Assembly (NCBI GenBank): GCA_016744455.1
Contig: JADGEI010000001.1
Coordinates: 518,884 to 582,883, forward strand
Reading direction: 5' to 3'
Source of the DNA: Alcanivoracaceae bacterium
Lineage (GTDB): Bacteria > Pseudomonadota > Gammaproteobacteria > Xanthomonadales > Marinicellaceae
Length of the DNA stretch: 64,000 nucleotides
Under the pieces are notes generated by a model. That model was given only the letters and a program-made list of their open reading frames with translations, was not told the origin of the DNA and did not search any database. Position 1 is the stretch's first letter; every line of letters starts with the position of its first letter. Shown here piece after piece: positions 1-64,000 of this stretch. Position numbers and translations under genes: made by a program.

Positions 1-62
1 AATAGCAGTGTTTTCAAGTTAAAATAATTTATTTTCAGTAGATTTGTAATTTTTAATCTAAA

Positions 63-863
63 TTACCATTTAGGTTTTTTCTTATCCAAAAACGCTTTTA
101 ACCCTTTTTGCCCTTCTACACTAACACGAACTGAGGCAATGACTTGAGTGGTATATTGATCCAACTTTTTTTGTTGTGGAATAGTACGGGCTACAACAGA
201 TTGAACTAGCTTCTTACTAATTAATTTCGCACTAGGTCCTGTTGATAATAAAAATTTAATTTGCGTGGCTATTAATTCATCTAACTGGTTCAAAGGGCAA
301 ATTTCAGATAAAAGCCCCATTTCATAACCTTTCTGTGCTGTAAAGATTTCGCCAGTTAAAAAATATCGGCGGCTATGGCGTGCAGAAATTGCATCAACAA
401 CATAAGGAGAGATAACAGCAGGGACCAAACCCAGTTTGGCTTCAGTCAAACCAAATTTTGCTTGATCATTAGCTATAACAATATCACAACAAGAAATTAA
501 ACCAACACCGCCTCCTAGTGCCAATCCTTGTACTCGTGCTATAACCGTTTTGCTACAAAAATTAATGGCTCGCATTAGTGCTGCAAGTTTTAACGAATCT
601 TCTTGGTTTTCTGCTTGCGTGGATTGCACCATTGACTTCATCCATTTTATATCAGCTCCTGCAGAAAATGACTCGCCTTCACTTTGTAACAAAATAATTA
701 ACGTATCAGAATTTTTATCAAGGGCTTCAAATGCTGTTGTGAGTTCATTAATCATCTCAGCATTGAATGCATTGTGTACATCAGATCGAGCCATGGTAAC
801 TGAGGTAACACCTTTTCTATCGGTATTGACTTTGATGGTATTATACATGGAAAAATTTTTCAT
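63..863 (-). CDS. liuC: Enoyl-CoA hydratase family, probable methylglutaconyl-CoA hydratase
   Basis: A 266-residue crotonase-fold protein. The oxyanion-hole segments FSAGADIKWM (about residue 66) and GLALGGGVGLISCCD (about 113) are present, as is the FGLTEAKLGLVPAVISPYV stretch with the catalytic-type Glu. This last stretch and HNAFNAEMI near the start closely resemble LiuC/AtuE, which hydrates 3-methylglutaconyl-CoA in leucine (or acyclic terpene) breakdown. No other leu/iso-valeryl genes are next to it, so the substrate is inferred. GAGAGG lies 6 bases before the chosen ATG, which supports the first Met. It follows pheA by 13 bases on the same strand and is probably cotranscribed with serC-pheA. 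Another short-chain enoyl-CoA hydratase role remains possible. Confidence 0.8.
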   Translation of the reverse strand: MKNFSMYNTIKVNTDRKGVTSVTMARSDVHNAFNAEMINELTTAFEALDKNSDTLIILLQSEGESFSAGADIKWMKSMVQSTQAENQEDSLKLAALMRAINFCSKTVIARVQGLALGGGVGLISCCDIVIANDQAKFGLTEAKLGLVPAVISPYVVDAISARHSRRYFLTGEIFTAQKGYEMGLLSEICPLNQLDELIATQIKFLLSTGPSAKLISKKLVQSVVARTIPQQKKLDQYTTQVIASVRVSVEGQKGLKAFLDKKKPKW

Positions 864-876
864 AAAGGCCTCTCTA

Positions 877-1962
877 TTAAGCGACAGATTTTGGATAGGA
901 ACCTAGGATTTTGAACTGAGTAGTTACTCGTTGCATCAGTCTTAATGCTTTGGCTAAGTTTTTATCTTCATTATGCCCGTCAACATCAATATAAAAGACA
1001 TAGTCCCATTTTCCTATTTTTGATGGGCGTGATTCGATACGTGTCATTGTGATACCACACTCATGCAATGGTTTTAATATGTTGAATAAAGCACCTGATT
1101 GCTCTTTTGCTGCCACCAATAAAGAAGTTTTGTCCTCTCCACTCGCCACGAGTAATTGTTTACCAATGACTAAAAATCGTGTGGAATTATCACTACGATC
1201 TTCAATTTCTTTATGTAATAGGGTTAACCCATACATGTGTGCGGCGCTTTCGCCTGCAATAGCTGCACAACTTTCAGAATATTGAGCGCGTTTCGCAGCT
1301 TCAGCGTTTGAACTTACGGCAATGCATTCAGCATGAGGCATATTCTCTTTTAACCATGTTCTACACTGTGCTAGAGATTGTCGATGAGAGAATACTGTTA
1401 CAATTTCATCTAAACTTTTGTTTTTGCTCATTAAATTATGATGAATAGGCAAGTCTAACTCGCCACATATTTTTAATGGAGAAGTAATGAACATATCTAG
1501 TGTATTGTTCACTGCACCTTCAGTCGAGTTTTCAACTGGCACCATGCCAAAGTCAGCAATTCCAGCCTCAACTTCGGCAAAAACATGATCAATACTAGTC
1601 ACTGGCATCGCTGAAACTGAGTGGCCAAAGTATTTATAAGTAGCCATTTCCGAAAATGTTCCAGCTGGCCCCAAATAAGCGATGTTCAATGGTTTTTGTT
1701 GAGCAAGGCAAGCTGACATGATTTCACGAAACAAACGTACTAGTGTTTCATCTTTAAGCGGGCCGTCGTTACGTTGTTTTACTGCACGTAAAACTTGAGC
1801 TTCACGTTCAGGTCGGTAAAAGGCACCACCTGATTTAGACTCTGCTTTGGTTTTAGCTACAGATGAGGCTATTTCTGCTCTTTGTGAAATTAGTTCTTGA
1901 ATTGATGAATCAATTGAGTCAATTTTATCTCGTAATTTTGATAGGTCAAGTTTGTTATCCAT
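877..1962 (-). CDS. pheA: Bifunctional chorismate mutase / prephenate dehydratase (P-protein)
   Basis: Converts chorismate to prephenate and then phenylpyruvate in phenylalanine synthesis. An AroQ-type chorismate mutase helix region covers about residues 1-90. It is followed by the prephenate dehydratase domain (AYLGPAGTFSEMATYKYFG, NSTEGAVNNTLD, and the TRF motif in STRFLVIG). A C-terminal ACT domain with ESRPSKIGKWDYVFYID should bind phenylalanine for feedback control. The ORF track begins at an upstream TTG (1974); I prefer the ATG at 1962, which overlaps the serC stop as ATGGATAA. The tight overlap implies a serC-pheA operon, an order common in gammaproteobacteria. The length is normal for the family. 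Confidence 0.96.
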   Translation of the reverse strand: MDNKLDLSKLRDKIDSIDSSIQELISQRAEIASSVAKTKAESKSGGAFYRPEREAQVLRAVKQRNDGPLKDETLVRLFREIMSACLAQQKPLNIAYLGPAGTFSEMATYKYFGHSVSAMPVTSIDHVFAEVEAGIADFGMVPVENSTEGAVNNTLDMFITSPLKICGELDLPIHHNLMSKNKSLDEIVTVFSHRQSLAQCRTWLKENMPHAECIAVSSNAEAAKRAQYSESCAAIAGESAAHMYGLTLLHKEIEDRSDNSTRFLVIGKQLLVASGEDKTSLLVAAKEQSGALFNILKPLHECGITMTRIESRPSKIGKWDYVFYIDVDGHNEDKNLAKALRLMQRVTTQFKILGSYPKSVA

Positions 1963-3052
1963 ACTGCTTCTCAAATGCCATCATAAAGTCGATTAGTGCA
2001 TTGACTCCACTGATAGGCATGGCATTATATAAACTAGCACGCATGCCACCTACAGCACGGTGACCCTTTATGGCTTTTAAGCCCGCTGCATCTGCTTGTT
2101 GAACAAATTCATCGTTCAAATTTTCATCAGCTAATAAAAAAGTAACGCTTACATTGGAGCGATTTTCAATACTAACATTGTTGCTATAAAAATGACTAGA
2201 ATCTATATAATCATATAATTTTTCTGCTTTCTTTCTATTCCTTATTGAAATAGCTTCTAGGCCACCCGTATTTTTCATCCAATGCAAAACAAGGTTCATA
2301 ACATACCATGGGAAAGTAGGAGGTGTATTCCATAAAGAGTCATGTTTTGAATAGGTTCGATAATCCATCATTAAGGGTAAATTATCAGGAATAATGCTTA
2401 ACATGGATTTTTTGATGATAACAATATTAATACCTGCAATACCTAGGTTTTTTTGTGCACTAGCATAGATTAGACTGTATTTACTGACATCAATAGCTTT
2501 TGTCATTAAATCAGAAGTCATGTCACAGAACAGTGGTACTCCATTCGTTTCAGGAACTTCGTGCCACTGTACACCTTCTAATGTTTCATTGCTGGTATAG
2601 TGAAAATAATCGGCACTACTATCTAACTGAGACATGTCAAACTCAGGAATGCGAGTATAAATTTCATTTTGAACATATGGAACTAATGGCCGAGCATTAC
2701 AAAATTTTTGGGCTTCAATAATGGCAGATTTCCCCCAGTGTCCATGGACAAAATACATGGCTTTACCTGTCAGGCTAGAGAAACTCATCGGCATCATTGA
2801 ATACTGAAGTCTTGCACCACCTGGTGTTAACAGTACATGGTAATCATCAGGAATATTTAGTATTTCACGAATCAATTCATCGGTTTCCTTAACTAGCTTT
2901 CTAAACAAGGGACCACGATGAGAAACTTCCATGACGGAACTCCCTGATCCTCGCCAATTTGGTATGTCATCAATTATTTGTTGTTTAACTGAATCAGGCA
3001 ACATGGCAGGCCCAGGTGAAAAGTTGTATATTTTTTTATCAGAAATTGTCAT
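1955..3052 (-). CDS. serC: Phosphoserine aminotransferase
   Basis: A class V PLP aminotransferase of 365 residues. It makes 3-phosphoserine from 3-phosphohydroxypyruvate for serine synthesis, and also acts in pyridoxal phosphate synthesis. The family start YNFSPGPAMLP, the GSGSSVMEVSHRG segment and the PLP-lysine motif SAQKNLG (around residue 200) are all visible. The C-terminal GHRAVGGMRASLYNA is typical of SerC. It is the first gene of the serC-pheA-hydratase set and is divergent from msrP, with only about 70 bases to the preferred msrP start, so the two promoters must share a short region. Nothing looks broken. Confidence 0.97.
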   Translation of the reverse strand: MTISDKKIYNFSPGPAMLPDSVKQQIIDDIPNWRGSGSSVMEVSHRGPLFRKLVKETDELIREILNIPDDYHVLLTPGGARLQYSMMPMSFSSLTGKAMYFVHGHWGKSAIIEAQKFCNARPLVPYVQNEIYTRIPEFDMSQLDSSADYFHYTSNETLEGVQWHEVPETNGVPLFCDMTSDLMTKAIDVSKYSLIYASAQKNLGIAGINIVIIKKSMLSIIPDNLPLMMDYRTYSKHDSLWNTPPTFPWYVMNLVLHWMKNTGGLEAISIRNRKKAEKLYDYIDSSHFYSNNVSIENRSNVSVTFLLADENLNDEFVQQADAAGLKAIKGHRAVGGMRASLYNAMPISGVNALIDFMMAFEKQYG

Positions 3053-3123
3053 AATGTTATAAAATTGTGAGAACTTACGTTACTAATTCTGTTCAAATGA
3101 ACATATTAATTTTGGATAATAAC

Positions 3124-4071
3124 ATGAAATTTAAAAATAGCCTTAAAGAGAATGAAGTCACAGATGAAAAACTTTATAAATCACGTCGTAATTTTATCAA
3201 ATCAGCGTCAATTATAACAACAAGTGCTTTGCTTGGACAATCAACTGCAAACGCTTTTGAAATTGGACAACATGAAAGTATTAGTAAGTACAACATAAAA
3301 AACGAGGATATTACAGCAAAAAAATATGCTGCAAACTACAATAATTTTTATGAATTTAGTACCAAGAAGGAAACTCCTGCACATTTGGCTCACACGTTGA
3401 TGCCAAGCCCATGGAAGGTGGAAATTGCAGGCCATGTCAAAAATAAAGGTATATTTGATTTGGAAGATATACTAAATAAACAACAACTTGAAGAAAGAAT
3501 CTATCGTTTTAGGTGTGTAGAGGCATGGTCAATGGTCATTCCTTGGTTAGGTTTTCGCTTGTCTGATTTAATAAAACAATTTGAGCCAACATCCAAGGCA
3601 AAATACGTGTATTTTGAAACGCTTCAAGATACTGAGCAGATGCCAGGCCAAAATCGCCGTACTATACCTTGGCCTTATCGTGAAGGATTAAGAATGGATG
3701 AGGCGATGAATGAGCTTACTTTTATGGCAGTTGGTATGTATGGTGAGAAATTACCAAATCAAAATGGTGCACCATTGCGTTTGGTTGTTCCATGGAAATA
3801 TGGTTTTAAAAACATTAAATCAATTGTAAAAATTCATTTTGTAGATAAACAACCGGTAAATTCTTGGCAACAAATAGCTCGTAGTGAATATGGTTTTTAT
3901 GCAAATGTTAATCCTAAAGTTGATCACCCAAGGTGGTCACAAGCAAGCGAACGCCGAATAGGCGGAGGTTTTTCACTCTTCAATCCAAGAATTGATACCT
4001 TAATGTATAATGGTTATGGTGATTATGTCGGTGACCTGTATAAAGATTTAGATTTGCGGAAATATTTTTAA
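3124..4071 (+). CDS. msrP: Protein-methionine-sulfoxide reductase, molybdopterin catalytic subunit
   Basis: A periplasmic MsrP (YedY) type sulfite-oxidase-fold enzyme that repairs oxidised methionines. A Tat signal is visible as SRRNFIKSASI followed by an Ala-rich stretch ending TANA. The molybdenum-ligand Cys lies in YRFRCVEAWSMVIPWLGF, nearly identical to the E. coli motif. PWPYREGLRMDEAM and GAPLRLVVPWKYGFK are also typical. The track starts at GTG 3067; I choose ATG 3124, which has GGATAA just upstream and puts the twin arginines about 18 residues in. The haem membrane partner MsrQ, usually next door, is absent from both sides. A divergent serC and a convergent fadJ flank it. Confidence 0.93.
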   Translation: MKFKNSLKENEVTDEKLYKSRRNFIKSASIITTSALLGQSTANAFEIGQHESISKYNIKNEDITAKKYAANYNNFYEFSTKKETPAHLAHTLMPSPWKVEIAGHVKNKGIFDLEDILNKQQLEERIYRFRCVEAWSMVIPWLGFRLSDLIKQFEPTSKAKYVYFETLQDTEQMPGQNRRTIPWPYREGLRMDEAMNELTFMAVGMYGEKLPNQNGAPLRLVVPWKYGFKNIKSIVKIHFVDKQPVNSWQQIARSEYGFYANVNPKVDHPRWSQASERRIGGGFSLFNPRIDTLMYNGYGDYVGDLYKDLDLRKYF

Positions 4072-4120
4072 TTTTAGAATTCATTGCACAAGCTCATGGG
4101 AACATGTAAAAAGTTACTGC

Positions 4121-4136
4121 ACTCATTAGAATGAGT
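4121..4136. other. Inverted repeat between convergent genes
   Basis: ACTCATTAGAATGAGT is a 7-bp-arm inverted repeat in the 109-base gap between the convergent msrP and fadJ stops. It could fold as a short hairpin and help end transcription, but no T-tract follows on either strand, so a terminator role is only a guess. Confidence 0.3.
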
Positions 4137-4180
4137 CGCAGCAACAATTTGATTTGAAGATTACATGATTAACTGTATGT

Positions 4181-6295
4181 TTATTCGAAAACCATATCAT
4201 TTTTAGCATGTTTGATTAAAATATCAGCAGGTGTAAATCTTACTCCGAAACGGCTTTCTAAATCATTTAATTTATCTAAAATGGTGCTGGCACCTTGGGT
4301 GTTAATGTAACTAAATGGGCCACCAGTAAATGGAGGGAAACCTAAGCCTAATATTGCAGCTAAATCTCCGTCACTGGCAGATGATATAATGCCTTCTTGT
4401 AAACACAGCAGGGCTTCATTAACCATAGATAAGCCAATTTGATTTTGAACTTTTTCTTTATCCAGTTCTTTGCGTTCTTCACCGCCGAAATATTTGTATA
4501 TGCCTGTATTGACGGTTTTACGCCCTTTTTTTGGGTAATTGTAAAATCCTTTATTTGCTTTACGCCCCAATAATTTAGCATCGGATAATCTTTGTACGCT
4601 ATCATCCTCTTCAATCCCGCGATCACGGAACATTTCACCTAAATCACCTCGGGCAATATGAGCTGCAACATCTATACCTACCTCATCGAGTAATGATAAG
4701 GGACCAACTGGAAATCCCCAATCTTTCATAGCGTTATCAATGCATTCTATCGAAGCCCCTTGTTTTAATACTTGAATGGCCTCATGAGTTAAGGCAGATA
4801 GTATTCTTGTCGTATAGAAACCTGGGCCATCTTTAACAATTACGACAGTTTTTCCTTGATCTAGTCCTACATTAGTTGCAATCGCTTTCGCTCTTGCAGA
4901 CGTTTTGTCTGTAATAATGATTTCCAATAATGGCATCTTAGGTACAGGAGAAAAATAATGCATTCCCACTACGTTTTCGGGGTTTTTTGTATTGGCAGCG
5001 ATATCAGCAACTGGTAAAGATGAAGTGTTGGTGGCAAATATAGTGTTGTTTGCACAGGTGTTTTCGACACCTGATAAAATCTTTTGTTTTAAATCAATGT
5101 CTTCGAATACAGCTTCTATAACTAAATCAACTTCTTTCATGTCCGTTTCTTTAACTGTAGTTGTGATCTTTGACATTAATGTGTCACGCTCAACATGTCC
5201 CATGGCTTTGCGTTTAACTAATCGATTAAAGTCGTACCAAATGGTTTTAAGGGCTTTTCCTAAACCTTCTAAATTTATGTCTTTAAGAATTACATCATAG
5301 CCTGCTTTAATTGAAACTTCTGTGATTCCTGCTCCCATAAATCCTGCACCAATCATAGCAATAGTATCTACCTGGTGTGTTTTTGCATCGGACCTTAATT
5401 TTTTGTTATCTTGCATAGCTAAAAATAAGCCAATTAAGTTTTGACACGCAGGTGTTCCATGTAAAAAACCAAATCCCGCTGATTCTGCTTCCAATCCTGC
5501 TGCAAACCCATTATCCAACCCAATTTCCACACAATCAAGGATTTTTAGTGGAGCAGGGTAGTTGCCACGAGTTTTACGAGTGACTGTTTCACGAGCTTTT
5601 TTCAATACAAGGTTCCTGCCTATAGATGTATTTAGAGCCTTATCAAGTATACTTTTTTTGCGAAGTTTTTTCTTTATGCCACCATTCGTTATTGCTTGTG
5701 TAGCTACTTTGATCGCTGCTTGTAAAAGACCTTCTTTATGTATTAGTTCATCGACTAATCCAATTTTCTTAGCTTTGAATGGATAAACGTTTTTCCCTGT
5801 AAGTAACATATCTAAGGCGTTTCGCAACCCTACATATTTGACACTTCTTTGTGTACCACCTCCACCAGGTAGTAAACCTAGCTTAATTTCGGGAAATCCA
5901 AATACGGTTTTCTTGTCAACGCTTGCTATACGGTAATGACAAGCTAAAGCAAACTCTAATCCACCACCAAGTGTTGCGCCGTTTATTGCAGCAATAACGG
6001 GTTTTGATAAATTTGCTAAACGGTTCAACAGTTTGTTTCCACCTCTTGAAAGTTCTTCAGCTTCTTCGCTACTTTTCATTTCCATAAAGGCTTTTATATC
6101 TGCTCCTGCAACCCAGCAATCTTTTTTCTTGCTGTAAAGAATGGCCGCATTTATACCTTTATCTTCTTCAATGGTGTCTAATAAACCTTTGAAATCATCT
6201 AACATACTTGCAGATAAAACATTTACTGGGGATTTTGGCTGATCTAAATATATGATTGCAATGCCATCTTGTTTTTCAATTGTAAAATAGGCCAT
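4181..6295 (-). CDS. fadJ: Fatty acid oxidation complex alpha subunit (enoyl-CoA hydratase / 3-hydroxyacyl-CoA dehydrogenase)
   Basis: A 704-residue multifunctional beta-oxidation enzyme. The N-terminal crotonase domain has WVAGADIKAFMEM, NGATLGGGLEFALACHYRIA and GFPEIKLGLLPGGGGTQR. The NAD-binding Rossmann motif IGAGFMGAGI begins near residue 317. The dehydrogenase domains follow, with GMHYFSPVPKMPLLEII (catalytic His), KDGPGFYTTRI and a final FPPFTGGPFSY. Its start overlaps the thiolase stop as TAATG, so the two subunits are translationally coupled. The gene order thiolase-then-alpha and the thiolase's FadI-like features suggest FadJ/FadI rather than FadB/FadA. It should act on acyl-CoA in the cytoplasm. 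No odd residues were seen. Confidence 0.93.
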   Translation of the reverse strand: MAYFTIEKQDGIAIIYLDQPKSPVNVLSASMLDDFKGLLDTIEEDKGINAAILYSKKKDCWVAGADIKAFMEMKSSEEAEELSRGGNKLLNRLANLSKPVIAAINGATLGGGLEFALACHYRIASVDKKTVFGFPEIKLGLLPGGGGTQRSVKYVGLRNALDMLLTGKNVYPFKAKKIGLVDELIHKEGLLQAAIKVATQAITNGGIKKKLRKKSILDKALNTSIGRNLVLKKARETVTRKTRGNYPAPLKILDCVEIGLDNGFAAGLEAESAGFGFLHGTPACQNLIGLFLAMQDNKKLRSDAKTHQVDTIAMIGAGFMGAGITEVSIKAGYDVILKDINLEGLGKALKTIWYDFNRLVKRKAMGHVERDTLMSKITTTVKETDMKEVDLVIEAVFEDIDLKQKILSGVENTCANNTIFATNTSSLPVADIAANTKNPENVVGMHYFSPVPKMPLLEIIITDKTSARAKAIATNVGLDQGKTVVIVKDGPGFYTTRILSALTHEAIQVLKQGASIECIDNAMKDWGFPVGPLSLLDEVGIDVAAHIARGDLGEMFRDRGIEEDDSVQRLSDAKLLGRKANKGFYNYPKKGRKTVNTGIYKYFGGEERKELDKEKVQNQIGLSMVNEALLCLQEGIISSASDGDLAAILGLGFPPFTGGPFSYINTQGASTILDKLNDLESRFGVRFTPADILIKHAKNDMVFE

Positions 6296-7698
6296 TATGA
6301 ATTCTCCTCATTAGGATTTACTTTTTTGCTTGTTTTTTTAGTTACTTTCTTTTTTGAAACCTTTTTCTTAGTCACTTTCTTCTTAGTCGTTTTAACAGAT
6401 GGGCTGTTTGAAATTTTCTTGAGTAAAATACTGCTTCCTTGCCCCCCTGCTGCACATGCTGAAATGAGGGCGTATTTACCATCACTTGCCATCAATCTTC
6501 TAGTGGCGGAAATTAATAACCTTCCACCTGTTGCACCAAATGGATGTCCTAGAGATAAAGAACCCCCTTCGGTATTAATTTTATCCATTGGAATCTCACC
6601 AAATGCATCTTTTAATCCCAAATGTTCTCTACAGAATTCTGCATCTTGCAAAGCATTTAAATTGGCAAGAACCTGTCCTGCAAAAGCTTCATGGATTTCA
6701 AATACAGATATGTCTGATAATTTTAACCCAGCTTCATTTAATAGCTTAGGGATAGTGAAGGCAGGCCCTAGTAAGAGTTCACCATCAGGATTATGTGCTG
6801 AATATTGGTAACCATAAATGACAACTTCTGGTGTGTATCCTTGTTTTTTTGCCTCATCTATGTGCATTAATAAACAAGCCGAAGCACCATCCGTCAGAGG
6901 AGATGCGTTACCAGCTGTGACTGTACCAATAGGTTTTACAAAAACTGGGCGAAGGCCTGAGAGTTTCTGTATTGAAGAGGTAGCATAAAATGTGTTATCT
7001 TGTTCCATTGGTTTAAATTCTGGAGCAACCAACATGGGGGCTACTTCATTATCAAACTTACCATCTTTCCAAGCTTGTGTAGCTAATTGATGAGAGCGTA
7101 AGGCAAATTCATCTTGTTGCATACGTGATACACCAAAACGTGCAGCTAGCCTATCAGCATCTTGCCCCATTGTTTTGCCTGTTGAAAACTCAGCAATTGC
7201 AGGTGGTACTGGGATTAAGTCTTTAAATTTAAACTGCTTAAACAAATTCCAATAATCTTTTGCACCTTTTGCGCGCTGTGCTTTCATTAAAACGGTTTTA
7301 AACTTATCTGATATTCTGACTGGTGCATCTGATGTTGATTCTACACCACCGGCTATAGCTGTTTTCATTACACCTGCTTCAATGGCTTCAACGGTATTTG
7401 TGATTGCTCGATTTGCTGATATACAAGCTTGAGTAACTGTTGAGGCTGGTATAGATAAATCATAACCTGCTCCTATCAAAGATTCTCGTGCTACATTACT
7501 CGTAGCAGCATTATGTATAACACAGCCCATGGTTACTTGTTCACATTTATCTTCCAAAATAGGATTACGTTTTTTTAGTGCCAATAAAGCTTCTCTTCCT
7601 AAATCATAGGATTTAAGTTTGGCATACGGCCCGGGTGACTTTGCAAACGGAGTTCTTACGCCATCAATAAATGCTACTTTTGCTTGTTTAAATATCAT
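6295..7698 (-). CDS. fadI: Acetyl-CoA C-acyltransferase with lysine-rich C-terminal tail
   Basis: The thiolase that ends each beta-oxidation cycle. The nucleophile Cys is in VTQACISANRAI (about residue 90); the catalytic HEAFAGQVLANL, GGSLSLGHPFGATGGR and SACAAGGQGSS motifs follow. The segment DLIPVPPAIAEFSTGKTMG matches the FadI/trifunctional-beta branch. After the thiolase fold ends (SSILLKKI), about 40 extra residues are almost all Lys, Thr, Ser and Val in KKVTKK/KKVSKK repeats; this is not part of the usual enzyme. The track starts at TTG 7710; I prefer ATG 7698 (MIFKQAKVAFIDG). It forms a fadI-fadJ operon driven by a promoter that carries a 14-bp palindrome. Confidence 0.93.
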   Translation of the reverse strand: MIFKQAKVAFIDGVRTPFAKSPGPYAKLKSYDLGREALLALKKRNPILEDKCEQVTMGCVIHNAATSNVARESLIGAGYDLSIPASTVTQACISANRAITNTVEAIEAGVMKTAIAGGVESTSDAPVRISDKFKTVLMKAQRAKGAKDYWNLFKQFKFKDLIPVPPAIAEFSTGKTMGQDADRLAARFGVSRMQQDEFALRSHQLATQAWKDGKFDNEVAPMLVAPEFKPMEQDNTFYATSSIQKLSGLRPVFVKPIGTVTAGNASPLTDGASACLLMHIDEAKKQGYTPEVVIYGYQYSAHNPDGELLLGPAFTIPKLLNEAGLKLSDISVFEIHEAFAGQVLANLNALQDAEFCREHLGLKDAFGEIPMDKINTEGGSLSLGHPFGATGGRLLISATRRLMASDGKYALISACAAGGQGSSILLKKISNSPSVKTTKKKVTKKKVSKKKVTKKTSKKVNPNEENS

Positions 7699-7737
7699 GA
7701 ATGTTCTCAATTAAATATGAATCCATACATTGTTACC

Positions 7738-7757
7738 ATACGCATGCGTATTGTCAA
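7738..7757 (-). promoter_or_regulatory. fadI promoter -35 box with abutting 14-bp palindrome operator
   Basis: On the minus strand, TTGACA (complement of 7752-7757) is followed directly by the perfect palindrome ATACGCATGCGTAT (7738-7751). A weak -10 candidate, AACAAT, lies 17 bases after the -35 box. The palindrome therefore fills most of the promoter spacer, a classical repressor position, about 40 bases before the fadI ATG. The same 14 bases occur upstream of fabA. The regulator is unknown; the site does not look like the E. coli FadR operator. Confidence 0.6.
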
Positions 7758-7916
7758 GTGTAGAAAGTCATCAATTATGAACTACATGAATTATTTAAGA
7801 CTTTATATAAAAGAGAAATTTGAAATTAGTAAATAAAAAGAGGTGTTTTTTGCTTAAATTAGATAATTTTTTTCACATATTTCATCTACCATTTAATATT
7901 TCACAAACTTTATACT

Positions 7917-9710
7917 TTAGATTATTTTCCTGTCTCTGGATTTGTGAATTGTGACGAACAGTAAGCAAACAATCATAAAAAATAACCCATAAAAACTCAG
8001 GGTAGGGATGATTCTAATAGCAGATGCCCCGACTACACTAATAGTAATGGGGCTAGAAGTAGCATTACTGATAACATTAAATGAGCCAGTAAAATTACCA
8101 TCACTAATAGGGCTAAATTGAATAACAAAATCACAAGATTGCCCAGCTAATAGTATGACTGGTATTATTAAACAATTCCCGCTAGATATGGTAAATGGTG
8201 TGTTTGGATACGTAAATGAACTTAATACTACATCATTGTTTCCTGTATTAGTTAAGGTCACTGTTTTTGCACTAATATCACCAACAAATATAGTACCATA
8301 ATCCAATGAGTTTGAGTCAGAACTAAGAATATTGTCGGTGCAATCAACAACTAAATCAGAAACATTACTCCCATTGACTTGGCCATTTGCATTGGCAATT
8401 GTACAAGTCTGTGTTGTTGGTTGAGTCAAAACTGTTACAGCATAATTACTTAAATTATTCAAAGCAGTAGTAAATCTGAATCCACCAGTAGCATTAATGA
8501 TTAGGTTATCTGAGCCATTGTTTTGCAAAATGACCGTGTCATTCAAGCCATTTGTAATGCCAGAAATAACAGCTTGTACATTAACAGCTTGTGTTGCAAT
8601 ACCCGTATTGCCAGCTGTATCAGTAGCTGACCAGGTCACGGTATGTGAACTTACTGCAAATGGGCTTGACATATCTGCTGTTGGTGTTATAACGCCATCA
8701 ACAATGTCTACTGCTGTGGCTGTTCCTAAATTCACAACGGTTGTTGCTCCTGTGGACTCTAATACGATATCAACAGGTGGAGTAACAATAGGCGCTATGT
8801 TATCGACAATTGTAATTGTTTGTATTGCACTTCCTGTGTTTGCCGCATTATCCGTTGCTGTCCATGTTATCGTATGTGTGCCAATGGTAAAAGGCCCGCT
8901 CATATCTGGATTTACAGGAGTCACAATTCCATCCACCATATCCGTTGCAGTCGCAGAACCTAAACTCACAGCTGTAGTTGCTCCTGTGGCCTCTAGCATG
9001 ATATCATTAGGCGGAGTGACGATAGGTGCTGTGGTATCAACAATAGTGAGGGTTTGGGTGTTTGTGTTTTGATGACCATGATTATCAGTGACTATCCATG
9101 TAATGTAGTGTACACCTGGAATCAAGCCACTGGTCAAATCATTTTCTATTTTTAAGTTTACATTATCGCTATCTACATCGGTTGCCATAGCAGCACCTAA
9201 AAAGGGTAAGGTGGTTGGGCCTGTGGCTTCTACATTGATATCAGCAGGAGCGCTAATGACTGGGATATGGGCTTCAAAGGCTCCAATATCACGTATGGCA
9301 TCAGTTGAAAAACCGCGTTGATCAGTGGGGGTAGCACCTATGCCACCACCATCAAGTGCCTCGCTTCCATGTAATAATGCATGGGTAAATGTAGGTCCAC
9401 CATTGTCAGCTAATGGTCCAATAGAAGAAGCTGTTAATAGCGTGCCTGAGTTATTACAATATACGTGTGATCTAGTAGAAATATTGTTGGCACTTAATGT
9501 AAATTGAACACCATTACATTCAAATTCATTATGATTGTGAAATAGACAGTTTCTGATTGATTGTATAACATCATCATTTCTAATAGCTGCACCATGATTT
9601 GAGGAGTTGCCTGAGAAAGTACAATTTGTAATCGTTGTTATTCTCTGACTAGAATTAAAAATTGCTCCGCCGCCTCCAGCAGCTGAGTTTTCTGTGAAGG
9701 TACTATTTTT
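7917..9710 (-). pseudogene. 3' part of a frameshifted secreted protein: beta-helix end, HYR repeats, IPTL-CTERM anchor
   Basis: The minus-strand frame is open from 9710 to 7917, although the track shows only the part after the first Met (9188). It begins KNSTFTENSAAGGGG, continuing the beta-helix of the upstream ORF, and has a ...TPTDQRGFSTDAIRDIGAFE end typical of the choice-of-anchor Q region. Three HYR (hyalin repeat) domains follow (for example DNIAPIVTPPVDIVLE), then an NGLNDTVILQNNG module and a Hydin/choice-of-anchor D-like module. The C-terminus, RIIPTLSFYGLFFMIVCLLF then HKSRDRK, is an IPTL-CTERM-type sorting tail. It has no start of its own and is one gene with the ORF at 9703-10401, split at a run of seven A. 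It may be a pseudogene, a sequencing indel or a slippage-dependent gene. Confidence 0.8.
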
Positions 9711-10401
9711 TTATGACTTCTATTCTGCCACCGTTTTTAAAAATTGCTCCACCGCCTGAAGGAGCTGAATTTCTAGAGAAAGTACTGTTACTTATTTCTA
9801 ATATATCGCCAGTTTCGTGATACAGACCACCACCATATCTACGGGATTTATTCTGGTCAAATGTGGTTTTCTTTATTATTAAATCCCCATCACTATATAA
9901 ACCTGCGCCAGATCTGCCTAACGAATTAGTAGAGGTTGAATCTGCGCAGCCGTGAGCTAATGTGATGTTTTGCAAGGTTAAACTACCAACTGAAGTTCGT
10001 AATAAGCGAAACTCTCCTACATCAGCTACATGGTTAAGGTTGCAAGTTAATGTATTGTCTCGTTGTAATACATGTCCATGCCCATCAATAATAATAGGAG
10101 AGGTGATTACTGGTGTGCCTGTACGTCCTTTACCGTTTGCACCAGTGTCGTCATTGATGACGGTTGTTAATGTTACATCGACTGTAAGGTTAATGGTATC
10201 TACATTAACGCCAGCTATGCAATCTGTATGTGTTGCAGCATTATCATTGGCATTGATGATAGCCTCAGAAATTGAACAAACTCCATCGCTGTTATCGATA
10301 ATTCCATCACTGGCATCGACAATAATAGTAGCGGCTTTAATTGTTGTACATAGCAACAAGGTTAAAATTGTTGTGATGGACATTAATAGGCGGTTTTTCA
10401 T
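9703..10401 (-). CDS. 5' part of the frameshifted secreted beta-helix protein
   Basis: The chosen start ATG 10401 gives MKNRLLMSITTILTLLL, a clear signal peptide ending near IKA, and has GGGAA 5 bases upstream. The track's longer start adds an unlikely leader. The mature part begins ATIIVDASDG and has a DGVCSISEAIINAND segment. Repeated short G-rich turns (RYGGGLYHETGD, SAPSGGGAIFKNGG) then mark a right-handed beta-helix. The frame stops at GGRIEVIKK because of one extra A in GTCATAAAAAAATAG. With six A the protein would read on into the 3' part (7917-9710), giving about 830 residues. Its closest relative is the next gene upstream (10515-12047), so the pair is a tandem duplication. Function is unknown; an extracellular surface protein is likely. 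Confidence 0.75.
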   Translation of the reverse strand: MKNRLLMSITTILTLLLCTTIKAATIIVDASDGIIDNSDGVCSISEAIINANDNAATHTDCIAGVNVDTINLTVDVTLTTVINDDTGANGKGRTGTPVITSPIIIDGHGHVLQRDNTLTCNLNHVADVGEFRLLRTSVGSLTLQNITLAHGCADSTSTNSLGRSGAGLYSDGDLIIKKTTFDQNKSRRYGGGLYHETGDILEISNSTFSRNSAPSGGGAIFKNGGRIEVIKK

Positions 10402-10514
10402 AAATTTCCCGGTAACTTTATTAGTTGTGATTACTTTAAACATAAGTTCTTTAATTAATTTATTTGTACATATATGACAATCTGTTTTTAATAATAAACC
10501 ACTAAAATTAAATT

Positions 10515-12047
10515 TTAATCTTCAAAGTCATCATTGAATATCCATGGTGTTCCAAAATATTCATAGGCACCAATGTCTCGTGTTCCATTAATACTATATC
10601 CACGCTGGTCACTGGTAGTGGCATTTACTCCACTGGTATCAATAGCTTCACTATCAACCAACAAAGCATGGGTTAAGGTTGTGCCGCCATTACTACCTAG
10701 CGCTTCAACAGTGCTAGCGGTTAAAGTTGTTACTAACAATCCGGGGCATCCGCCTGAAGCATCATCTGATAGATTATCATTACCAATAAAAGCAGATGTA
10801 TTGTTTGTATAACAATCATCTGTTAGAGAAAATGAATTATTGTTAATGAATAATGAGTTTTTTAGATTGAGAGTTTTACCAGGTGCAGAAACTGAAAGAA
10901 TGGCTGCTCCTTTGTCTGCACTATTTTCATAAAACGTAGAATTTTCTAAGTTAGTAAGAGTGCCTATAAAATTAAGAATGCCCCCTCCGTCATGAATTGA
11001 TGTATTGCCACTAAATGTACTGTTTGAAATGAGGGATATGATGGCTGAAGTTAGATAAATAGCACCTCCACCATTGTTAGAACCAGAACCATTAGCTTCA
11101 TTTTGGGCAAAAGTACTGTTTTTGATTGATATTATTCTATTGCCAACATGATAGATGCCGCCGCCAGCAAAAGTGGCTAAATTACTTGTAAAAGTGCTAT
11201 TTTCAATGATGTCAATTCTACTACTATTGTTAAGGGAAATTCCTGCTCCTGCGCCAGCAGTATTGTTTGTAAAGACAGTATTTTTAATTCTGCGAATAAT
11301 ACCACTGAAACTAATGCGAATCCCACCACCGTTGTTGGCCGCGTCGTTTTGAGAAAACATACTATTCTCAATCAGGTTAACTGTGCCACTACTTGTGATT
11401 CCACCACCTCCTTGAGAAAGTGCAATATTATTTGTTAGGAGGCTGTTATTAATACTTTCAATAGTGCCTATGTTATAAATGCCTCCTCCATTAACCCGCG
11501 CTTGGTTGTTCTCCAGTATGACATTGTTCAAATTGAGTGTACCTAGATTGTATATGCCTCCACCAGTTCCCTCTGACACAAGTGAAGAATCACTGCAACC
11601 ATTTTTGATTATAAGATTATTAATTGTTAAATCACCATTAACATTATTGGCTAAGATACGAAATTCAGAAGTAAGATTAGCTTCATCTAAATTACAGTTT
11701 AGGATTGGGTCACGCTGTAGTTCAAAATCATTGCCTTCAAGAATTATGGGGGAGTTAATATTCATTGTGCCAGTATTGTTAAAAGTAGTATCAACTCTTG
11801 TTGTGAGTACAATATCTGCACTTAAACTGATTGTATCTGTCTCATTGCCAGCCAAGCATTCAGCATATGTAGCCGTATCATTATTGGCATTGATAATTGC
11901 CTCAGAGATTGAACATACACCATCAGTATCATCCAGAGCACCATTAGGTGCATTGACAATAATGGTTGCGGCTTGGCTTGAGTTAAGAATAAATAACAAA
12001 GTCATTGCAGTGATGGTTAATAATGTATTTAATTTATTTATAATCAT
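10515..12047 (-). CDS. Secreted right-handed beta-helix protein with choice-of-anchor Q-like end
   Basis: About 510 residues. A signal peptide (IINKLNTLLTITAMTLLFILN...SQA) precedes ATIIVNAPNG and DGVCSISEAIINANND, the same N-terminal module as in the neighbouring frameshifted paralogue. The middle consists of many roughly 20-25 residue coils with ENS.F..N.A...GGGI, the sequence pattern of a right-handed beta-helix or polymorphic outer-membrane-like repeat. TSDQRGYSINGTRDIGAYE closes the helix. The last residues, PWIFNDDFED, resemble the F..(G/S)FE tail of other secreted proteins here. The track starts at GTG 12056; I use ATG 12047, near GGAAG. It is divergent from the sigma/kinase pair that may control it. 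Exact function is unknown. Confidence 0.8.
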   Translation of the reverse strand: MIINKLNTLLTITAMTLLFILNSSQAATIIVNAPNGALDDTDGVCSISEAIINANNDTATYAECLAGNETDTISLSADIVLTTRVDTTFNNTGTMNINSPIILEGNDFELQRDPILNCNLDEANLTSEFRILANNVNGDLTINNLIIKNGCSDSSLVSEGTGGGIYNLGTLNLNNVILENNQARVNGGGIYNIGTIESINNSLLTNNIALSQGGGGITSSGTVNLIENSMFSQNDAANNGGGIRISFSGIIRRIKNTVFTNNTAGAGAGISLNNSSRIDIIENSTFTSNLATFAGGGIYHVGNRIISIKNSTFAQNEANGSGSNNGGGAIYLTSAIISLISNSTFSGNTSIHDGGGILNFIGTLTNLENSTFYENSADKGAAILSVSAPGKTLNLKNSLFINNNSFSLTDDCYTNNTSAFIGNDNLSDDASGGCPGLLVTTLTASTVEALGSNGGTTLTHALLVDSEAIDTSGVNATTSDQRGYSINGTRDIGAYEYFGTPWIFNDDFED

Positions 12048-12195
12048 GGCTTCCACTTTTTTGGTTAATCTAATGTTGGTATAGAAAAAATATTTAGTTG
12101 TTATATATAAAAGGCGAGTTTAAAAGTAAAACCCCTCAAATTAATTTAGAAATAAATTATTTGAAAATTTAAATAAACATGATAAAGTTGATTTC

Positions 12196-12729
12196 ATGAC
12201 AGGTAGAAACCATTCAACAGATGTCTCTTTAGATGATATAATTTATCAGCAACTTAAAACAATGGCCAATAAGTTGATGAATAAGGAACGTAAGAATCAT
12301 ACTTTATCGCCAACTGATTTGGTGCATGAGGCTTATGTAAAATTATCGGATAGCGAAGCCTCATTTACCGATCAAAAACATTATTTTAGAACTTTGGCTA
12401 GGCAAATGCGCAGGGTTTTAATTGATTATGCACGCAATAAATCTCGCTTGAAAAATAAAGGGAAAATAAACAATGTAGTTTTTACTAATTCCTTGGGGTT
12501 GGCTGATACTATTGTCGATTTTTCTCACATCAGTGATGCCATTGATGAACTTGAAGAAATGGACCAGAGCAGTGCAGAGGCCATTGATTTGGTTTATTTT
12601 GCAGCATTGCCGCAGACTCAAGCCGCTGAACATTTAGGCGTTTCGATTGCAACTTTGGAGCGAAATTTAAAGTTTGGCCGGGCTTTTATCAGTGAATATA
12701 TTCACGATCTAGGAATTGTCGAAGAATGA
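12196..12729 (+). CDS. ECF-type sigma factor (Sig-70_X6-like)
   Basis: A 177-residue RNA polymerase sigma factor. The N-terminal DDIIYQQLKTMANKLM, then TLSPTDLVHEAYVKLSD and HYFRTLARQMRRVLIDYARNK, form sigma region 2. The C-terminal region 4 helix-turn-helix is LPQTQAAEHLGVSIATLERNLKFGRAF. This pattern fits the X6-type family that is often encoded beside Ser/Thr kinases with TPR repeats, and here its TGA overlaps the kinase ATG (ATGA). Control is probably through the kinase rather than a classical membrane anti-sigma factor, but that is inferred from the pairing. Its likely targets, by position, are the divergent secreted beta-helix genes. Confidence 0.88.
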   Translation: MTGRNHSTDVSLDDIIYQQLKTMANKLMNKERKNHTLSPTDLVHEAYVKLSDSEASFTDQKHYFRTLARQMRRVLIDYARNKSRLKNKGKINNVVFTNSLGLADTIVDFSHISDAIDELEEMDQSSAEAIDLVYFAALPQTQAAEHLGVSIATLERNLKFGRAFISEYIHDLGIVEE

Positions 12730-15401
12730 ATAAAAAAGAATTTGGCAAACAAGTCAAAGTTCTGTTTGATCAGTGTTTGGACATGTCGCCTGACCAACAA
12801 CATGAAATCATTGATGGCAGCCAATACAACGACACAATTAAAAAACGTGTGCATAGCTTGCTCAATCATCAGCACAATGGCGATTTTCATTTAACCCAAA
12901 GTATTGTCGATACAGCCAAACATGGATTGGGTATTTCTTCAATAAAAACTGGAGATGTCATTGAAAAATACCGTTTGCTTAGTCCAATAGGAGAGGGTGG
13001 GCAGGGAGAAGTGTGGTTGGCTCAGCGTGATGATGGAGAATTTAATCATAAGGTTGCGATTAAATTTATCAAATTAACACACAATCGAAAAGAGCTACAA
13101 CGTTTTCAAACGGAACGTGAATTGTTGGCTTCTTTGCAACATGCTAATATTGCAGGATTGATTGGTGGTGGTAAGTTCGAAGATAGACTTTATATGGTTA
13201 TGGAGTGGATAGATGGTGTTCCATTAATCGAATACTTAAAACATCACACATTGAATCTAATTCAAACCTTGAAATTATTTTTACAAATATGCCAGCCTGT
13301 TAGCTATGCCCACAGTCAAGGAATTATTCATCGAGATATAAAACCTTCCAATATTTTGGTTACTCATGATGGTGTAGTCAAGTTGTTAGATTTTGGCATT
13401 GCGAAAACCCTAGATGCAGATGTTACTCAAGCTCAAAGTGATGCAATGATGACCTTGGCGTATTCAAGCCCTGAACAAATCAATGGTCGTGCTGTTTCAA
13501 CTGCTACAGATGTGTATGCCCTTGGTTTGATATTATATGAGTTGCTCACCAATCATCGCGCCCAAAATCAGACAACAGAATCTGCAGCAGAATATATACG
13601 TTTTATATCTGATGTAACACCTGTAAAACCCAGTGTGGTAGAAACTGAAGAAAAGCCAAAATTTTCAGCCAAAAAAATACAAGGTGATTTAGATAATTTA
13701 GTGATGATGGCAATTCGCAAAGAACCACAAAGGCGTTATAAAAATATTGATGCATTAATCACGGATGTAAATCACTATCTACAGTCAAAACCTTTGCTTG
13801 CTAGTGGTGATAGTTTTCGTTACAAAACAAGTAAACTACTCAAACGTAACCCAATAGCATCTTTGCTAACAATAACTGTTATCGGCTTTTTAATTGCTCT
13901 CCCTATTATAATGTATAAGGCAAGTTTAAAATTAGAAACACAAAGCCAAAAAGCTACACAACAAGCACGAATTGCCGATGCAACCACGGATTTCATGTCC
14001 ACTCTACTGAAATCTGCAACGCCCTTGGCAAATAAAGGTGAAGATTTAAATATGCTGGATGTAATGCGGCAAGCAGAACAAAAATTAATCGTTGGCTCAG
14101 TTAAGCATCCCAAAGTACAGGTTAAGCTTTATCGAATTTTTGCCAGTATTCAGCACAGCTTAGAAAACAACCCTAAATCCATAGAGCATTATCAAAAAGC
14201 AATCGATATTTCTGAACAAATTGGCGATTATGAAGGTCAACTTTCTGCATTAGGGCAACAAGCTGTCATGTACTTTTTTAACAATGAAGTGGAAAAGGGC
14301 AATCTAGCTTTTGAAAAAGCTGATAAAGTTAGCAAAAAAGTAACTGATGCGGAGGAGTTGGCTTGGCATAAACTTCGAAAATCTACCAATGAATATAAAA
14401 AAGGCAATTATCAATTGGCAATGGATCTGGCTCAAGGAGCTTTAGATGATATGGCTGATCAGAAAAATGATGATCCCGAAATACTGGGAAGAATTTACAA
14501 TGAATTGGCCATCGCCCTCAGCGAGTTTGATATGGAAAAAACATTGCCATTAAGAGATAAAGCGATTAAGTATGCAGAGATATTCCATGGAAAAATGCAC
14601 CCTGTGTATGTAGGAAGATTAGGAAATAAGATATATAGCTTATTAAAATTAGATAGGTTTGAAGAAGCTGATAAATTGTTGGTACAAGCGTTACAAATAT
14701 CTGAAAAACTTTTTACAAAAGATCATCCTGATTATGCCTATCTATTGGCAAAAATTGCAGAGTCACATTTTAAACAAGGAGAATATTTGCAAGCCAAAAA
14801 TATCAGAATAGAAGCAAATTTGTTGTTTGAAAAATTTTATGGAACAGTTAGCTTTAACCATGCATTTGGTCTTAATGTCTTAGCAGAAATTTATGCAACT
14901 CTAGGTAATCACATAGAAGCGAAATCACTGTATCAAAAAACCATACAAATTAGAAATGAATTAGATAAAACCAACCTTATTCGCATAGCCACTGTAGAAA
15001 GTAACTTAGCTCGAATGTTGGTGAAAACTGGGGAGTATCAACAGGCTCATGATTTAATTGAGCAAGTAATCAAGATCTATTCACAAAATAATAAGGATAA
15101 TCTATACAATTATATCACAAGAGCAGCTGCTTTTATTGGCAATGGAGATGACATCATTCAATGCCAATTGGGCCTGAAACAATTAAAAAACTTAGCTCCA
15201 ATCTTAAAGGTAAAATCTGATACAAATTGGAAGCGTATGTTAGCTGAAGTTTGGATTGGTGAAATTGCTATGAAATGTGATGATGTTGATACGTCAAAAA
15301 CATTCCTAAATGCAGGCTTAAAAAAATCAAAAATTATTTATAAACCGAATTCATTGGGGCAAAAACTCATAGAACAACGTGTAAAATTATTGTTGAATTG
15401 A
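12726..15401 (+). CDS. Membrane Ser/Thr protein kinase with C-terminal TPR repeats
   Basis: An 891-residue Hanks-type kinase. The kinase domain (about 77-350) has the glycine loop GEGGQGEVW, the VAIK lysine, HRDIKPSNILV, DFGIAKTL and SSPEQINGRAVSTATDVYALG, all needed for catalysis. A single membrane segment (ASLLTITVIGFLIALPIIMY) lies near residue 380. The remainder is a long helical TPR region (for example IEHYQKAIDISEQIGDYEGQ and DYAYLLAKIAESHFKQGEY), presumably outside the membrane and used for protein contacts. Overlap with the sigma gene (ATGA) indicates a functional pair: the kinase may sense a signal and control the sigma factor. What it binds and what it phosphorylates cannot be told from the sequence. 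Confidence 0.9.
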   Translation: MNKKEFGKQVKVLFDQCLDMSPDQQHEIIDGSQYNDTIKKRVHSLLNHQHNGDFHLTQSIVDTAKHGLGISSIKTGDVIEKYRLLSPIGEGGQGEVWLAQRDDGEFNHKVAIKFIKLTHNRKELQRFQTERELLASLQHANIAGLIGGGKFEDRLYMVMEWIDGVPLIEYLKHHTLNLIQTLKLFLQICQPVSYAHSQGIIHRDIKPSNILVTHDGVVKLLDFGIAKTLDADVTQAQSDAMMTLAYSSPEQINGRAVSTATDVYALGLILYELLTNHRAQNQTTESAAEYIRFISDVTPVKPSVVETEEKPKFSAKKIQGDLDNLVMMAIRKEPQRRYKNIDALITDVNHYLQSKPLLASGDSFRYKTSKLLKRNPIASLLTITVIGFLIALPIIMYKASLKLETQSQKATQQARIADATTDFMSTLLKSATPLANKGEDLNMLDVMRQAEQKLIVGSVKHPKVQVKLYRIFASIQHSLENNPKSIEHYQKAIDISEQIGDYEGQLSALGQQAVMYFFNNEVEKGNLAFEKADKVSKKVTDAEELAWHKLRKSTNEYKKGNYQLAMDLAQGALDDMADQKNDDPEILGRIYNELAIALSEFDMEKTLPLRDKAIKYAEIFHGKMHPVYVGRLGNKIYSLLKLDRFEEADKLLVQALQISEKLFTKDHPDYAYLLAKIAESHFKQGEYLQAKNIRIEANLLFEKFYGTVSFNHAFGLNVLAEIYATLGNHIEAKSLYQKTIQIRNELDKTNLIRIATVESNLARMLVKTGEYQQAHDLIEQVIKIYSQNNKDNLYNYITRAAAFIGNGDDIIQCQLGLKQLKNLAPILKVKSDTNWKRMLAEVWIGEIAMKCDDVDTSKTFLNAGLKKSKIIYKPNSLGQKLIEQRVKLLLN

Positions 15402-15584
15402 AAATACAATTTTTCTTAAAAACCATCACAATTGTAAATATTTGAAGTATTGAGTATTTCTTGTTTGCAAGGAATACCACTAATTGGGTGCGATAGGATA
15501 ATTTCGAATTAATGACTTGTGTACTATTTAAAAAAAATCATTAACCCGTATAATAATAGCAATAAAATTTAATAGGAGTTTGTT

Positions 15585-16700
15585 ATGGGATTATTCGACA
15601 AGTTGTTTGCTGAATTAGTTGATATTATTGAATGGACTGATGATACCAGTAATACATTGGTTTATCGTTTTCCTCGATATGGAAATGAAATAAAAAATGG
15701 AGCAATGCTCACGGTTAGGGAAGGGCAAATTGCAGTTTTAGTAAATGAGGGACAGGTGGCCGATGTTTATGATCCAGGGCTCTACAAGCTAGAGACGGCT
15801 AATATGCCGATACTTTCTACATTACAAGGTTGGGCTCATGGTTTTGAAAGTCCTTTTAAAGCAGAAATTTATTACTTCAATACTACTCAGTTTACTGATA
15901 TGAAATGGGGTTTACGGAATCCATTGATTATGAGGGACTCTGAATTTGGCGTTGTACGTTTACGTGCTTTTGGAACTTATGCATTTAGAGTGAATAATGT
16001 AAAAACATTATTAACAGAGATTGTCGGTACAGATGGGCATTTTACTGTAGAAGAAATATCTGATCAATTACGAAACTTAATGGTTTCTAGTTTTGCAACA
16101 ATTGTTGCTGAATCAAAAATATCAGTTTTGGATTTAGCTGGAAACTATGAAAAACTAGGCAGTTTACTTTCTGGCCAGTTGGATCCAGAGTTTGAAAACT
16201 ATGGTTTAGCATTAACAAAATTTCTCATCGAAAATGTTTCTTTACCAGAAGCAGTAGAAAAAGCCTTAGATGAACGTTCTTCCATGGGAGCTGTTGGGAA
16301 CTTAGATAAATTCACAAAATTTCAGGCGGCTCAATCCATGCGTGATGCAGCTCAAAATCCAGGTGGCGAAGCAGGAGCAGGAATAGGTATGGGGATGGGG
16401 TTTGCTATGGCACAATCTTTTGGTAATGCCTTAGGAAAAGACCTAAATAACTCAGCAGAAGCAGTTAATACTCAAGCACCTCCACCAATACCAGAAATTG
16501 AACACTATTATATTGTTCGGGATGGTAAAAAAGCAGGACCATTTAATTTGGCAGCAATAAATGCAGATATTGCAAGTGGCTCGATAAATGCAGATACTTT
16601 GGTTTGGAAAACGGGTATGAAAGATTGGCAAACAGCCAGTGAAGTTCGTGAAATTGCTGGTTTATTAAACAGCGGCCCTCCACCAATTCCATCTACTTAA
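15585..16700 (+). CDS. SPFH-domain protein with C-terminal GYF_2 domain
   Basis: A 371-residue protein. Residues about 30-230 form an SPFH/band-7-like domain of the type called virion core protein or YdjI (MLTVREGQIAVLVNEGQV, ADVYDPGLYKLET, RAFGTYAFRV). A Gly/Ala/Met-rich linker (GIGMGMGFAMAQSFG) leads to a C-terminal GYF_2 domain, YYIVRDGKKAGPFNLAAI...GMKDWQTASEV, a peptide-binding fold found in many bacterial scaffold proteins. TATAAT at 15549-15554 and AGGAG before the ATG support start and promoter. It forms an operon with the zinc-ribbon membrane protein 7 bases downstream, a pairing seen in other bacteria. The cellular role is uncertain; membrane-stress scaffolding is a guess. Confidence 0.82.
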   Translation: MGLFDKLFAELVDIIEWTDDTSNTLVYRFPRYGNEIKNGAMLTVREGQIAVLVNEGQVADVYDPGLYKLETANMPILSTLQGWAHGFESPFKAEIYYFNTTQFTDMKWGLRNPLIMRDSEFGVVRLRAFGTYAFRVNNVKTLLTEIVGTDGHFTVEEISDQLRNLMVSSFATIVAESKISVLDLAGNYEKLGSLLSGQLDPEFENYGLALTKFLIENVSLPEAVEKALDERSSMGAVGNLDKFTKFQAAQSMRDAAQNPGGEAGAGIGMGMGFAMAQSFGNALGKDLNNSAEAVNTQAPPPIPEIEHYYIVRDGKKAGPFNLAAINADIASGSINADTLVWKTGMKDWQTASEVREIAGLLNSGPPPIPST

Positions 16701-16707
16701 TACATAA

Positions 16708-17802
16708 ATGTCTGAAAAAAAGCCTGTTGAGCATTTTCAATTTGAATGCAAACAATGTGGTTTTGAACTAGATCATGAGATTGGTAAAAACTCTTTGGTT
16801 TGCCAGTCTTGTGGTGAAGTTGAACCAATTGAGTCAGAATCATTCAATATTTTTCATGCTAACCCATATGAATCTACTGTACTTGATTTAATTCAAGACG
16901 AACCAAATGAAGTTCATCACCATGTGCGGTGTGATACTTGTGGTGCTGGTTTTGACTTTCCAAAAGACACACACGCTGATGAATGCCCTTATTGTGATAG
17001 TAATATTGTAGTCCCAGTAAATTTACAAAGGCAGCTATCACCTGATGCTGTTTTACCTTTTGAAATTGAAGAGCAACAAGCCAATAAGTCTTTTAAGAAA
17101 TGGATTAAAGGTCTTTGGTTTGCACCGAATTCTTTGAAAAGATTGGCGATGCGAAAACATCCAATACAAGGTACTTTTATCCCTTACTGGGGGTTTGATG
17201 CTGACACTTTTAGTGTCTACACTGGTCAACGAGGCACCAATTACACAACAACAGTAACTGTACGAGTTAATGGTAAAACTCAAACACGTATTGTTACAAA
17301 AATACGTTGGCGTTCAGTTAGTGGTTCAGTTGGTCATGAATTTGATAATGTTTTGGTACCTGCAAGTGAAATGATTTCAAATAAATTAACTCGCTCGATG
17401 ACAATGTGGGACTTATCAAAATCTAAAAATTATAACCCAAAGTATTTAAGTGGTTATAAATCTGAATTGTATCAAATTGGTCTGCCTAGAAGTTTTAAAT
17501 CAGCGAAAGATATAATGGTAAGAACTATTAGAAGGCTTATACGACGCGATATTGGTGGAGATCATCAACAGATCAGCTCTATGAATACTAAATACCAACG
17601 CGTCGGTTTTAAACTCATGCTTATGCCATTATGGGTATCTGCATTTTTATACAACAAAAAAACGTATCGGTTTATTATCAATGGCCAAACAGGCCAAGTT
17701 AAAGGGGAGAGACCATATTCGTGGGTTAAAATAGCCTCATTGGTTTTTTCTGTTATTTTAATAATTGCTGGATTTGTGGCGTATAATAAAGGCATGATTT
17801 AA
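16708..17802 (+). CDS. Zinc-ribbon protein with C-terminal membrane anchor
   Basis: A 364-residue partner of the SPFH gene. Two zinc ribbons are clear: FECKQCGFELDH...LVCQSCGEVE (residues about 10-40) and VRCDTCGAGFDF...ECPYCDSNIV (about 73-105). The middle, with PIQGTFIPYWGFDADTFSVYTG and a DNVLVPASEM stretch, is a conserved region in proteins sometimes misnamed helicase or primosomal protein; no helicase motifs are present. The C-terminal segment VKIASLVFSVILIIAGFVAY is one membrane helix. No Shine-Dalgarno sequence is visible, so translation may depend on the upstream gene. It ends 2 bases from the convergent anti-sigma-like gene. The function is not known. Confidence 0.75.
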   Translation: MSEKKPVEHFQFECKQCGFELDHEIGKNSLVCQSCGEVEPIESESFNIFHANPYESTVLDLIQDEPNEVHHHVRCDTCGAGFDFPKDTHADECPYCDSNIVVPVNLQRQLSPDAVLPFEIEEQQANKSFKKWIKGLWFAPNSLKRLAMRKHPIQGTFIPYWGFDADTFSVYTGQRGTNYTTTVTVRVNGKTQTRIVTKIRWRSVSGSVGHEFDNVLVPASEMISNKLTRSMTMWDLSKSKNYNPKYLSGYKSELYQIGLPRSFKSAKDIMVRTIRRLIRRDIGGDHQQISSMNTKYQRVGFKLMLMPLWVSAFLYNKKTYRFIINGQTGQVKGERPYSWVKIASLVFSVILIIAGFVAYNKGMI

Positions 17803-17804
17803 TT

Positions 17805-18665
17805 TCATTTTATTAATTTTTCATACTCTGAAAAGTCATGATCTGTATATTTCTGCTTTAATTCCTTCAAAAACACAGTAGCTTTATCAATGTGTTTTTG
17901 ACTAATTAAACGCTCAAGTTTTTCTATGTCATCTGTCAATGCATTTTGACTATCAGATTTTCTCAAACCTGTTACCATTATATTATCGAGTTCATGTTCT
18001 TCAATAATCACGCTGTTGTATGATTCTTGAGGTAATCCTAAAGCATCATCATTTATAGACGCTCCCTCTTTGAATGGACTTATTGCTGGAGGAGTTGTTG
18101 CTATCTGTTTTTCCTCTTTAGCTGTATTGTTTTTCAATCTTATGTCTTTCTTATTCAGTCTTTTTTTAGGTGATTTATATTCAGGGGTTGTTAGAGGTTC
18201 TTTAGTTTTCAAACTAAAAGAACCATCTAAAGCCTCATTATCTTGATAAAGGGCACCAATTTCTTCTCTGTTTTCTACCTTCTTTTTTGCTGACGGTGCT
18301 TTATTATTGGCTTTTTTGAGTTTTTTTATGTGAGATGCTTTTCGTTTTATTACTTGTGGTTTTGGTGCGACAAGTTCTTCAGAAACAAAATCGACATCTA
18401 ATGGAATGGGCTTTTCATGTACCATTGGAGTGACTTGCATGTCTTGGTTGATGTTTTGTAAATTTAAAATAATGCTAAATCCCATAACAAAAACTGCAGC
18501 AGTTGCTAGTGAATACATCCAATTTCGATTCTTTACAGTAACTGGATTTGATGATTTGCAGCTTTCTTTTGCATGAGATAAGATCAGGTCATCTAAAGAG
18601 GCTGGAGAGCGTTCATTTTTTGTTTTAGTGTATATGTTGTCAATTGAATTATCGTTATTATTCAT
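17805..18665 (-). CDS. Putative membrane anti-sigma factor partner
   Basis: 286 residues, not recognised as a named family. It has a short hydrophilic N-terminus (SLDDLILSHAKESC), one membrane helix at about 49-70 (WMYSLATAAVFVMGFSIIL), a Lys/Pro-rich middle (for example KRKASHIKKLKKANNKAPS) and a helical C-terminal part (IEKLERLISQKHIDKATVFLKEL). The start overlaps the ECF sigma stop as ATGA, and one N-terminal cytoplasmic segment plus one membrane helix is the usual anti-sigma layout. It lacks the HxxxCxxC zinc motif of ZAS anti-sigma factors. The anti-sigma role is inferred from position and topology only. Confidence 0.6.
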   Translation of the reverse strand: MNNNDNSIDNIYTKTKNERSPASLDDLILSHAKESCKSSNPVTVKNRNWMYSLATAAVFVMGFSIILNLQNINQDMQVTPMVHEKPIPLDVDFVSEELVAPKPQVIKRKASHIKKLKKANNKAPSAKKKVENREEIGALYQDNEALDGSFSLKTKEPLTTPEYKSPKKRLNKKDIRLKNNTAKEEKQIATTPPAISPFKEGASINDDALGLPQESYNSVIIEEHELDNIMVTGLRKSDSQNALTDDIEKLERLISQKHIDKATVFLKELKQKYTDHDFSEYEKLIK

Positions 18666-19213
18666 CGAATATTCTCCAAATGGCTGCGCAATTTTTTTAT
18701 GGAATAGCGATAACGGGATTTAATTTTTTCTAAACCGTCACCTAACATTTTGGCAATTTGTGGTAATGTTAAGCAGGCCTCTTGATGCAGTAAAAAAACC
18801 TCTCTTTGATTAAAGGGTAATTTATTTATCGCATTCTTTAATTCGTCTGATAGTTTTTTAGTCTGTAAGTCATTTTCTGGGTTCCAATTGCTGATGCTAT
18901 CAATATCTTCATCAGTGTTAGATTCAAATGTTTTAATTTCAAGGTTGTTACGACGATACCAGTCAACTAAACGGTTATGAGCCAAAGTGTAAATCCATGT
19001 TTTAAATTGAGCAGTGACTTTATAATTGGTTTTGGAATTAATAATTTTCATCCATAAATCCTGTGCTAATTCTTGGCAAATAGTATCATTGCTTAGGTGG
19101 CGAAGAAAGTAGCGATAAAGAGCATCTTTATGTCGAACATAAAGTAACTCGAATGCTTTGTTGTCATTTTTGGCAAAGGCTAACATTAGCTCTTCATCGC
19201 TTCTTTCAGGCAT
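18662..19213 (-). CDS. ECF RNA polymerase sigma factor (RpoE-like)
   Basis: 183 residues. Region 2 has ELMLAFAKNDNKAFELLYVRHKDALYRY, then AQDLWMKIINSK and FKTWIYTLAHNRLVDWYRR (the -10 recognition helix). Region 4 has LPFNQREVFLLHQEACLTLPQIAKMLG and IKSRYRYSIKKLR, the -35 recognition helix-turn-helix. It lies 24 bases after the VWA lipoprotein gene and overlaps the anti-sigma-like gene, so the three form an operon: VWA lipoprotein, sigma, regulator. A similar YfbK-sigma-membrane protein set occurs in other proteobacteria, which suggests an envelope response. The signal is not evident. Confidence 0.9.
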   Translation of the reverse strand: MPERSDEELMLAFAKNDNKAFELLYVRHKDALYRYFLRHLSNDTICQELAQDLWMKIINSKTNYKVTAQFKTWIYTLAHNRLVDWYRRNNLEIKTFESNTDEDIDSISNWNPENDLQTKKLSDELKNAINKLPFNQREVFLLHQEACLTLPQIAKMLGDGLEKIKSRYRYSIKKLRSHLENIR

Positions 19214-19237
19214 ATAAAATAAGGGTGATTAAATCCG

Positions 19238-20950
19238 TTATTCTACATGATTAGCGACTGTTTTGGTTAAACTTTCTGCTAATGAGACCAATTGTAAAAA
19301 CTCGCCTCGGTAACCAAAATTATCATCGGTCATGGTTTGTTTTACTAAGTTTTGCACTTCTTTGTAACTAAAGTTTTGGGTCATCTTACCACCACGTAGT
19401 AATTGTCCAAAACCAGCTACAGCTGCCGACAATTTAAAATTGTTAGAAGTTTGGCTAATTTTTTCTTGAAACTGGTTGTTGTTAATTGTGTTAACAATCA
19501 ATTTTGAAGTATTACCAGCAGGTTTTTTGTAGCGCACTTTTAACGTTGCAATTTCATTAGAAAACGGCTTTTTCTTATTGTTGCTTTGGTATTTTAAAGG
19601 TTCAACCCAGCCTTTATCGCCATTAAGCACTACTTCATACAATGCAGTAACCGAATGCCCGGCGCCAATTTCACCTGCATCTATTTTGTCGTTGTTAAAA
19701 TCTTCATTGTTTAATACGCGGTTTTCATAGCCAATAAGGCGATATTGAGAAACAATCAATGGATTAAACTCAATCTGGATTTTAACATCTTTAGCTATTG
19801 TCATTAAAGTTGAACTCATTTCTTGTACTAGAACTTTGTTGGCTTCTTTTAGCGTATCAATATAAGCATAGTTACCATTTCCAGCATCCGCTAGTTGCTC
19901 CATTAACGCATCATTATAATTTCCACTACCAAACCCTAGTGTTGTTAATGAAACTCCTGTTTCACGTTTACGTTCGGCTAGTTCTTTTAGCTGTTCAAAG
20001 TTAGTTGTTCCAACATTGAAATCTCCATCTGTCGCAATAACAACGCGGTTTATACCGTCTTTGATAAAATTTTCTTCAGCTATTTGATAAGCTAAATTTA
20101 TACCTGCAGCTCCATTAGTGGAACCACCAGCGTCAAGCTTGTCCAATGCTTGCATTATTTTGGATTTTTTATCACCACTTGTTGATTCCAATACAGTTCC
20201 TGCTGCTCCGGCATAGACTACAATGGCTACTTTATCATTTTGAGTTAAATTTTTGGTTAATAGGCCAAATGATGATTTTAATAATCCGAGCTTGTTAGCT
20301 GAATTCATCGAACCAGAAACGTCCACTAAAAACACTAAATTTGAATCAGGACGTTGAGATTTTTCCACTTCATAACCTTGGATGCCAATATGTAATAGTT
20401 TGGCCTCCTCATTCCATGGGGAAGGTGCAAGTTCTGTACTAATTGAAAAAGGTTGCTCATTTGTTTCAGGTTTTGGATAATTGTAACTAAAGTAGTTGAT
20501 AAGTTCTTCGACACGAATGGCATCTTGTGGAGGGACCTGACCATTATTGAGTATTCTACGCATATTACTGTATGCAGCTGTGTCAACATCAATACTAAAG
20601 GTTGATACAGGGTCGTTTTGTACCAATTTGACTTGATTATCTTTGTAGTGTGTGTAGTTTTCATTATAAGGTTCAACCATGGGCGATGCTGGCATGTAAT
20701 AATTCATTTGATCTGCAGCAGCCCCCATTTTATAAGCTTCTTTTCTTACTAAAGGTCGTGCTTTTTTTGGTTTATTCAGGCTTGTCGTTCTGTTGCCAAT
20801 AATCGCAACTTCTTCAGCTTCGATTAAATCTACTGTGACTGCTTGATTAATATTTGTTTTGACAAATTCTTTATCTTCTTTATATTGGCTACAAGCGGTG
20901 ATGCTGGCAATTGCCAATGCTAGAATGGTTTTTTTATAATAAATATGCAT
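19238..20950 (-). CDS. VWA-domain lipoprotein (YfbK-like)
   Basis: 570 residues. The N-terminus ends in the lipobox ITACS (Cys about 20), so it is probably a lipoprotein. The VWFA N-terminal part is NDPVSTFSIDVDTAAYSNMRR and NYFSYNYPKP. The von Willebrand A domain follows with an intact MIDAS motif, VFLVDVSGSMNS, a TNGAAGI loop and VVIATDGDFNVG. The C-terminal region, ending MTDDNFGYRGEFLQLV, matches the extension of the YfbK family. GAGG lies about 6 bases before the ATG. It is the first gene of the sigma/anti-sigma-like operon. It is expected to bind metal and a protein ligand at the envelope; the ligand is unknown. Confidence 0.88.
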   Translation of the reverse strand: MHIYYKKTILALAIASITACSQYKEDKEFVKTNINQAVTVDLIEAEEVAIIGNRTTSLNKPKKARPLVRKEAYKMGAAADQMNYYMPASPMVEPYNENYTHYKDNQVKLVQNDPVSTFSIDVDTAAYSNMRRILNNGQVPPQDAIRVEELINYFSYNYPKPETNEQPFSISTELAPSPWNEEAKLLHIGIQGYEVEKSQRPDSNLVFLVDVSGSMNSANKLGLLKSSFGLLTKNLTQNDKVAIVVYAGAAGTVLESTSGDKKSKIMQALDKLDAGGSTNGAAGINLAYQIAEENFIKDGINRVVIATDGDFNVGTTNFEQLKELAERKRETGVSLTTLGFGSGNYNDALMEQLADAGNGNYAYIDTLKEANKVLVQEMSSTLMTIAKDVKIQIEFNPLIVSQYRLIGYENRVLNNEDFNNDKIDAGEIGAGHSVTALYEVVLNGDKGWVEPLKYQSNNKKKPFSNEIATLKVRYKKPAGNTSKLIVNTINNNQFQEKISQTSNNFKLSAAVAGFGQLLRGGKMTQNFSYKEVQNLVKQTMTDDNFGYRGEFLQLVSLAESLTKTVANHVE

Positions 20951-21128
20951 TTTTTACCTCATTTTGATTGATTGTGTTTCTATAATCGAATGAGCTATCT
21001 ATTAGGGTTAATTATTTTTTACTCGTCAGCATAATTATGCAAAGCAACTATGATCAAACACAAGTTCTCTATTATAAACATTAGATATTTATACTTTCAA
21101 AGGCAACTTCTTTTGAGGGGTTTAAAGA

Positions 21129-21509
21129 CTAAAATCCTCCTTTTTTCACCTTAATTAATTCGCGGCGTGATTTTTTGTCGGGGTGCTTAGGGGGGCGCGG
21201 AGCGGTGGAATAGGTCATTTTGTTGACCGTAATAGCGTCTTCTCGCGCTTTTATTGACTCAGGAGTTTCTTGGTAACATTCAACAGCAATTTTAGCAGCA
21301 ACGCGTTTTTCAATTAAGCATATAACTTCTATATTCCAGGAAATTTCACCTTTGCGAATAAGGATAGTATCACCAATATTGACGACTCTTGATGGTTTGA
21401 CTTTCTGCTCAGCAATTTTAACTTTCCCATTTTCAACATGTTTTTTTGCAAGTGAACGAGTTTTATAAAATCGGGTGGACCACAACCATTTATCAATTCT
21501 TACAGCCAT
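21129..21509 (-). CDS. hslR: Heat-shock protein 15-like ribosome recycling protein (S4 domain)
   Basis: 126 residues. An S4 RNA-binding domain spans about residues 1-65 (RIDKWLWSTRFYKTRSLAKKHVENGKV). A basic C-terminal tail with TYSTAPRPPKHPDKKSRRELIKVKKGGF is the hallmark of Hsp15. In E. coli, HslR rescues stalled 50S subunits that carry peptidyl-tRNA. It is divergent from the thrS leader, with about 90 bases to the leader ORF, and is monocistronic. No heat-shock promoter was confidently seen. Confidence 0.92.
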   Translation of the reverse strand: MAVRIDKWLWSTRFYKTRSLAKKHVENGKVKIAEQKVKPSRVVNIGDTILIRKGEISWNIEVICLIEKRVAAKIAVECYQETPESIKAREDAITVNKMTYSTAPRPPKHPDKKSRRELIKVKKGGF

Positions 21510-21587
21510 AATAGTTAGTATTTAATTAAATAAGCGATGATTTTAACAAATAAAGCACAAAAATATTATATAAATTAATCTAAGTGT

Positions 21588-21593
21588 TATAAT
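21588..21593 (+). promoter_or_regulatory. Candidate -10 box for the thrS leader
   Basis: TATAAT sits 6 bases before the ATG of the small leader ORF. If it is used, transcription would begin at or beside that ATG, making a leaderless mRNA. No good -35 box lies 17 bases upstream, so an alternative start from the TTAACA...TATTAT stretch at about 21543-21569 is also possible. Confidence 0.45.
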
Positions 21594-21599
21594 TCAGCT

Positions 21600-21623
21600 A
21601 TGAAAACGACGACCAAAAACTAA
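21600..21623 (+). CDS. Threonine-rich leader peptide MKTTTKN upstream of thrS
   Basis: ATG AAA ACG ACG ACC AAA AAC TAA encodes MKTTTKN, with three Thr codons in a row out of seven. It lies 73 bases before the thrS start, and an intrinsic terminator stands between the two. This is the layout of amino-acid attenuators such as thrL, where slow translation of Thr codons stops the terminator forming. No Shine-Dalgarno sequence precedes the ATG; the TATAAT 6 bases upstream suggests a leaderless start. It is too short for the ORF track. The peptide's role is inferred from sequence layout, with no expression data. Confidence 0.6.
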   Translation: MKTTTKN

Positions 21624-21646
21624 TTTTAGTCACACTTAAACTGCAT

Positions 21647-21670
21647 AAGCACTTTGAGTGCTTTTTTTTT
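21647..21670 (+). terminator. Intrinsic terminator (attenuator) in the thrS leader
   Basis: AAGCACT-TTG-AGTGCTT forms a 7-bp stem with a 3-base loop followed by at least seven further T. The only gene upstream (hslR) runs the other way, so this terminator can only act on the thrS leader transcript. Its 3' arm could instead pair with CACTTA at 21633-21638 (six pairs, one of them G-U), which would prevent termination. A further hairpin, GACCAAAA/TTTTAGTC (21611-21631, one mismatch), covers the last leader codons. Confidence 0.7.
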
Positions 21671-21695
21671 GCTTAATTTAAATAGAATAAATACA

Positions 21696-23603
21696 ATGCC
21701 AATTATTACTTTAACAGATGGTTCACAACGTAGCTTTGACAAGACAGTCAGTGCATTTGATGTCGCAATGGATATCGGCCCAGGCCTCGCTAATGCGGCT
21801 CTGGCAGCTAAAATTGATGGGGAATTAGTGGACTTGGCTACAACAATTTCCAACGATGTTGAATTGTCAATAGTCACCAGTAGAGATGAAGACGGTTTAG
21901 AAGTCATTAGACATTCTACAGCTCACTTAATGGCACAAGCCGTAAAAAGATTGTATCCTCAAGTTCAAGTGACTATTGGGCCAGTAATTGATAATGGTTT
22001 TTTCTATGATTTTTCTAGTGAACATCACTTTACGGATGAGGAATTGATAAAGATTACGACAGAAATGCGTAAGATTGTTAAACAAAAACTACCTGTTGAA
22101 CGTCATACTATGTCTCGTGATGAGGCAATTAAATTATTTGAAAATATGGGTGAGAATTACAAGGCTGAAATTATTGCTGACATTCCTGAAGATCAAATAT
22201 TGAGCTTGTATAAACAAGGTGAATTTATTGACTTATGCCGTGGCCCACATGTACCAAACACTTCAAAGCTAAAAGTTTTTAAACTCATGCACGTGGCTGG
22301 TGCCTATTGGCGAGGTGATAGCAATAATGAAATGTTACAACGTATTTATGGTACAGCATGGGGTGACAAGAAAGACCTGAAGGATTATCTGCATATGCTT
22401 GAAGAAGCAGAGAAACGAGATCATCGTAAGCTTGGGAAGCGGATGGATTTGTATCATTTTCAAGAAGAAGCTCCTGGAATGGTTTTTTGGCACCCAAATG
22501 GTTGGTCTATTTACCAAACTGTTCAACAGCATATGCGTAACAAGCTAAACTTACGTGATTACAAAGAAATTAATACACCAGAAATTGTTGACTATAGTTT
22601 GTGGGAAAGATCAGGACATGCCGATAAATTTAGTGATGATATGTTTGCCATCACAACAGATGAACGCAAATATGCCATAAAACCAATGAATTGCCCTTGT
22701 CATGTACAGGTTTATAATCAAGGGTTAAAAAGTTACCGAGATTTACCTTTAAGGTTGGCTGAATTTGGTTCTTGCCACCGTAACGAGCCATCTGGTGCTT
22801 TACATGGTCTAATGCGTGTACGAGCATTTGTGCAAGATGATGCTCATATCTTTTGCACAGAAGAACAAATCCAAACTGAAGTTTCAGAATTTATAGATTT
22901 TTTACATGAAATTTATCAAGATTTTGGTTTTACTGAAATTATCTATCGATTATCAACTCGTCCAGAAAAGCGTGTGGGTAGTGATGAAATATGGGATAAA
23001 TCAGAACAAGCTTTAGCAACTGCTTTAGATAATAAAAACCTTGATTGGGAAGAGTTGCCTGGTGAAGGTGCTTTTTATGGTCCCAAAATTGAGTTTTCAT
23101 TAAAAGATTGTTTGGGGCGTGTTTGGCAATGCGGTACAATTCAGGTTGATTTCTCTATGCCAGATAGATTAGATGCAACTTATATTGGTGAAGATGGTGA
23201 TCGTCATGCGCCAGTCATGTTGCATAGAGCAATATTAGGATCATTTGAGAGATTTATCGGAATTCTTATTGAGCATCATGCGGGTAACTTACCATTTTGG
23301 CTTGCACCAATACAAGCAGTAGTAATGAATATTACAGACGCTCAAAGCGAATATGCGGCCAAAATAGCACAAACTTTGCAAAACAATGGATTTAGAGTTA
23401 AATTAGACTTGAGAAATGAGAAGATTGGCTATAAAATTCGCGAACATACTTTAGAGAAGTGTGCTTATATGTTGGTGGTTGGAAATAAAGAGATGGAAAG
23501 CCAGACAGTAACAGTGAGAAAGTTAAATGGTGAAGATATTGGAAATATGTCAATAGATTCCTTGTTAGAACACTCAAAACAAGCAATGATCGATAAAGTT
23601 TAA
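21696..23603 (+). CDS. thrS: Threonyl-tRNA synthetase
   Basis: 635 residues. The TGS domain starts [14 protein letters not shown]. The editing domain follows, with [16 protein letters not shown] (the HxxxH zinc/editing motif). The class II catalytic core has [41 protein letters not shown], and [11 protein letters not shown] opening the anticodon-binding domain. The track begins at a TTG inside the leader terminator (21654); the real start is ATG 21696. No strong Shine-Dalgarno sequence is visible. It begins the translation block leading to infC. Control appears to be by leader attenuation, unlike the tRNA-mimic operator known for E. coli thrS. Confidence 0.98.
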
Positions 23604-23641
23604 ACAATAATATACTAATTAATATTTGAGGATTTAATAAA

Positions 23642-24169
23642 ATCGCAAAGAAACACCAAACGAGAATAAACGATGCAATTAAAGTGATGAAAGTACGCTT
23701 AATTGACAGCGATGGTAAACAGGTAGGCATATTGGCAACAGATGCTGCTTTAGACAGAGCAAAAGCACAGAAATTGGATTTGGTAGAAATATCGCCCAAA
23801 GCTGAACCGCCAGTTTGTAAAATAATGGATTATGGAAAGTTCAGATTTGAAAATTCCAAGAAAAAACAAGCTTCAAAGAAGAAGCAAAAAAGAGTTCAAC
23901 TTAAAGAAGTTAAGTTCAGGCCAAATACTGAAGAAGCGGATTATCAAGTTAAACTTAAGAATTTACGTAAGTTTATTGGTCAAGGCAATAAAGTTAAAGT
24001 CACTATCATGTTCCGTGGTAGAGAACTTGCGCACAGAGATATTGGTGCAAATATGCTAGATCGTCTAGAAGACGATTTGATTGATGAAGTTATGGTAGAG
24101 CAACGTCCAGCAAAAATGGAAGGACGTTTTATGATTATGTTATTAGCCCCAAAAGCGACGGCTAAGTAA
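23642..24169 (+). CDS. infC: Translation initiation factor IF-3, probably starting at AUC
   Basis: IF-3 checks start codons on the 30S subunit. The track begins at GTG 23684, but the family N-terminus lies upstream in frame: ATC GCA AAG AAA CAC reads (M)AKKHQTRINDAIKVMKVRLID, matching the conserved RIN..I and VRLID region. No ATG, GTG or TTG exists between the stop at 23627 and this point. ATC at 23642, with GAGG ten bases upstream, is therefore the likely start, like AUU in E. coli infC. That rare codon lets IF-3 repress its own synthesis. Downstream motifs include LDLVEISPKAEPPVCKIMDYGK and VKVTIMFRGRELAHRDIG. The resulting length is 175 residues, normal for IF-3. Confidence 0.93.
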   Translation: MAKKHQTRINDAIKVMKVRLIDSDGKQVGILATDAALDRAKAQKLDLVEISPKAEPPVCKIMDYGKFRFENSKKKQASKKKQKRVQLKEVKFRPNTEEADYQVKLKNLRKFIGQGNKVKVTIMFRGRELAHRDIGANMLDRLEDDLIDEVMVEQRPAKMEGRFMIMLLAPKATAK

Positions 24170-24241
24170 CAATCATTCGGGCACAAACGCCTAAGAATAT
24201 GGATATAGAAGTACAGATTAGTTTATTCTAATTGTTAACAG

Positions 24242-24284
24242 CAGTAAGTTAATGAAGCAAAAACAGGTTTCCTGTTACTTACTG
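24242..24284 (+). promoter_or_regulatory. Structured leader before rpmI, possible L20 operator
   Basis: CAGTAAG (24242-24248) can pair with CTTACTG (24278-24284), enclosing a second small hairpin, ACAGG-TTT-CCTGT. The structure lies in the 144-base infC-rpmI gap, about 30 bases before the rpmI start, where L20 binds mRNA to repress rpmI-rplT translation in E. coli. I see structure but no proven L20 site. Confidence 0.4.
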
Positions 24285-24313
24285 TAGTTTTATTACTAAA
24301 ATGGAGCATTATT

Positions 24314-24511
24314 ATGCCAAAAATGAAAACAAAAAAAGGTGCTGCAAAGCGCTTTAAGAAAACTGCCAATGGCTTTAAGCGTGGTTACGCTAACAAGAGC
24401 CATATCTTAACCAAAATGACAACTAAACGTAAACGTAACTTACGTGGTACTGACATGATCGATGAATCAGATATCAAACAAGTTAAGTCAATGTTACCAT
24501 ACGCGAAATAA
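24314..24511 (+). CDS. rpmI: 50S ribosomal protein L35
   Basis: 65 residues, highly basic. [32 protein letters not shown]-type sequence and the ending VKSMLPYAK are the L35 signature. GGAG lies 8 bases before the ATG. It follows infC and is 12 bases before rplT, the conserved infC-rpmI-rplT order. Confidence 0.98.
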
Positions 24512-24523
24512 GGAGAAGATATA

Positions 24524-24880
24524 ATGGCAAGAGTTAAAAGAGGCGTTACAGCAAGAAGACGTCATAAAAAAATATTAAAACAAGCAAAAGGTTACTACAA
24601 TGCACGTAGAAAGGTTTATCGTGTTGCTAAACAAGCTGTAATCAAAGCTGGTCAATATGCTTATCGTGATAGAAAACAACGTAAACGTCAATTCAGAGCA
24701 CTTTGGATTACACGTATTAACGCTGCTGCACGTAACAATGGCTTATCATACTCACGATTTATCAATGGTCTTAAGAAAGCTAATATCTCTTTAGATCGAA
24801 AAGTTTTAGCCGATATGGCGGTTCATGACAAAGCAGGGTTTACTGCTGTTGCTGAATTAGCTACTAAAGCATTAAAGTAA
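24524..24880 (+). CDS. rplT: 50S ribosomal protein L20
   Basis: 118 residues, with the family start [24 protein letters not shown] and [21 protein letters not shown]20 helps assemble the 50S subunit and, in E. coli, represses its own operon. AAGGAG lies 7 bases before the ATG. A strong intrinsic terminator follows 44 bases after the stop and separates it partly from pheST. Confidence 0.98.
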
Positions 24881-24923
24881 AACTTCTGCCTGAGTTTTTT
24901 AAAACTCAACAGAATTAAATCTT

Positions 24924-24974
24924 AAGGGGAATTAGCCTTTCAGCTGAGCTGAGAGAGCTATTTCCCTTTTTTTT
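24924..24974 (+). terminator. Intrinsic terminator between rplT and pheS
   Basis: AAGGGGAA-T-TAGC pairs with GCTA-T-TTTCCCTT around an inner TCAGCT-G-AGCTGA hairpin, followed by a T-tract. The stem is long and stable. E. coli has the pheM attenuator at the same place, but here I find no ATG/GTG/TTG leader ORF rich in Phe codons before it. A second, smaller hairpin (TGAGTTTTTTAAAACTCA, 24891-24908) lies just upstream. It could be a plain terminator with partial readthrough or an attenuator of another kind. Confidence 0.75.
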
Positions 24975-25032
24975 ATGAAAAACCTAAAAGCACATTAATA
25001 GCAATTTGGGTTGAATTCACAACAGGTGAACC

Positions 25033-26028
25033 GTGGAAAATCTTAATCAAATATTAGAAAAAGCAATAACAGCGATTTCAGAGGCAACTAACAATCAGGC
25101 ACTAGAAGACATACGTGTTGCTTATTTGGGCAAAAAAGGCACAATAACGTCACAGCTAAAGCAACTAGGAACTTTAGCATCTGAGCTAAGACGTGAAGCA
25201 GGCGTGGAAATTAATAAAGCAAAAGGGAAATTGCAGCAAGAAATACAGGTAAGAAGAAATTTTTTACAAATCAAAGAGTTAGAAGAAAAACTTAATGCTG
25301 AATCTATTGATATAACATTGCCTGGACGGAAAGCGAAAAATGCAAATTTGCACCCTGTAACTCGAACAATGAATCGTATCACCAATTTGTTTGCAGGGCT
25401 TGGCTTTGAAGTTAAAACAGGTCCTGAAATAGAAGATGACTACCATAATTTTGAAGCTCTAAATTTTCCTGCGCATCATCCAGCACGAACCATGCACGAT
25501 ACGTTTTGGTTTAATGACGGTCACCTATTGCGTACGCATACATCTCCAGTTCAAATACGTGCGATGAAACATATGGAACCTCCTATAAAAATCATCGCAC
25601 CTGGTCGTGTTTATCGTAGTGATTCTGACCAAACACATACGCCAATGTTTCATCAAGTTGAAGGATTAGTTATCGGTAAAACAGTAACCTTTGCAAGTTT
25701 AAAAGGTGTTTTAAATCAATTTGTAAATGCTTTTTTTGAAAAAGACCTCGAAATTCGGTTACGCCCTTCCTATTTTCCTTTCACTGAACCGTCTGCAGAG
25801 GTTGATGTAGAGTGGCAAAAAGATGATGGAAGCACAAGTTGGCTAGAAGTTTTGGGTTGTGGTATGGTTCATCCTAATGTGTTGAGGGCAGGGGGTATTG
25901 ATCCCGAAATATATACAGGATTTGCCTTTGGATTAGGTGTGGAACGTTTTGCTATGCTACGTTATGGTGTTAAAGATTTACGTCAATTTTTTGAAAATGA
26001 TATCGCTTTCTTAAAGCAGTTCAAATAG
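25033..26028 (+). CDS. pheS: Phenylalanyl-tRNA synthetase alpha subunit
   Basis: 331 residues. An N-terminal coiled-coil arm (about 1-90) binds tRNA. The class II catalytic core follows with [80 protein letters not shown] and [18 protein letters not shown]. The start is GTG with AGGTGA 5 bases upstream. It follows a terminator and precedes pheT by 12 bases. It makes an alpha2-beta2 enzyme with PheT. Confidence 0.98.
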
Positions 26029-26040
26029 GAGTTTAGACAA

Positions 26041-28413
26041 ATGAAAATAAGCGAAAACTGGTTAAGAGAATGGGTTAATCCTAAAATTTCAACAGATGAA
26101 CTTGTTGAACAGTTAACAATGTTAGGTTTAGAAGTTGATGATGTCATTCCTGCTGCAGGAGATTTTAGTAATGTTGTCATTGCAAAAATAGTAGCCATAG
26201 AAAAACACCCAGATGCTGACAAATTAAACGTGTGTCAGGTAAGTGTTGGTTCTGGAGATAAATTACAAATAGTTTGTGGTGCACCAAATGCACGGGTCGG
26301 TTTAATCGCCCCACTAGCAAAGATTGGAGCTGTTTTGCCTAATAATTTTAAAATAAAAAAATCCAAACTTAGAGGTATTGAATCTTTTGGTATGCTTTGT
26401 TCTGATGTAGAACTTGGTTTAAGTGATGATTCTGCTGGATTAAAGGAACTTCCAATGGATGCTCCAGTTGGTAATAATATACGTGAATATCTTGATCTGG
26501 AAGACACAATTATTGATATTGATATAACGCCAAATCGTGCAGATTGTTTCTGTGCTAAAGGCATTGCAATTGATGTCGCCTGTTTAAATGATGTTGACTT
26601 AACAAAACCAGTTATTAATGAACAGGATGTATCACACACAGATAAAATTGTAGTAAACCTAAAGGCAGAAAATCAATGTCCACGTTATTTGTGCCGTGTT
26701 ATCAGCAACATAGATAATAGTAAAACGACACCAATATGGATGCAAGAGAAATTACGTAGAAGTGGTATTCGCTCAATTCATCCGGTTGTTGATGTTACCA
26801 ACTACGTTATGTTAGAGTTAGGTCAGCCAATGCATGGTTTTGATAAGGCTGCAATTAATAGCTCTATCACTATTAAGATGGCAGAAAACGGAGATAAAAC
26901 TACATTGCTTGATGGTAAAGAAGTTAAGCTTGATGATTCATTTCTAATGATTGCTGATGATGAAAATTATTTAGCAATTGCCGGTGTAATGGGTAGTTTA
27001 AATAGTGGATGCAACGAAAAAACTACTGATATTGTTTTAGAATCTGCCTACTTTGATCCAGCTACTATTATGGGCAAGTCACGTGATATTGGTGTTCATA
27101 CTGAATCAGCATTAAGGTTTGAACGTGGTGTAGATCCTTACCTACAAGAACAAGCCATGCATAGAGCAACTGAGTTAATAATAGACATATGTGGTGGCGA
27201 AATAGGGCCGATAACTACAACTCAAAGTGATGAATTTTTGCCTAGCGCAAAAGAAATCACATTGACGAAAAATAAACTTGCTAGAGTCTTGGGGTTTGGA
27301 GTATTGGATTCTCAAGTCACATCTATTTTGACAGGGTTAAATATGTCAGTAAAGGTACAGGAAGATTGTTGGAAAGTTACAGCTCCAACTAGTCGTTTTG
27401 ATATGGATATTGAAGAAGATTTAATTGAAGAAATTGTAAGAATGATAGGTTATGATAAGATGCCCTCAGCCAATTTATTTGGTGAAAGTGTTATCATGCA
27501 ACTCCCTGAGGCCATAGTTAATGCTAATCATCTTAAAAAACAGCTCAACACATTGGGTTATATGGAGGCCATTAATTATAGTTTCGTGTCTGAAAAGCAA
27601 TTAACCAATTATGAAAAATTGGACGACTCTATTGCCTTGAAAAACCCACTAACCGAAGAATTTGCTATAATGCGTACTACGTTATTACCGGGCATGATGG
27701 AAACAATTAAATATAACCTAAGGCGACAAAACGATAGTATAAAAATGTTTGAAACAGGACATGTCTTTCATCAGAAAGAGACAATTGTCGAAGACCAGAA
27801 AATCATGGCAATATGCACAGGTAAAAGAAACCCAGAACATTGGGGAATGGTTAAAGAGGCTATTGATTTTTATGATTTAAAAGGCGACTTGGAAAGCTTG
27901 TTGGAAAACACAAAATCAAACTATAATTTTGACAAATCAACGCATAGTTTTTTACACCCTGGTCGCCAAGCTAACGTTGTTTTAGCGGGAAAAACAATAG
28001 GCTGGATAGGGCAGATACACCCTGAAACATGTCGTAGAATTGGGATTAAAAAGGATGTCTATGCATTTGAATTATCACAATTTTATATTCAGCAAACCTC
28101 CTTACCATTGTTTGAAGACATTTCAAAATTTCCGTCAGTTAGACGTGATATTGCAATGGTAGTTGATAATGCTATATCTTATCAGCAAATAAAAGATATT
28201 ATTACTGATAATATTAATAAATACTTAGTTGATATTGTCGTATTTGATCAATACCAAGGTGAAAATATTGGTCAGAATAAACGATCTTTAGCGGTTGGCT
28301 TAGTACTACAGCAAAATAATTCAACTTTTGAAGATAAAGATGTAGACAAACTGATGACAAAAGTGTTAAATTCTATTCAAGATAAATTAGGTGTGGAAAT
28401 AAGGGGACTTTAA
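26041..28413 (+). CDS. pheT: Phenylalanyl-tRNA synthetase beta subunit
   Basis: 790 residues. The N-terminal MKISENWLREWVNPKIS and the EMAP/tRNA-binding domain (VVIAKIVAIEKHPDADKLNVCQV) lead to the B3/B4 editing domain (RSGIRSIHPVVDVTNYVMLELGQPMHGFD). The B5 domain (TPNRADC, LRFERGVDP) comes next. The C-terminal ferredoxin-like anticodon-binding domain has FPSVRRDIAMVVD. AGGAG lies 8 bases before the ATG. Its TAA overlaps the ihfA ATG (TAATG). It recognises and proofreads tRNA-Phe with PheS. Confidence 0.98.
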   Translation: MKISENWLREWVNPKISTDELVEQLTMLGLEVDDVIPAAGDFSNVVIAKIVAIEKHPDADKLNVCQVSVGSGDKLQIVCGAPNARVGLIAPLAKIGAVLPNNFKIKKSKLRGIESFGMLCSDVELGLSDDSAGLKELPMDAPVGNNIREYLDLEDTIIDIDITPNRADCFCAKGIAIDVACLNDVDLTKPVINEQDVSHTDKIVVNLKAENQCPRYLCRVISNIDNSKTTPIWMQEKLRRSGIRSIHPVVDVTNYVMLELGQPMHGFDKAAINSSITIKMAENGDKTTLLDGKEVKLDDSFLMIADDENYLAIAGVMGSLNSGCNEKTTDIVLESAYFDPATIMGKSRDIGVHTESALRFERGVDPYLQEQAMHRATELIIDICGGEIGPITTTQSDEFLPSAKEITLTKNKLARVLGFGVLDSQVTSILTGLNMSVKVQEDCWKVTAPTSRFDMDIEEDLIEEIVRMIGYDKMPSANLFGESVIMQLPEAIVNANHLKKQLNTLGYMEAINYSFVSEKQLTNYEKLDDSIALKNPLTEEFAIMRTTLLPGMMETIKYNLRRQNDSIKMFETGHVFHQKETIVEDQKIMAICTGKRNPEHWGMVKEAIDFYDLKGDLESLLENTKSNYNFDKSTHSFLHPGRQANVVLAGKTIGWIGQIHPETCRRIGIKKDVYAFELSQFYIQQTSLPLFEDISKFPSVRRDIAMVVDNAISYQQIKDIITDNINKYLVDIVVFDQYQGENIGQNKRSLAVGLVLQQNNSTFEDKDVDKLMTKVLNSIQDKLGVEIRGL

Positions 28414-28715
28414 TGTCAGTTACAAAAACAGATTTAGCTGAAGCTCTTTACATGGATGTTGGCTTAAATAAATGCGAAGCAAATGAATTTGTTGACGCAT
28501 TTTTTAATGTCATAAAAGACATATTAGTTGACGGCAATAATTTAAAGTTATCTGGTTTTGGAAATTTTGAATTACGTGATAAAAAAGGACGCCCAGGAAG
28601 AAACCCTAAAACGCTTGAAGAAGTCGCAATACCTCCAAGAAGAATTGTTGCATTTAAACCAGGACAGAAAATTAGAGATACTATAGAGACATATGCTGGA
28701 TCAAGGACACAATAA
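28413..28715 (+). CDS. ihfA: Integration host factor subunit alpha
   Basis: 100 residues of the HU/IHF family. The start VTKTDLAEALYMDVGLNK, the GFGNFELRDKKGRPGRNPKT beta-arm with the DNA-intercalating Pro, and RRIVAFKPGQKIRD identify IHF-alpha. IHF bends DNA at specific sites in recombination, replication and sigma54 promoters. It is translationally coupled to pheT and overlaps the next regulator gene by 23 bases. This pheT-ihfA-merR order is common in gammaproteobacteria. Confidence 0.97.
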   Translation: MSVTKTDLAEALYMDVGLNKCEANEFVDAFFNVIKDILVDGNNLKLSGFGNFELRDKKGRPGRNPKTLEEVAIPPRRIVAFKPGQKIRDTIETYAGSRTQ

Positions 28716-29046
28716 TTCATTACCAACAATACCCGCAAAACGCTATTTCACAATTGGTGAGGTTAGTAACCTGTGTGATGTAAAACCTCATGTTTTGAGG
28801 TACTGGGAAAATGAATTTCCTAATTTGAAGCCAGTTAAAAGACGCGGAAATAGGCGTTATTATCAAAGACATGATGTTATTATGATACGTCAGATTCGTA
28901 GCTTGCTTTATGAACACGGCTATACCATAAGTGGAGCACGTAGTAAGCTTGAAGGGAATACCGAAGATAAAGATGCCAGTAAGTCCTATCAAGTTATTCA
29001 ACAAACACGATTGGAACTCGAAGAAATTCTTCAATTATTAAAATAA
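28693..29046 (+). CDS. MerR-family transcriptional regulator
   Basis: 117 residues. The winged-helix DNA-binding start is YFTIGEVSNLCDVKPHVLRYWENEFPNLKP, followed by NRRYYQRHDVIMIRQIRSLLYEHGYTISGAR. The C-terminus is short, without a Cys-rich effector site, as in the MerR-like gene usually found after ihfA. The start at 28693 lies inside ihfA, with GAGAC just upstream. Its target genes and effector are unknown. Confidence 0.9.
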   Translation: MLDQGHNNSLPTIPAKRYFTIGEVSNLCDVKPHVLRYWENEFPNLKPVKRRGNRRYYQRHDVIMIRQIRSLLYEHGYTISGARSKLEGNTEDKDASKSYQVIQQTRLELEEILQLLK

Positions 29047-29083
29047 CAACTCAATGTAGTCTAAACTTACTGTGACTGGCTAT

Positions 29084-29644
29084 TTATTTAAGTCCTATTA
29101 CTTGATAGTTACCAGAAGTTTTAAGTTCAATAATTACCTCTTGATTTGAGTTATTTTTCCAATACCAACCATGTGAACCTTCAAATGGAACAATTGCAGA
29201 ACCCAGCATTTTATTTGTGGTTGCAATTGTAAAACTTTCAAAATAGCCTGTCGTGTCACCTGCAGGTTCTCCATGAAAGTCAAAATATACTTTTGAGTTA
29301 TCAATTGTCTTCCATTGGTATTTAAGGTTGGCATATTTTTCAAGTTTAAATTTATACTCTACACCTTTCAGGGCAGGGACTGTTACCATCACAACGTCTT
29401 CTCTTCTTATTGGAGTTTGATTTGCTGTATCATAACTTTCATGCACGGGTTCTTGTGCAACGGTCTCAGATAATGCAGTTAACCCCATTCTCTTGCCGAT
29501 ACCAGTCGGATCGATATTATATTCCGCAGGTAATACGATTATAATATAGAGCAAAAAGGCAATAACGACTGCTGTTATTGATGCGATTAATAATGAATGA
29601 CGAGAGGGTAATGTTTTATTTTCTGATGGGTTCATATTGTTCAT
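29084..29644 (-). CDS. Single-pass membrane protein next to HupE (transmembrane anchor protein type)
   Basis: 186 residues. One membrane helix near the N-terminus (LLIASITAVVIAFLLYIIIVLPAEY) is followed by DPTGIGKRMGL and a periplasmic beta-rich domain with FDFHGEPAG, TGYFESFTI and FEGSHGWYWKNNS. The last is a conserved pattern of proteins annotated as transmembrane anchor protein beside HupE/UreJ genes. The HupE stop TAA touches its ATG directly (TAAATG), so coupling is likely. Another in-frame ATG lies 9 bases downstream. Its role is unknown; a metal-related or periplasmic partner of the HupE protein is a guess. Confidence 0.7.
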   Translation of the reverse strand: MNNMNPSENKTLPSRHSLLIASITAVVIAFLLYIIIVLPAEYNIDPTGIGKRMGLTALSETVAQEPVHESYDTANQTPIRREDVVMVTVPALKGVEYKFKLEKYANLKYQWKTIDNSKVYFDFHGEPAGDTTGYFESFTIATTNKMLGSAIVPFEGSHGWYWKNNSNQEVIIELKTSGNYQVIGLK

Positions 29645-30358
29645 TTAATTTTCTAAGAAATAACCTGTTAATTGATACATAATCAATAACATGCCTGCCG
29701 CCATTAATAATGTATTTATTAGTCCTGAAAACTTGATATAAGAATCAAACTTTCTCCAAATGTTTAAGGCAATTAATACAACGACTAGTGCAATAAATTG
29801 ACCAAGCTCAACTCCTATATTAAAAGCAATCAAATTAGATAATAAGCCTTCATTATTAAGCTCATATCCTTGTAATTTTGTAGCTAAACCAAAGCCATGA
29901 AATAACCCGAAAACTAAGACTGCAATTTTTGTATTGAGTTGGAACCCAATTAATTTATTAAACCCACCTAGGTTGTCAAACCCCTTATAGACAATGGAGA
30001 AACCAATAATAGCATCGATTAAATAAGGATTGACCATAATGTCATTAAAGACACCAAGTAATAATGTAAAGCTGTGTCCAAGAGTAAATAGGCTTACATA
30101 GATTATGATATCTCTTGTTTTATAGAGAAAAAATATGACTCCGATTAAAAATAGCAAATGATCATAACCTGTTACCATATGTTTGGCACCAATATAGATG
30201 AAAGGAATGATTGATACACCCGTGTTATTTAGAAGGAATGACTTAGTTGTAGAATCTATACCGTGGGCTACTATTAGAGTTGAAAATGTTAAACCTAAAA
30301 TTAGCAGTAGTAAATTCAGTTGAGGATTTATAAAATATTTAATAGTCTCTTTATTCAT
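29645..30358 (-). CDS. HupE/UreJ-family membrane protein
   Basis: 237 residues and about seven membrane helices. The family pattern is IGAKHMVTGYDHLLFLIGVIFFL followed by LFTLGHSFTLLLG, with His and Asp residues that could bind a metal. VFGLFHGFGLATKL is the third conserved His motif. HupE/UreJ proteins are thought to carry nickel or cobalt, but no hydrogenase or urease genes are nearby, so the substrate is uncertain. It is in an operon with the membrane-anchor gene. The Shine-Dalgarno sequence is weak. Confidence 0.8.
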   Translation of the reverse strand: MNKETIKYFINPQLNLLLLILGLTFSTLIVAHGIDSTTKSFLLNNTGVSIIPFIYIGAKHMVTGYDHLLFLIGVIFFLYKTRDIIIYVSLFTLGHSFTLLLGVFNDIMVNPYLIDAIIGFSIVYKGFDNLGGFNKLIGFQLNTKIAVLVFGLFHGFGLATKLQGYELNNEGLLSNLIAFNIGVELGQFIALVVVLIALNIWRKFDSYIKFSGLINTLLMAAGMLLIMYQLTGYFLEN

Positions 30359-30386
30359 CTATGCGCTTTGATTTTGTCATGTGTTT

Positions 30387-31088
30387 TCAAAGTCCTAATT
30401 TCTTAATTAAAGCATCGCTAGTTAAGTGTTTCAACACATTAAAAGGTTCACACTTTGTTTTCCCTGATTCTACAGGGATAGAGCCAATAGTTTTAGCAAC
30501 TTTAATTGCTGCCTGATTTAATTTAGCATTTCTTTTCCCAATTCCCATCAAGGCTGCTCCTATAGACATATAAACTGACTTATCTTCGCTGGCGTAAATG
30601 TTATCCATGTGATTAATGTGTTTTAGAAAATAATCATCATTTGGCGCAGATTTCTTTTTAGATTTAGATAACTCGTATAAAAACCCATAAGCACATCGCC
30701 TCTTGATTGAATCAGAGCTCTCTACCCATTCAGCGGCGATTTTATCTATAGATGAAAGTTTTGTCACAGGTGCTCCACATGCTGAAAATACATGCACCAT
30801 AAAGCCAAAATCAATATCCTTAACTTGTTTTTCCATCTGCTTTAATGTAATAAGTTTGGGGTCGTCAATTAATATTGAAATCACTTTTGCATCGTAATAT
30901 TCACTGTCCCAAAGCTCCATTGCTAAGTCATGGTTTTTTCCTACTTTCTTTGCTAATTTTCGTAATTGGGTTAAGCCAATTCCAAAGCTTTTATAGTGAC
31001 ATTTTGGAAATTCCATTTCATCCCAATTACTGATGCCTCTATCATTCTTATTCTCTTCAAGTAGATTTAATACTTCTAACTTAGTCAT
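30387..31088 (-). CDS. DNA alkylation repair-like protein (AlkD family, HEAT repeats)
   Basis: About 233 residues. The start MTKLEVLNLLEENKNDRGISNW leads to YGIGLTQL-type KSFGIGLTQLRKLAKKVGKNHDLAMELWDSE, then helical repeats with DDPKLITLKQM and WVESSDSIKRRCAYGFLYEL. This matches COG4912-type AlkD proteins, which excise alkylated bases without base flipping. AAGGTGA lies 5 bases before ATG 31088; the track start at 31148 adds an unlikely leader. The catalytic Trp/Asp/Arg set of AlkD was not checked residue by residue, so activity is inferred. Confidence 0.75.
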   Translation of the reverse strand: MTKLEVLNLLEENKNDRGISNWDEMEFPKCHYKSFGIGLTQLRKLAKKVGKNHDLAMELWDSEYYDAKVISILIDDPKLITLKQMEKQVKDIDFGFMVHVFSACGAPVTKLSSIDKIAAEWVESSDSIKRRCAYGFLYELSKSKKKSAPNDDYFLKHINHMDNIYASEDKSVYMSIGAALMGIGKRNAKLNQAAIKVAKTIGSIPVESGKTKCEPFNVLKHLTSDALIKKLGL

Positions 31089-31823
31089 AGAGTCACCTTT
31101 ATAAAAATAATAATTAATAACAGAGAGTATTGCACAACCCTCAACCATAGTTTATCTTAAATATGCTTTCAAATTAAGCTTATGTATACACTATGCATAA
31201 ATAAACTGGAATTATAGGTTATTCTAAGTCATCTGATAATTATTCAATAATGATCCTTTAAATGATTTACAAAAACCATATTGCATGGTGCTACCTATAT
31301 GTCCAATAAAACTTGGTAAGGATTTCTCTTAATAAAAGATGTTTTTAAATATATCGACACGGTAGGAAAAGCCATTAAACATCTAAAATGTATTAAAGAA
31401 GATCTTGTGGAGAAAATATTGAAAATAGAAAACAACAACTTACACAATGTATTTACAAGCTCCATAAACCTCTATAATACAGTCATTTTATAGTAGTTGT
31501 CTAAATATAGGGTTTAATTAAAAAGCAAAAGGTTTAGTTAGGTTTTTAGTTAGGTTTTCACGTATTTCTCTAATTATATAAGTTATTGTTATATGCGTAT
31601 AATACATATTATGTTAAATAATGAAATATTGTGAACTAACTATTGATGATATATATGCATGATGTTTTGTTCTGATCTTTTGTATTTAAATGAGTATGAT
31701 AATACTTTGGTAGGAATTATTTGTTGTTAATAAGTGTTGGTAGTAAAAATTAAGTAATATGGTGTAATTGAACGTAATCTTGTTTGATGTTAATATGATG
31801 TCTTATTTATTTACGGCTTTACT
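31089..31823. other. AT-rich intergenic stretch
   Basis: A long AT-rich gap of about 735 bases between two divergent genes. It should hold the promoters of the AlkD-like gene and the FHA-GGDEF gene, but I see no clear terminator, operator or RNA gene. One frame (31320-31493, plus) is open for 58 codons with a protein-like Lys/Glu pattern after an AAGGA, but it has no ordinary start codon. Confidence 0.4.
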
Positions 31824-33347
31824 ATGACACAGATTACTAACCACTACCTTTCGTGGATAGATATAGACAAAGAGCTACATAGTGAGGTATTACTAACTTC
31901 AAAGGCTAAGATTACTGTTGGCCGATCAAAAAAAGCAGATATAGAAGTATTTAAAACCAGTGTATCGCGTGAACATTTAGAACTTACATGGTTGGATGGT
32001 AATCTACAAATAAAGGACATCAATTCGAGTTATGGATCTTGGGTTGATAGTGTGAGATTGAATCCAGGTGAAATTAAAACAGTTAGTAAAGATGTAGAAA
32101 TTCGAATAGGAAATTTAAGCATGTGGTATGAGTTGCGTCGTGAAGACGAATCACAAGAAATGATGCAAACTGTTTTTCATTCAACTAATGTTACTGATGA
32201 GATAGGATTATCAAGTGAAATTAATAATTTCAGAGTAAAACTACAATCCTTGTTGCAAGAAAGTTTTGGAGACAACACATTAAATAGCCAATTAATCAAC
32301 ACACTAAATGAAGAACTATTACAACTGATTAACAAGCAAGAACGTCAACTTAAGGAGCAACGAATATTAAACTCCATCAGCCATATACTTAACCGTAGTT
32401 TGACGTTGTCTGAGCTGCTTAAAACAGCCTTAAACCTTGTCAGCAAGGTTTTGAATGCAGAGCGTGGCTTCGTCGTTTTACGCCATACAAATGACAATAA
32501 AAGTGAAATTTATGCCCTACGCTATTTTGATGCTGTTGTCTGGTCAGATGACAATAATAACCCAAAACAATATAGCCAAACTCTTGTGGATAGCTGTTTT
32601 AAACAAAATGAAGTGATTATTGTTGGTGATACTCAACTATCTAACCACTTAAAGGATTTAGCAAGTGTAAAAAATGGAGGTGGGCGTAGTATTGCAGTTA
32701 TTCCGCTAGTTCAGGATGGTGAGGTTGTTGGTGTTATTTACCTTGATAATCAACAGCTTCCTCATAATTTTGATAAACTACAAATCCCTTTTTTAAATAC
32801 ATATGCTGCTCATACGAGTATTGCTTTACATAATACTCTATTGTTTAAACGGGCTATTACAGATGATTTAACACAACTTTATACAAGACAACACATAGAT
32901 GAAGGATTGGAATTAGAAATCCAACGAGCACAGAGTGATAAGCAAGATTTATCAATTTTAATTCTTGATTTAGACCATTTCAAAAAAATTAATGATAATT
33001 ATGGCCATACAACTGGTGATTTAGTACTGCAAATATTTTCTAGAATCATAAAAGAGCACCTCCGAGATGACGATATGGCAGGCCGGTTTGGAGGTGAAGA
33101 GTTTGTTATAATTCTTCCAAATACTGGTTTGAAAGGGGCAAAAGGTTTAGCAGAGCGTATTCGACTATCGATTGAAAAAGAAGTCATCATTAAGGACAAT
33201 CAGACTGTCCCGGTTACAGTAAGTGTTGGTGTTGCCAATTATCAATCTCAACACGGCGATAAAGCCTTACTATTATTTGAAGATGCGGATACTGCTTTAT
33301 ACAGAGCCAAGGAAAAAGGGCGTAATCAAACAATATGCTTTTCATGA
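31824..33347 (+). CDS. FHA-GAF-GGDEF diguanylate cyclase
   Basis: 507 residues. The N-terminal FHA domain (about 25-105) has TVGRSKKADIEV, TSVSREHLEL and SSYGSWVDS, the phosphothreonine-binding loops. A linker helix then a GAF domain (about 180-335, ERGFVVLRH and GGRSIAVIPLVQDGEVVGVIYLDNQ) follows. The C-terminal GGDEF domain (about 345-505) has the active-site GGEEF in AGRFGGEEFVIILP, DLDHFKKINDNYGH and YRAKEKGRNQ. It should make cyclic di-GMP in answer to phosphoprotein binding and a small ligand. No RxxD inhibitory site is obvious. The Ser/Thr kinase gene follows 139 bases downstream, a natural source of phosphothreonine. Confidence 0.92.
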   Translation: MTQITNHYLSWIDIDKELHSEVLLTSKAKITVGRSKKADIEVFKTSVSREHLELTWLDGNLQIKDINSSYGSWVDSVRLNPGEIKTVSKDVEIRIGNLSMWYELRREDESQEMMQTVFHSTNVTDEIGLSSEINNFRVKLQSLLQESFGDNTLNSQLINTLNEELLQLINKQERQLKEQRILNSISHILNRSLTLSELLKTALNLVSKVLNAERGFVVLRHTNDNKSEIYALRYFDAVVWSDDNNNPKQYSQTLVDSCFKQNEVIIVGDTQLSNHLKDLASVKNGGGRSIAVIPLVQDGEVVGVIYLDNQQLPHNFDKLQIPFLNTYAAHTSIALHNTLLFKRAITDDLTQLYTRQHIDEGLELEIQRAQSDKQDLSILILDLDHFKKINDNYGHTTGDLVLQIFSRIIKEHLRDDDMAGRFGGEEFVIILPNTGLKGAKGLAERIRLSIEKEVIIKDNQTVPVTVSVGVANYQSQHGDKALLLFEDADTALYRAKEKGRNQTICFS

Positions 33348-33486
33348 AACATTGATGTAAATTATTCAATTAGAACCATGAAACATTTGCAATATATATA
33401 GATTGCCTACAATATGTTAGAAACTCCTGTTGCTATTGTGGCATAATCTAGGTTAATACTACCAATAATTCACTTGTTAATAATCA

Positions 33487-36330
33487 ATGGGAAATAAAGC
33501 TAATATACAATGTCCTCAATGTTTTCACTTAAATTCATTAGATACAATGAAATGTACTCTATGTGATTGGCCGCTAAAGGATGAAAATTTAGATAAAACA
33601 CAACTATTCAATAAGGGTATTGATGAGATTGATGCAAATCTCACAACTGCACCAAACTTAGAGTTTGTAGAGGGCATTGATCCTGATGTTACTCAGGCCC
33701 CTACCCCGCCATCTCATGATACAACCAATCCAGTTTTTTCAATGGCAGAAAAACAAACCTTCCACTTAGCTGGTGATTTAGCTCATTTTGAAGTGCGTGA
33801 AATCCTAGGCCAAGGTGGAATGGGGGCAGTGTATCATGCCAGAGACATTACTTTACAACGTGATGTTGCAATTAAAATGTTGCGACCTTTACAAATAGGT
33901 AATCAATTAAACAACGACACCTTATTAGATGAAGCACGAATGGCAAGTAAGCTTAATCATCCAAATATCGTTACCATTTATGATGTTGCTCGCAGTAAAG
34001 ACAGCAATTATATTGTGATGGAATGGGTGGATGGTCAACCATTGGATGAGTTGATACCCGATAAAGGATTAGAGCTAGAAAAAGCATTGAAATATGCTTG
34101 CCAAATTGTTGATGGCTTAACAAATGCACACGAAAAATACATTATCCACAGAGATATTAAACCGCAAAATATTATGCTTGGTCAGCAAAATAACATAAAA
34201 ATATTGGATTTCGGAATCGCTGGATATATCAACAACCTCAATGAGGATAACAATGGAAGTACAGATTCAGAGCAAACAACAATCGGCACACCAAGCTACA
34301 TGTCACCTGAACAAGCACAAGGCTTAAACCTAGACCAACGTACAGATATTTTTTCATTCGGTATTGTTCTTTACCAAATGCTGACGGGCAAACGCCCATT
34401 TATTGCAACCAACCTAACTGAACTCAAAAAACTTATTTGCACTGGAGATTATTTACCCATTCAAAAGCATCTACCAGATTTACCTAGTAATGTTGTGAAT
34501 CTTGTAGAAAAGATGTTGAAAATTAAGAAAGATGAACGTTGGCAGAGTTCAAGGAAGCTTTCTTGCGAGCTTCATAAAATATACAAAGATTTAACCTATA
34601 AGAAAAATTGGTGGCAACGCAGAAGTTGGCTCTACAAAGCTGCCATCCTATTGCCTTTTGTATTGGCCATAGGTTGGAGCAGTAAAGAAATCCTCTTCCC
34701 CGCCTCAACTCAACAATTGATTGAACGACAATTAAAAGAAGCCAACAAAATAGCTATACTACCGTTTAACAACATCAGTGGCGATCCATTGATACAGTTG
34801 TTTGGTGATGGCTTGGCGGTCAATCTAGGTAGTGACCTATCTGCTATCGCCTCACACCAAGGTAACACCTGGATAGTCCCCTCCACCGAAATCAGCCGTA
34901 TGAAAGACCAATCGGTCAAAAAAGTAGCCGATAAATACGGTGTTAATCTTATTTTGACCGGTAGCATTCAACACATGGGTTCTACTCGCTTGTTAGTTCT
35001 TAATTTAATCAATGCCCAAGATGGCCAACAATTAAAAACAGTTGAGGTGAGTATTGATGCTGAAAAATTATTTCAGGGACATGCTGAAATTAGAAAACAA
35101 GCGTTGGCGTTATTGAACTGGATAGTTCCTGATGAACTAAGCGCTAAATTTCAAGCTGATAGGCCGCAACTTGATGGCGCTTATAAAGAGTACATAAAAG
35201 GAATTGGCTATTTTTATCGTTTTGACCAACCAAATAATTTAATTAAAGCAGCGCAATCTTTCAAAACAGCCATAGAACTTTCGCCGAACTACCCATTAGC
35301 ATTTATTGGATTAGCTGAAAGCCAACTCATGAATTTTCGCCAAACCAAAAATAATATCTGGTTGGATGAGATGGAAAAGACCATAACTATTCTTGGTAAA
35401 ATTAGCTCAGACCAATGTCAAGTCGACTACTTGAAGGCTGAATTATTAACCAGAAAAGGGGAATACCACCAAGCCATTAATTTGTTCAATAATTGTATTA
35501 AGAAAAATCCTAAGCATATATCATCATATCTTGGTTTAGCTAATGCTTATGCTAAAAATGGGGACAGGAAATCGGCTGAAAACTATTATGAAAAAGCCAT
35601 AAAAATATCACCCAATAATGTTAAAAGCATTATAGATTCTGGAATTTTTCATTATTACAATGGTAATCATGAAAAAGCCATAGAACAATCAAAACTTCTT
35701 GCAAAAGTTGCTCCAAACAATGTAAATGCTTACATATATTTAGCTGGTAATTATTATGCATTGGGTGAAATTGAAAAGGCTATAAGTTACACATTGTTTG
35801 CCATTGAATTAAAGCCAACTGATTCAGCATATTCTAATCTAGCTACTATGTATTTTTCTAAAGGGGAGTATCAAAAAGCCGTTTCGGCCTATGAACTAGC
35901 CATTGAACTTAACCCATCATACTATATTTTTTGGGGAAATCTTGCAGATGCTTATAAATTAACTGGGAGTAGTAAGACTAAACAAATTTACAATAAAGCT
36001 GTAGAACTGGCGTCAGAAGCATTGAAAACCAACCCTAATGACTCATCTGTAAAAGCAAATCTTGCTTATTATCTTGTGAATAACAATAATATGAAAAAAG
36101 CACTTTTCTATGCAAATCAAATTGGTGAAAATAGTACAGGTTGGGAAAATTTTTTAGTTGCTCAGGCATACGATCAATTAAACATGATTGATGATTCAAT
36201 TAAACATCTAAAGTATGCTATAGATAAAAGCTATTCGATTGAAGAGATTCGTAATACACCTTTATTAGTCAACACTAGAAAAAATGAAAAATTTGAATCA
36301 TTGTTTATAAAAAACAATAACTTTAATTAA
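33487..36330 (+). CDS. Ser/Thr protein kinase with zinc ribbon, TolB-like domain and TPR repeats
   Basis: 947 residues. The N-terminal CPQC...CTLC motif is a small zinc ribbon (about 8-28). The kinase domain (about 97-360) has GQGGMGAVYHARD, VAIKML, HRDIKPQNIMLG, DFGIAGYI and GTPSYMSPEQAQG, a complete active site. One membrane helix (AAILLPFVLAIGW) lies near 390. A TolB-like/adenylate-cyclase-associated domain (IAILPFNNISGDP...LFGDGLAVNLGSDL) comes next, then TPR repeats with SSYLGLANAYAKNGDRKSAENYYEKA and NLATMYFSKGEYQKAV. Together with the FHA genes on both sides it probably forms one signalling route. The extracellular or periplasmic ligand is unknown. Confidence 0.92.
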   Translation: MGNKANIQCPQCFHLNSLDTMKCTLCDWPLKDENLDKTQLFNKGIDEIDANLTTAPNLEFVEGIDPDVTQAPTPPSHDTTNPVFSMAEKQTFHLAGDLAHFEVREILGQGGMGAVYHARDITLQRDVAIKMLRPLQIGNQLNNDTLLDEARMASKLNHPNIVTIYDVARSKDSNYIVMEWVDGQPLDELIPDKGLELEKALKYACQIVDGLTNAHEKYIIHRDIKPQNIMLGQQNNIKILDFGIAGYINNLNEDNNGSTDSEQTTIGTPSYMSPEQAQGLNLDQRTDIFSFGIVLYQMLTGKRPFIATNLTELKKLICTGDYLPIQKHLPDLPSNVVNLVEKMLKIKKDERWQSSRKLSCELHKIYKDLTYKKNWWQRRSWLYKAAILLPFVLAIGWSSKEILFPASTQQLIERQLKEANKIAILPFNNISGDPLIQLFGDGLAVNLGSDLSAIASHQGNTWIVPSTEISRMKDQSVKKVADKYGVNLILTGSIQHMGSTRLLVLNLINAQDGQQLKTVEVSIDAEKLFQGHAEIRKQALALLNWIVPDELSAKFQADRPQLDGAYKEYIKGIGYFYRFDQPNNLIKAAQSFKTAIELSPNYPLAFIGLAESQLMNFRQTKNNIWLDEMEKTITILGKISSDQCQVDYLKAELLTRKGEYHQAINLFNNCIKKNPKHISSYLGLANAYAKNGDRKSAENYYEKAIKISPNNVKSIIDSGIFHYYNGNHEKAIEQSKLLAKVAPNNVNAYIYLAGNYYALGEIEKAISYTLFAIELKPTDSAYSNLATMYFSKGEYQKAVSAYELAIELNPSYYIFWGNLADAYKLTGSSKTKQIYNKAVELASEALKTNPNDSSVKANLAYYLVNNNNMKKALFYANQIGENSTGWENFLVAQAYDQLNMIDDSIKHLKYAIDKSYSIEEIRNTPLLVNTRKNEKFESLFIKNNNFN

Positions 36331-36388
36331 ATCAAAGAGTAGTAATTAGTTACTACTCTCAAAATTCAATGAAAAACCTTTTTTAATA

Positions 36389-36757
36389 TTATGATGGCTT
36401 GATTACTATACTAGGGTCCTTAGTAAAAGTCTGTCCATCAATGGTCAAAGTAAGATCATAAGTATCAGATGTAATTTCTGCATCATTTTCAACTGCGAGT
36501 GTATGTGTAGCAGAAGCTGTAGATGATACTCTTGTCATTGGAAAAGAAGTATCGCCAGCAACCTCATCATTAAATGGGTCTTGATCACCGCTATTTGCAA
36601 AACTCAGATCGCAACTAATGGTATTTGATGCGCTACTTGGCCATGTGACAGTCACATCTAGATTGCCTCCTTCATTAACATTGACACTAGAAGTTACAGT
36701 TGGAATAGTTCCTTCATCTAAAGAGCTAAGGTTTACGGTTATTGTTGGATTTGACAT
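36389..36757 (-). CDS. Small hypothetical beta-rich protein
   Basis: 122 residues, not recognised. It starts SNPTITVNLSSLDEG and is rich in Thr, Ser, Val and Asp, with alternating hydrophobic residues that suggest an Ig-like or Calx-beta-like fold. No signal peptide or membrane helix is visible. The Shine-Dalgarno sequence is strong (AGGAG, 6 bases before the ATG), so translation is very likely. It sits on the opposite strand between the kinase and FHA-winged-helix genes. It may be a regulated output or substrate of that cluster; this is only positional. Confidence 0.65.
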   Translation of the reverse strand: MSNPTITVNLSSLDEGTIPTVTSSVNVNEGGNLDVTVTWPSSASNTISCDLSFANSGDQDPFNDEVAGDTSFPMTRVSSTASATHTLAVENDAEITSDTYDLTLTIDGQTFTKDPSIVIKPS

Positions 36758-37136
36758 AATTTCTCCTGTTATTCGTATATGAGAGCTTTACTCAACTCTC
36801 TATAATTATTAAGTTATTGGGTTATTCAGTTTTATTTTTTATAATCACATATGACAGCCATTTTAGTAAATTAGCGTCTTCACAGCATTGAAGATAAGAT
36901 AGTGTGTTTACTTTTTATTAAGAAAGAATAATTAATAACAAATAATAGCTGAAAAAGATTAAAAAAGATATTACAATTTATTACATCCGTAGCAGCATTA
37001 TGATTTAAGTTACTTTTAAATTTACCTAAGCTATTGTTACCACTAAGTTTTGTATAGTATTTCACTGCAATCTATTTGATTGCTGTATTGAATTATAGTT
37101 AACCACGTATTAGATTAATAACTAACTAACTGAGAT
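36758..37136. other. Intergenic stretch, divergent promoters
   Basis: About 380 AT-rich bases between two divergent genes. It must carry the promoter of the small beta-rich protein and probably that of the FHA gene. I find no clear terminator, repeat or convincing operator. A 61-codon minus-strand ORF in it (36880-37065) has no ribosome-binding site and low-complexity composition. Confidence 0.35.
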
Positions 37137-38069
37137 ATGGCTACATTAAAAAACACAGTGTCTAACGAAACTATCCTATTGAGAAGTCATCACCTATTTG
37201 GCCGTCATTCTGGCAGTTCCAATACATTATTAATCAACCCTGAGTCATCACGTTTGCATGCATCAATCCATTGGAACGGAACCTCATGGATTTTACAAGA
37301 CTCAAGTAGTAATGGTACTTTTATCAACGAACAAGCTGCTACATTAGGTAACAAAGTAATACTTAATCTAGATGATAACATTCAATTCGGTGCGTTAGAT
37401 GCGGATGTGTGGTGTTTAATTAACAACGATTGCCCCAAATGCTTACTTGTACCAATTGAATCTAATTTAAAGCCGATTGAGTTAGAGGAAGTAGTTTTTC
37501 TACCTAATGAAGAGTACCCGGAAATGACTATTTATCAATCAATAAATAATGAATGGGTCTGTGAAAGTCAAGACGGCATTATGCCACTAGAATCAGGTGA
37601 AAAATTATCAACATTAGCTGGTAGTTGGTATTTTGTTAACGTCGATAATTTTGAAGAGACTAAAAAAAATGTAACTAAGCAAACGACTAAAGCTTTAAAA
37701 ATTAACGCTAATTTTACAGTTAGCAAAAATGAAGAGCATGTCAAATTAACGATTCTATTAGAAGATAAAATGATTGATTTAGGTGAAAGAACACATCATT
37801 ATTTGTTGTTAATACTAGCAAGAAAACGTATGGAAGACCAACAATCTTTAGCAGAAGAAAACGAACATGGCTGGATGGATAAACTTTTAATATGTCAACA
37901 AATAGGTTTGGATGAAAATCATTTAAACATTCATATCTATCGGTTTAGAAAACAACTTATAAAAGCACGCCCAATAACGATGCAATTAATGCAAATTATC
38001 GAAAGAAGGCGGGGCGAAATTCGCTTAGGTTTGGATACAATCAATATTACTGGTGGTTTTGATTCATAA
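37137..38069 (+). CDS. FHA-domain protein with C-terminal winged helix
   Basis: 310 residues. The FHA domain (about 12-95) has HLFGRHSGSSNTLLI, SSRLHASIHW and DSSSNGTFINEQ, all phosphothreonine-loop signatures. The middle (about 100-190) is of unknown type. The last 100 residues (MIDLGERTHHYLLLILARKR, then LLICQQIGLDENHLNIHIYRFRKQL) look like a winged helix of the OmpR/transcriptional-regulator-C type. It therefore probably couples phosphothreonine binding to DNA binding, with the nearby kinase as partner. DNA binding is inferred from fold resemblance. No close Shine-Dalgarno sequence was noted. Confidence 0.72.
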   Translation: MATLKNTVSNETILLRSHHLFGRHSGSSNTLLINPESSRLHASIHWNGTSWILQDSSSNGTFINEQAATLGNKVILNLDDNIQFGALDADVWCLINNDCPKCLLVPIESNLKPIELEEVVFLPNEEYPEMTIYQSINNEWVCESQDGIMPLESGEKLSTLAGSWYFVNVDNFEETKKNVTKQTTKALKINANFTVSKNEEHVKLTILLEDKMIDLGERTHHYLLLILARKRMEDQQSLAEENEHGWMDKLLICQQIGLDENHLNIHIYRFRKQLIKARPITMQLMQIIERRRGEIRLGLDTINITGGFDS

Positions 38070-38113
38070 AAACAAATAACTGTAGACCTCATCACCCTAT
38101 TCTATTAACTGTA

Positions 38114-39181
38114 TTATGATTTCCCAATGTTTCTCCTTAAACCAAATAGTGGTCTGATTAATGTAAACCTTCTAATAATAAATTCATAAAATACTAGTGA
38201 ACCCATAAAAAGTATTAGCACCACGCTAATAAACTTTAATCGGTAATCTATTGCCAATGGAAATACTAAAAATGAGGCCAAATATAAAAACACCATATGG
38301 ATTATGTAAATCGGATACGCTCCTTGACTTAAGTATTTTAAAGTGGTGCTGTTTGTGTTTAAATATTTATAGGCATAGGCAAAAACTGTAAATATCCATA
38401 AGTTTGATTCAATCGATAGTCGATAATATGACACTTGAAATTGACCTTGTACAACCCGATAGAAGTAAAACGCCAAAGCAGAGATAAGAAACAACGCTTT
38501 CCATTTACAAATCATAGTCCAAAAAGGTGTTCCCGAATACATAAATAAAAACCCAAATAAAAAAGCTAAAAATCCTAATGTGAATCCATGTGTTGTCATA
38601 GCATAGAGTTCAAAAGGTATAGGTTTTAGAACCATAGCCTCTGTAATAAAAATCACACCTACTAATACTAGGCCAACAGGGTGAGAGAGTAATGAGCGTA
38701 ACAGGATTAAAGCAGGCTTATTTTTATTGTGTTTTAAATACATAAACGCTGGTAACAGTACAATAGTATAAACAAATATATTAACTAAAAACCATAAATG
38801 AGAAGGGTTTGGGTTGTAACTATAATCCCAACCATAATAACCTTGCAACAGTAAAAGGTGTAATGGAACAATAAATAGCATTCCAAAAATAAACGGTAAT
38901 AATATTCTTGTTGTTCTCTCTTTAATTAATTGAAGCCAGTTTCTTTTTTGAATTGCAAAATACACCCCCATTCCTGCCACAAAAAAGAGTAATGGTATTC
39001 TCCAAATATTGAGCATGGTCATAGGTAACCATAAATTTTCCCAAGGTTGTTGGTTTGTTATAAATCCAATCATAAGACCCCAACTCTGAAAACCAATTGC
39101 TGTATGGTATATTAGCAACATTGTGATGGCTATTACTCGTAGCCAGTCAATGTCATATCTTCTAGTTGAATCGTAGTTCAT
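38114..39181 (-). CDS. Acyltransferase 3 family membrane protein
   Basis: 355 residues and about ten membrane helices. RRYDIDWLRVIAITMLLIYHTAIGF carries the conserved Asp, Arg and His of the acyltransferase-3 (OafA/MdoC) family, and IWRIPLLFFVAGMGVYFA follows. These proteins move acyl groups (often acetyl or succinyl) onto extracellular glycans. The target here is unknown, and no glycan gene is adjacent. It lies 6 bases after the ankyrin lipoprotein gene, so they may share a transcript. Confidence 0.85.
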   Translation of the reverse strand: MNYDSTRRYDIDWLRVIAITMLLIYHTAIGFQSWGLMIGFITNQQPWENLWLPMTMLNIWRIPLLFFVAGMGVYFAIQKRNWLQLIKERTTRILLPFIFGMLFIVPLHLLLLQGYYGWDYSYNPNPSHLWFLVNIFVYTIVLLPAFMYLKHNKNKPALILLRSLLSHPVGLVLVGVIFITEAMVLKPIPFELYAMTTHGFTLGFLAFLFGFLFMYSGTPFWTMICKWKALFLISALAFYFYRVVQGQFQVSYYRLSIESNLWIFTVFAYAYKYLNTNSTTLKYLSQGAYPIYIIHMVFLYLASFLVFPLAIDYRLKFISVVLILFMGSLVFYEFIIRRFTLIRPLFGLRRNIGKS

Positions 39182-39187
39182 TATGAA

Positions 39188-39775
39188 TTATCTCAATAGT
39201 TCTGCAATTATAGGCCTAGTCTTTTTCAAATTATCATAATCTAATTTTAACCCTAGTGGGGCTAGCGACTGACCAAGAACATCATAAATTGGTTTTACTT
39301 CTTTGAAGGGGCCTGAAACAGAACCATAGGCAGTTGTATTCATATTATTTCTTATGTTTTTATCGATGCCTTTATCAAGTAATAATTTAACTATTTCTGG
39401 CCTACAAAAGAATGCGGCTGTATGTAGTGCAGTTGCCCCATCATTATTGACAAAGTTTATGTCTACATTAGCATTTAAAAGTACTTGGACAATTTCGGTT
39501 TTTCCAAATAATGCAGCACTAATTAATGGGCTTGAACCGCCGAAAGGGTCTTTTTGATTGAGATCAGAGCCTGCTCTGATGTGCTGTTTTATTGCCTCCA
39601 AATTATTAGCAATAACAGCTGAATGCATATCAATCTGAGGTGCTATTGGCCTTGATTTTTTGTTATCATCGGTTGAACTGCTTTTTGAATCAGATTCACA
39701 GCCATTTAATATAAATAAAGCTAATACAGCGATAATAGTCATTAATTTTGGTGTATTTGGAGTTTTCATAGTCAT
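39188..39775 (-). CDS. Ankyrin-repeat lipoprotein
   Basis: 195 residues. The signal peptide ends in lipobox LNGC (Cys about 26), followed by a Ser/Asp-rich linker. Three ankyrin repeats are visible: HSAVIANNLEAIKQHIRAG, SSPLISAALFGKTEIVQVLL and ATALHTAAFFCRPEIVKLLLDKG. AGGA lies 6 bases before the first ATG; a second ATG is in frame two codons later. Ankyrin repeats bind other proteins, so a periplasmic scaffolding or inhibitor role is possible. No partner is evident from the neighbours. Confidence 0.85.
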   Translation of the reverse strand: MTMKTPNTPKLMTIIAVLALFILNGCESDSKSSSTDDNKKSRPIAPQIDMHSAVIANNLEAIKQHIRAGSDLNQKDPFGGSSPLISAALFGKTEIVQVLLNANVDINFVNNDGATALHTAAFFCRPEIVKLLLDKGIDKNIRNNMNTTAYGSVSGPFKEVKPIYDVLGQSLAPLGLKLDYDNLKKTRPIIAELLR

Positions 39776-39887
39776 AGTTTTCCTGTTGTGTTTGTAATAA
39801 AGACATAATTTACTAGAGAAAAATAAATGCCCTTGGGGAAATGTTTTAATTCTTTAAATAAAGAAGTTTTGCACAGTTCTCTATTCG

Positions 39888-40568
39888 TTAGATAAAATCT
39901 TTTTTTCGTACCTGAAAAATGAAAATTAATGCAACGATTAAAATGGCACTTATAATTTCAAGAATAATGATTTGTATTGCCATTGAGTTCCATACCGCTA
40001 TTGGCCCTTCCATAAATTTAGCAATGTCATTAATACTTGCAATTAAAAACATAAATAATGAAACGCTGATATTTGTGATGGTCATAATAACAATTGTCCA
40101 AATTTCTGATTCTGTTATCAGTGCTGTTGCCAATATCAAAATGAAAGCTACCATTAATTCAAGCATAATTATTAAGGCATAAGGAATTAAACCATTGGGC
40201 AGGTGATTAGAAAAATAAATTACAATTACAGTTGAGCTAGTTAAAAGTAACCATATTAAACAGTATACCACTAAATTAAAAGTAAGTTTGGCTTGTGTAT
40301 AATCCATAATGGTGATTGGTAAACTCATGATGAATACAAGGGTTTTCTTTTTGTATTCATTGACCACTGTTGTTGTTACCAACAATGCACCAATTAAGAT
40401 TAAGACTGATAATAATAAAACCAAACCTACATAAAATAGTTTGCTTTCAATAGTTAACAGATAGATAGAAAATAATGCTAGTAGGGCAAATATATAAATA
40501 TTATTTTTATTAAAATGCCAATCTTTTTTAATAATGGACTGGATTATATTAACTTGATTATTACTCAC
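39888..40568 (-). CDS. ABC transporter permease (YtrC/D-like)
   Basis: 226 residues and about six membrane helices (for example IYIFALLALFSIYLL and LVLLLSVLILIGALL). An N-terminal hydrophilic IIQSIIKKDWHF begins it, as in ABC-2 type permeases. Its start overlaps the ATPase stop as ATGA. With the ATPase and GntR genes it forms a small regulated exporter cassette of the YtrABC kind. The exported substrate cannot be read from the sequence. Confidence 0.75.
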   Translation of the reverse strand: MSNNQVNIIQSIIKKDWHFNKNNIYIFALLALFSIYLLTIESKLFYVGLVLLLSVLILIGALLVTTTVVNEYKKKTLVFIMSLPITIMDYTQAKLTFNLVVYCLIWLLLTSSTVIVIYFSNHLPNGLIPYALIIMLELMVAFILILATALITESEIWTIVIMTITNISVSLFMFLIASINDIAKFMEGPIAVWNSMAIQIIILEIISAILIVALIFIFQVRKKDFI

Positions 40569-41494
40569 TTTAATTCTCCTTTAACGTTTCTATTCTTTAA
40601 CCGGCTTGCTTGAACTTCAGATACAAATATTTCTTCAAGGGACATGTTTTTAACCTCATTAATGGTTATTCCCATCGCCTTATACTTTTTAGCTAAATTA
40701 TCGTTATATTGCTTTGTTGTGACAATGGCTTGATGACCATACACTCTTTGTTCAACTGTCCCAGGGAGCTGTGGCAATTTCACAGAATTATTTAATGTTA
40801 ATCTTATACGTCGCCATGAGTCGATGAAACTTTCTTTATCTTTAGCTGCAATTATCCTGCCTTTATCAATAAAAGTAATATCATCGGATATCTGCTCGAT
40901 ATCTTGAGTATTATGAGAAGAGTAAAATATACTGCGATCGCAATCTAACAAAACATCCATTAATTCATTTAGTATTTCATGTCTTGCAACTGGATCAAGC
41001 CCTGTAGTTGGCTCATCTAGTATTAAGAGTTTTGGATGCCTTGCCAGTATTAATAGCAATGCAGCTTTAACTCTTTGCCCATGTGACAATCCTTTAATCG
41101 GATGATTATCAAGAAGATCAAATCTTTTTAATAATATTTTTGCATAACCTTTATCCCACGACGGGTAAATTGAATTAATGTAGTCCATATGCCATGCAAT
41201 GGTTGCGTTTTCATATAATCGTAAGTCTTCTGAAGCATACCCAATATCCCATTTTGCTGTTACTTGCCTTTCAGGTAGTTGGTGATTTAGCACTTTAACA
41301 AAACCGCTATCTTGTTGAATTAAGCCCATTAGGATTCTAATAGTTGTAGACTTTCCTGCTCCATTTGGACCGATAAAACCCATGATATTCCCTATTTCTA
41401 ACTGTAAGTTTATATCTGTTAAACTAAAATGAGGGAATATTTTATTTACATTTTTTAAATCAATGGCATAACGAGGTTTAATTATTTTAGTCAT
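40565..41494 (-). CDS. ABC transporter ATP-binding protein (YtrB-like)
   Basis: About 309 residues. Walker A GPNGAGKST, the signature LSHGQRVKAALLL and Walker B LLILDEPTTGLDP are all intact, followed by the switch His in SSHNTQDIEQ. The C-terminal 80 residues form an extra domain seen in exporter ATPases. The track starts at 41512; ATG 41494 is preferred because GAGAG precedes it and it overlaps the GntR stop (ATGACTAA). It powers the permease encoded next. Confidence 0.9.
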   Translation of the reverse strand: MTKIIKPRYAIDLKNVNKIFPHFSLTDINLQLEIGNIMGFIGPNGAGKSTTIRILMGLIQQDSGFVKVLNHQLPERQVTAKWDIGYASEDLRLYENATIAWHMDYINSIYPSWDKGYAKILLKRFDLLDNHPIKGLSHGQRVKAALLLILARHPKLLILDEPTTGLDPVARHEILNELMDVLLDCDRSIFYSSHNTQDIEQISDDITFIDKGRIIAAKDKESFIDSWRRIRLTLNNSVKLPQLPGTVEQRVYGHQAIVTTKQYNDNLAKKYKAMGITINEVKNMSLEEIFVSEVQASRLKNRNVKGELK

Positions 41495-41906
41495 TGTTTC
41501 TCTCTTTATCATGTGAGTTTTCTTTATTTTGTAGTTCTATTAACCTTTTTTGTAACTTAGTCATACTCATGCCAATTGATTTTCCTATATCTGTCGCTTT
41601 AACTAAATGAGTATCCATTTCTGTCATTTTTAATTTAATAGATAAATTATCAACTTCTGATATGAATGATCCTTTTCCATGTTGTGTAATTATTATCCCT
41701 TCAAGTTCTAGCTCTTGATAGGTACGTTTCACCGTAATAACACTTACCTTTGCTGCTACTGCCATTTCTCTTATTGATGGAAGTCTGTAACCTTGTGACC
41801 AATCGCCTATAGTAACTTTAGTTTTAACGTGCTCCATAAGTTGTTGGTACATAGGGCGGCCATCTGTTTGTGATAATATAAATTCAATTGTAGGGTCTAA
41901 TGGCAT
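41487..41906 (-). CDS. GntR-family repressor, YtrA subfamily
   Basis: 139 residues. The winged-helix domain has PMYQQLMEHVKTKVTIGDWSQGYRLPSIREMAVAAKVSVITVKRTYQELELEGII and a GKGSFIS wing. Only a short helical tail follows, as in YtrA-type regulators of ABC operons. The track adds 19 residues encoded by the operator palindrome; I start at ATG 41906 (PLDPTIEF). The operator begins just 3 bases upstream, leaving no room for a Shine-Dalgarno sequence, so the mRNA may be leaderless. It probably represses its own operon. Confidence 0.88.
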   Translation of the reverse strand: MPLDPTIEFILSQTDGRPMYQQLMEHVKTKVTIGDWSQGYRLPSIREMAVAAKVSVITVKRTYQELELEGIIITQHGKGSFISEVDNLSIKLKMTEMDTHLVKATDIGKSIGMSMTKLQKRLIELQNKENSHDKERNND

Positions 41907-41909
41907 AAT

Positions 41910-41950
41910 CTGTGTATACTGTATATATATGATATACACAGTATACACAG
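41910..41950 (-). promoter_or_regulatory. Large inverted repeat operator before the gntR start
   Basis: CTGTGTATACTGT (41910-41922) and ACAGTATACACAG (41938-41950) are perfect 13-bp inverted arms with a 15-base spacer. A GntR dimer site of TGTGTATA/TATACACA type fits. It lies directly before the regulator's ATG and over its likely promoter, which implies autorepression of the ABC cassette. Confidence 0.75.
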
Positions 41951-42077
41951 ATAAAATTAACAATCAATTAAATTTTAATGAATTGATAAAAAGAGATTGA
42001 GGAAGCCATGGAAATACGCGATGTGAGTGATTTTTTTAGGTTGGTTTGTTAGCCAAAATTTCTTTAATAAACTTAAC

Positions 42078-42890
42078 TTACCATTTTTTTCTGGGCATAA
42101 AAGTTTTATGTTGATGATTTTTATGGGTTTGGTTATAAGATTTTATTTTGCTGTTTTTTCCCATGATGATTCGTAGTTGATATAAAGATTCACGCATTAA
42201 TGCTGTCCCTGCTCGGCTATACCAACTTTTGTTATAAAGTCTTTTTACGGCAGCAACGGTATCTGGAGATTGCCGGCATATTTCATCAGCTAACTTTTTT
42301 GCACTACTAATAGGATCTTCACTTACATGTGTCACTAATCCAGCTTTATAGGCTTGTTCACCATCAATAAATCTTGCCGTCATGGCTAATTCTTTTGCTA
42401 CATCCATTCGGCATAATTCACGCAAGGCTAATGTGCCACCCATATCAGGTATCAAACCCCATCGCCCTTCTAAGATAGAAAGTGATGAATCAGCTTTAGC
42501 AATACGAAAATCACCTCCCAATGCGATTTGTAAGCCTCCTCCCCAACAGCGGCCTTGGATAGCCATAATCACTGGTACAGCAAGTTTTTGCCAGCCTGTA
42601 GATACTCTTTGTGCTAAATTGGACCTCCATGGTAAGAATTTAATTAATAGCTTCAATGGCCCTTTTGATGACTTTAAGACTGACTTAACATCAAGTCCTG
42701 TGCAAAAATCAGGACCTTGTCCAGATACAATAATTGCACGTATCGAACGGTCTTTTTTTAATGATTTAATGGCTTTTACTATGGATTCAAACATTGCTAT
42801 ATCTAGAGCATTATGTTTCTCTGGTCTTGCTAAACTCACGTGAGCTACGTGGTTTTTAATTTCAATTGTAATTCTTTTTGTGTTAGTCAT
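42078..42890 (-). CDS. Crotonase / enoyl-CoA hydratase family protein
   Basis: 270 residues. The crotonase fold has LARPEKHNALDIAMFE, the oxyanion-hole segments PDFCTGLDVKSVL and GRCWGGGLQIALGGDFRIA, and LSILEGRWGLIPDMGGTLALRE. The catalytic-type Glu of hydratases is present in the last segment. The exact reaction is unknown; the C-terminal tail (about 30 basic residues, ending FMPRKKW) is longer than usual. I start at ATG 42890 (MTNTKRITIEI); the track start adds 17 residues. No other fatty-acid gene adjoins it, so it is a lone transcription unit. Confidence 0.8.
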   Translation of the reverse strand: MTNTKRITIEIKNHVAHVSLARPEKHNALDIAMFESIVKAIKSLKKDRSIRAIIVSGQGPDFCTGLDVKSVLKSSKGPLKLLIKFLPWRSNLAQRVSTGWQKLAVPVIMAIQGRCWGGGLQIALGGDFRIAKADSSLSILEGRWGLIPDMGGTLALRELCRMDVAKELAMTARFIDGEQAYKAGLVTHVSEDPISSAKKLADEICRQSPDTVAAVKRLYNKSWYSRAGTALMRESLYQLRIIMGKNSKIKSYNQTHKNHQHKTFMPRKKW

Positions 42891-43062
42891 GTTGGTTTTC
42901 TTTAAATTAGTATGGTGTGTGAATAACCATACTACGTACATATTAGCATAGTTTTAGAAATGTCACATTTTAAGCTAATTAAATAGGAGTATAAAGTATT
43001 AATAAAAATAATCACCTGGCAATTAATATAAAATTAGTGCCTTATAGGCTATTGATAAATTT

Positions 43063-43764
43063 ATGCTTTTGTTTTATTCTATGTTAATGACGATTTTAAT
43101 TTTACCTTTGTTAATTATGCTTATTTTTGCACCACAGTTTTGGGTGCGTTATGTGTTGAAAAAACACCATAAACTTTTAGATGGTATGCCGGGAACAGGA
43201 GGTGAGTTGGCCAAACACTTAATTGATAAATTCAAGTTAGAAGGTGTAACTTTGAAACAAGGCAAAGTTAATGAAGACCATTATGATCCACAAAATAATT
43301 GTGTGTGTTTAAGCCCTGAAGTATTTCAGAGAAAATCATTGACAGCTGTAGCAGTTGCTACGCATGAAGTTGGACATGCCATTCAATTTAACAGAAATGA
43401 AGCTGTGAGCCATTTACGAAAGAAATACTTGCATAAAGCCCATAAAATTCAACATTATGGTGTCTATATACTTATGAGCTTTCCATTGGTTGGGTTGGTA
43501 TTTCGAGTTCCACACTTAGCTCTACTAACCATAGTAGTAGGCTTGATTACGATGTTAGCATCGGTATTTATGTACGCGGCCATCTTACCTGAAGAATACG
43601 ATGCCAGTTTTAACAAAGCCTTGCCTATTTTAGAAAAAGGTTATGTACCAGAAGAATATATGCCTGCTATAAAACAAATTCTAAAAGCTTGTGCACTAAC
43701 CTATGTCGCAGCTGCTTTGGCTGATATGTTAAATTTATGGCGTTGGATCGCTATTATTCGGTAA
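43063..43764 (+). CDS. Membrane neutral zinc metallopeptidase (YugP-like)
   Basis: 233 residues. The zinc motif HEVGH lies in VAVATHEVGHAIQFNRN (about residue 107), with a downstream DASFNKALPILEKGYVPEEYMP that carries the third ligand region. An N-terminal membrane helix (MTILILPLLIMLIFAPQFW) and further hydrophobic segments (ILMSFPLVGLVF, LALLTIVVGLITMLASVFMYAAIL) make it an integral membrane protease. The family is widespread but its substrates are mostly unknown. The Shine-Dalgarno sequence is poor. Confidence 0.88.
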   Translation: MLLFYSMLMTILILPLLIMLIFAPQFWVRYVLKKHHKLLDGMPGTGGELAKHLIDKFKLEGVTLKQGKVNEDHYDPQNNCVCLSPEVFQRKSLTAVAVATHEVGHAIQFNRNEAVSHLRKKYLHKAHKIQHYGVYILMSFPLVGLVFRVPHLALLTIVVGLITMLASVFMYAAILPEEYDASFNKALPILEKGYVPEEYMPAIKQILKACALTYVAAALADMLNLWRWIAIIR

Positions 43765-43813
43765 AATATCTAGCAATCTATTACGTCTTCTATGGGTTAT
43801 GTAGGTATTTTTT

Positions 43814-45628
43814 TTATTCAAAAGAATTACTAAAAATCAGTTTGGTCAAGGCATTCACAACTAACGCATTATCAATGGTAAATGCAGATAATTTCCAATC
43901 AATTCCAGTGATACTGCTATCTAAATCAGTATCTAAATAGACAGATGCTAAAATATCGTAATTGCCTAAGTCTAAGGAGTGAGGTATGTCAAACTGGCGC
44001 TGTAACACTAAATTCCCAGCTTGGTTAATACTTGTGCTAAAGTCATTCGTCGGGTCTGAATAAACTGATATGCCGTTACTTATACTTGCGCCAAGTATTA
44101 TAGGTCCAAAACCAATGATTACATCACTGCTATTAACGAGTTCATAGTTTAAAGTAATTGATTGATTTGGCATAACATTATTGGTGCTAGAACTTACTGA
44201 ATCTAACCAGACAGGTGTACTAGAATATTGGCTGCGATTGTCTACTGGATTGTTACTGTCGTTATAATAATGATCGACGATTAAAGCATAGTTTTTATTA
44301 TCTTGTGCATGATATTGTGTTCCCCATTGGGACATTCCCCTCCCGTGTCCAAAGCAACCTCTACCTGTTGTAAGTGGATCACTTAAACATGGCCAACCTG
44401 TAGCGGGCGAACCAATAAAGCCATCCCCGCAACTTAAATCACTATTGTTACAATTTAATCCGTCATTGGGGTCATCCCAACTGTTATTTTGAGCTGAATA
44501 TTCTGATCTAGCTAAATCGCCATTTAGCTCTAACATGATACCATTAGTGGATTTTGCAGCATTAATTGTAGCTGTATAACCCGTACTCTCATAAGCTTGG
44601 CAACAGGGGCCTGCACATATATCATAGCCGGTATAAGGTGTGTGTAGAACATGCCATGCTCCATACGAACGATAAGGAATAGATCCTGATTTTAAGCTAT
44701 TAGTATTCCATGAAGCAATCCACTCATTATCCAATCCTTTTTGTACATAGGACTCAAATGGAATGATTTGTAATGTTGAGCACCCTGCTCCACAACAGGT
44801 TCCGCCTGATGCATTAAATCCTACCCTAATTGATGCAGGTGGTTGAAGAAAAATGGCACCATTTATACGCTCCCTGTTTACTCTTGGAGGAGTTGATTTA
44901 TCTTGAGATAACTTTGCAATCAACCAGTTAGGGTCAATTTGGTTTAACTTGACATCTGTTAATGGATGTCTCATGCTGTGTTCATTGACACCTGATCCTT
45001 TTTCTAAGTCTACAATTAACTGGAATGATTCGTCAAGATCAATTGGGTTCCATATTTCAGTACGATAATTAGTCTGACTAATTGATAATGTGGCATTTTC
45101 TAACATGGCATGCTTAATAGCAAAAAAACCCGTGTGGTTGCTCTTAGTATGGTATCGTGCTTGGTTGTTAGAAAGTTCAATTGAGGCTCCTTCTAATGGC
45201 TTTAATGATTTTTTGGTATAGACATAACCACATACTGAAAATTCATTGCAGGCATTCTTCATTTTTTCTGTTGAATTCCTTACTAAATTTATACGGGTTA
45301 ACTTAGTTTTCTGATTTGGTTCAATATAACTATTAAGTGTTTGGTATCCTTCGGCTGTAATTTTCAAAACTTGCAATTGACTACTTGTTAATAAGGTGAA
45401 TTTATTCTTATTGGAGTAGGTATTGTAGTTAGTGAGCTCTTTATTTAGAAAACCTTTTCCCAGTTTGATGTCCCACCACTGGTCAGATGATAAATTCTCC
45501 AATTCAATAGGAGTGACATTAATAACTGCATTTAAACTCATGCCAGTATGACTATCACGTACGCTAAATTCATAACCGTATACGAAGTATGTGCACAATA
45601 AACAAGTAATTAAGGTAATGATTTTCAT
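43814..45628 (-). CDS. Secreted SpoIID/LytB-domain protein with carboxypeptidase-regulatory-like domain
   Basis: 604 residues. A signal peptide (KIITLITCLLCTYFVYG) is followed by two beta-sandwich-like modules; CNEFSVCGYVYTKKSLKPLEGASIEL is a carboxypeptidase-regulatory-like domain. The SpoIID-type domain covers about 250-470: IIPFESYVQKGLDNEW, LKSGSIPYRSYGAWHVL, ARSEYSAQN and GHGRGMSQWGTQYHA, with many Cys (CCGAGC, CAGPCCQAY). SpoIID proteins cut denuded glycan strands in sporulating bacteria. This Gram-negative form is therefore probably a wall- or glycan-active enzyme, but its activity is unproven. The last residues, LIFSNSFE, carry the shared F..(G/S)FE tail. Confidence 0.8.
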   Translation of the reverse strand: MKIITLITCLLCTYFVYGYEFSVRDSHTGMSLNAVINVTPIELENLSSDQWWDIKLGKGFLNKELTNYNTYSNKNKFTLLTSSQLQVLKITAEGYQTLNSYIEPNQKTKLTRINLVRNSTEKMKNACNEFSVCGYVYTKKSLKPLEGASIELSNNQARYHTKSNHTGFFAIKHAMLENATLSISQTNYRTEIWNPIDLDESFQLIVDLEKGSGVNEHSMRHPLTDVKLNQIDPNWLIAKLSQDKSTPPRVNRERINGAIFLQPPASIRVGFNASGGTCCGAGCSTLQIIPFESYVQKGLDNEWIASWNTNSLKSGSIPYRSYGAWHVLHTPYTGYDICAGPCCQAYESTGYTATINAAKSTNGIMLELNGDLARSEYSAQNNSWDDPNDGLNCNNSDLSCGDGFIGSPATGWPCLSDPLTTGRGCFGHGRGMSQWGTQYHAQDNKNYALIVDHYYNDSNNPVDNRSQYSSTPVWLDSVSSSTNNVMPNQSITLNYELVNSSDVIIGFGPIILGASISNGISVYSDPTNDFSTSINQAGNLVLQRQFDIPHSLDLGNYDILASVYLDTDLDSSITGIDWKLSAFTIDNALVVNALTKLIFSNSFE

Positions 45629-46061
45629 ATTTGACTAGAGAATAATATAGGATTAATTATATCAGAACTATTATTTTCACACTTGAATCATTTATATTAT
45701 TTACTGAAGAACAACTGTTATAATAATCTTCTTTAGAGGGTGTTAATGTCACTTTTTCAGACATGAATTCACCATTTAACAAAAGCAACTTTCCGAAATT
45801 TACCCATCGATTTTTATGATTCACCTTGGCAATTTTTACTAATGTAAATAGGCTATCTCCAAAATATTTAATAAGCTAACAGCCATTGAATTTAAATAAT
45901 TTAGAATTAATATCTAATTATGCAAATATATAGAGAGTGTTATCCAGAATTCATAACCCTGTTTTTGTAAAACTTAATTTGTCTAAAATGTAACTTTGCT
46001 ATATTTGTTACGCCCTAGAAAATATCAAAAATACTGCCAGCAAATGCATGGCCAATCTCAA
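45629..46061. other. Intergenic stretch with a coding-like but startless frame
   Basis: About 430 bases without an accepted gene. On the minus strand the frame 45875-45657 is open for 72 codons and reads like protein (YFGDSLFTLVKIAK, then RWVNFGKLLLLNGEF). It lacks a good start; a one-base shift near 45866 would join it to an upstream ATG (MAVSLLNI). This may be a decayed small gene. I see nothing else in the stretch. Confidence 0.35.
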
Positions 46062-47282
46062 TTAGTCTTTAAATTTTTGCAATACCAAAGTAGCATTGGT
46101 TCCACCAAATCCAAAACTATTTGACATGACTGTTTTTAATTCAATGTCTTCAATTAACTCACTTACAATTGGTGTGCCTTCAGGAATTTTCTCGTCTAAT
46201 TGTGTTATGTTGGCAGAAGCTGAAATAAAGCTGTTTTCCATCATTTGCAATGAATATATTGCTTCATGTACACCTGCTGCGCCTAATGAATGGCCTGATA
46301 ATGACTTGGTTGATGTGATTTTTGGCATATCATCTTTGAATACTTCAGTAATGGCTTTGAGTTCAGTTGTATCACCTGCGGGTGTACTTGTGCCATGTGC
46401 ATTGAGGTAATCTACTCTACCTTCTACTGTGCTCAATGCTTGATTCATACATCTAACAGCACCCTCACCTGAAGGGGCGACCATATTATACCCATCTGAT
46501 GTAGCACCATAACCTACAATTTCACAAAGAATATTAGCACCACGTGCTTGAGCATGTTCTAAACTTTCCACAACCACAACCCCTGCCCCACCAGCAATAA
46601 CGAACCCATCGCGAGTTTGGTCATAGGGTCTTGATGCGGTTTCTGGTGTATCATTATACTTTGTTGATAAAGCTCCCATAGCATCAAACATCATACTCAA
46701 AGTCCAATGTTCTTCTTCTCCACCACCTGCAAATACAATATCTTGTTTACCAAATTGAATTTGTTCCATTGCTAAACCAATGCAATGCGAACTTGTTGCA
46801 CAAGCTGAGCTAAGTGAGTAATTTAAACCTTTAATTTTAAATGGTGTCGCTAATGTCGCGGATATACCGCTCCCCATCGTTTTGGTTACCACATAGGGGC
46901 CAACTCGGCGAATTCCACGTTCTCGTAAAGTGTCTACTCGGTCGACTATACAATCTGAAGATGTGCCTCCAGCACCTATGATTAATCCAGTTCTAATATT
47001 CGATACTTGATCATCATTTAACCCAGAATGTTCGATGGCTTCTTTCATCGCGATATAAGCATAAGCAGAACCAGTTCCCATAAAACGTAAATCCTTACGC
47101 CCTATATGGTCTTTAAAGTTAATGTCTACACTGCCAGATACATGGCTTCTTAAACCTTGTTCTTTATAGCTTTCATTGTATGATATCCCAGATTCACCTG
47201 ACTTAAGGGAGTCTAAAACTTCTGTTTTATTATTGCCTAAGCATGACACAATCCCATAACCCGTGATAACAACTCTTTTCAT
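46062..47282 (-). CDS. fabB: Beta-ketoacyl-ACP synthase I
   Basis: 406 residues. The catalytic Cys is in [14 protein letters not shown] (about 163), with the two His in [14 protein letters not shown] and [15 protein letters not shown], the Cys-His-His triad. The ending [15 protein letters not shown] is conserved. FabB extends fatty acids and is needed for unsaturated chains made after FabA. Its start overlaps the fabA stop (ATGA), so both are made from one mRNA. The fabA-fabB order is typical of many gammaproteobacteria. Confidence 0.97.
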
Positions 47283-47797
47283 CAGAAATTCTCCGTCGAA
47301 GTGAATAGCCCTACACGTAATTTATTTGCAGTATATATAATTTTCCCATCTACATTTACAGTACCATCAGCTATAGCATACTTTAGTTTTGAATCTATCA
47401 TGCGTTTAATATTGAGCTTATATGTGACTTTCTTTGCATTTGGGAGTACTTGCCCTCGAAATTTAACATCACCAACACCAAGGGCTCGCCCTTTGCCTTT
47501 GTAACCGTTCCAGATCATATGAAAACCAACGAGTTGCCATAATGCATCAAGACCTAGGCATCCAGGCATTACTGGGTCACCTTCAAAGTGACAAGCAAAA
47601 AACCATAGATCTGGATTTATGTCTAATTCAGCAATTATTTCACCTTTTCCAAACTCCCCACCATCGCTATTAATATTGATTATTCTATCTACCATTAACA
47701 TATTACCAGCAGGTAATTTTGCATTATCCATCCCAAATAATTTTCCTTGACTACACTTGATTAAGTCATTTTTACTAAAGCTGCTTTGTTGCGACAT
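47282..47797 (-). CDS. fabA: 3-hydroxydecanoyl-ACP dehydratase / isomerase
   Basis: 171 residues. The active-site His is in [24 protein letters not shown] (about 72), with the catalytic Asp in the same hot-dog helix (GLDALWQ). FabA dehydrates 3-hydroxydecanoyl-ACP and isomerises the double bond, the key step of anaerobic unsaturated fatty acid synthesis. It has a good sigma70 promoter, a FabR-like box and a palindrome shared with fadI. The gene heads a fabA-fabB operon. Confidence 0.97.
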
Positions 47798-47828
47798 ATT
47801 TTATTTCTTGAAGAGTTTAAAACTTGGC

Positions 47829-47857
47829 ATACTAAGTGGATTAATTAGCATTGTCAA
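47829..47857 (-). promoter_or_regulatory. Sigma70 promoter of fabA-fabB
   Basis: On the minus strand TTGACA (complement of 47852-47857), a 17-base spacer and TAGTAT (complement of 47829-47834) form a near-consensus promoter about 30 bases before the fabA ATG. Confidence 0.75.
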
Positions 47858-47882
47858 GCAAGCCACTTAAATTATGAATTAA

Positions 47883-47900
47883 AGTTTACATGTGTACGCT
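47883..47900 (-). promoter_or_regulatory. FabR-like box upstream of the fabA promoter
   Basis: The minus strand reads AGCGTACACATGTAAACT. By memory, the E. coli FabR operator is AGCGTACACGTGTTCGCT, giving 14 of 18 matches, with the 5' half perfect. It lies 25 bases upstream of the -35 box. No fabR gene is in the window, so the match needs testing. Confidence 0.45.
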
Positions 47901-47992
47901 TAAATTTTATATTGAAATAATCAAACGTTGAATATATCATGGTAACCATATGATATACATGAATTATTTATACAATTGACTTATATACATAC

Positions 47993-48006
47993 ATACGCAT
48001 GCGTAT
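47993..48006. promoter_or_regulatory. 14-bp palindrome identical to the fadI operator
   Basis: ATACGCATGCGTAT, a perfect 14-bp palindrome, about 195 bases before the fabA ATG and 135 before its -35 box. The only other copy I see in the window is inside the fadI promoter. The distance fits an upstream activator site or a second, distal promoter of fabA. Confidence 0.6.
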
Positions 48007-48066
48007 CTAATTGGTAAAATTAATTTTGGTGTAAGCAATTGATCTTGTCTTTAAGAATAATACGTA

Positions 48067-50472
48067 TTATTCAAACCCATTAGAAAAAATAACACCCGTA
48101 TCTATAAAAGGCGCTAGAATAATTACATCATCAATATGCCAACCGTCTTCGTTTACTGAACTATCACTAGTGACTCGAAAACGAATCATTGCATTGCTAT
48201 TTGAAAGTTGAGGCAATGCCAACTCTACTGAACTCCATTGTGTATTTCTTCCATTGTAACTAGTAACTTGTTGCCAATTGCCCCCAGCATCTGTAGAGAT
48301 CTCTAATAACCCATAATCAAACCCTGATTCAAAATCATAGGTATGCTTAAATGTTAGAATAGGATCTTGTAGTTGAATTAAGTTTATGACTGGAGAAGTC
48401 AATGAAAAATCTGCATTATCCGGATAATTACTTCCTGGGCTATCTGCCCACGAATGTGTTGGGCTTGCTGATTTCTCATTTGTTATAGCCCAAGAAGAAT
48501 CTGCAGACCATCCATTAGAACCCGTTTCAACATACTCAGTATACACATTAACCAAAGGAACTAATTCAAAATCATGTTGGCTACTTTGCGAGTTAATAAC
48601 CGTGATTTCACTTTCTTGTTCAGATAAATAACCATCAATAGTTACGACCATATCATAAGTTGCAACAGGCAACTGTAGGCTGTATTGACCATTTGCATCT
48701 GTTTCAATTTGATATGAGTTTATTTTTATTTGTGCAAATTGAATAGGAGCGCCTGTATTAATATCACTAACAGTTCCTAAAATTGTTGGAGCAATGTTTG
48801 GGTCAATTAAATCAAGGTATACTGAACTTACTGCACCCCAATTATCTTCACTATCCTTTGCCCTTATAAAAACAAGGTTTCTCCCTAGCTCTAGATTTCC
48901 AGTGTTAACATTAGCATTTACAGTTTCTTGTTCGTCATCATAGCTACCATCAACTGCCTGCATGCTAATCGGAGATGCAGAAGGGGCCCATGGTGGTGTG
49001 TTGATTGTGATTTCTGCAGCATTGATAGTTTGTGTTGGCTCTATTCCAGTTCCGTTTGTATATCTTGTATCATCAGTAAATGCTGTAATTGAAACATTAG
49101 CACCTAGTGGGTGAGGGATATTTAACTGATATGGCGTGCTATCTGGCCCTAATGGAATTGTGTATGGCTTTCTTGATGCTTTTGCAGCATAAATTAATGT
49201 ATCTATATTACTATCTACAATCGAATTTTCAAAAAAATCACACTCTTCAAAAAATTCAGTACCAAGTTCGATTGTATAACCTGGAACACCAAAACGGCCA
49301 TAGGCAAAATCTTTTGTTGATCCATCAACTGTACCTAGGCTCCCAAGTTGGGGTGCATAATTATTAAAATAAGCAAATTTTCTTGCTAAGCTTAAAATTC
49401 CATCACCATTGGGTGGAGGCGTAGATGAAAAACCCCATGATGACAATATAACTTGCCCATAGCTATGTATGTCAAGGTAGACACCTACAGTATCAAGTGG
49501 TGCAACAGATATTAAATCATCATCACGTTGATCATCAAAGTTTAATGATAAATAGTCGATAATTGATTGTGTCTCTGGCTCAGATGATGAAGAAGGCCCC
49601 CTGAAAGATGTGCTACATGGGTCCGTACTTGAGCCTCCACAACAGTCCCATTGAAAATTGAAATTTCTATTTAGGTCAATACCTCTGTTATTTGAGTTCG
49701 AACAAAAATTGTTATTTGTGTTTTTTCTCCAAGAAAGACCAGTTTCTGCCTTTTTTCTACCGTCAGGATTAGAATTTAAAATCAAATGAATTTCGTGATG
49801 ATCAACCAACCATGTAATATCTGGGTTTTCACCGTATTCATTTAGTAATTTTTCAGCAAAGCGTGTCACCAGTTCTGAATTTGTATATTCTCTTGCATGT
49901 ATACCACTAGTAACAATTAATGGTGGTTTATCTCCAGTTACTGCTGTGTTACTAATTTTTAAAACTTTAATATCGTACCCTTCAGAGATGTTTTGAGTTT
50001 TCTCCCAAGAGTCACCTATATCATTCCACTCTGCAAGGTTTGGATAGGATGCCACCAATGACTCAGCAGTATTGAATGTTTCTTCTACAGTTCTATAACA
50101 AGAAAACCCAGGAATTGATTCCGTTGTTTTAGTGTTATTAACTTCCACAAAATTTTGGGCATTACTGTTTATAGCAAGATTGGTGTTTAAATTAGCTGTT
50201 TTAGGTTCATTTATTTTCATACTAAATCTATGATTTTTCAACCAATCAAATTCTGATTTGCCAACATCTAAAATGACAAGGTTTTTTGCTGGGTGGTGAT
50301 TGAAATGATCAAATTTACTTTTAATAAGCTCTAACTCAAGCTTGGTACTATAATTAATGTTAATTATCCATCTTTGTTTATCTATTCCAGAGCTAGTAGT
50401 ACTAAATATTAGGAGCAAAATTAGAGGAAAAATTGATGAATTGATACTTCTGTAATTTATAATGTTATGCAT
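48067..50472 (-). CDS. Secreted M14 zinc carboxypeptidase with regulatory and MAM-like domains
   Basis: 801 residues. A signal peptide and an inhibitory-type pro-region precede the peptidase (about 120-440). Zinc ligands are in SGIHAREYTNSEL (HxxE) and VYLDIHSYGQ; substrate and catalytic residues are in GIDLNRNFNFQW and YTIELGTEF. A carboxypeptidase-regulatory domain (LGTVSDINTGAPIQFAQIKI) follows. A MAM/immune-inhibitor-like sandwich with FRVTSDSSVNEDGWHIDDVIIL ends in VIFSNGFE, the shared tail. It should remove C-terminal residues from peptides outside the cell. The upstream ATG at 50472 has no clear Shine-Dalgarno sequence. Confidence 0.88.
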   Translation of the reverse strand: MHNIINYRSINSSIFPLILLLIFSTTSSGIDKQRWIININYSTKLELELIKSKFDHFNHHPAKNLVILDVGKSEFDWLKNHRFSMKINEPKTANLNTNLAINSNAQNFVEVNNTKTTESIPGFSCYRTVEETFNTAESLVASYPNLAEWNDIGDSWEKTQNISEGYDIKVLKISNTAVTGDKPPLIVTSGIHAREYTNSELVTRFAEKLLNEYGENPDITWLVDHHEIHLILNSNPDGRKKAETGLSWRKNTNNNFCSNSNNRGIDLNRNFNFQWDCCGGSSTDPCSTSFRGPSSSSEPETQSIIDYLSLNFDDQRDDDLISVAPLDTVGVYLDIHSYGQVILSSWGFSSTPPPNGDGILSLARKFAYFNNYAPQLGSLGTVDGSTKDFAYGRFGVPGYTIELGTEFFEECDFFENSIVDSNIDTLIYAAKASRKPYTIPLGPDSTPYQLNIPHPLGANVSITAFTDDTRYTNGTGIEPTQTINAAEITINTPPWAPSASPISMQAVDGSYDDEQETVNANVNTGNLELGRNLVFIRAKDSEDNWGAVSSVYLDLIDPNIAPTILGTVSDINTGAPIQFAQIKINSYQIETDANGQYSLQLPVATYDMVVTIDGYLSEQESEITVINSQSSQHDFELVPLVNVYTEYVETGSNGWSADSSWAITNEKSASPTHSWADSPGSNYPDNADFSLTSPVINLIQLQDPILTFKHTYDFESGFDYGLLEISTDAGGNWQQVTSYNGRNTQWSSVELALPQLSNSNAMIRFRVTSDSSVNEDGWHIDDVIILAPFIDTGVIFSNGFE

Positions 50473-50523
50473 GATTTATCTTGGATGAAAGAAATTAATT
50501 AAACTATAATAAAATATCTACAT

Positions 50524-50550
50524 TAAAAAAGCCAGTTAAAAAACTGGCTT
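50524..50550 (-). terminator. Intrinsic terminator after the M13 peptidase gene
   Basis: On the minus strand AAGCCAGTT-TTTT-AACTGGCTT is a 9-bp perfect stem followed by a T-run (complement of the A-run at 50525-50530). It lies 26 bases after the M13 peptidase stop and before the M14 gene start, so the two peptidases are probably separate transcripts. Confidence 0.85.
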
Positions 50551-50575
50551 ATTTCTAGAAATTTTGGCAGGTTAA

Positions 50576-52612
50576 TTACCAAATTTTAACTCTTTTTTCA
50601 GGTTGCAAATACATTCCATCACCAGGTTTAACATTAAATAATTCTAAAAATGGTGGAAAGTTTCTTAAAGGGCCATTTCCCCTGAATTCACTAGGAGAAT
50701 GTGGATCTGTCGCAACTTGTTGTAGTAACCTTTCATCGCGCATTTTTCCTCGCCAAATTTGTGCCCATCCATAAAAGAATCTTTCATCTGCTGTTAGACC
50801 TTCTATTTTCGAATTATCTGGGTGTGCTTTTTTATAGGCTTTATAAGCAATAGTTAAACCACTTAAGTCTCCAATGTTCTCACCTTGAGTGAGTTCGCCA
50901 TTGACATGAGCAGAGCCATCAAGAACTTCAAAATTATTGTATTGTTCAATCAATAGTGCAGTTCTTCCATTAAACTTTTCTCTATCTGCTTCTGTCCACC
51001 AACTATTAAGGTTGCCATCACCATCAAATTTAGAACCTTGATCATCAAATCCGTGCCCCATTTCATGACCAATCACTGCGCCTATGCCACCATAATTGAC
51101 AGCATCATCTGATGATAGATTGAAAAATGGCGCTTGTAAAATTCCTGCAGGAAATACGATTTCATTTTTCGTTGGGTTATAGTATGCATTAACTGTTTGC
51201 GGGTTCATGCCCCACTCTGTTCTATCTATTGGCTTGCCAAGTTTACTACGGTTTCGTTTAATTCCCCATTTCTGAATTGCAATCATATTATCGACTAATG
51301 ATTCTTTTGAAATATGTAAGCTACTGTAATCTTTCCACTTAGTTGGGTAACCAATTTTTGGATCAAATTTATTTAATTTATCAAGTGCTTTCAATTTCGT
51401 TTCATCACTCATCCAATCTAACTCTTTAATTGAGTCACCATAAGCAGAACGTAGGTTTTCTATCATTGTATCCATACGTGATTTAGCATCAGGTGGAAAG
51501 AATGATTTTATATAAACCTTGCCGACTAACTCACCGATACTACCATTAACATTAGAAATAGCTCTTTTCCAACGATCTTTTTGTTCAGTAGTTCCATTGA
51601 GAACTGTACCATAAAATTTGAAATTTTCGTCATCAAAATCCTTTGGTAAAAACTCGGCAGATTGGTTGAGTAACTGCCATGTATAGTACGTTTTCCAATC
51701 TGCTATAGAGGTTTCTTTTACAAGTTTGTTGATTTTTTCTAGGTAGTTTGGTTGTGCCACTACAATTTCTTTTATCTTTGGCAATGTCGTTCCTGACATC
51801 CAAGCATCAATATTTAGATCAGGCATCAATGCTTTAAATTCATCGTATGTTTTTAAATTATATGCTTTTTCACTATCTCTTGTCTCGACGTTTGTCCAAT
51901 GACCTTCAGCAATTTTAGTCTCAATATCCATTACCGTTTGAGCAGATTGAACTGGGTTATCAAAATTTGCGAGTGTATACATGTTTTCAATAAAACTTAA
52001 ATATTTAGCTCTAATGTTTTTATATTTGGCATCTTCATTGAAATAATAATCCCTATCTGGCAAACCCAATCCTGATTGAACTACATAGGTGATGTGCTTA
52101 TTTGAATCTTTCAAGTCTATATAAACATACAAACCTATTGGGGAGTTTGTGAACATATCAGCATAAGACATGTAACTCAGCAATTCATCGTAATTGTTAA
52201 TGGCGTTTATTTTGGCTAAATCCTTATGTAAGACACTTAATCCTGCTTTTTCAATACTTTGTGTATCCATGTAACTATTGTATAAATCACTAATTTTCTG
52301 CTCATCTGTATCTTTACTATAAGTATTTTGAGCTAGTTTGTCGATTATGCCTTTAACATCTTTTTCTGATTTATCTCGCAAAGCATCAAATGAGCCATAT
52401 CGTGACTTGTCTGCGGGCATCTCATATTCTTCTATCCATTTACCATTGACATAACGATAAAAATCATCTTGTGGTCGAACTAAGCTATCTACGTATTGTA
52501 AATCTATTCCTGAGGATAGTGACGTTATCTTATCTTGTTGATGTTCGATTTTATTGCTGGTACAACTCGCTAGTGTGAAAACTGCGGTTGTTAATATTAT
52601 TGCTTTTTTCAT
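50576..52612 (-). CDS. M13-family zinc metallopeptidase lipoprotein (neprilysin/PepO-like)
   Basis: 678 residues. The lipobox is in FTLASCTSN (Cys about 17), so it is probably envelope-anchored. The N-terminal M13 domain starts DDFYRYVNGKWIEEYEMPADKSRYGSF. Catalytic motifs are VIGHEMGHGFDDQGSKFD (HExxH) and GENIGDLSGLTIAYKAY (ExxxD), with NAYYNPTKNEIVFPAGILQ before them. The ending PGDGMYLQPEKRVKIW is typical. It should cut small peptides. A terminator follows it and a divergent secreted gene precedes it. Confidence 0.95.
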   Translation of the reverse strand: MKKAIILTTAVFTLASCTSNKIEHQQDKITSLSSGIDLQYVDSLVRPQDDFYRYVNGKWIEEYEMPADKSRYGSFDALRDKSEKDVKGIIDKLAQNTYSKDTDEQKISDLYNSYMDTQSIEKAGLSVLHKDLAKINAINNYDELLSYMSYADMFTNSPIGLYVYIDLKDSNKHITYVVQSGLGLPDRDYYFNEDAKYKNIRAKYLSFIENMYTLANFDNPVQSAQTVMDIETKIAEGHWTNVETRDSEKAYNLKTYDEFKALMPDLNIDAWMSGTTLPKIKEIVVAQPNYLEKINKLVKETSIADWKTYYTWQLLNQSAEFLPKDFDDENFKFYGTVLNGTTEQKDRWKRAISNVNGSIGELVGKVYIKSFFPPDAKSRMDTMIENLRSAYGDSIKELDWMSDETKLKALDKLNKFDPKIGYPTKWKDYSSLHISKESLVDNMIAIQKWGIKRNRSKLGKPIDRTEWGMNPQTVNAYYNPTKNEIVFPAGILQAPFFNLSSDDAVNYGGIGAVIGHEMGHGFDDQGSKFDGDGNLNSWWTEADREKFNGRTALLIEQYNNFEVLDGSAHVNGELTQGENIGDLSGLTIAYKAYKKAHPDNSKIEGLTADERFFYGWAQIWRGKMRDERLLQQVATDPHSPSEFRGNGPLRNFPPFLELFNVKPGDGMYLQPEKRVKIW

Positions 52613-52796
52613 TGGACTCTTTATATTAAGTTTACGGGATTCTAATAGAAGTGTCTAATTAATACAATAGGCCAATAGTCATGCCATTAATTTTGCATTG
52701 TAATTTAGAAAAATGACCCTGTAATAATGTGATGTAATTCAAGTTTATTTCCTTCAATTTTGTTATTGTTGATTTACCACAATAAGAAATAAAATT

Positions 52797-54785
52797 ATGT
52801 CAAATTTAACCTTGTTTTTAACACTAGCACTATCAACATTATGTTTCTCAAGCTACACTCTATCAGCCACTTGTGATGATGTTTTTTCAAATAGTTTTGA
52901 ATTGAACACTAATACACCGGGGTGTTTAGCGCTTAACATTGAAGATATGGGAATGCATACAGTAAACCATGGTGATATTTTCAACTTTCAACCGAATATA
53001 GTTGGAGAAATCAATGTCTGTCGAAAAGACATGGGACATGACGATGTATTTGTTGACTCAGAAACAGGATTAATTTCATGGGATACAAGCTCTTTAACTT
53101 TTGGCAGGGGCTTTCACATTCGAATTAAATGCAGTAATTACAACCAAAGTAGTTTTGCTTCCATGGTAGTACATGTTGATAAAACTGGAACAAGCCAATT
53201 ACATGTAGCGGGTGAAAATGGTGTATCACCATTTATAAGAACCGCTGCAGATAATATGCAAGGTGGCGACACAATCGTCTTCCCAGATGGAATATATCCT
53301 GTATCTGTCACAGGCGATGCAAGTTATGAAAATGCTTTAAAACAAACAAATAACATACCTACTGATGGCACAAATGATCAATTGAGTACTATTATATCTC
53401 AATCTCCGGGTGGAGTAGTTATAACAGGTGAAGCGCATGATGGTATTCCAAAACAAAAAAATGCATTTCAAATGTCTTCAACAAATTTTGTAGCGATTGT
53501 CGGCTTCACAATAAAGGACATTAAAAGAGAATCCTTCACCGCTAGTAATGGAAATCATATGTTGATAGAGTTTTTAGGGACTGCTGGAGCAGGTACAAAT
53601 GGTCTTCCCTGCTCTAATTTTATAGAAGCTAGTAATGGTTGGTGTTCAATGGCAGGTATGCGTGCAAACTCTGGTACTCCATTGTTTCAATCCAATTATG
53701 ATTGGGGTCATAATCGTTATGGTATTATGACTCGTTCAACAACTGCTTCGTTGACACGTCGCTCATTTGCCCGCTTAGACGAGCATAAAGGAGATCAACC
53801 ATATGGTGCATTTAGCGACTATTGTGATGAGGCACACTTAAGCCAAGATAATACTATATTCGACTCTTTGGCCATTGCTGCGCCTCACTATAAGAACTAT
53901 GCAGGATTGAGCGCCTTTCCCGCAACAGGTTGTGAAAACACACCATCAAATTTGGCAGTGCATGGTTTATTAGCTGTGAACAATGATTTGTCATTATCTT
54001 TGCTAGACTCACAAGCTGGCATTGCGCATGAATGGGACCATATTGTATCCTATGATTCACAAGCTACGTGTGCTCCACAAACTAACAACTGTGCCTTTGC
54101 CTTACTACAGGCAGATAAAAGTATGAACCTCAGCAACTCATTCTTTGGACTGACGATAGACTTTCCAGGTAATTCCAATACCCCTTCTTTTACTCCATCA
54201 ATAAATTTTGTTGAAAATGTTGTCTTAGAAAACGTCACAGAAGAAAATGATGTTGGTGAACCACCTAGGTATTTGCCAGAAAATTTATTGTATTTTCGTG
54301 GTAAATCAGACACCTTCTTTGGAGACAACAATTATAACCAACTCACTTCGGTAAGGCGTTGGCCAATTGGTGGAGAAGATATTATTGCTGCTAATATGCG
54401 AAGTTATCACAATTCAGTAGCCTTTAAAGTGGGCGGTGGCACTATAGATATTGATGGAAACAGGGGTGCAACTGCAGATAATGAATCTATCTCAGAATAT
54501 TTGTGGGCTTATAAAGACCCTTTAATTCCGCCATTAGTGGTAAGAGTAAAGGACAAAGGTAGTTATCATCGGGTAGCTTGGGAACATTTATCATCGTTCC
54601 GTCGTATAAATGTTGTTGGCTGGAAAGTAATATGTGTTTCTGACAATAATGCGTTGTTAGCGAGTTTACCTGAAACTGAATTAATGTATAAAAACCTTCA
54701 AACCAGTTGCAATAGTTATGCGGTGAAGGCTGTATATAATAGTGGCGAAAGTGCAATAGCTTATGTAGAAGAGGTATCATTGTGA
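52797..54785 (+). CDS. Secreted protein, probable parallel beta-helix
   Basis: 662 residues. A signal peptide (NLTLFLTLALSTLCFSSYTLSA) is followed at once by TCDDVFSNSFE, the same F..(G/S)FE motif other proteins here have at the C-terminus. A small Cys-containing beta module (to about 125) leads to a region with RTAADNMQGGDTIVFPDGIYPV and QMSSTNFVAIVGFTIKDI, which looks like a chondroitinase-B or pectate-lyase-type beta-helix. Catalytic residues were not identified. The C-terminal part (RVAWEHLSSFRRINVVGWKVIC) resembles a fibronectin-type module. It overlaps the next gene by 4 bases (GTGA). A glycan-binding or lyase role is possible. Confidence 0.65.
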   Translation: MSNLTLFLTLALSTLCFSSYTLSATCDDVFSNSFELNTNTPGCLALNIEDMGMHTVNHGDIFNFQPNIVGEINVCRKDMGHDDVFVDSETGLISWDTSSLTFGRGFHIRIKCSNYNQSSFASMVVHVDKTGTSQLHVAGENGVSPFIRTAADNMQGGDTIVFPDGIYPVSVTGDASYENALKQTNNIPTDGTNDQLSTIISQSPGGVVITGEAHDGIPKQKNAFQMSSTNFVAIVGFTIKDIKRESFTASNGNHMLIEFLGTAGAGTNGLPCSNFIEASNGWCSMAGMRANSGTPLFQSNYDWGHNRYGIMTRSTTASLTRRSFARLDEHKGDQPYGAFSDYCDEAHLSQDNTIFDSLAIAAPHYKNYAGLSAFPATGCENTPSNLAVHGLLAVNNDLSLSLLDSQAGIAHEWDHIVSYDSQATCAPQTNNCAFALLQADKSMNLSNSFFGLTIDFPGNSNTPSFTPSINFVENVVLENVTEENDVGEPPRYLPENLLYFRGKSDTFFGDNNYNQLTSVRRWPIGGEDIIAANMRSYHNSVAFKVGGGTIDIDGNRGATADNESISEYLWAYKDPLIPPLVVRVKDKGSYHRVAWEHLSSFRRINVVGWKVICVSDNNALLASLPETELMYKNLQTSCNSYAVKAVYNSGESAIAYVEEVSL

Positions 54786-55639
54786 TTAAGTGGATGATAC
54801 TTCTATTTTCAATGAATTCTTACTCTGCCATTCTTGCACCGTTTGCATTAAGTAATTACCTAAACCCAACTGATGTTGGACAATTAACTGCATCATCTAA
54901 TCTTTCTGGTATCACCTATAACTGGGTTGCAAATGAGTATATTACAGTCCACCAAAATTCTTATTGCCGTTTAGATAGTAATTTAGATGAGTTGTTTTGT
55001 GGTTCCTTGGCTTGTGGTGATTGTGAAGATATTAACTTTTTAGGGCTAAACGGAGAATTTTATGAATATGCTATAGTCGAAGAAGGTGGGTCTGAAGGTT
55101 CCGTTATCATTGTTCAATCTCCAATTTCAACACATAACTTACGATTCGACCAAGTCGATGTACAAGTTCTCACGTATGCTCCAACAGCAGGTGGTGACGC
55201 AGGAGAAGGAGTTGCCTTTGATGCCTTGAACTCAATATTTTATGTTTGTATTGAAGATCCAAACATGCAGGTTTTGTCATTCACTAGACCTGCAAATTCG
55301 AATGATGCAACCTATGCTGATGGCTCACTAATTGTTACAGAATCTTTGTCGTCACTTCAATTAACTTCACTATTAGGAGCTAATGCTGACTTATCTAGTT
55401 GTTACTTTCATGAAGTAACAGGTAGATTATGGCTGATGTCACATATTGCACACACAATAATTGATGTTGATTTAAGCGGTAACCTTGTCGACCAGTTAAT
55501 ACTCCCACAAGGTCAGGTAGAAGGTTTTAGTTTCAACAATGACTATAGTGAATTAATCGTAGTAATCGAGCCTAATAATCATCAAATCTATTTTGCTTCA
55601 GTAGAAAATGATACCGTATTTGTCAATGGATTTGAATAA
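54782..55639 (+). CDS. Secreted SdiA-regulated-like beta-propeller protein
   Basis: 285 residues, starting at GTG 54782 (AGAGG 7 bases upstream), which overlaps the previous stop. A short signal peptide (IKWMILLFSMNSYSAILA) precedes LSGITYNWVANEYITVHQN, LDSNLDELFC, DINFLGLNGEFYEYAIVEEGG and DAGEGVAFDALNSIFYVCIED. This pattern fits the SdiA-regulated/phytase-like propeller family of secreted proteins. LSSCYFHEVTGRLWLMSH belongs to a further blade. The end, DTVFVNGFE, has the shared tail. The substrate is unknown. It is probably an operon partner of the beta-helix-like gene. Confidence 0.75.
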   Translation: MIKWMILLFSMNSYSAILAPFALSNYLNPTDVGQLTASSNLSGITYNWVANEYITVHQNSYCRLDSNLDELFCGSLACGDCEDINFLGLNGEFYEYAIVEEGGSEGSVIIVQSPISTHNLRFDQVDVQVLTYAPTAGGDAGEGVAFDALNSIFYVCIEDPNMQVLSFTRPANSNDATYADGSLIVTESLSSLQLTSLLGANADLSSCYFHEVTGRLWLMSHIAHTIIDVDLSGNLVDQLILPQGQVEGFSFNNDYSELIVVIEPNNHQIYFASVENDTVFVNGFE

Positions 55640-55713
55640 CTACTGAATTATATAAGTTAGACTTCAACCTTAGTTTGTAATAATTTAAGAGAGTTTTGTA
55701 CAATTCTGTGGCA

Positions 55714-55902
55714 ATGAATAAAAAGAATGATAAATACACCAGCCAAGACGAAAAATGCATCAAATATCTTGTTATTTGCATTTTTTTAATGCTTAGTGGT
55801 GCTCTTAGCAACTTTTTTACACGTTCCACGAGTTATGCAATATTCTCTTTAATATGGTTAGGTATTATTTTCCTGTTATTTTTTCCTACAGATAACTCGT
55901 AA
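55714..55902 (+). CDS. Possible small two-helix membrane protein
   Basis: About 62 residues from ATG 55714 (the track starts at a TTG 18 bases earlier). Two hydrophobic stretches, YLVICIFLMLSGALSNFF and YAIFSLIWLGIIFLLFF, would span the membrane. The Shine-Dalgarno sequence is weak, it overlaps the convergent methyltransferase by 27 bases, and an antisense ORF of similar length exists, so I am not sure it is real. Confidence 0.4.
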   Translation: MNKKNDKYTSQDEKCIKYLVICIFLMLSGALSNFFTRSTSYAIFSLIWLGIIFLLFFPTDNS

Positions 55903-56595
55903 ATTTGCTCGATGACTCCACTTAAATTTGATCACTTCAAAACCATGTTTTGTTAATAATCTACTCATGGTTTTTTTACTAAAAAACACAATGTGCTCAG
56001 GAGGTGTCACTTGTCTCCAAGACAAAAAGTCTTTTGGGACTTTCCTGTGGCCTGCATCAGGTGTGGTAATATATAAAACGGCTCCTTTAGAAAGAACAGC
56101 ACTAATGGATTCTAGAAATTCATGAGGGTCTGGAACGTGCTCTATCACTTCAGCACAATAAATAAGATTGAATTTCAGGTTTTTTGCTTGTAAGTCATCA
56201 AGTGTTAATGTATCAAAGTGGCACCCAGGAAATAGTTGTTTAGCTTGCTTAATTACTGAGTCATCTAAATCGATACCGGTTGCGTTATAACCTAAGCGGT
56301 GTGCGGCTTCAACCGTAGCCCCAATACTACAACCAACATCTAAAAAATTATTTTGTTGAGGGTTGGTATATTTTCTTAATTTCTTTAACTTGTACTTAGA
56401 TGTAAATAGTTTCTTTTTAAGTTTTCTTAAGTAATTTGAAGTTTGGTGATACTCATGATAAATCCCTTCAATTTTTGAGGCTACAGGCATAGGATTCATA
56501 AAAATCAATTGGCAATTATCACATTGAACAATAGTACATTTATTCTTATTTCCAATTTTTGAGAAATGTTCCTCATGACATAGTGGACAATTCAT
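55876..56595 (-). CDS. Class I SAM methyltransferase with N-terminal zinc ribbon
   Basis: About 239 residues. NCPLCHEEHFSK and IVQCDNCQLIFMNPMP form a zinc ribbon often found on sugar or O-antigen methyltransferases. The SAM-binding motif is NFLDVGCSIGATVEAAHRLG (about 90), followed by LIYCAEVIEHVPDPHEFL. The start is uncertain: GTG 56619 lies inside the upstream gene, ATG 56595 lies 1 base after its TAG. I use the ATG. A cell-surface sugar is a likely substrate given the nearby rhamnose genes, but they are 4 kb away on the other strand. Confidence 0.8.
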   Translation of the reverse strand: MNCPLCHEEHFSKIGNKNKCTIVQCDNCQLIFMNPMPVASKIEGIYHEYHQTSNYLRKLKKKLFTSKYKLKKLRKYTNPQQNNFLDVGCSIGATVEAAHRLGYNATGIDLDDSVIKQAKQLFPGCHFDTLTLDDLQAKNLKFNLIYCAEVIEHVPDPHEFLESISAVLSKGAVLYITTPDAGHRKVPKDFLSWRQVTPPEHIVFFSKKTMSRLLTKHGFEVIKFKWSHRANLRVICRKK

Positions 56596-56596
56596 C

Positions 56597-57457
56597 CTAA
56601 TGTTGGTATTTTTTCTCACCCGCTTCTATGAAAGCTCGAATTCGATTTTGTGGTGGTGGTAGTGGGCAGGTTGAGTAATCAGTAAATGCACAAGGCGGGT
56701 TGTAAGATTTATTAAAATCTATTGTCGTCATATTTCCTTGTGTTGGTTTCGGAACATAAAGAAAACGCCCTGGTCCATAAGTTGTTCTACCACTAGTTCT
56801 ATCGGCGAAAATTAGGTAAAAATCCTCACCTGCATCCATGACATCAAGTTGGAAATTATTACCATCAATTTCGAACTTGAGTTTTCCTATTGCTTCATCC
56901 TTATTTAACAGTCCTAATACATTGATAATTTCTAATTCTTTAGGGGGTTGATAAGGTGTAAATTCTGCTTGTAATCTAAACTTATCAGTTGCTGGGAAAT
57001 ACTCAATTCCTTTAAATTCTTTTCTTGTCTTTGCTGTGGAGTCTTTTATCCTCAGGGCAGGTTTTCCTCTTTCAATTACATGAAACTTAAAGGTGTCAAT
57101 ACTAAATACTGTAGGCGAACCACTTGAATCCATAGCCACATCAATTGTACCGTCAACGAATTCATTGTTGGCTTTTATTTGTACCCCATTATTGGCCGTG
57201 AAGGTAATTTGTTCACCGTTTAAATTGAAACTACCAATATAACTTGGCCCATGAGGAAGAATAATTCTATTGTCTTTTGCCGATCCAATCGTATTATCGT
57301 CATGGTGAAACCATTCCATGCCAATAAGACTTAACCATCCATGTGGTTTTTCAAGGCGTTCAATTCTTTGATTTTTCCAATTTTGCAACTCTTGCTTCCA
57401 TGGTTCTGCAAATGCTAATGAGTTAATAATTAGTAATACATATAAAAGTTTTTTCAT
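56597..57457 (-). CDS. Secreted DUF1684-family protein
   Basis: 286 residues. A signal peptide (KKLLYVLLIINSLAFA) precedes WKQELQNWKNQRIERLEKPHGWLSLIGMEWF, the start of DUF1684. Other conserved stretches are FRLQAEFTPYQPPKEL and TSGRTTYGPGRFLY, with FNKSYNPPCAFTDYSTCPLPPPQNR near the end. The family has no firmly known activity. It lies 24 bases after gor and 1 base before the methyltransferase on the same strand, so the three probably share a transcript. Confidence 0.88.
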   Translation of the reverse strand: MKKLLYVLLIINSLAFAEPWKQELQNWKNQRIERLEKPHGWLSLIGMEWFHHDDNTIGSAKDNRIILPHGPSYIGSFNLNGEQITFTANNGVQIKANNEFVDGTIDVAMDSSGSPTVFSIDTFKFHVIERGKPALRIKDSTAKTRKEFKGIEYFPATDKFRLQAEFTPYQPPKELEIINVLGLLNKDEAIGKLKFEIDGNNFQLDVMDAGEDFYLIFADRTSGRTTYGPGRFLYVPKPTQGNMTTIDFNKSYNPPCAFTDYSTCPLPPPQNRIRAFIEAGEKKYQH

Positions 57458-57481
57458 AATTTAATTCCTAAATCAGGTTGT

Positions 57482-58822
57482 TTAGTTCATTGTAACAAGC
57501 TCTTCTGCTGAAGTTGGGTGAATACCAATGCATTGGTTTAATTTTGATTTTGTGATACCTTGCTTAATAGCAACAGCAAAACCTTGGATCATCTCACCAG
57601 CATCTGCTCCTACAATGTGGCAACCAACGACTAAATCAGTTTCTTTTTGAACAATTAATTTCATAAATGTTTGATCTTGAATATCAGTCATTGCATATTT
57701 CATCGCTCTAAATTTACTTGTGAAAATTTGCAAAGCACCAAAATGTTCTTCCGCTTGCTCTTCAGTATAACCGCATGAGGCAATTTCAGGTTGAGAAAAT
57801 ACAGTGCTTGGCAAATAATCGTATTCAATATAACTATTGCCGTTACCATACCACCTGTCCATGAGTAAATGCCCTTCTTTAATCGCAACAGGTGTTAAGT
57901 TGTCATTATTGCACACATCACCTACTGCAAAAATAGAACGTGGACCACAATTTTGTTCAGCGTCAACATCAACTTGACCATTATACTTTAGTTTCACTTG
58001 TATGTTTTCCAAGCCTAAATTATATGTATTTGCAATGCGACCTGTTGCGCATAAGACAACTTCTTGATTTTTTAGGCTAATATCAGAATCAAGCACTAAA
58101 TCAAATTTTTCATGGTTTGGTTTAATCTCAATGATATTAGAATTCAATATAACGTTGATACCATTCTTGATATAGGACTCTTCTGCGAAATTTCTAACAT
58201 CATTATCAAATCCTCTAAGGATTTTATCACCTCTATAAACTAAATTAACTTTTACACCTAGTGCATTGAATATACATGCAAATTCGACAGCAATATACCC
58301 TGCACCCATGATTGTCATTTCTTCAGGGAGTGAATTTAATGACAAAGCTTCATTGGAACTGACGGCATGTTCTATACCATCAATTTCAGGAAAAAATGGC
58401 GTACTTCCAGTTGCAATTAAAATTCGTTTAGCGCTATAGTTTTTATTTGCGGCAACAACTGTATGGTTATCAACAATGGTAGCATGGTGTTGTATTAATT
58501 CGACGCCTGAATTACTTAATAAACTCAAATATATTTTATTTAAACGGTTAATCTCAGCATCTTTATTAGCGATTAAATTTTGCCAATTAAAGCTTGCATC
58601 ATCGATGTCCCAGCCAAAAGCTTGAGCTGATTTAAATGTTTTTACAAAACCTGCTGCATAGACTAATAGTTTTTTCGGCACACAACCACGTATGACACAC
58701 GTACCTCCAACATCACTGCCTTCAAAAATAGCGACTTTTTTACCGTATCCAGCTGCAATTCGTGCCGAACGAACTCCACCAGAACCTGCGCCAATAACAA
58801 TTAAGTCAAAATCAAAACCCAT
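57482..58822 (-). CDS. gor: Glutathione-disulfide reductase
   Basis: 446 residues. The FAD-binding VIGAGSGGVRSARIAA is at the N-terminus, and the redox disulphide is in GGTCVIRGCVPKKLLVYA (about 42 and 47). The NADPH-binding segment is MGAGYIAVEFACIF. The C-terminal HPTSAEELVTMN carries the active-site His-Glu of the dimer partner. It keeps glutathione reduced with NADPH. The CVIRGC form is found in bacterial and plant glutathione reductases. It is divergent from hpt with an 80-base gap. Confidence 0.95.
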   Translation of the reverse strand: MGFDFDLIVIGAGSGGVRSARIAAGYGKKVAIFEGSDVGGTCVIRGCVPKKLLVYAAGFVKTFKSAQAFGWDIDDASFNWQNLIANKDAEINRLNKIYLSLLSNSGVELIQHHATIVDNHTVVAANKNYSAKRILIATGSTPFFPEIDGIEHAVSSNEALSLNSLPEEMTIMGAGYIAVEFACIFNALGVKVNLVYRGDKILRGFDNDVRNFAEESYIKNGINVILNSNIIEIKPNHEKFDLVLDSDISLKNQEVVLCATGRIANTYNLGLENIQVKLKYNGQVDVDAEQNCGPRSIFAVGDVCNNDNLTPVAIKEGHLLMDRWYGNGNSYIEYDYLPSTVFSQPEIASCGYTEEQAEEHFGALQIFTSKFRAMKYAMTDIQDQTFMKLIVQKETDLVVGCHIVGADAGEMIQGFAVAIKQGITKSKLNQCIGIHPTSAEELVTMN

Positions 58823-58902
58823 AAAAGAAACCGATTGTTTAAATAGGTGAGAGATTCTAACACAGATGATGTAAAATAAACTTTTTTAAATCAATAGTAA
58901 CT

Positions 58903-59445
58903 ATGAATCAAGACAATCTACTGCCTGAAAATTGCTCCTTACTTTTCAGCAAAAAGAAAATAAAAAAAAGCATTAAAAAAATGGCAAAACAACTTAATAC
59001 TGATTATGTAAACCAAGGCATTGTTTACCTAACGATCATGAATGGTGGCATGATATTTGCCTCAGATCTTGCCAAAAAACTAAACCTTGATATGGAAATG
59101 GATTACGTACAGGTAAGTCGTTATGGATTAGAAACCCATGGAGGGCAGCTCATCTGGAAACATCAATGTGAAACCAACCTAGAAGGAAAACACGTAATTT
59201 TGGTTGATGATATATTCGATGAAGGTTATACCCTGCAAGCAGTTGATGAATGGTGCAGAAAAAAAGGAGCTAAATCTGTTAAATCAGCAGTTTTAGTCAG
59301 CAAAATTCATGAGAGAGGCTATGCTGATTTACGCCCTGATTATTCAGCCATAGAAGTAGAAGACCTCTATATTTTTGGTTACGGAATGGATTATCAAGAA
59401 AAACTCCGCCATTTGAATGATATTTATTATTTGAAAACTAGCTAG
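58903..59445 (+). CDS. hpt: Hypoxanthine-guanine phosphoribosyltransferase
   Basis: 180 residues of the type I phosphoribosyltransferase fold. The PRPP-binding motif is VILVDDIFDEGYTL (about 108), with VNQGIVYLTIMNGGMIFASDLAKKL before it. The mid-loop YVQVSRYG is typical of bacterial purine salvage enzymes. It makes IMP or GMP from free purine base and PRPP. It stands alone between divergent gor and a convergent FkbM gene. Specificity for hypoxanthine over guanine cannot be told. Confidence 0.88.
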   Translation: MNQDNLLPENCSLLFSKKKIKKSIKKMAKQLNTDYVNQGIVYLTIMNGGMIFASDLAKKLNLDMEMDYVQVSRYGLETHGGQLIWKHQCETNLEGKHVILVDDIFDEGYTLQAVDEWCRKKGAKSVKSAVLVSKIHERGYADLRPDYSAIEVEDLYIFGYGMDYQEKLRHLNDIYYLKTS

Positions 59446-59486
59446 TAAATTAATTAACAACTTCTTTAAAAGGCTGTACTCAACAC

Positions 59487-60326
59487 TTAGTTATCTATAT
59501 GTTGATAAATATAGTTCATTCGTGTTTTGTGGGTTTCTTTGTAGCCTTTTTGCTTGAGAATTGTTAACAAATCACTTTGCCATTGGGTGTTGTTGTTTTC
59601 GAAGACAATACATTGAGGCAGTAATGTTTTCGGCGCATAATTAAGAAAAGGCGCTAGGGCTTTATCTTCGGCTCCTTCGATGTCACACTTTATTACGTCT
59701 ATTTTTGTTATCTTTAGCGTTTCAACTATTTTTAATAATGTTTGGCAATTTATAATTAAACTATTTTGAGATTTGTTCGGGATTAAGGAACTGGCTCCTA
59801 GGTTGTTGTCATCTAAAAACAATTCAATTTCTTCATTCTTATTGCTAACGCCTAGCATAAGTGCATCAACCTCAGGAATGTTCTTATTCATTTCGGCTGT
59901 CGCATTGAGGTTGAATTGTAATCGAGAAAATACGACTGGATTGGGTTCAATTGCAACAACTCTTCCCAGTTTTTGTAAGTGACTAATAGCAATTGTTGAA
60001 TAAATACCTACATTAGCACCAATATCAATAAATACACCATCTTTAGGGAGAACTTCCAATAGGATTTGTCGCTCAATAACATCAAATCGCCATGGCATAA
60101 AAATAAAATTCCGTTCAGAGACATTGTCAGTGAGATTACTACGCAAATGTACATTATTAATAGACAAGTCCATTGGCATTTGTTCTGTTTTAAGCACACG
60201 TTTACGGATAAATTGCGCTAGTTGTTTTCCCAACCAGTTAGCGGGCAAACGTTGACATAAATCAATTTTCTTTTGAACTTGTAGATTGGGTTTAAATTGA
60301 CCAAAGGGGTGCTTTATTTTCTTCAT
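59487..60326 (-). CDS. FkbM-family methyltransferase
   Basis: 279 residues. The SAM-binding region is VFIDIGANVGIYSTIAISHLQ, followed by GRVVAIEPNPVVFSRLQFNLN and the family end motif IDVIKCDIEGAEDKAL. FkbM-type enzymes add methyl groups to hydroxyls of sugars or polyketides. Divergent placement beside the rhamnose operon suggests a surface-sugar role, but this is inference. Confidence 0.9.
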   Translation of the reverse strand: MKKIKHPFGQFKPNLQVQKKIDLCQRLPANWLGKQLAQFIRKRVLKTEQMPMDLSINNVHLRSNLTDNVSERNFIFMPWRFDVIERQILLEVLPKDGVFIDIGANVGIYSTIAISHLQKLGRVVAIEPNPVVFSRLQFNLNATAEMNKNIPEVDALMLGVSNKNEEIELFLDDNNLGASSLIPNKSQNSLIINCQTLLKIVETLKITKIDVIKCDIEGAEDKALAPFLNYAPKTLLPQCIVFENNNTQWQSDLLTILKQKGYKETHKTRMNYIYQHIDN

Positions 60327-60468
60327 CTTTTAGACTTTACCATAAAAGATAAAGAATGATTAACCTATCGATCTTTTTCAGTATATTTCTATTTAATTCT
60401 ATTAGTGCATGAAATATTCTTAATCACTTCATGTTATAATTGTTGGCTTTTGAAAAATGTAGAAATTT

Positions 60469-61524
60469 ATGACAGAAACGTGGTTGGTTACAGGTGGTGC
60501 TGGCTTTATAGGCGGAAATTTTGTTTTACGCCAAGTACTAAAAAATAAGCGCAAAATTATAAATCTAGATAAGCTGACTTATGCAGGAAATTTAGACACT
60601 TTACAGCAGCTAGAAGGCAATCAAAATTATGAATTTATAAAGGGCGATATTGGTAATAACGATTTAATAGCTGAATTAATAACTAAACACAAACCACAAG
60701 CAATCGTTAATTTTGCAGCTGAGAGTCATGTTGATCGGTCAATTGATGCGCCTGATGACTTTATAACTACCAATATTCTTGGCACATTTAATTTATTAAA
60801 ACATGCCTTGAATTACTACAAATCATTAGACGACAATAAAAAAAGCGCATTTAGATTTTTGCATGTTTCAACGGATGAAGTTTATGGTTCGTTGGGTGAA
60901 ACCGGTCTGTTTACAGAAACAACACCCTACTCACCAAATTCACCTTATTCAGCATCAAAGGCATCATCTGATCATTTAGTAAGAGCGTATCACCATACTT
61001 ATGGTTTACCTGTTTTAACGACAAACTGCTCAAATAACTATGGCCCTTTTCAATTTCCCGAAAAACTCATTCCATTAATTATCACAAAAGCACTCAATTT
61101 TGAAGCTTTACCAGTTTATGGTGATGGCAAGAATATCCGTGATTGGCTTTATGTTGAAGATCACTGCAGTGCTATCGAAACGGTGGTAACAAATGGTAAA
61201 GTTGGTGAAGTCTATAATATTGGTGGCAATGAAGAAAAACAAAACATTGAAGTAGTACATGCCTTATGTGACATTTTAGATGAACTTCGCCCAGTTTCAG
61301 GAAAATCTAGAAGAGATTTAATAACCTATGTTAAAGATCGTCCAGGTCATGATCAACGTTATGCAATTGACTCATCAAAGTTACAGGATAATCTTGGGTG
61401 GGCCCCTTCTGAATCATTTTCCAGCGGAATAAGGAAAACTGTAGAATGGTATTTAAATAATAAAACTTGGAGCGACCGTGTTTTAGACGGATCATACCAA
61501 GGTCAAAGATTAGGAGAAGATTAA
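60469..61524 (+). CDS. rfbB: dTDP-glucose 4,6-dehydratase
   Basis: 351 residues of the extended SDR fold. NAD binding is by [12 protein letters not shown]; the catalytic set is in [17 protein letters not shown] and [14 protein letters not shown] (YxxxK). [16 protein letters not shown] and [16 protein letters not shown] are typical of RfbB. TATAAT lies about 30 bases before the ATG, so it heads an operon. It makes dTDP-4-keto-6-deoxyglucose, step two of dTDP-rhamnose synthesis. Its TAA overlaps the rfbA ATG. Confidence 0.97.
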
Positions 61525-62396
61525 TGCAACGTAAAGGCATTATTTTAGCAGGCGGTTCAGGTACTAGGCTCTATCCACTAACCCATTCAATCAGTAAACA
61601 GCTTTTACCGATTTACGACAAACCAATGATTTATTATCCATTAACTACCCTAATGTTGGCTGGAATCAAAGATATTTTGATAATAAATACACCTCACGAA
61701 CAAATGCTTTTTCAGAAGTTGTTGGGCGATGGTTCTCAATGGGGAATAAATATATCCTATGCTGTTCAGCCAGACCCAGGTGGGTTAGCACAAGCGTATT
61801 TAATTGGTGAAAAATTTGTTAATAATCATCCCTCTTGCCTTATACTTGGTGACAATATTTACCATGGTGCTGGTATGGAAAATTTGCTGGCAAAAGCAGA
61901 TGCACGTACGACTGGTGCTAGCGTCTTTGGTTATCGAGTCCACGACCCTGAAAGGTATGGAGTGGCAGAATTTGATAAAAAAGGGAAAGTTATTGATTTA
62001 GAAGAAAAACCTAAAAACCCACGTTCTAATTATGCTGTTACAGGCCTTTATTTTTATGATAACCAAGCCTGCGATATTGCAAAAAATCTAGCACCTTCCG
62101 ATCGTGGAGAACTTGAAATTACAGATTTAAATAAAGTTTATTTAAAACAAGATCAGTTGATGGTTGAGCTGATGGGTCGCGGTTATGCTTGGCTTGATAC
62201 AGGGACACATGATTCCTTAACAGATGCCAGTAATTTTATAGCGACCATAGAAAAACGCCAAGGCATCAAAATTGCCTGCCCTGAAGAAATTGCATTTCAG
62301 AAAAATTGGATTGATGCAGAACAAGTGTTAAAACTGGCAAAACCCATTAGCAAGAATGGATATGGTCGGTATTTAATAAGCTTGGTAAATGATTGA
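61524..62396 (+). CDS. rfbA: Glucose-1-phosphate thymidylyltransferase
   Basis: 290 residues from ATG 61524 (TAATG overlap with rfbB); the track's TTG start at 61467 is inside rfbB and is not used. The nucleotidyltransferase motif is [16 protein letters not shown], with [16 protein letters not shown] and [27 protein letters not shown] is the conserved end. It makes dTDP-glucose, step one. The overlap and order indicate coupling with rfbB and rfbC. Confidence 0.97.
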
Positions 62397-62947
62397 TGAA
62401 GACCATTAAAACAAAACTTGATGGAGCCTTAGTATTTGAACCAAAAACATTTGCGGATGATAGAGGTTTTTTTATGGAAACATGGAATTATCAACGATAT
62501 AAGGAAGCTGGATTGGATGTTAAATTTATTCAGTCCAACTTATCAAAATCTGCACAAGGGGTTTTACGTGGCTTGCATTTTCAAAACCCTAACCCTCAAG
62601 GAAAACTGGTGCAAATATTGACTGGAGAAGTCTTTGATGTTGCTGTTGATATTCGTGCAGGTTCGAAAACATTTGGGCAATGGCATGCTGAAATACTTAC
62701 GGGTGATAATCATAAACAGTTTTATATCCCAGAAGGCTTTGCTCATGGTTTTTGTGTTTTATCTGAAACGGCAATATTTTCTTATATGTGCACTAATTTA
62801 TATGATGCGGAAGCTGATACTTCAATTGCTTGGAATGATCCGAAAATTGATATAGATTGGCCAATAAAAAACCCTGTGTTATCTGACAAAGATAATAATG
62901 CTCTCACTCTTGACACAATTAACCACAATAGATTGCCACAACTATGA
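62396..62947 (+). CDS. rfbC: dTDP-4-dehydrorhamnose 3,5-epimerase
   Basis: 183 residues of the cupin-type RmlC fold. LVFEPKTFADDRGFFMETW, QSNLSKSAQGVLRGLHFQNPNPQGKLVQ (catalytic His) and YIPEGFAHGFCVLSE are diagnostic. Start ATG 62396 overlaps the rfbA TGA (TGATG). It epimerises the 4-keto sugar for rhamnose. No odd changes. Confidence 0.97.
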   Translation: MKTIKTKLDGALVFEPKTFADDRGFFMETWNYQRYKEAGLDVKFIQSNLSKSAQGVLRGLHFQNPNPQGKLVQILTGEVFDVAVDIRAGSKTFGQWHAEILTGDNHKQFYIPEGFAHGFCVLSETAIFSYMCTNLYDAEADTSIAWNDPKIDIDWPIKNPVLSDKDNNALTLDTINHNRLPQL

Positions 62948-63840
62948 AAATTCTACTCACAGGTGCTAACGGTCAAATTGGTTATGAATTATGGAGAACA
63001 TTGCAATACATTGGAGAGGTAATCCCAACAACTAGATCTGGTATTGATGTTAACGGAATGCCAACGCTTGCATTAAATCTAAGTGACTCAGAAGATATTG
63101 AAAAAAAATTAAATGCTATTCAACCTGATCTTATCTGTAATGCTGCAGCCTATACAGCTGTTGACACCGCGGAAGAAAATAAAGAAATCGCAAAAACAAT
63201 TAATACAGATGCCCCGGCATTATTAGCCAAATACTCAGTAATTAATGATACTATGTTAGTTCATTATTCAACAGACTATGTTTTTTCAGGTCAATCAGAT
63301 AAACCGTGGCAGGAAAATGATACTACTGCTCCAACTGGGGTCTACGCAAAAACCAAATTATGGGGTGAGCAAGCCATATTGGATTCTGGGTGCCAACATA
63401 TGATAATTCGGACTGCATGGGTCTATTCTTTAAGGGGTAACAATTTTTTAAAGACAATGCTCAATCTTGCGCAATCTCACAAAACATTAAATGTAGTTGA
63501 TGATCAAATAGGCTCGCCAACTTCAGCAAGCTCTATAGCTATGGCTACAACATTTGCGCTAAAAAACCCAATAAATGGTTTATACCACTTAACATCATCA
63601 GGAAAAACATCGTGGTGTGGTTTTGCCAGAAGAATATTCTCTCAAGCAGGGCAATTGAACAGTATTAGTAACGTCCCAACTGTTAATGCAATTACAACAG
63701 AACAATACCCAACACCTGCCGTTCGCCCGAGTTATTCTGTATTAAACTGTGAAAAATTTTCTACCACATTTGGAATCACATTACCAAATTGGAAAACCTC
63801 ACTTCATCTATGCATGCAAAATATTAGGAGACAAAATTGA
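62944..63840 (+). CDS. rfbD: dTDP-4-dehydrorhamnose reductase
   Basis: 298 residues. NAD(P)-binding MKILLTGANGQIGYEL, AAYTAVDTAEENKEIA, VHYSTDYVFSG (Thr/Ser) and PTGVYAKTKLWGEQ (YxxxK) mark RmlD. It reduces the last intermediate to dTDP-L-rhamnose. Its ATG overlaps the rfbC TGA (ATGA). With rfbBAC the pathway is complete. Confidence 0.96.
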   Translation: MKILLTGANGQIGYELWRTLQYIGEVIPTTRSGIDVNGMPTLALNLSDSEDIEKKLNAIQPDLICNAAAYTAVDTAEENKEIAKTINTDAPALLAKYSVINDTMLVHYSTDYVFSGQSDKPWQENDTTAPTGVYAKTKLWGEQAILDSGCQHMIIRTAWVYSLRGNNFLKTMLNLAQSHKTLNVVDDQIGSPTSASSIAMATTFALKNPINGLYHLTSSGKTSWCGFARRIFSQAGQLNSISNVPTVNAITTEQYPTPAVRPSYSVLNCEKFSTTFGITLPNWKTSLHLCMQNIRRQN

Positions 63841-64000
63841 ACTTAATTCCGGTCATCTTATCAGGAGGAGCTGGCACGCGTTTGTGGCCAGTTTCACGAC
63901 GAGCCTACCCGAAGCCATTTATGCAATTATCCGATGGTAGTACGCTTGCTGAACTTACTTTTAAACGCGCATTAGAAGTCTCTGATGGTGGTACTGTTAT
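63837..64000 (+). CDS. manC: Mannose-1-phosphate guanylyltransferase, 5' part (cut by window end)
   Basis: Not in the ORF track. From TTG 63837, overlapping the rfbD TGA as TTGA and with AGGAG 6 bases upstream, the frame reads NLIPVILSGGAGTRLWPVSR and then YPKPFMQLSDG. This is the start of ManC/CpsB-type GDP-mannose pyrophosphorylases. The gene runs off the window. It points to GDP-mannose-derived sugars being made with rhamnose for a surface polysaccharide. Whether a phosphomannose isomerase domain is fused at the end cannot be seen. Confidence 0.85.
   Translation, partial: MNLIPVILSGGAGTRLWPVSRRAYPKPFMQLSDGSTLAELTFKRALEVSDGGTV

Follow-up and report, generated by a model that had tools for sequence, protein, structure and literature searches.

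Which protein binds the perfect 14-bp palindrome ATACGCATGCGTAT that lies in the promoter of the fatty acid degradation genes fadI and fadJ and recurs 5' of fabA and fabB? An initial annotation of the window, i.e. the whole analysed stretch of 64,000 nucleotides, had proposed a regulator other than FadR in a FadR-like double role, repressing the fad genes and activating fabA and fabB. Most likely the palindrome is the landing site of TfmR, the fatty-acid-sensing regulator of the order. We assign a probability of about 0.85 to the reading that it is the operator of a TfmR orthologue governing the fad genes and fabAB, with TfmR as the putative binder in the window's own genome (G000).

The palindrome in the window, the genome and the family

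The fadI-fadJ locus holds the following features:
4181-6295, minus strand: fadJ, fatty acid oxidation complex alpha subunit (NF008363, 1.2e-237)
6295-7698, minus strand: fadI, acetyl-CoA C-acyltransferase (NF006516, 2.1e-133)
7729-7757, minus strand: fadI promoter, TTGACA at 7757-7752, a 17-bp spacer with the operator, and the -10 box AACAAT at 7734-7729
7736-7753, no strand: predicted TfmR operator at fadI, 18-mer CCATACGCATGCGTATTG with the perfect 14-bp core at 7738-7751

The profile matches bore out the gene names fadI, fadJ, fabA and fabB of the initial annotation. As described there, the palindrome adjoins the -35 box of fadI: the minus-strand TTGACA abuts positions 7738-7751, and the palindrome takes up the greater part of the 17 bp that separate TTGACA from AACAAT, 40 bp from the fadI start codon at 7698. 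The second copy, at 47993-48006 5' of fabA, had been noted as the only other one in the window; it is also the only other exact copy in the whole 3.62 Mb genome. Both genomic copies thus precede fad or fab genes and none stands at an unrelated gene, while a copy with one mismatch was not found in the 3.62 Mb. From base composition 0.013 exact copies per genome are expected against the two observed, which agrees with the earlier view that a chance repeat is unlikely.

The two central bases of the palindrome differ among the other ten genomes in the genus, giving ATACGCNNGCGTAT; the general form of the operator is CCATACGCNNGCGTATGG. All exact ATACGCNNGCGTAT matches in the genus lie before fadI, before fabA or within the intergenic region of fadE and a tetR gene. 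The pattern was also searched across the family, taken to be Marinicellaceae (Lysobacterales) on account of its named members Marinicella litoralis and M. pacifica: in 33 genomes, 55 of 55 exact sites precede fadE/tetR, fadI or fabA, one of them, at a contig end (G009:C203), being placed by synteny. The reversed pattern as control yielded no match in these 33 genomes. Site and spacing at fadI are identical in nine genomes of the window's genus and 16 Marinicella/g4 genomes, and the layout TTGACA-ATACGCNNGCGTATGGT-GAAAAT is kept in relatives. The repeated palindrome, present before the fad and fab genes of relatives, is a genuine conserved site. In the window's own genome the general motif stands at four places: fadI, fabA, fadE (exact ATACGCNNGCGTAT) and fadH.

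Genome matches with one mismatch were rejected as further targets, most of them being located inside open reading frames; only fadH and variant fadI and fadE sites were upheld. One sequence at a single mismatch from the TfmR core, ATACGTGGGCGTAT, recurs in G005, G006, G007, G008 and G010 (e.g. L061:2001-2014, L050:2001-2014) between a TonB-dependent receptor gene and an unassigned gene for 446 amino acids; it is absent from the window's genome.

The TfmR orthologue beside fadE

The third exact site lies beside a regulator gene elsewhere in the genome:
outside the window, G000 contig C4, 101036-101602, minus strand: tfmR orthologue, divergent from fadE

The gene encodes a TetR-family protein of 189 amino acids with an N-terminal TetR-type helix-turn-helix domain (PF00440, 5.4e-12). 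An AlphaFold model of an orthologue from the genus (pLDDT 89.5) matched TetR structures including the Bacillus FadR; the model has the TetR fold, and the predicted structure does not discriminate the ligand. Orthologues were present in 191 of 200 genomes of the order, covering 67 of 69 genera, nearly always in single copy, and were found in named Xanthomonas and Stenotrophomonas records as well. The proteins of the window's genus share approximately 40 % identity with those of Xanthomonadaceae. In relatives the tetR gene diverges from mhpC/fadE or from fadE, as described for TfmR (PMC6637906). Its neighbourhood, its order-wide single copy and the named Xanthomonas records identify this gene as a TfmR orthologue. 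The X. citri protein (XAC3052) represses fadE and fadH by direct binding; long-chain fatty acids release TfmR and abolished its DNA binding in EMSA (PMC6637906). TfmR occurs in most Xanthomonadales divergent from mhpC/fadE, which it represses 50- to 100-fold, with a KD near 87 nM (PMC6637906).

Two dyads lie between fadE and tetR, one over the fadE -35 box and the other over the -10 box. Such paired operators, approximately 36-38 bp apart, occupy the tetR-fadE intergenic region throughout the order and are kept in other families and in named relatives, Xanthomonas and Stenotrophomonas among them, often as CCATAC-N6-GTATGG. These Xanthomonas-type operators, e.g. CCATACTTAATGGTATGG, are looser than CCATACGCNNGCGTATGG, thus the operator specificity has drifted. 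At fadE and fadI the predicted operators overlap the promoter, a position in which the bound protein would act as a repressor would. TfmR can be named as the probable binder, the motif-linked tetR gene having its own conserved sites at fadE. Within the family, exact sites were present in 25 of the 28 genomes that had a TfmR match and in 2 of the 5 that had none (Fisher p 0.03); G120 and G130, both fragmented assemblies, had no TfmR match, yet contain the fadI site.

fadH as independent check

The fourth dyad of the own genome, CCATACTCTTGCGTATGG, lies 34-51 bp before fadH, which was identified by its match to the E. coli 2,4-dienoyl-CoA reductase 1ps9 (8e-184). In X. citri, fadH is a direct TfmR target by EMSA and ChIP (PMC6637906). 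A matrix trained on fadE and fadI sites only revealed sites in all genus genomes with an examined fadH upstream region and the motif before fadH in X. euvesicatoria, S. maltophilia, Pseudoxanthomonas, Luteimonas and Lysobacter; with the same matrix a fadH site was not found in Marinicella. Thus the motif is tied to an experimentally proven TfmR target, and Xanthomonadaceae as well as the own genome have predicted operators at both fadE and fadH. The fadH operator is regulatory site and coding sequence at once; it falls within the 3' end of the nagZ-like open reading frame before it (L252:1461-1520).

The site at fabA and the sign of regulation

The fabA-fabB locus presents these features:
46062-47282, minus strand: fabB, beta-ketoacyl-ACP synthase I (NF005935, above curated cut-off)
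47282-47797, minus strand: fabA, 3-hydroxydecanoyl-ACP dehydratase/isomerase (TIGR01749, above curated cut-off)
47829-47857, minus strand: proximal fabA promoter TTGACA-N17-TAGTAT (promoter scan), conserved in all genus genomes
47991-48008, no strand: predicted TfmR operator 5' of fabA, perfect 14-bp core at 47993-48006

Each examined fabA upstream region of the genus carries one or two TfmR operators. The conserved blocks of these regions are the operator and the proximal promoter, the operator being the longest in an alignment of seven genus genomes. The palindrome lies approximately 195 bp before the ATG, outside the conserved core promoter; across the genus the operator is located 105-143 bp upstream of the conserved proximal -35 box. 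In the family, fabA (E < 1e-40) was detected in one Marinicella and in G018 besides the window's genus; G018 has neither a TfmR match nor a site. Of 18 genomes from g3, a Marinicella-like genus, only 1 had FabA at this threshold, hence most of them must use another route to unsaturated fatty acids or a divergent FabA.

In the whole order, 42 of 89 fabA upstream regions had a site above the 99 % level of shuffled sequences with a matrix trained on tfmR-fadE sites only, a count that overstates independence because the fabA loci are related. Of 37 distinct cases, 22 have a TTGA[CT] beginning 7-10 bp beyond the operator, 15 of them at exactly 9 bp, against a background of 0.004 per position. This operator, ending 7-10 bp before the -35 box in several other families, suggests an activator-like geometry and contrasts with the overlapping sites at fadE and fadI. 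As a test of dual regulation, the positions are repressor-type at fadE and fadI, activator-type at fabA elsewhere and distant in the window's genus. A direct activation of other genes, rpfG and hrpX, by TfmR has been reported in X. oryzae pv. oryzicola (PMC11173191); the X. citri protein did not bind hrpX (PMC6637906). In the X. citri tfmR mutant unsaturated fatty acids made up a larger share; these were mainly iso-branched, and the straight-chain unsaturated ones were unchanged. This profile counts against an activation of fabA, as do the 105-143 bp in the genus, which are far for a simple activator. From the site position in related families, an activation of fabA by TfmR has about even odds.

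Alternatively, the same regulator may act with the opposite sign: TfmR would repress a distal fabA promoter with the operator in its spacer, and fatty acids would derepress the fad genes and fabAB together. We consider this a tentative reading of appreciable weight, somewhat behind activation. In its favour, TetR proteins usually repress, unsaturated fatty acids were raised in the X. citri tfmR mutant, and the genus sequences show a -10-like box at a constant distance after the operator (TATATA, TATATT, TATTTT, TACATT), with TTTAAA at the second of twin sites. However, the -35 boxes that would go with it are poor (TTAGAT, GTAGAT), the distal promoter is absent from the list of the promoter scan, and the promoter conserved at fabA is the proximal one. 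In other families the operator stands upstream of the -35 box instead of covering the core promoter.

Other candidate binders

Another TetR or GntR regulator may bind the palindrome, the tetR gene beside fadE being a mere neighbour. The own genome encodes further TetR proteins, and binding by the TfmR orthologue is a prediction here; nevertheless we regard this as improbable, as the tetR-fadE gap holds two operators throughout the order, experiments in X. citri have proven the targets fadE and fadH that are predicted here, and the occurrence of sites follows the presence of TfmR.

Still less probable is a site of one of the established fatty acid regulators FadR, FabR or PsrA, although FabR is encoded in the own genome and has fabA as its usual target. 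FadR was excluded as binder: the FadR_C domain (PF07840) was detected in none of the 33 family genomes, with a positive E. coli control. The PsrA-type box G/CAAAC-N2-4-GTTTG/C is unlike the palindrome (PMC10304680). For FabR, a separate element was located:
47883-47900, minus strand: FabR-like site AGCGTACACATGTAAACT, 15 of 18 positions matching the presumed E. coli FabR site

The full E. coli FabR site served as yardstick for AGCGTACACATGTAAACT; its core ACAnnTGT agrees with the published one (PMC4804515). G000, G001, G004 and G009 encode FabR and have a FabR-like site 103-106 bp before fabA (103 bp in the own genome); within the genus such a site was found only in genomes encoding FabR. G005, G006 and G007 have no FabR above the cut-off and no FabR-like site at fabA; in these three the TfmR operator is twinned, with 27 bp between the two copies. 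FabR with its site versus twin operators gave a Fisher p of 0.03 for seven genomes, kinship ignored. FabR was therefore rejected as binder of the palindrome: it has its own site, which tracks fabR, and the palindrome persists, even twinned, without it. The fabR gene of G004 (C141:53563-54162, L365) contains one in-frame TAG, a sequencing error or a sign of a decaying gene. A near-palindrome, ATATCATGGTAACCATATGATAT, at 47934-47956, flanked by the TfmR and FabR sites of fabA, lacks conservation within the genus.

That the palindrome is a chance repeat or a structural element without regulatory role has a negligible probability: it is short and has two copies in one window, but the expected frequency given above is low, and 27 of the 33 family genomes, as well as genomes outside the family, keep it at orthologous promoters.

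With FadR_C absent, the motif limited to fad and fab promoters and TfmR to be named, the initial annotation was largely right in its double role by another regulator. The part of it that stood is the non-FadR regulator at both operons; the activating half at fabAB is favoured by the position in related families and disfavoured by the X. citri mutant profile.

Proposed mechanism and comparison with known systems

Without long-chain fatty acids, a TfmR dimer would occupy CCATACGCNNGCGTATGG and silence fadE, fadIJ and fadH, by covering the -35 and -10 boxes at fadE and the spacer at fadI. It would also be bound 5' of fabAB and couple the synthesis of unsaturated fatty acids to the same signal; if it activates fabA, it would be an analogue of FadR built on a TetR protein. 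A release of TfmR by long-chain fatty acids or their CoA esters would switch degradation on and end the effect on fabAB. Most likely, then, one switch ties the burning of fat (fadE, fadIJ, fadH) to the making of unsaturated fat (fabAB). The wider view, for which we would lay slightly less than even odds, is that TfmR is the order-wide counterpart of FadR in Lysobacterales/Xanthomonadales, a TetR-type fatty acid sensor repressing beta-oxidation and activating fabA whose evolution was independent of the GntR-type FadR, and that part of the genus gained a second fabA operator where FabR was lost.

With the X. citri system the locus shares a TetR gene that is present once and diverges from fadE (or mhpC-fadE), the paired operators in between, the target fadH and the order-wide distribution in Xanthomonadales. 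It differs in that mhpC is absent between tfmR and fadE and the operator is more regular (CCATACGCNNGCGTATGG); the predicted sites at fadIJ and fabAB add to the known targets. FadR of E. coli and Shewanella likewise is an acyl-responsive regulator with sites at fad genes and fabA/fabB, with FabR also acting at fabA (PMC4537474), but belongs to the GntR family, an unrelated protein with a different palindrome, and an activation of fabA by TfmR is only a possibility. FabR, a TetR repressor of fabA/fabB (PMC4804515), shares with TfmR the protein family and the locus fabA, and has an orthologue in the own genome; its site is an element apart from the palindrome. PsrA and the PsrA-like Smlt2053/XAC2014 (PMC10304680) also are TetR repressors of beta-oxidation genes that answer to fatty acids, but use a different box and belong to an operon with fadB/fadA-type genes instead of diverging from fadE.

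The TfmR regulon is known in part; neither an operator sequence nor a link to fabA was found in the main text of PMC6637906 or in PMC11173191. New here are the operator sequence and fadIJ and fabAB as predicted targets, which provide TfmR with a small predicted regulon. This suggests how an order without FadR could couple fatty acid breakdown and unsaturated fatty acid synthesis. The order includes Xanthomonas and Stenotrophomonas, and TfmR affects virulence in Xanthomonas; besides the known degradation targets, the predicted target fabA would offer a testable route via membrane composition.
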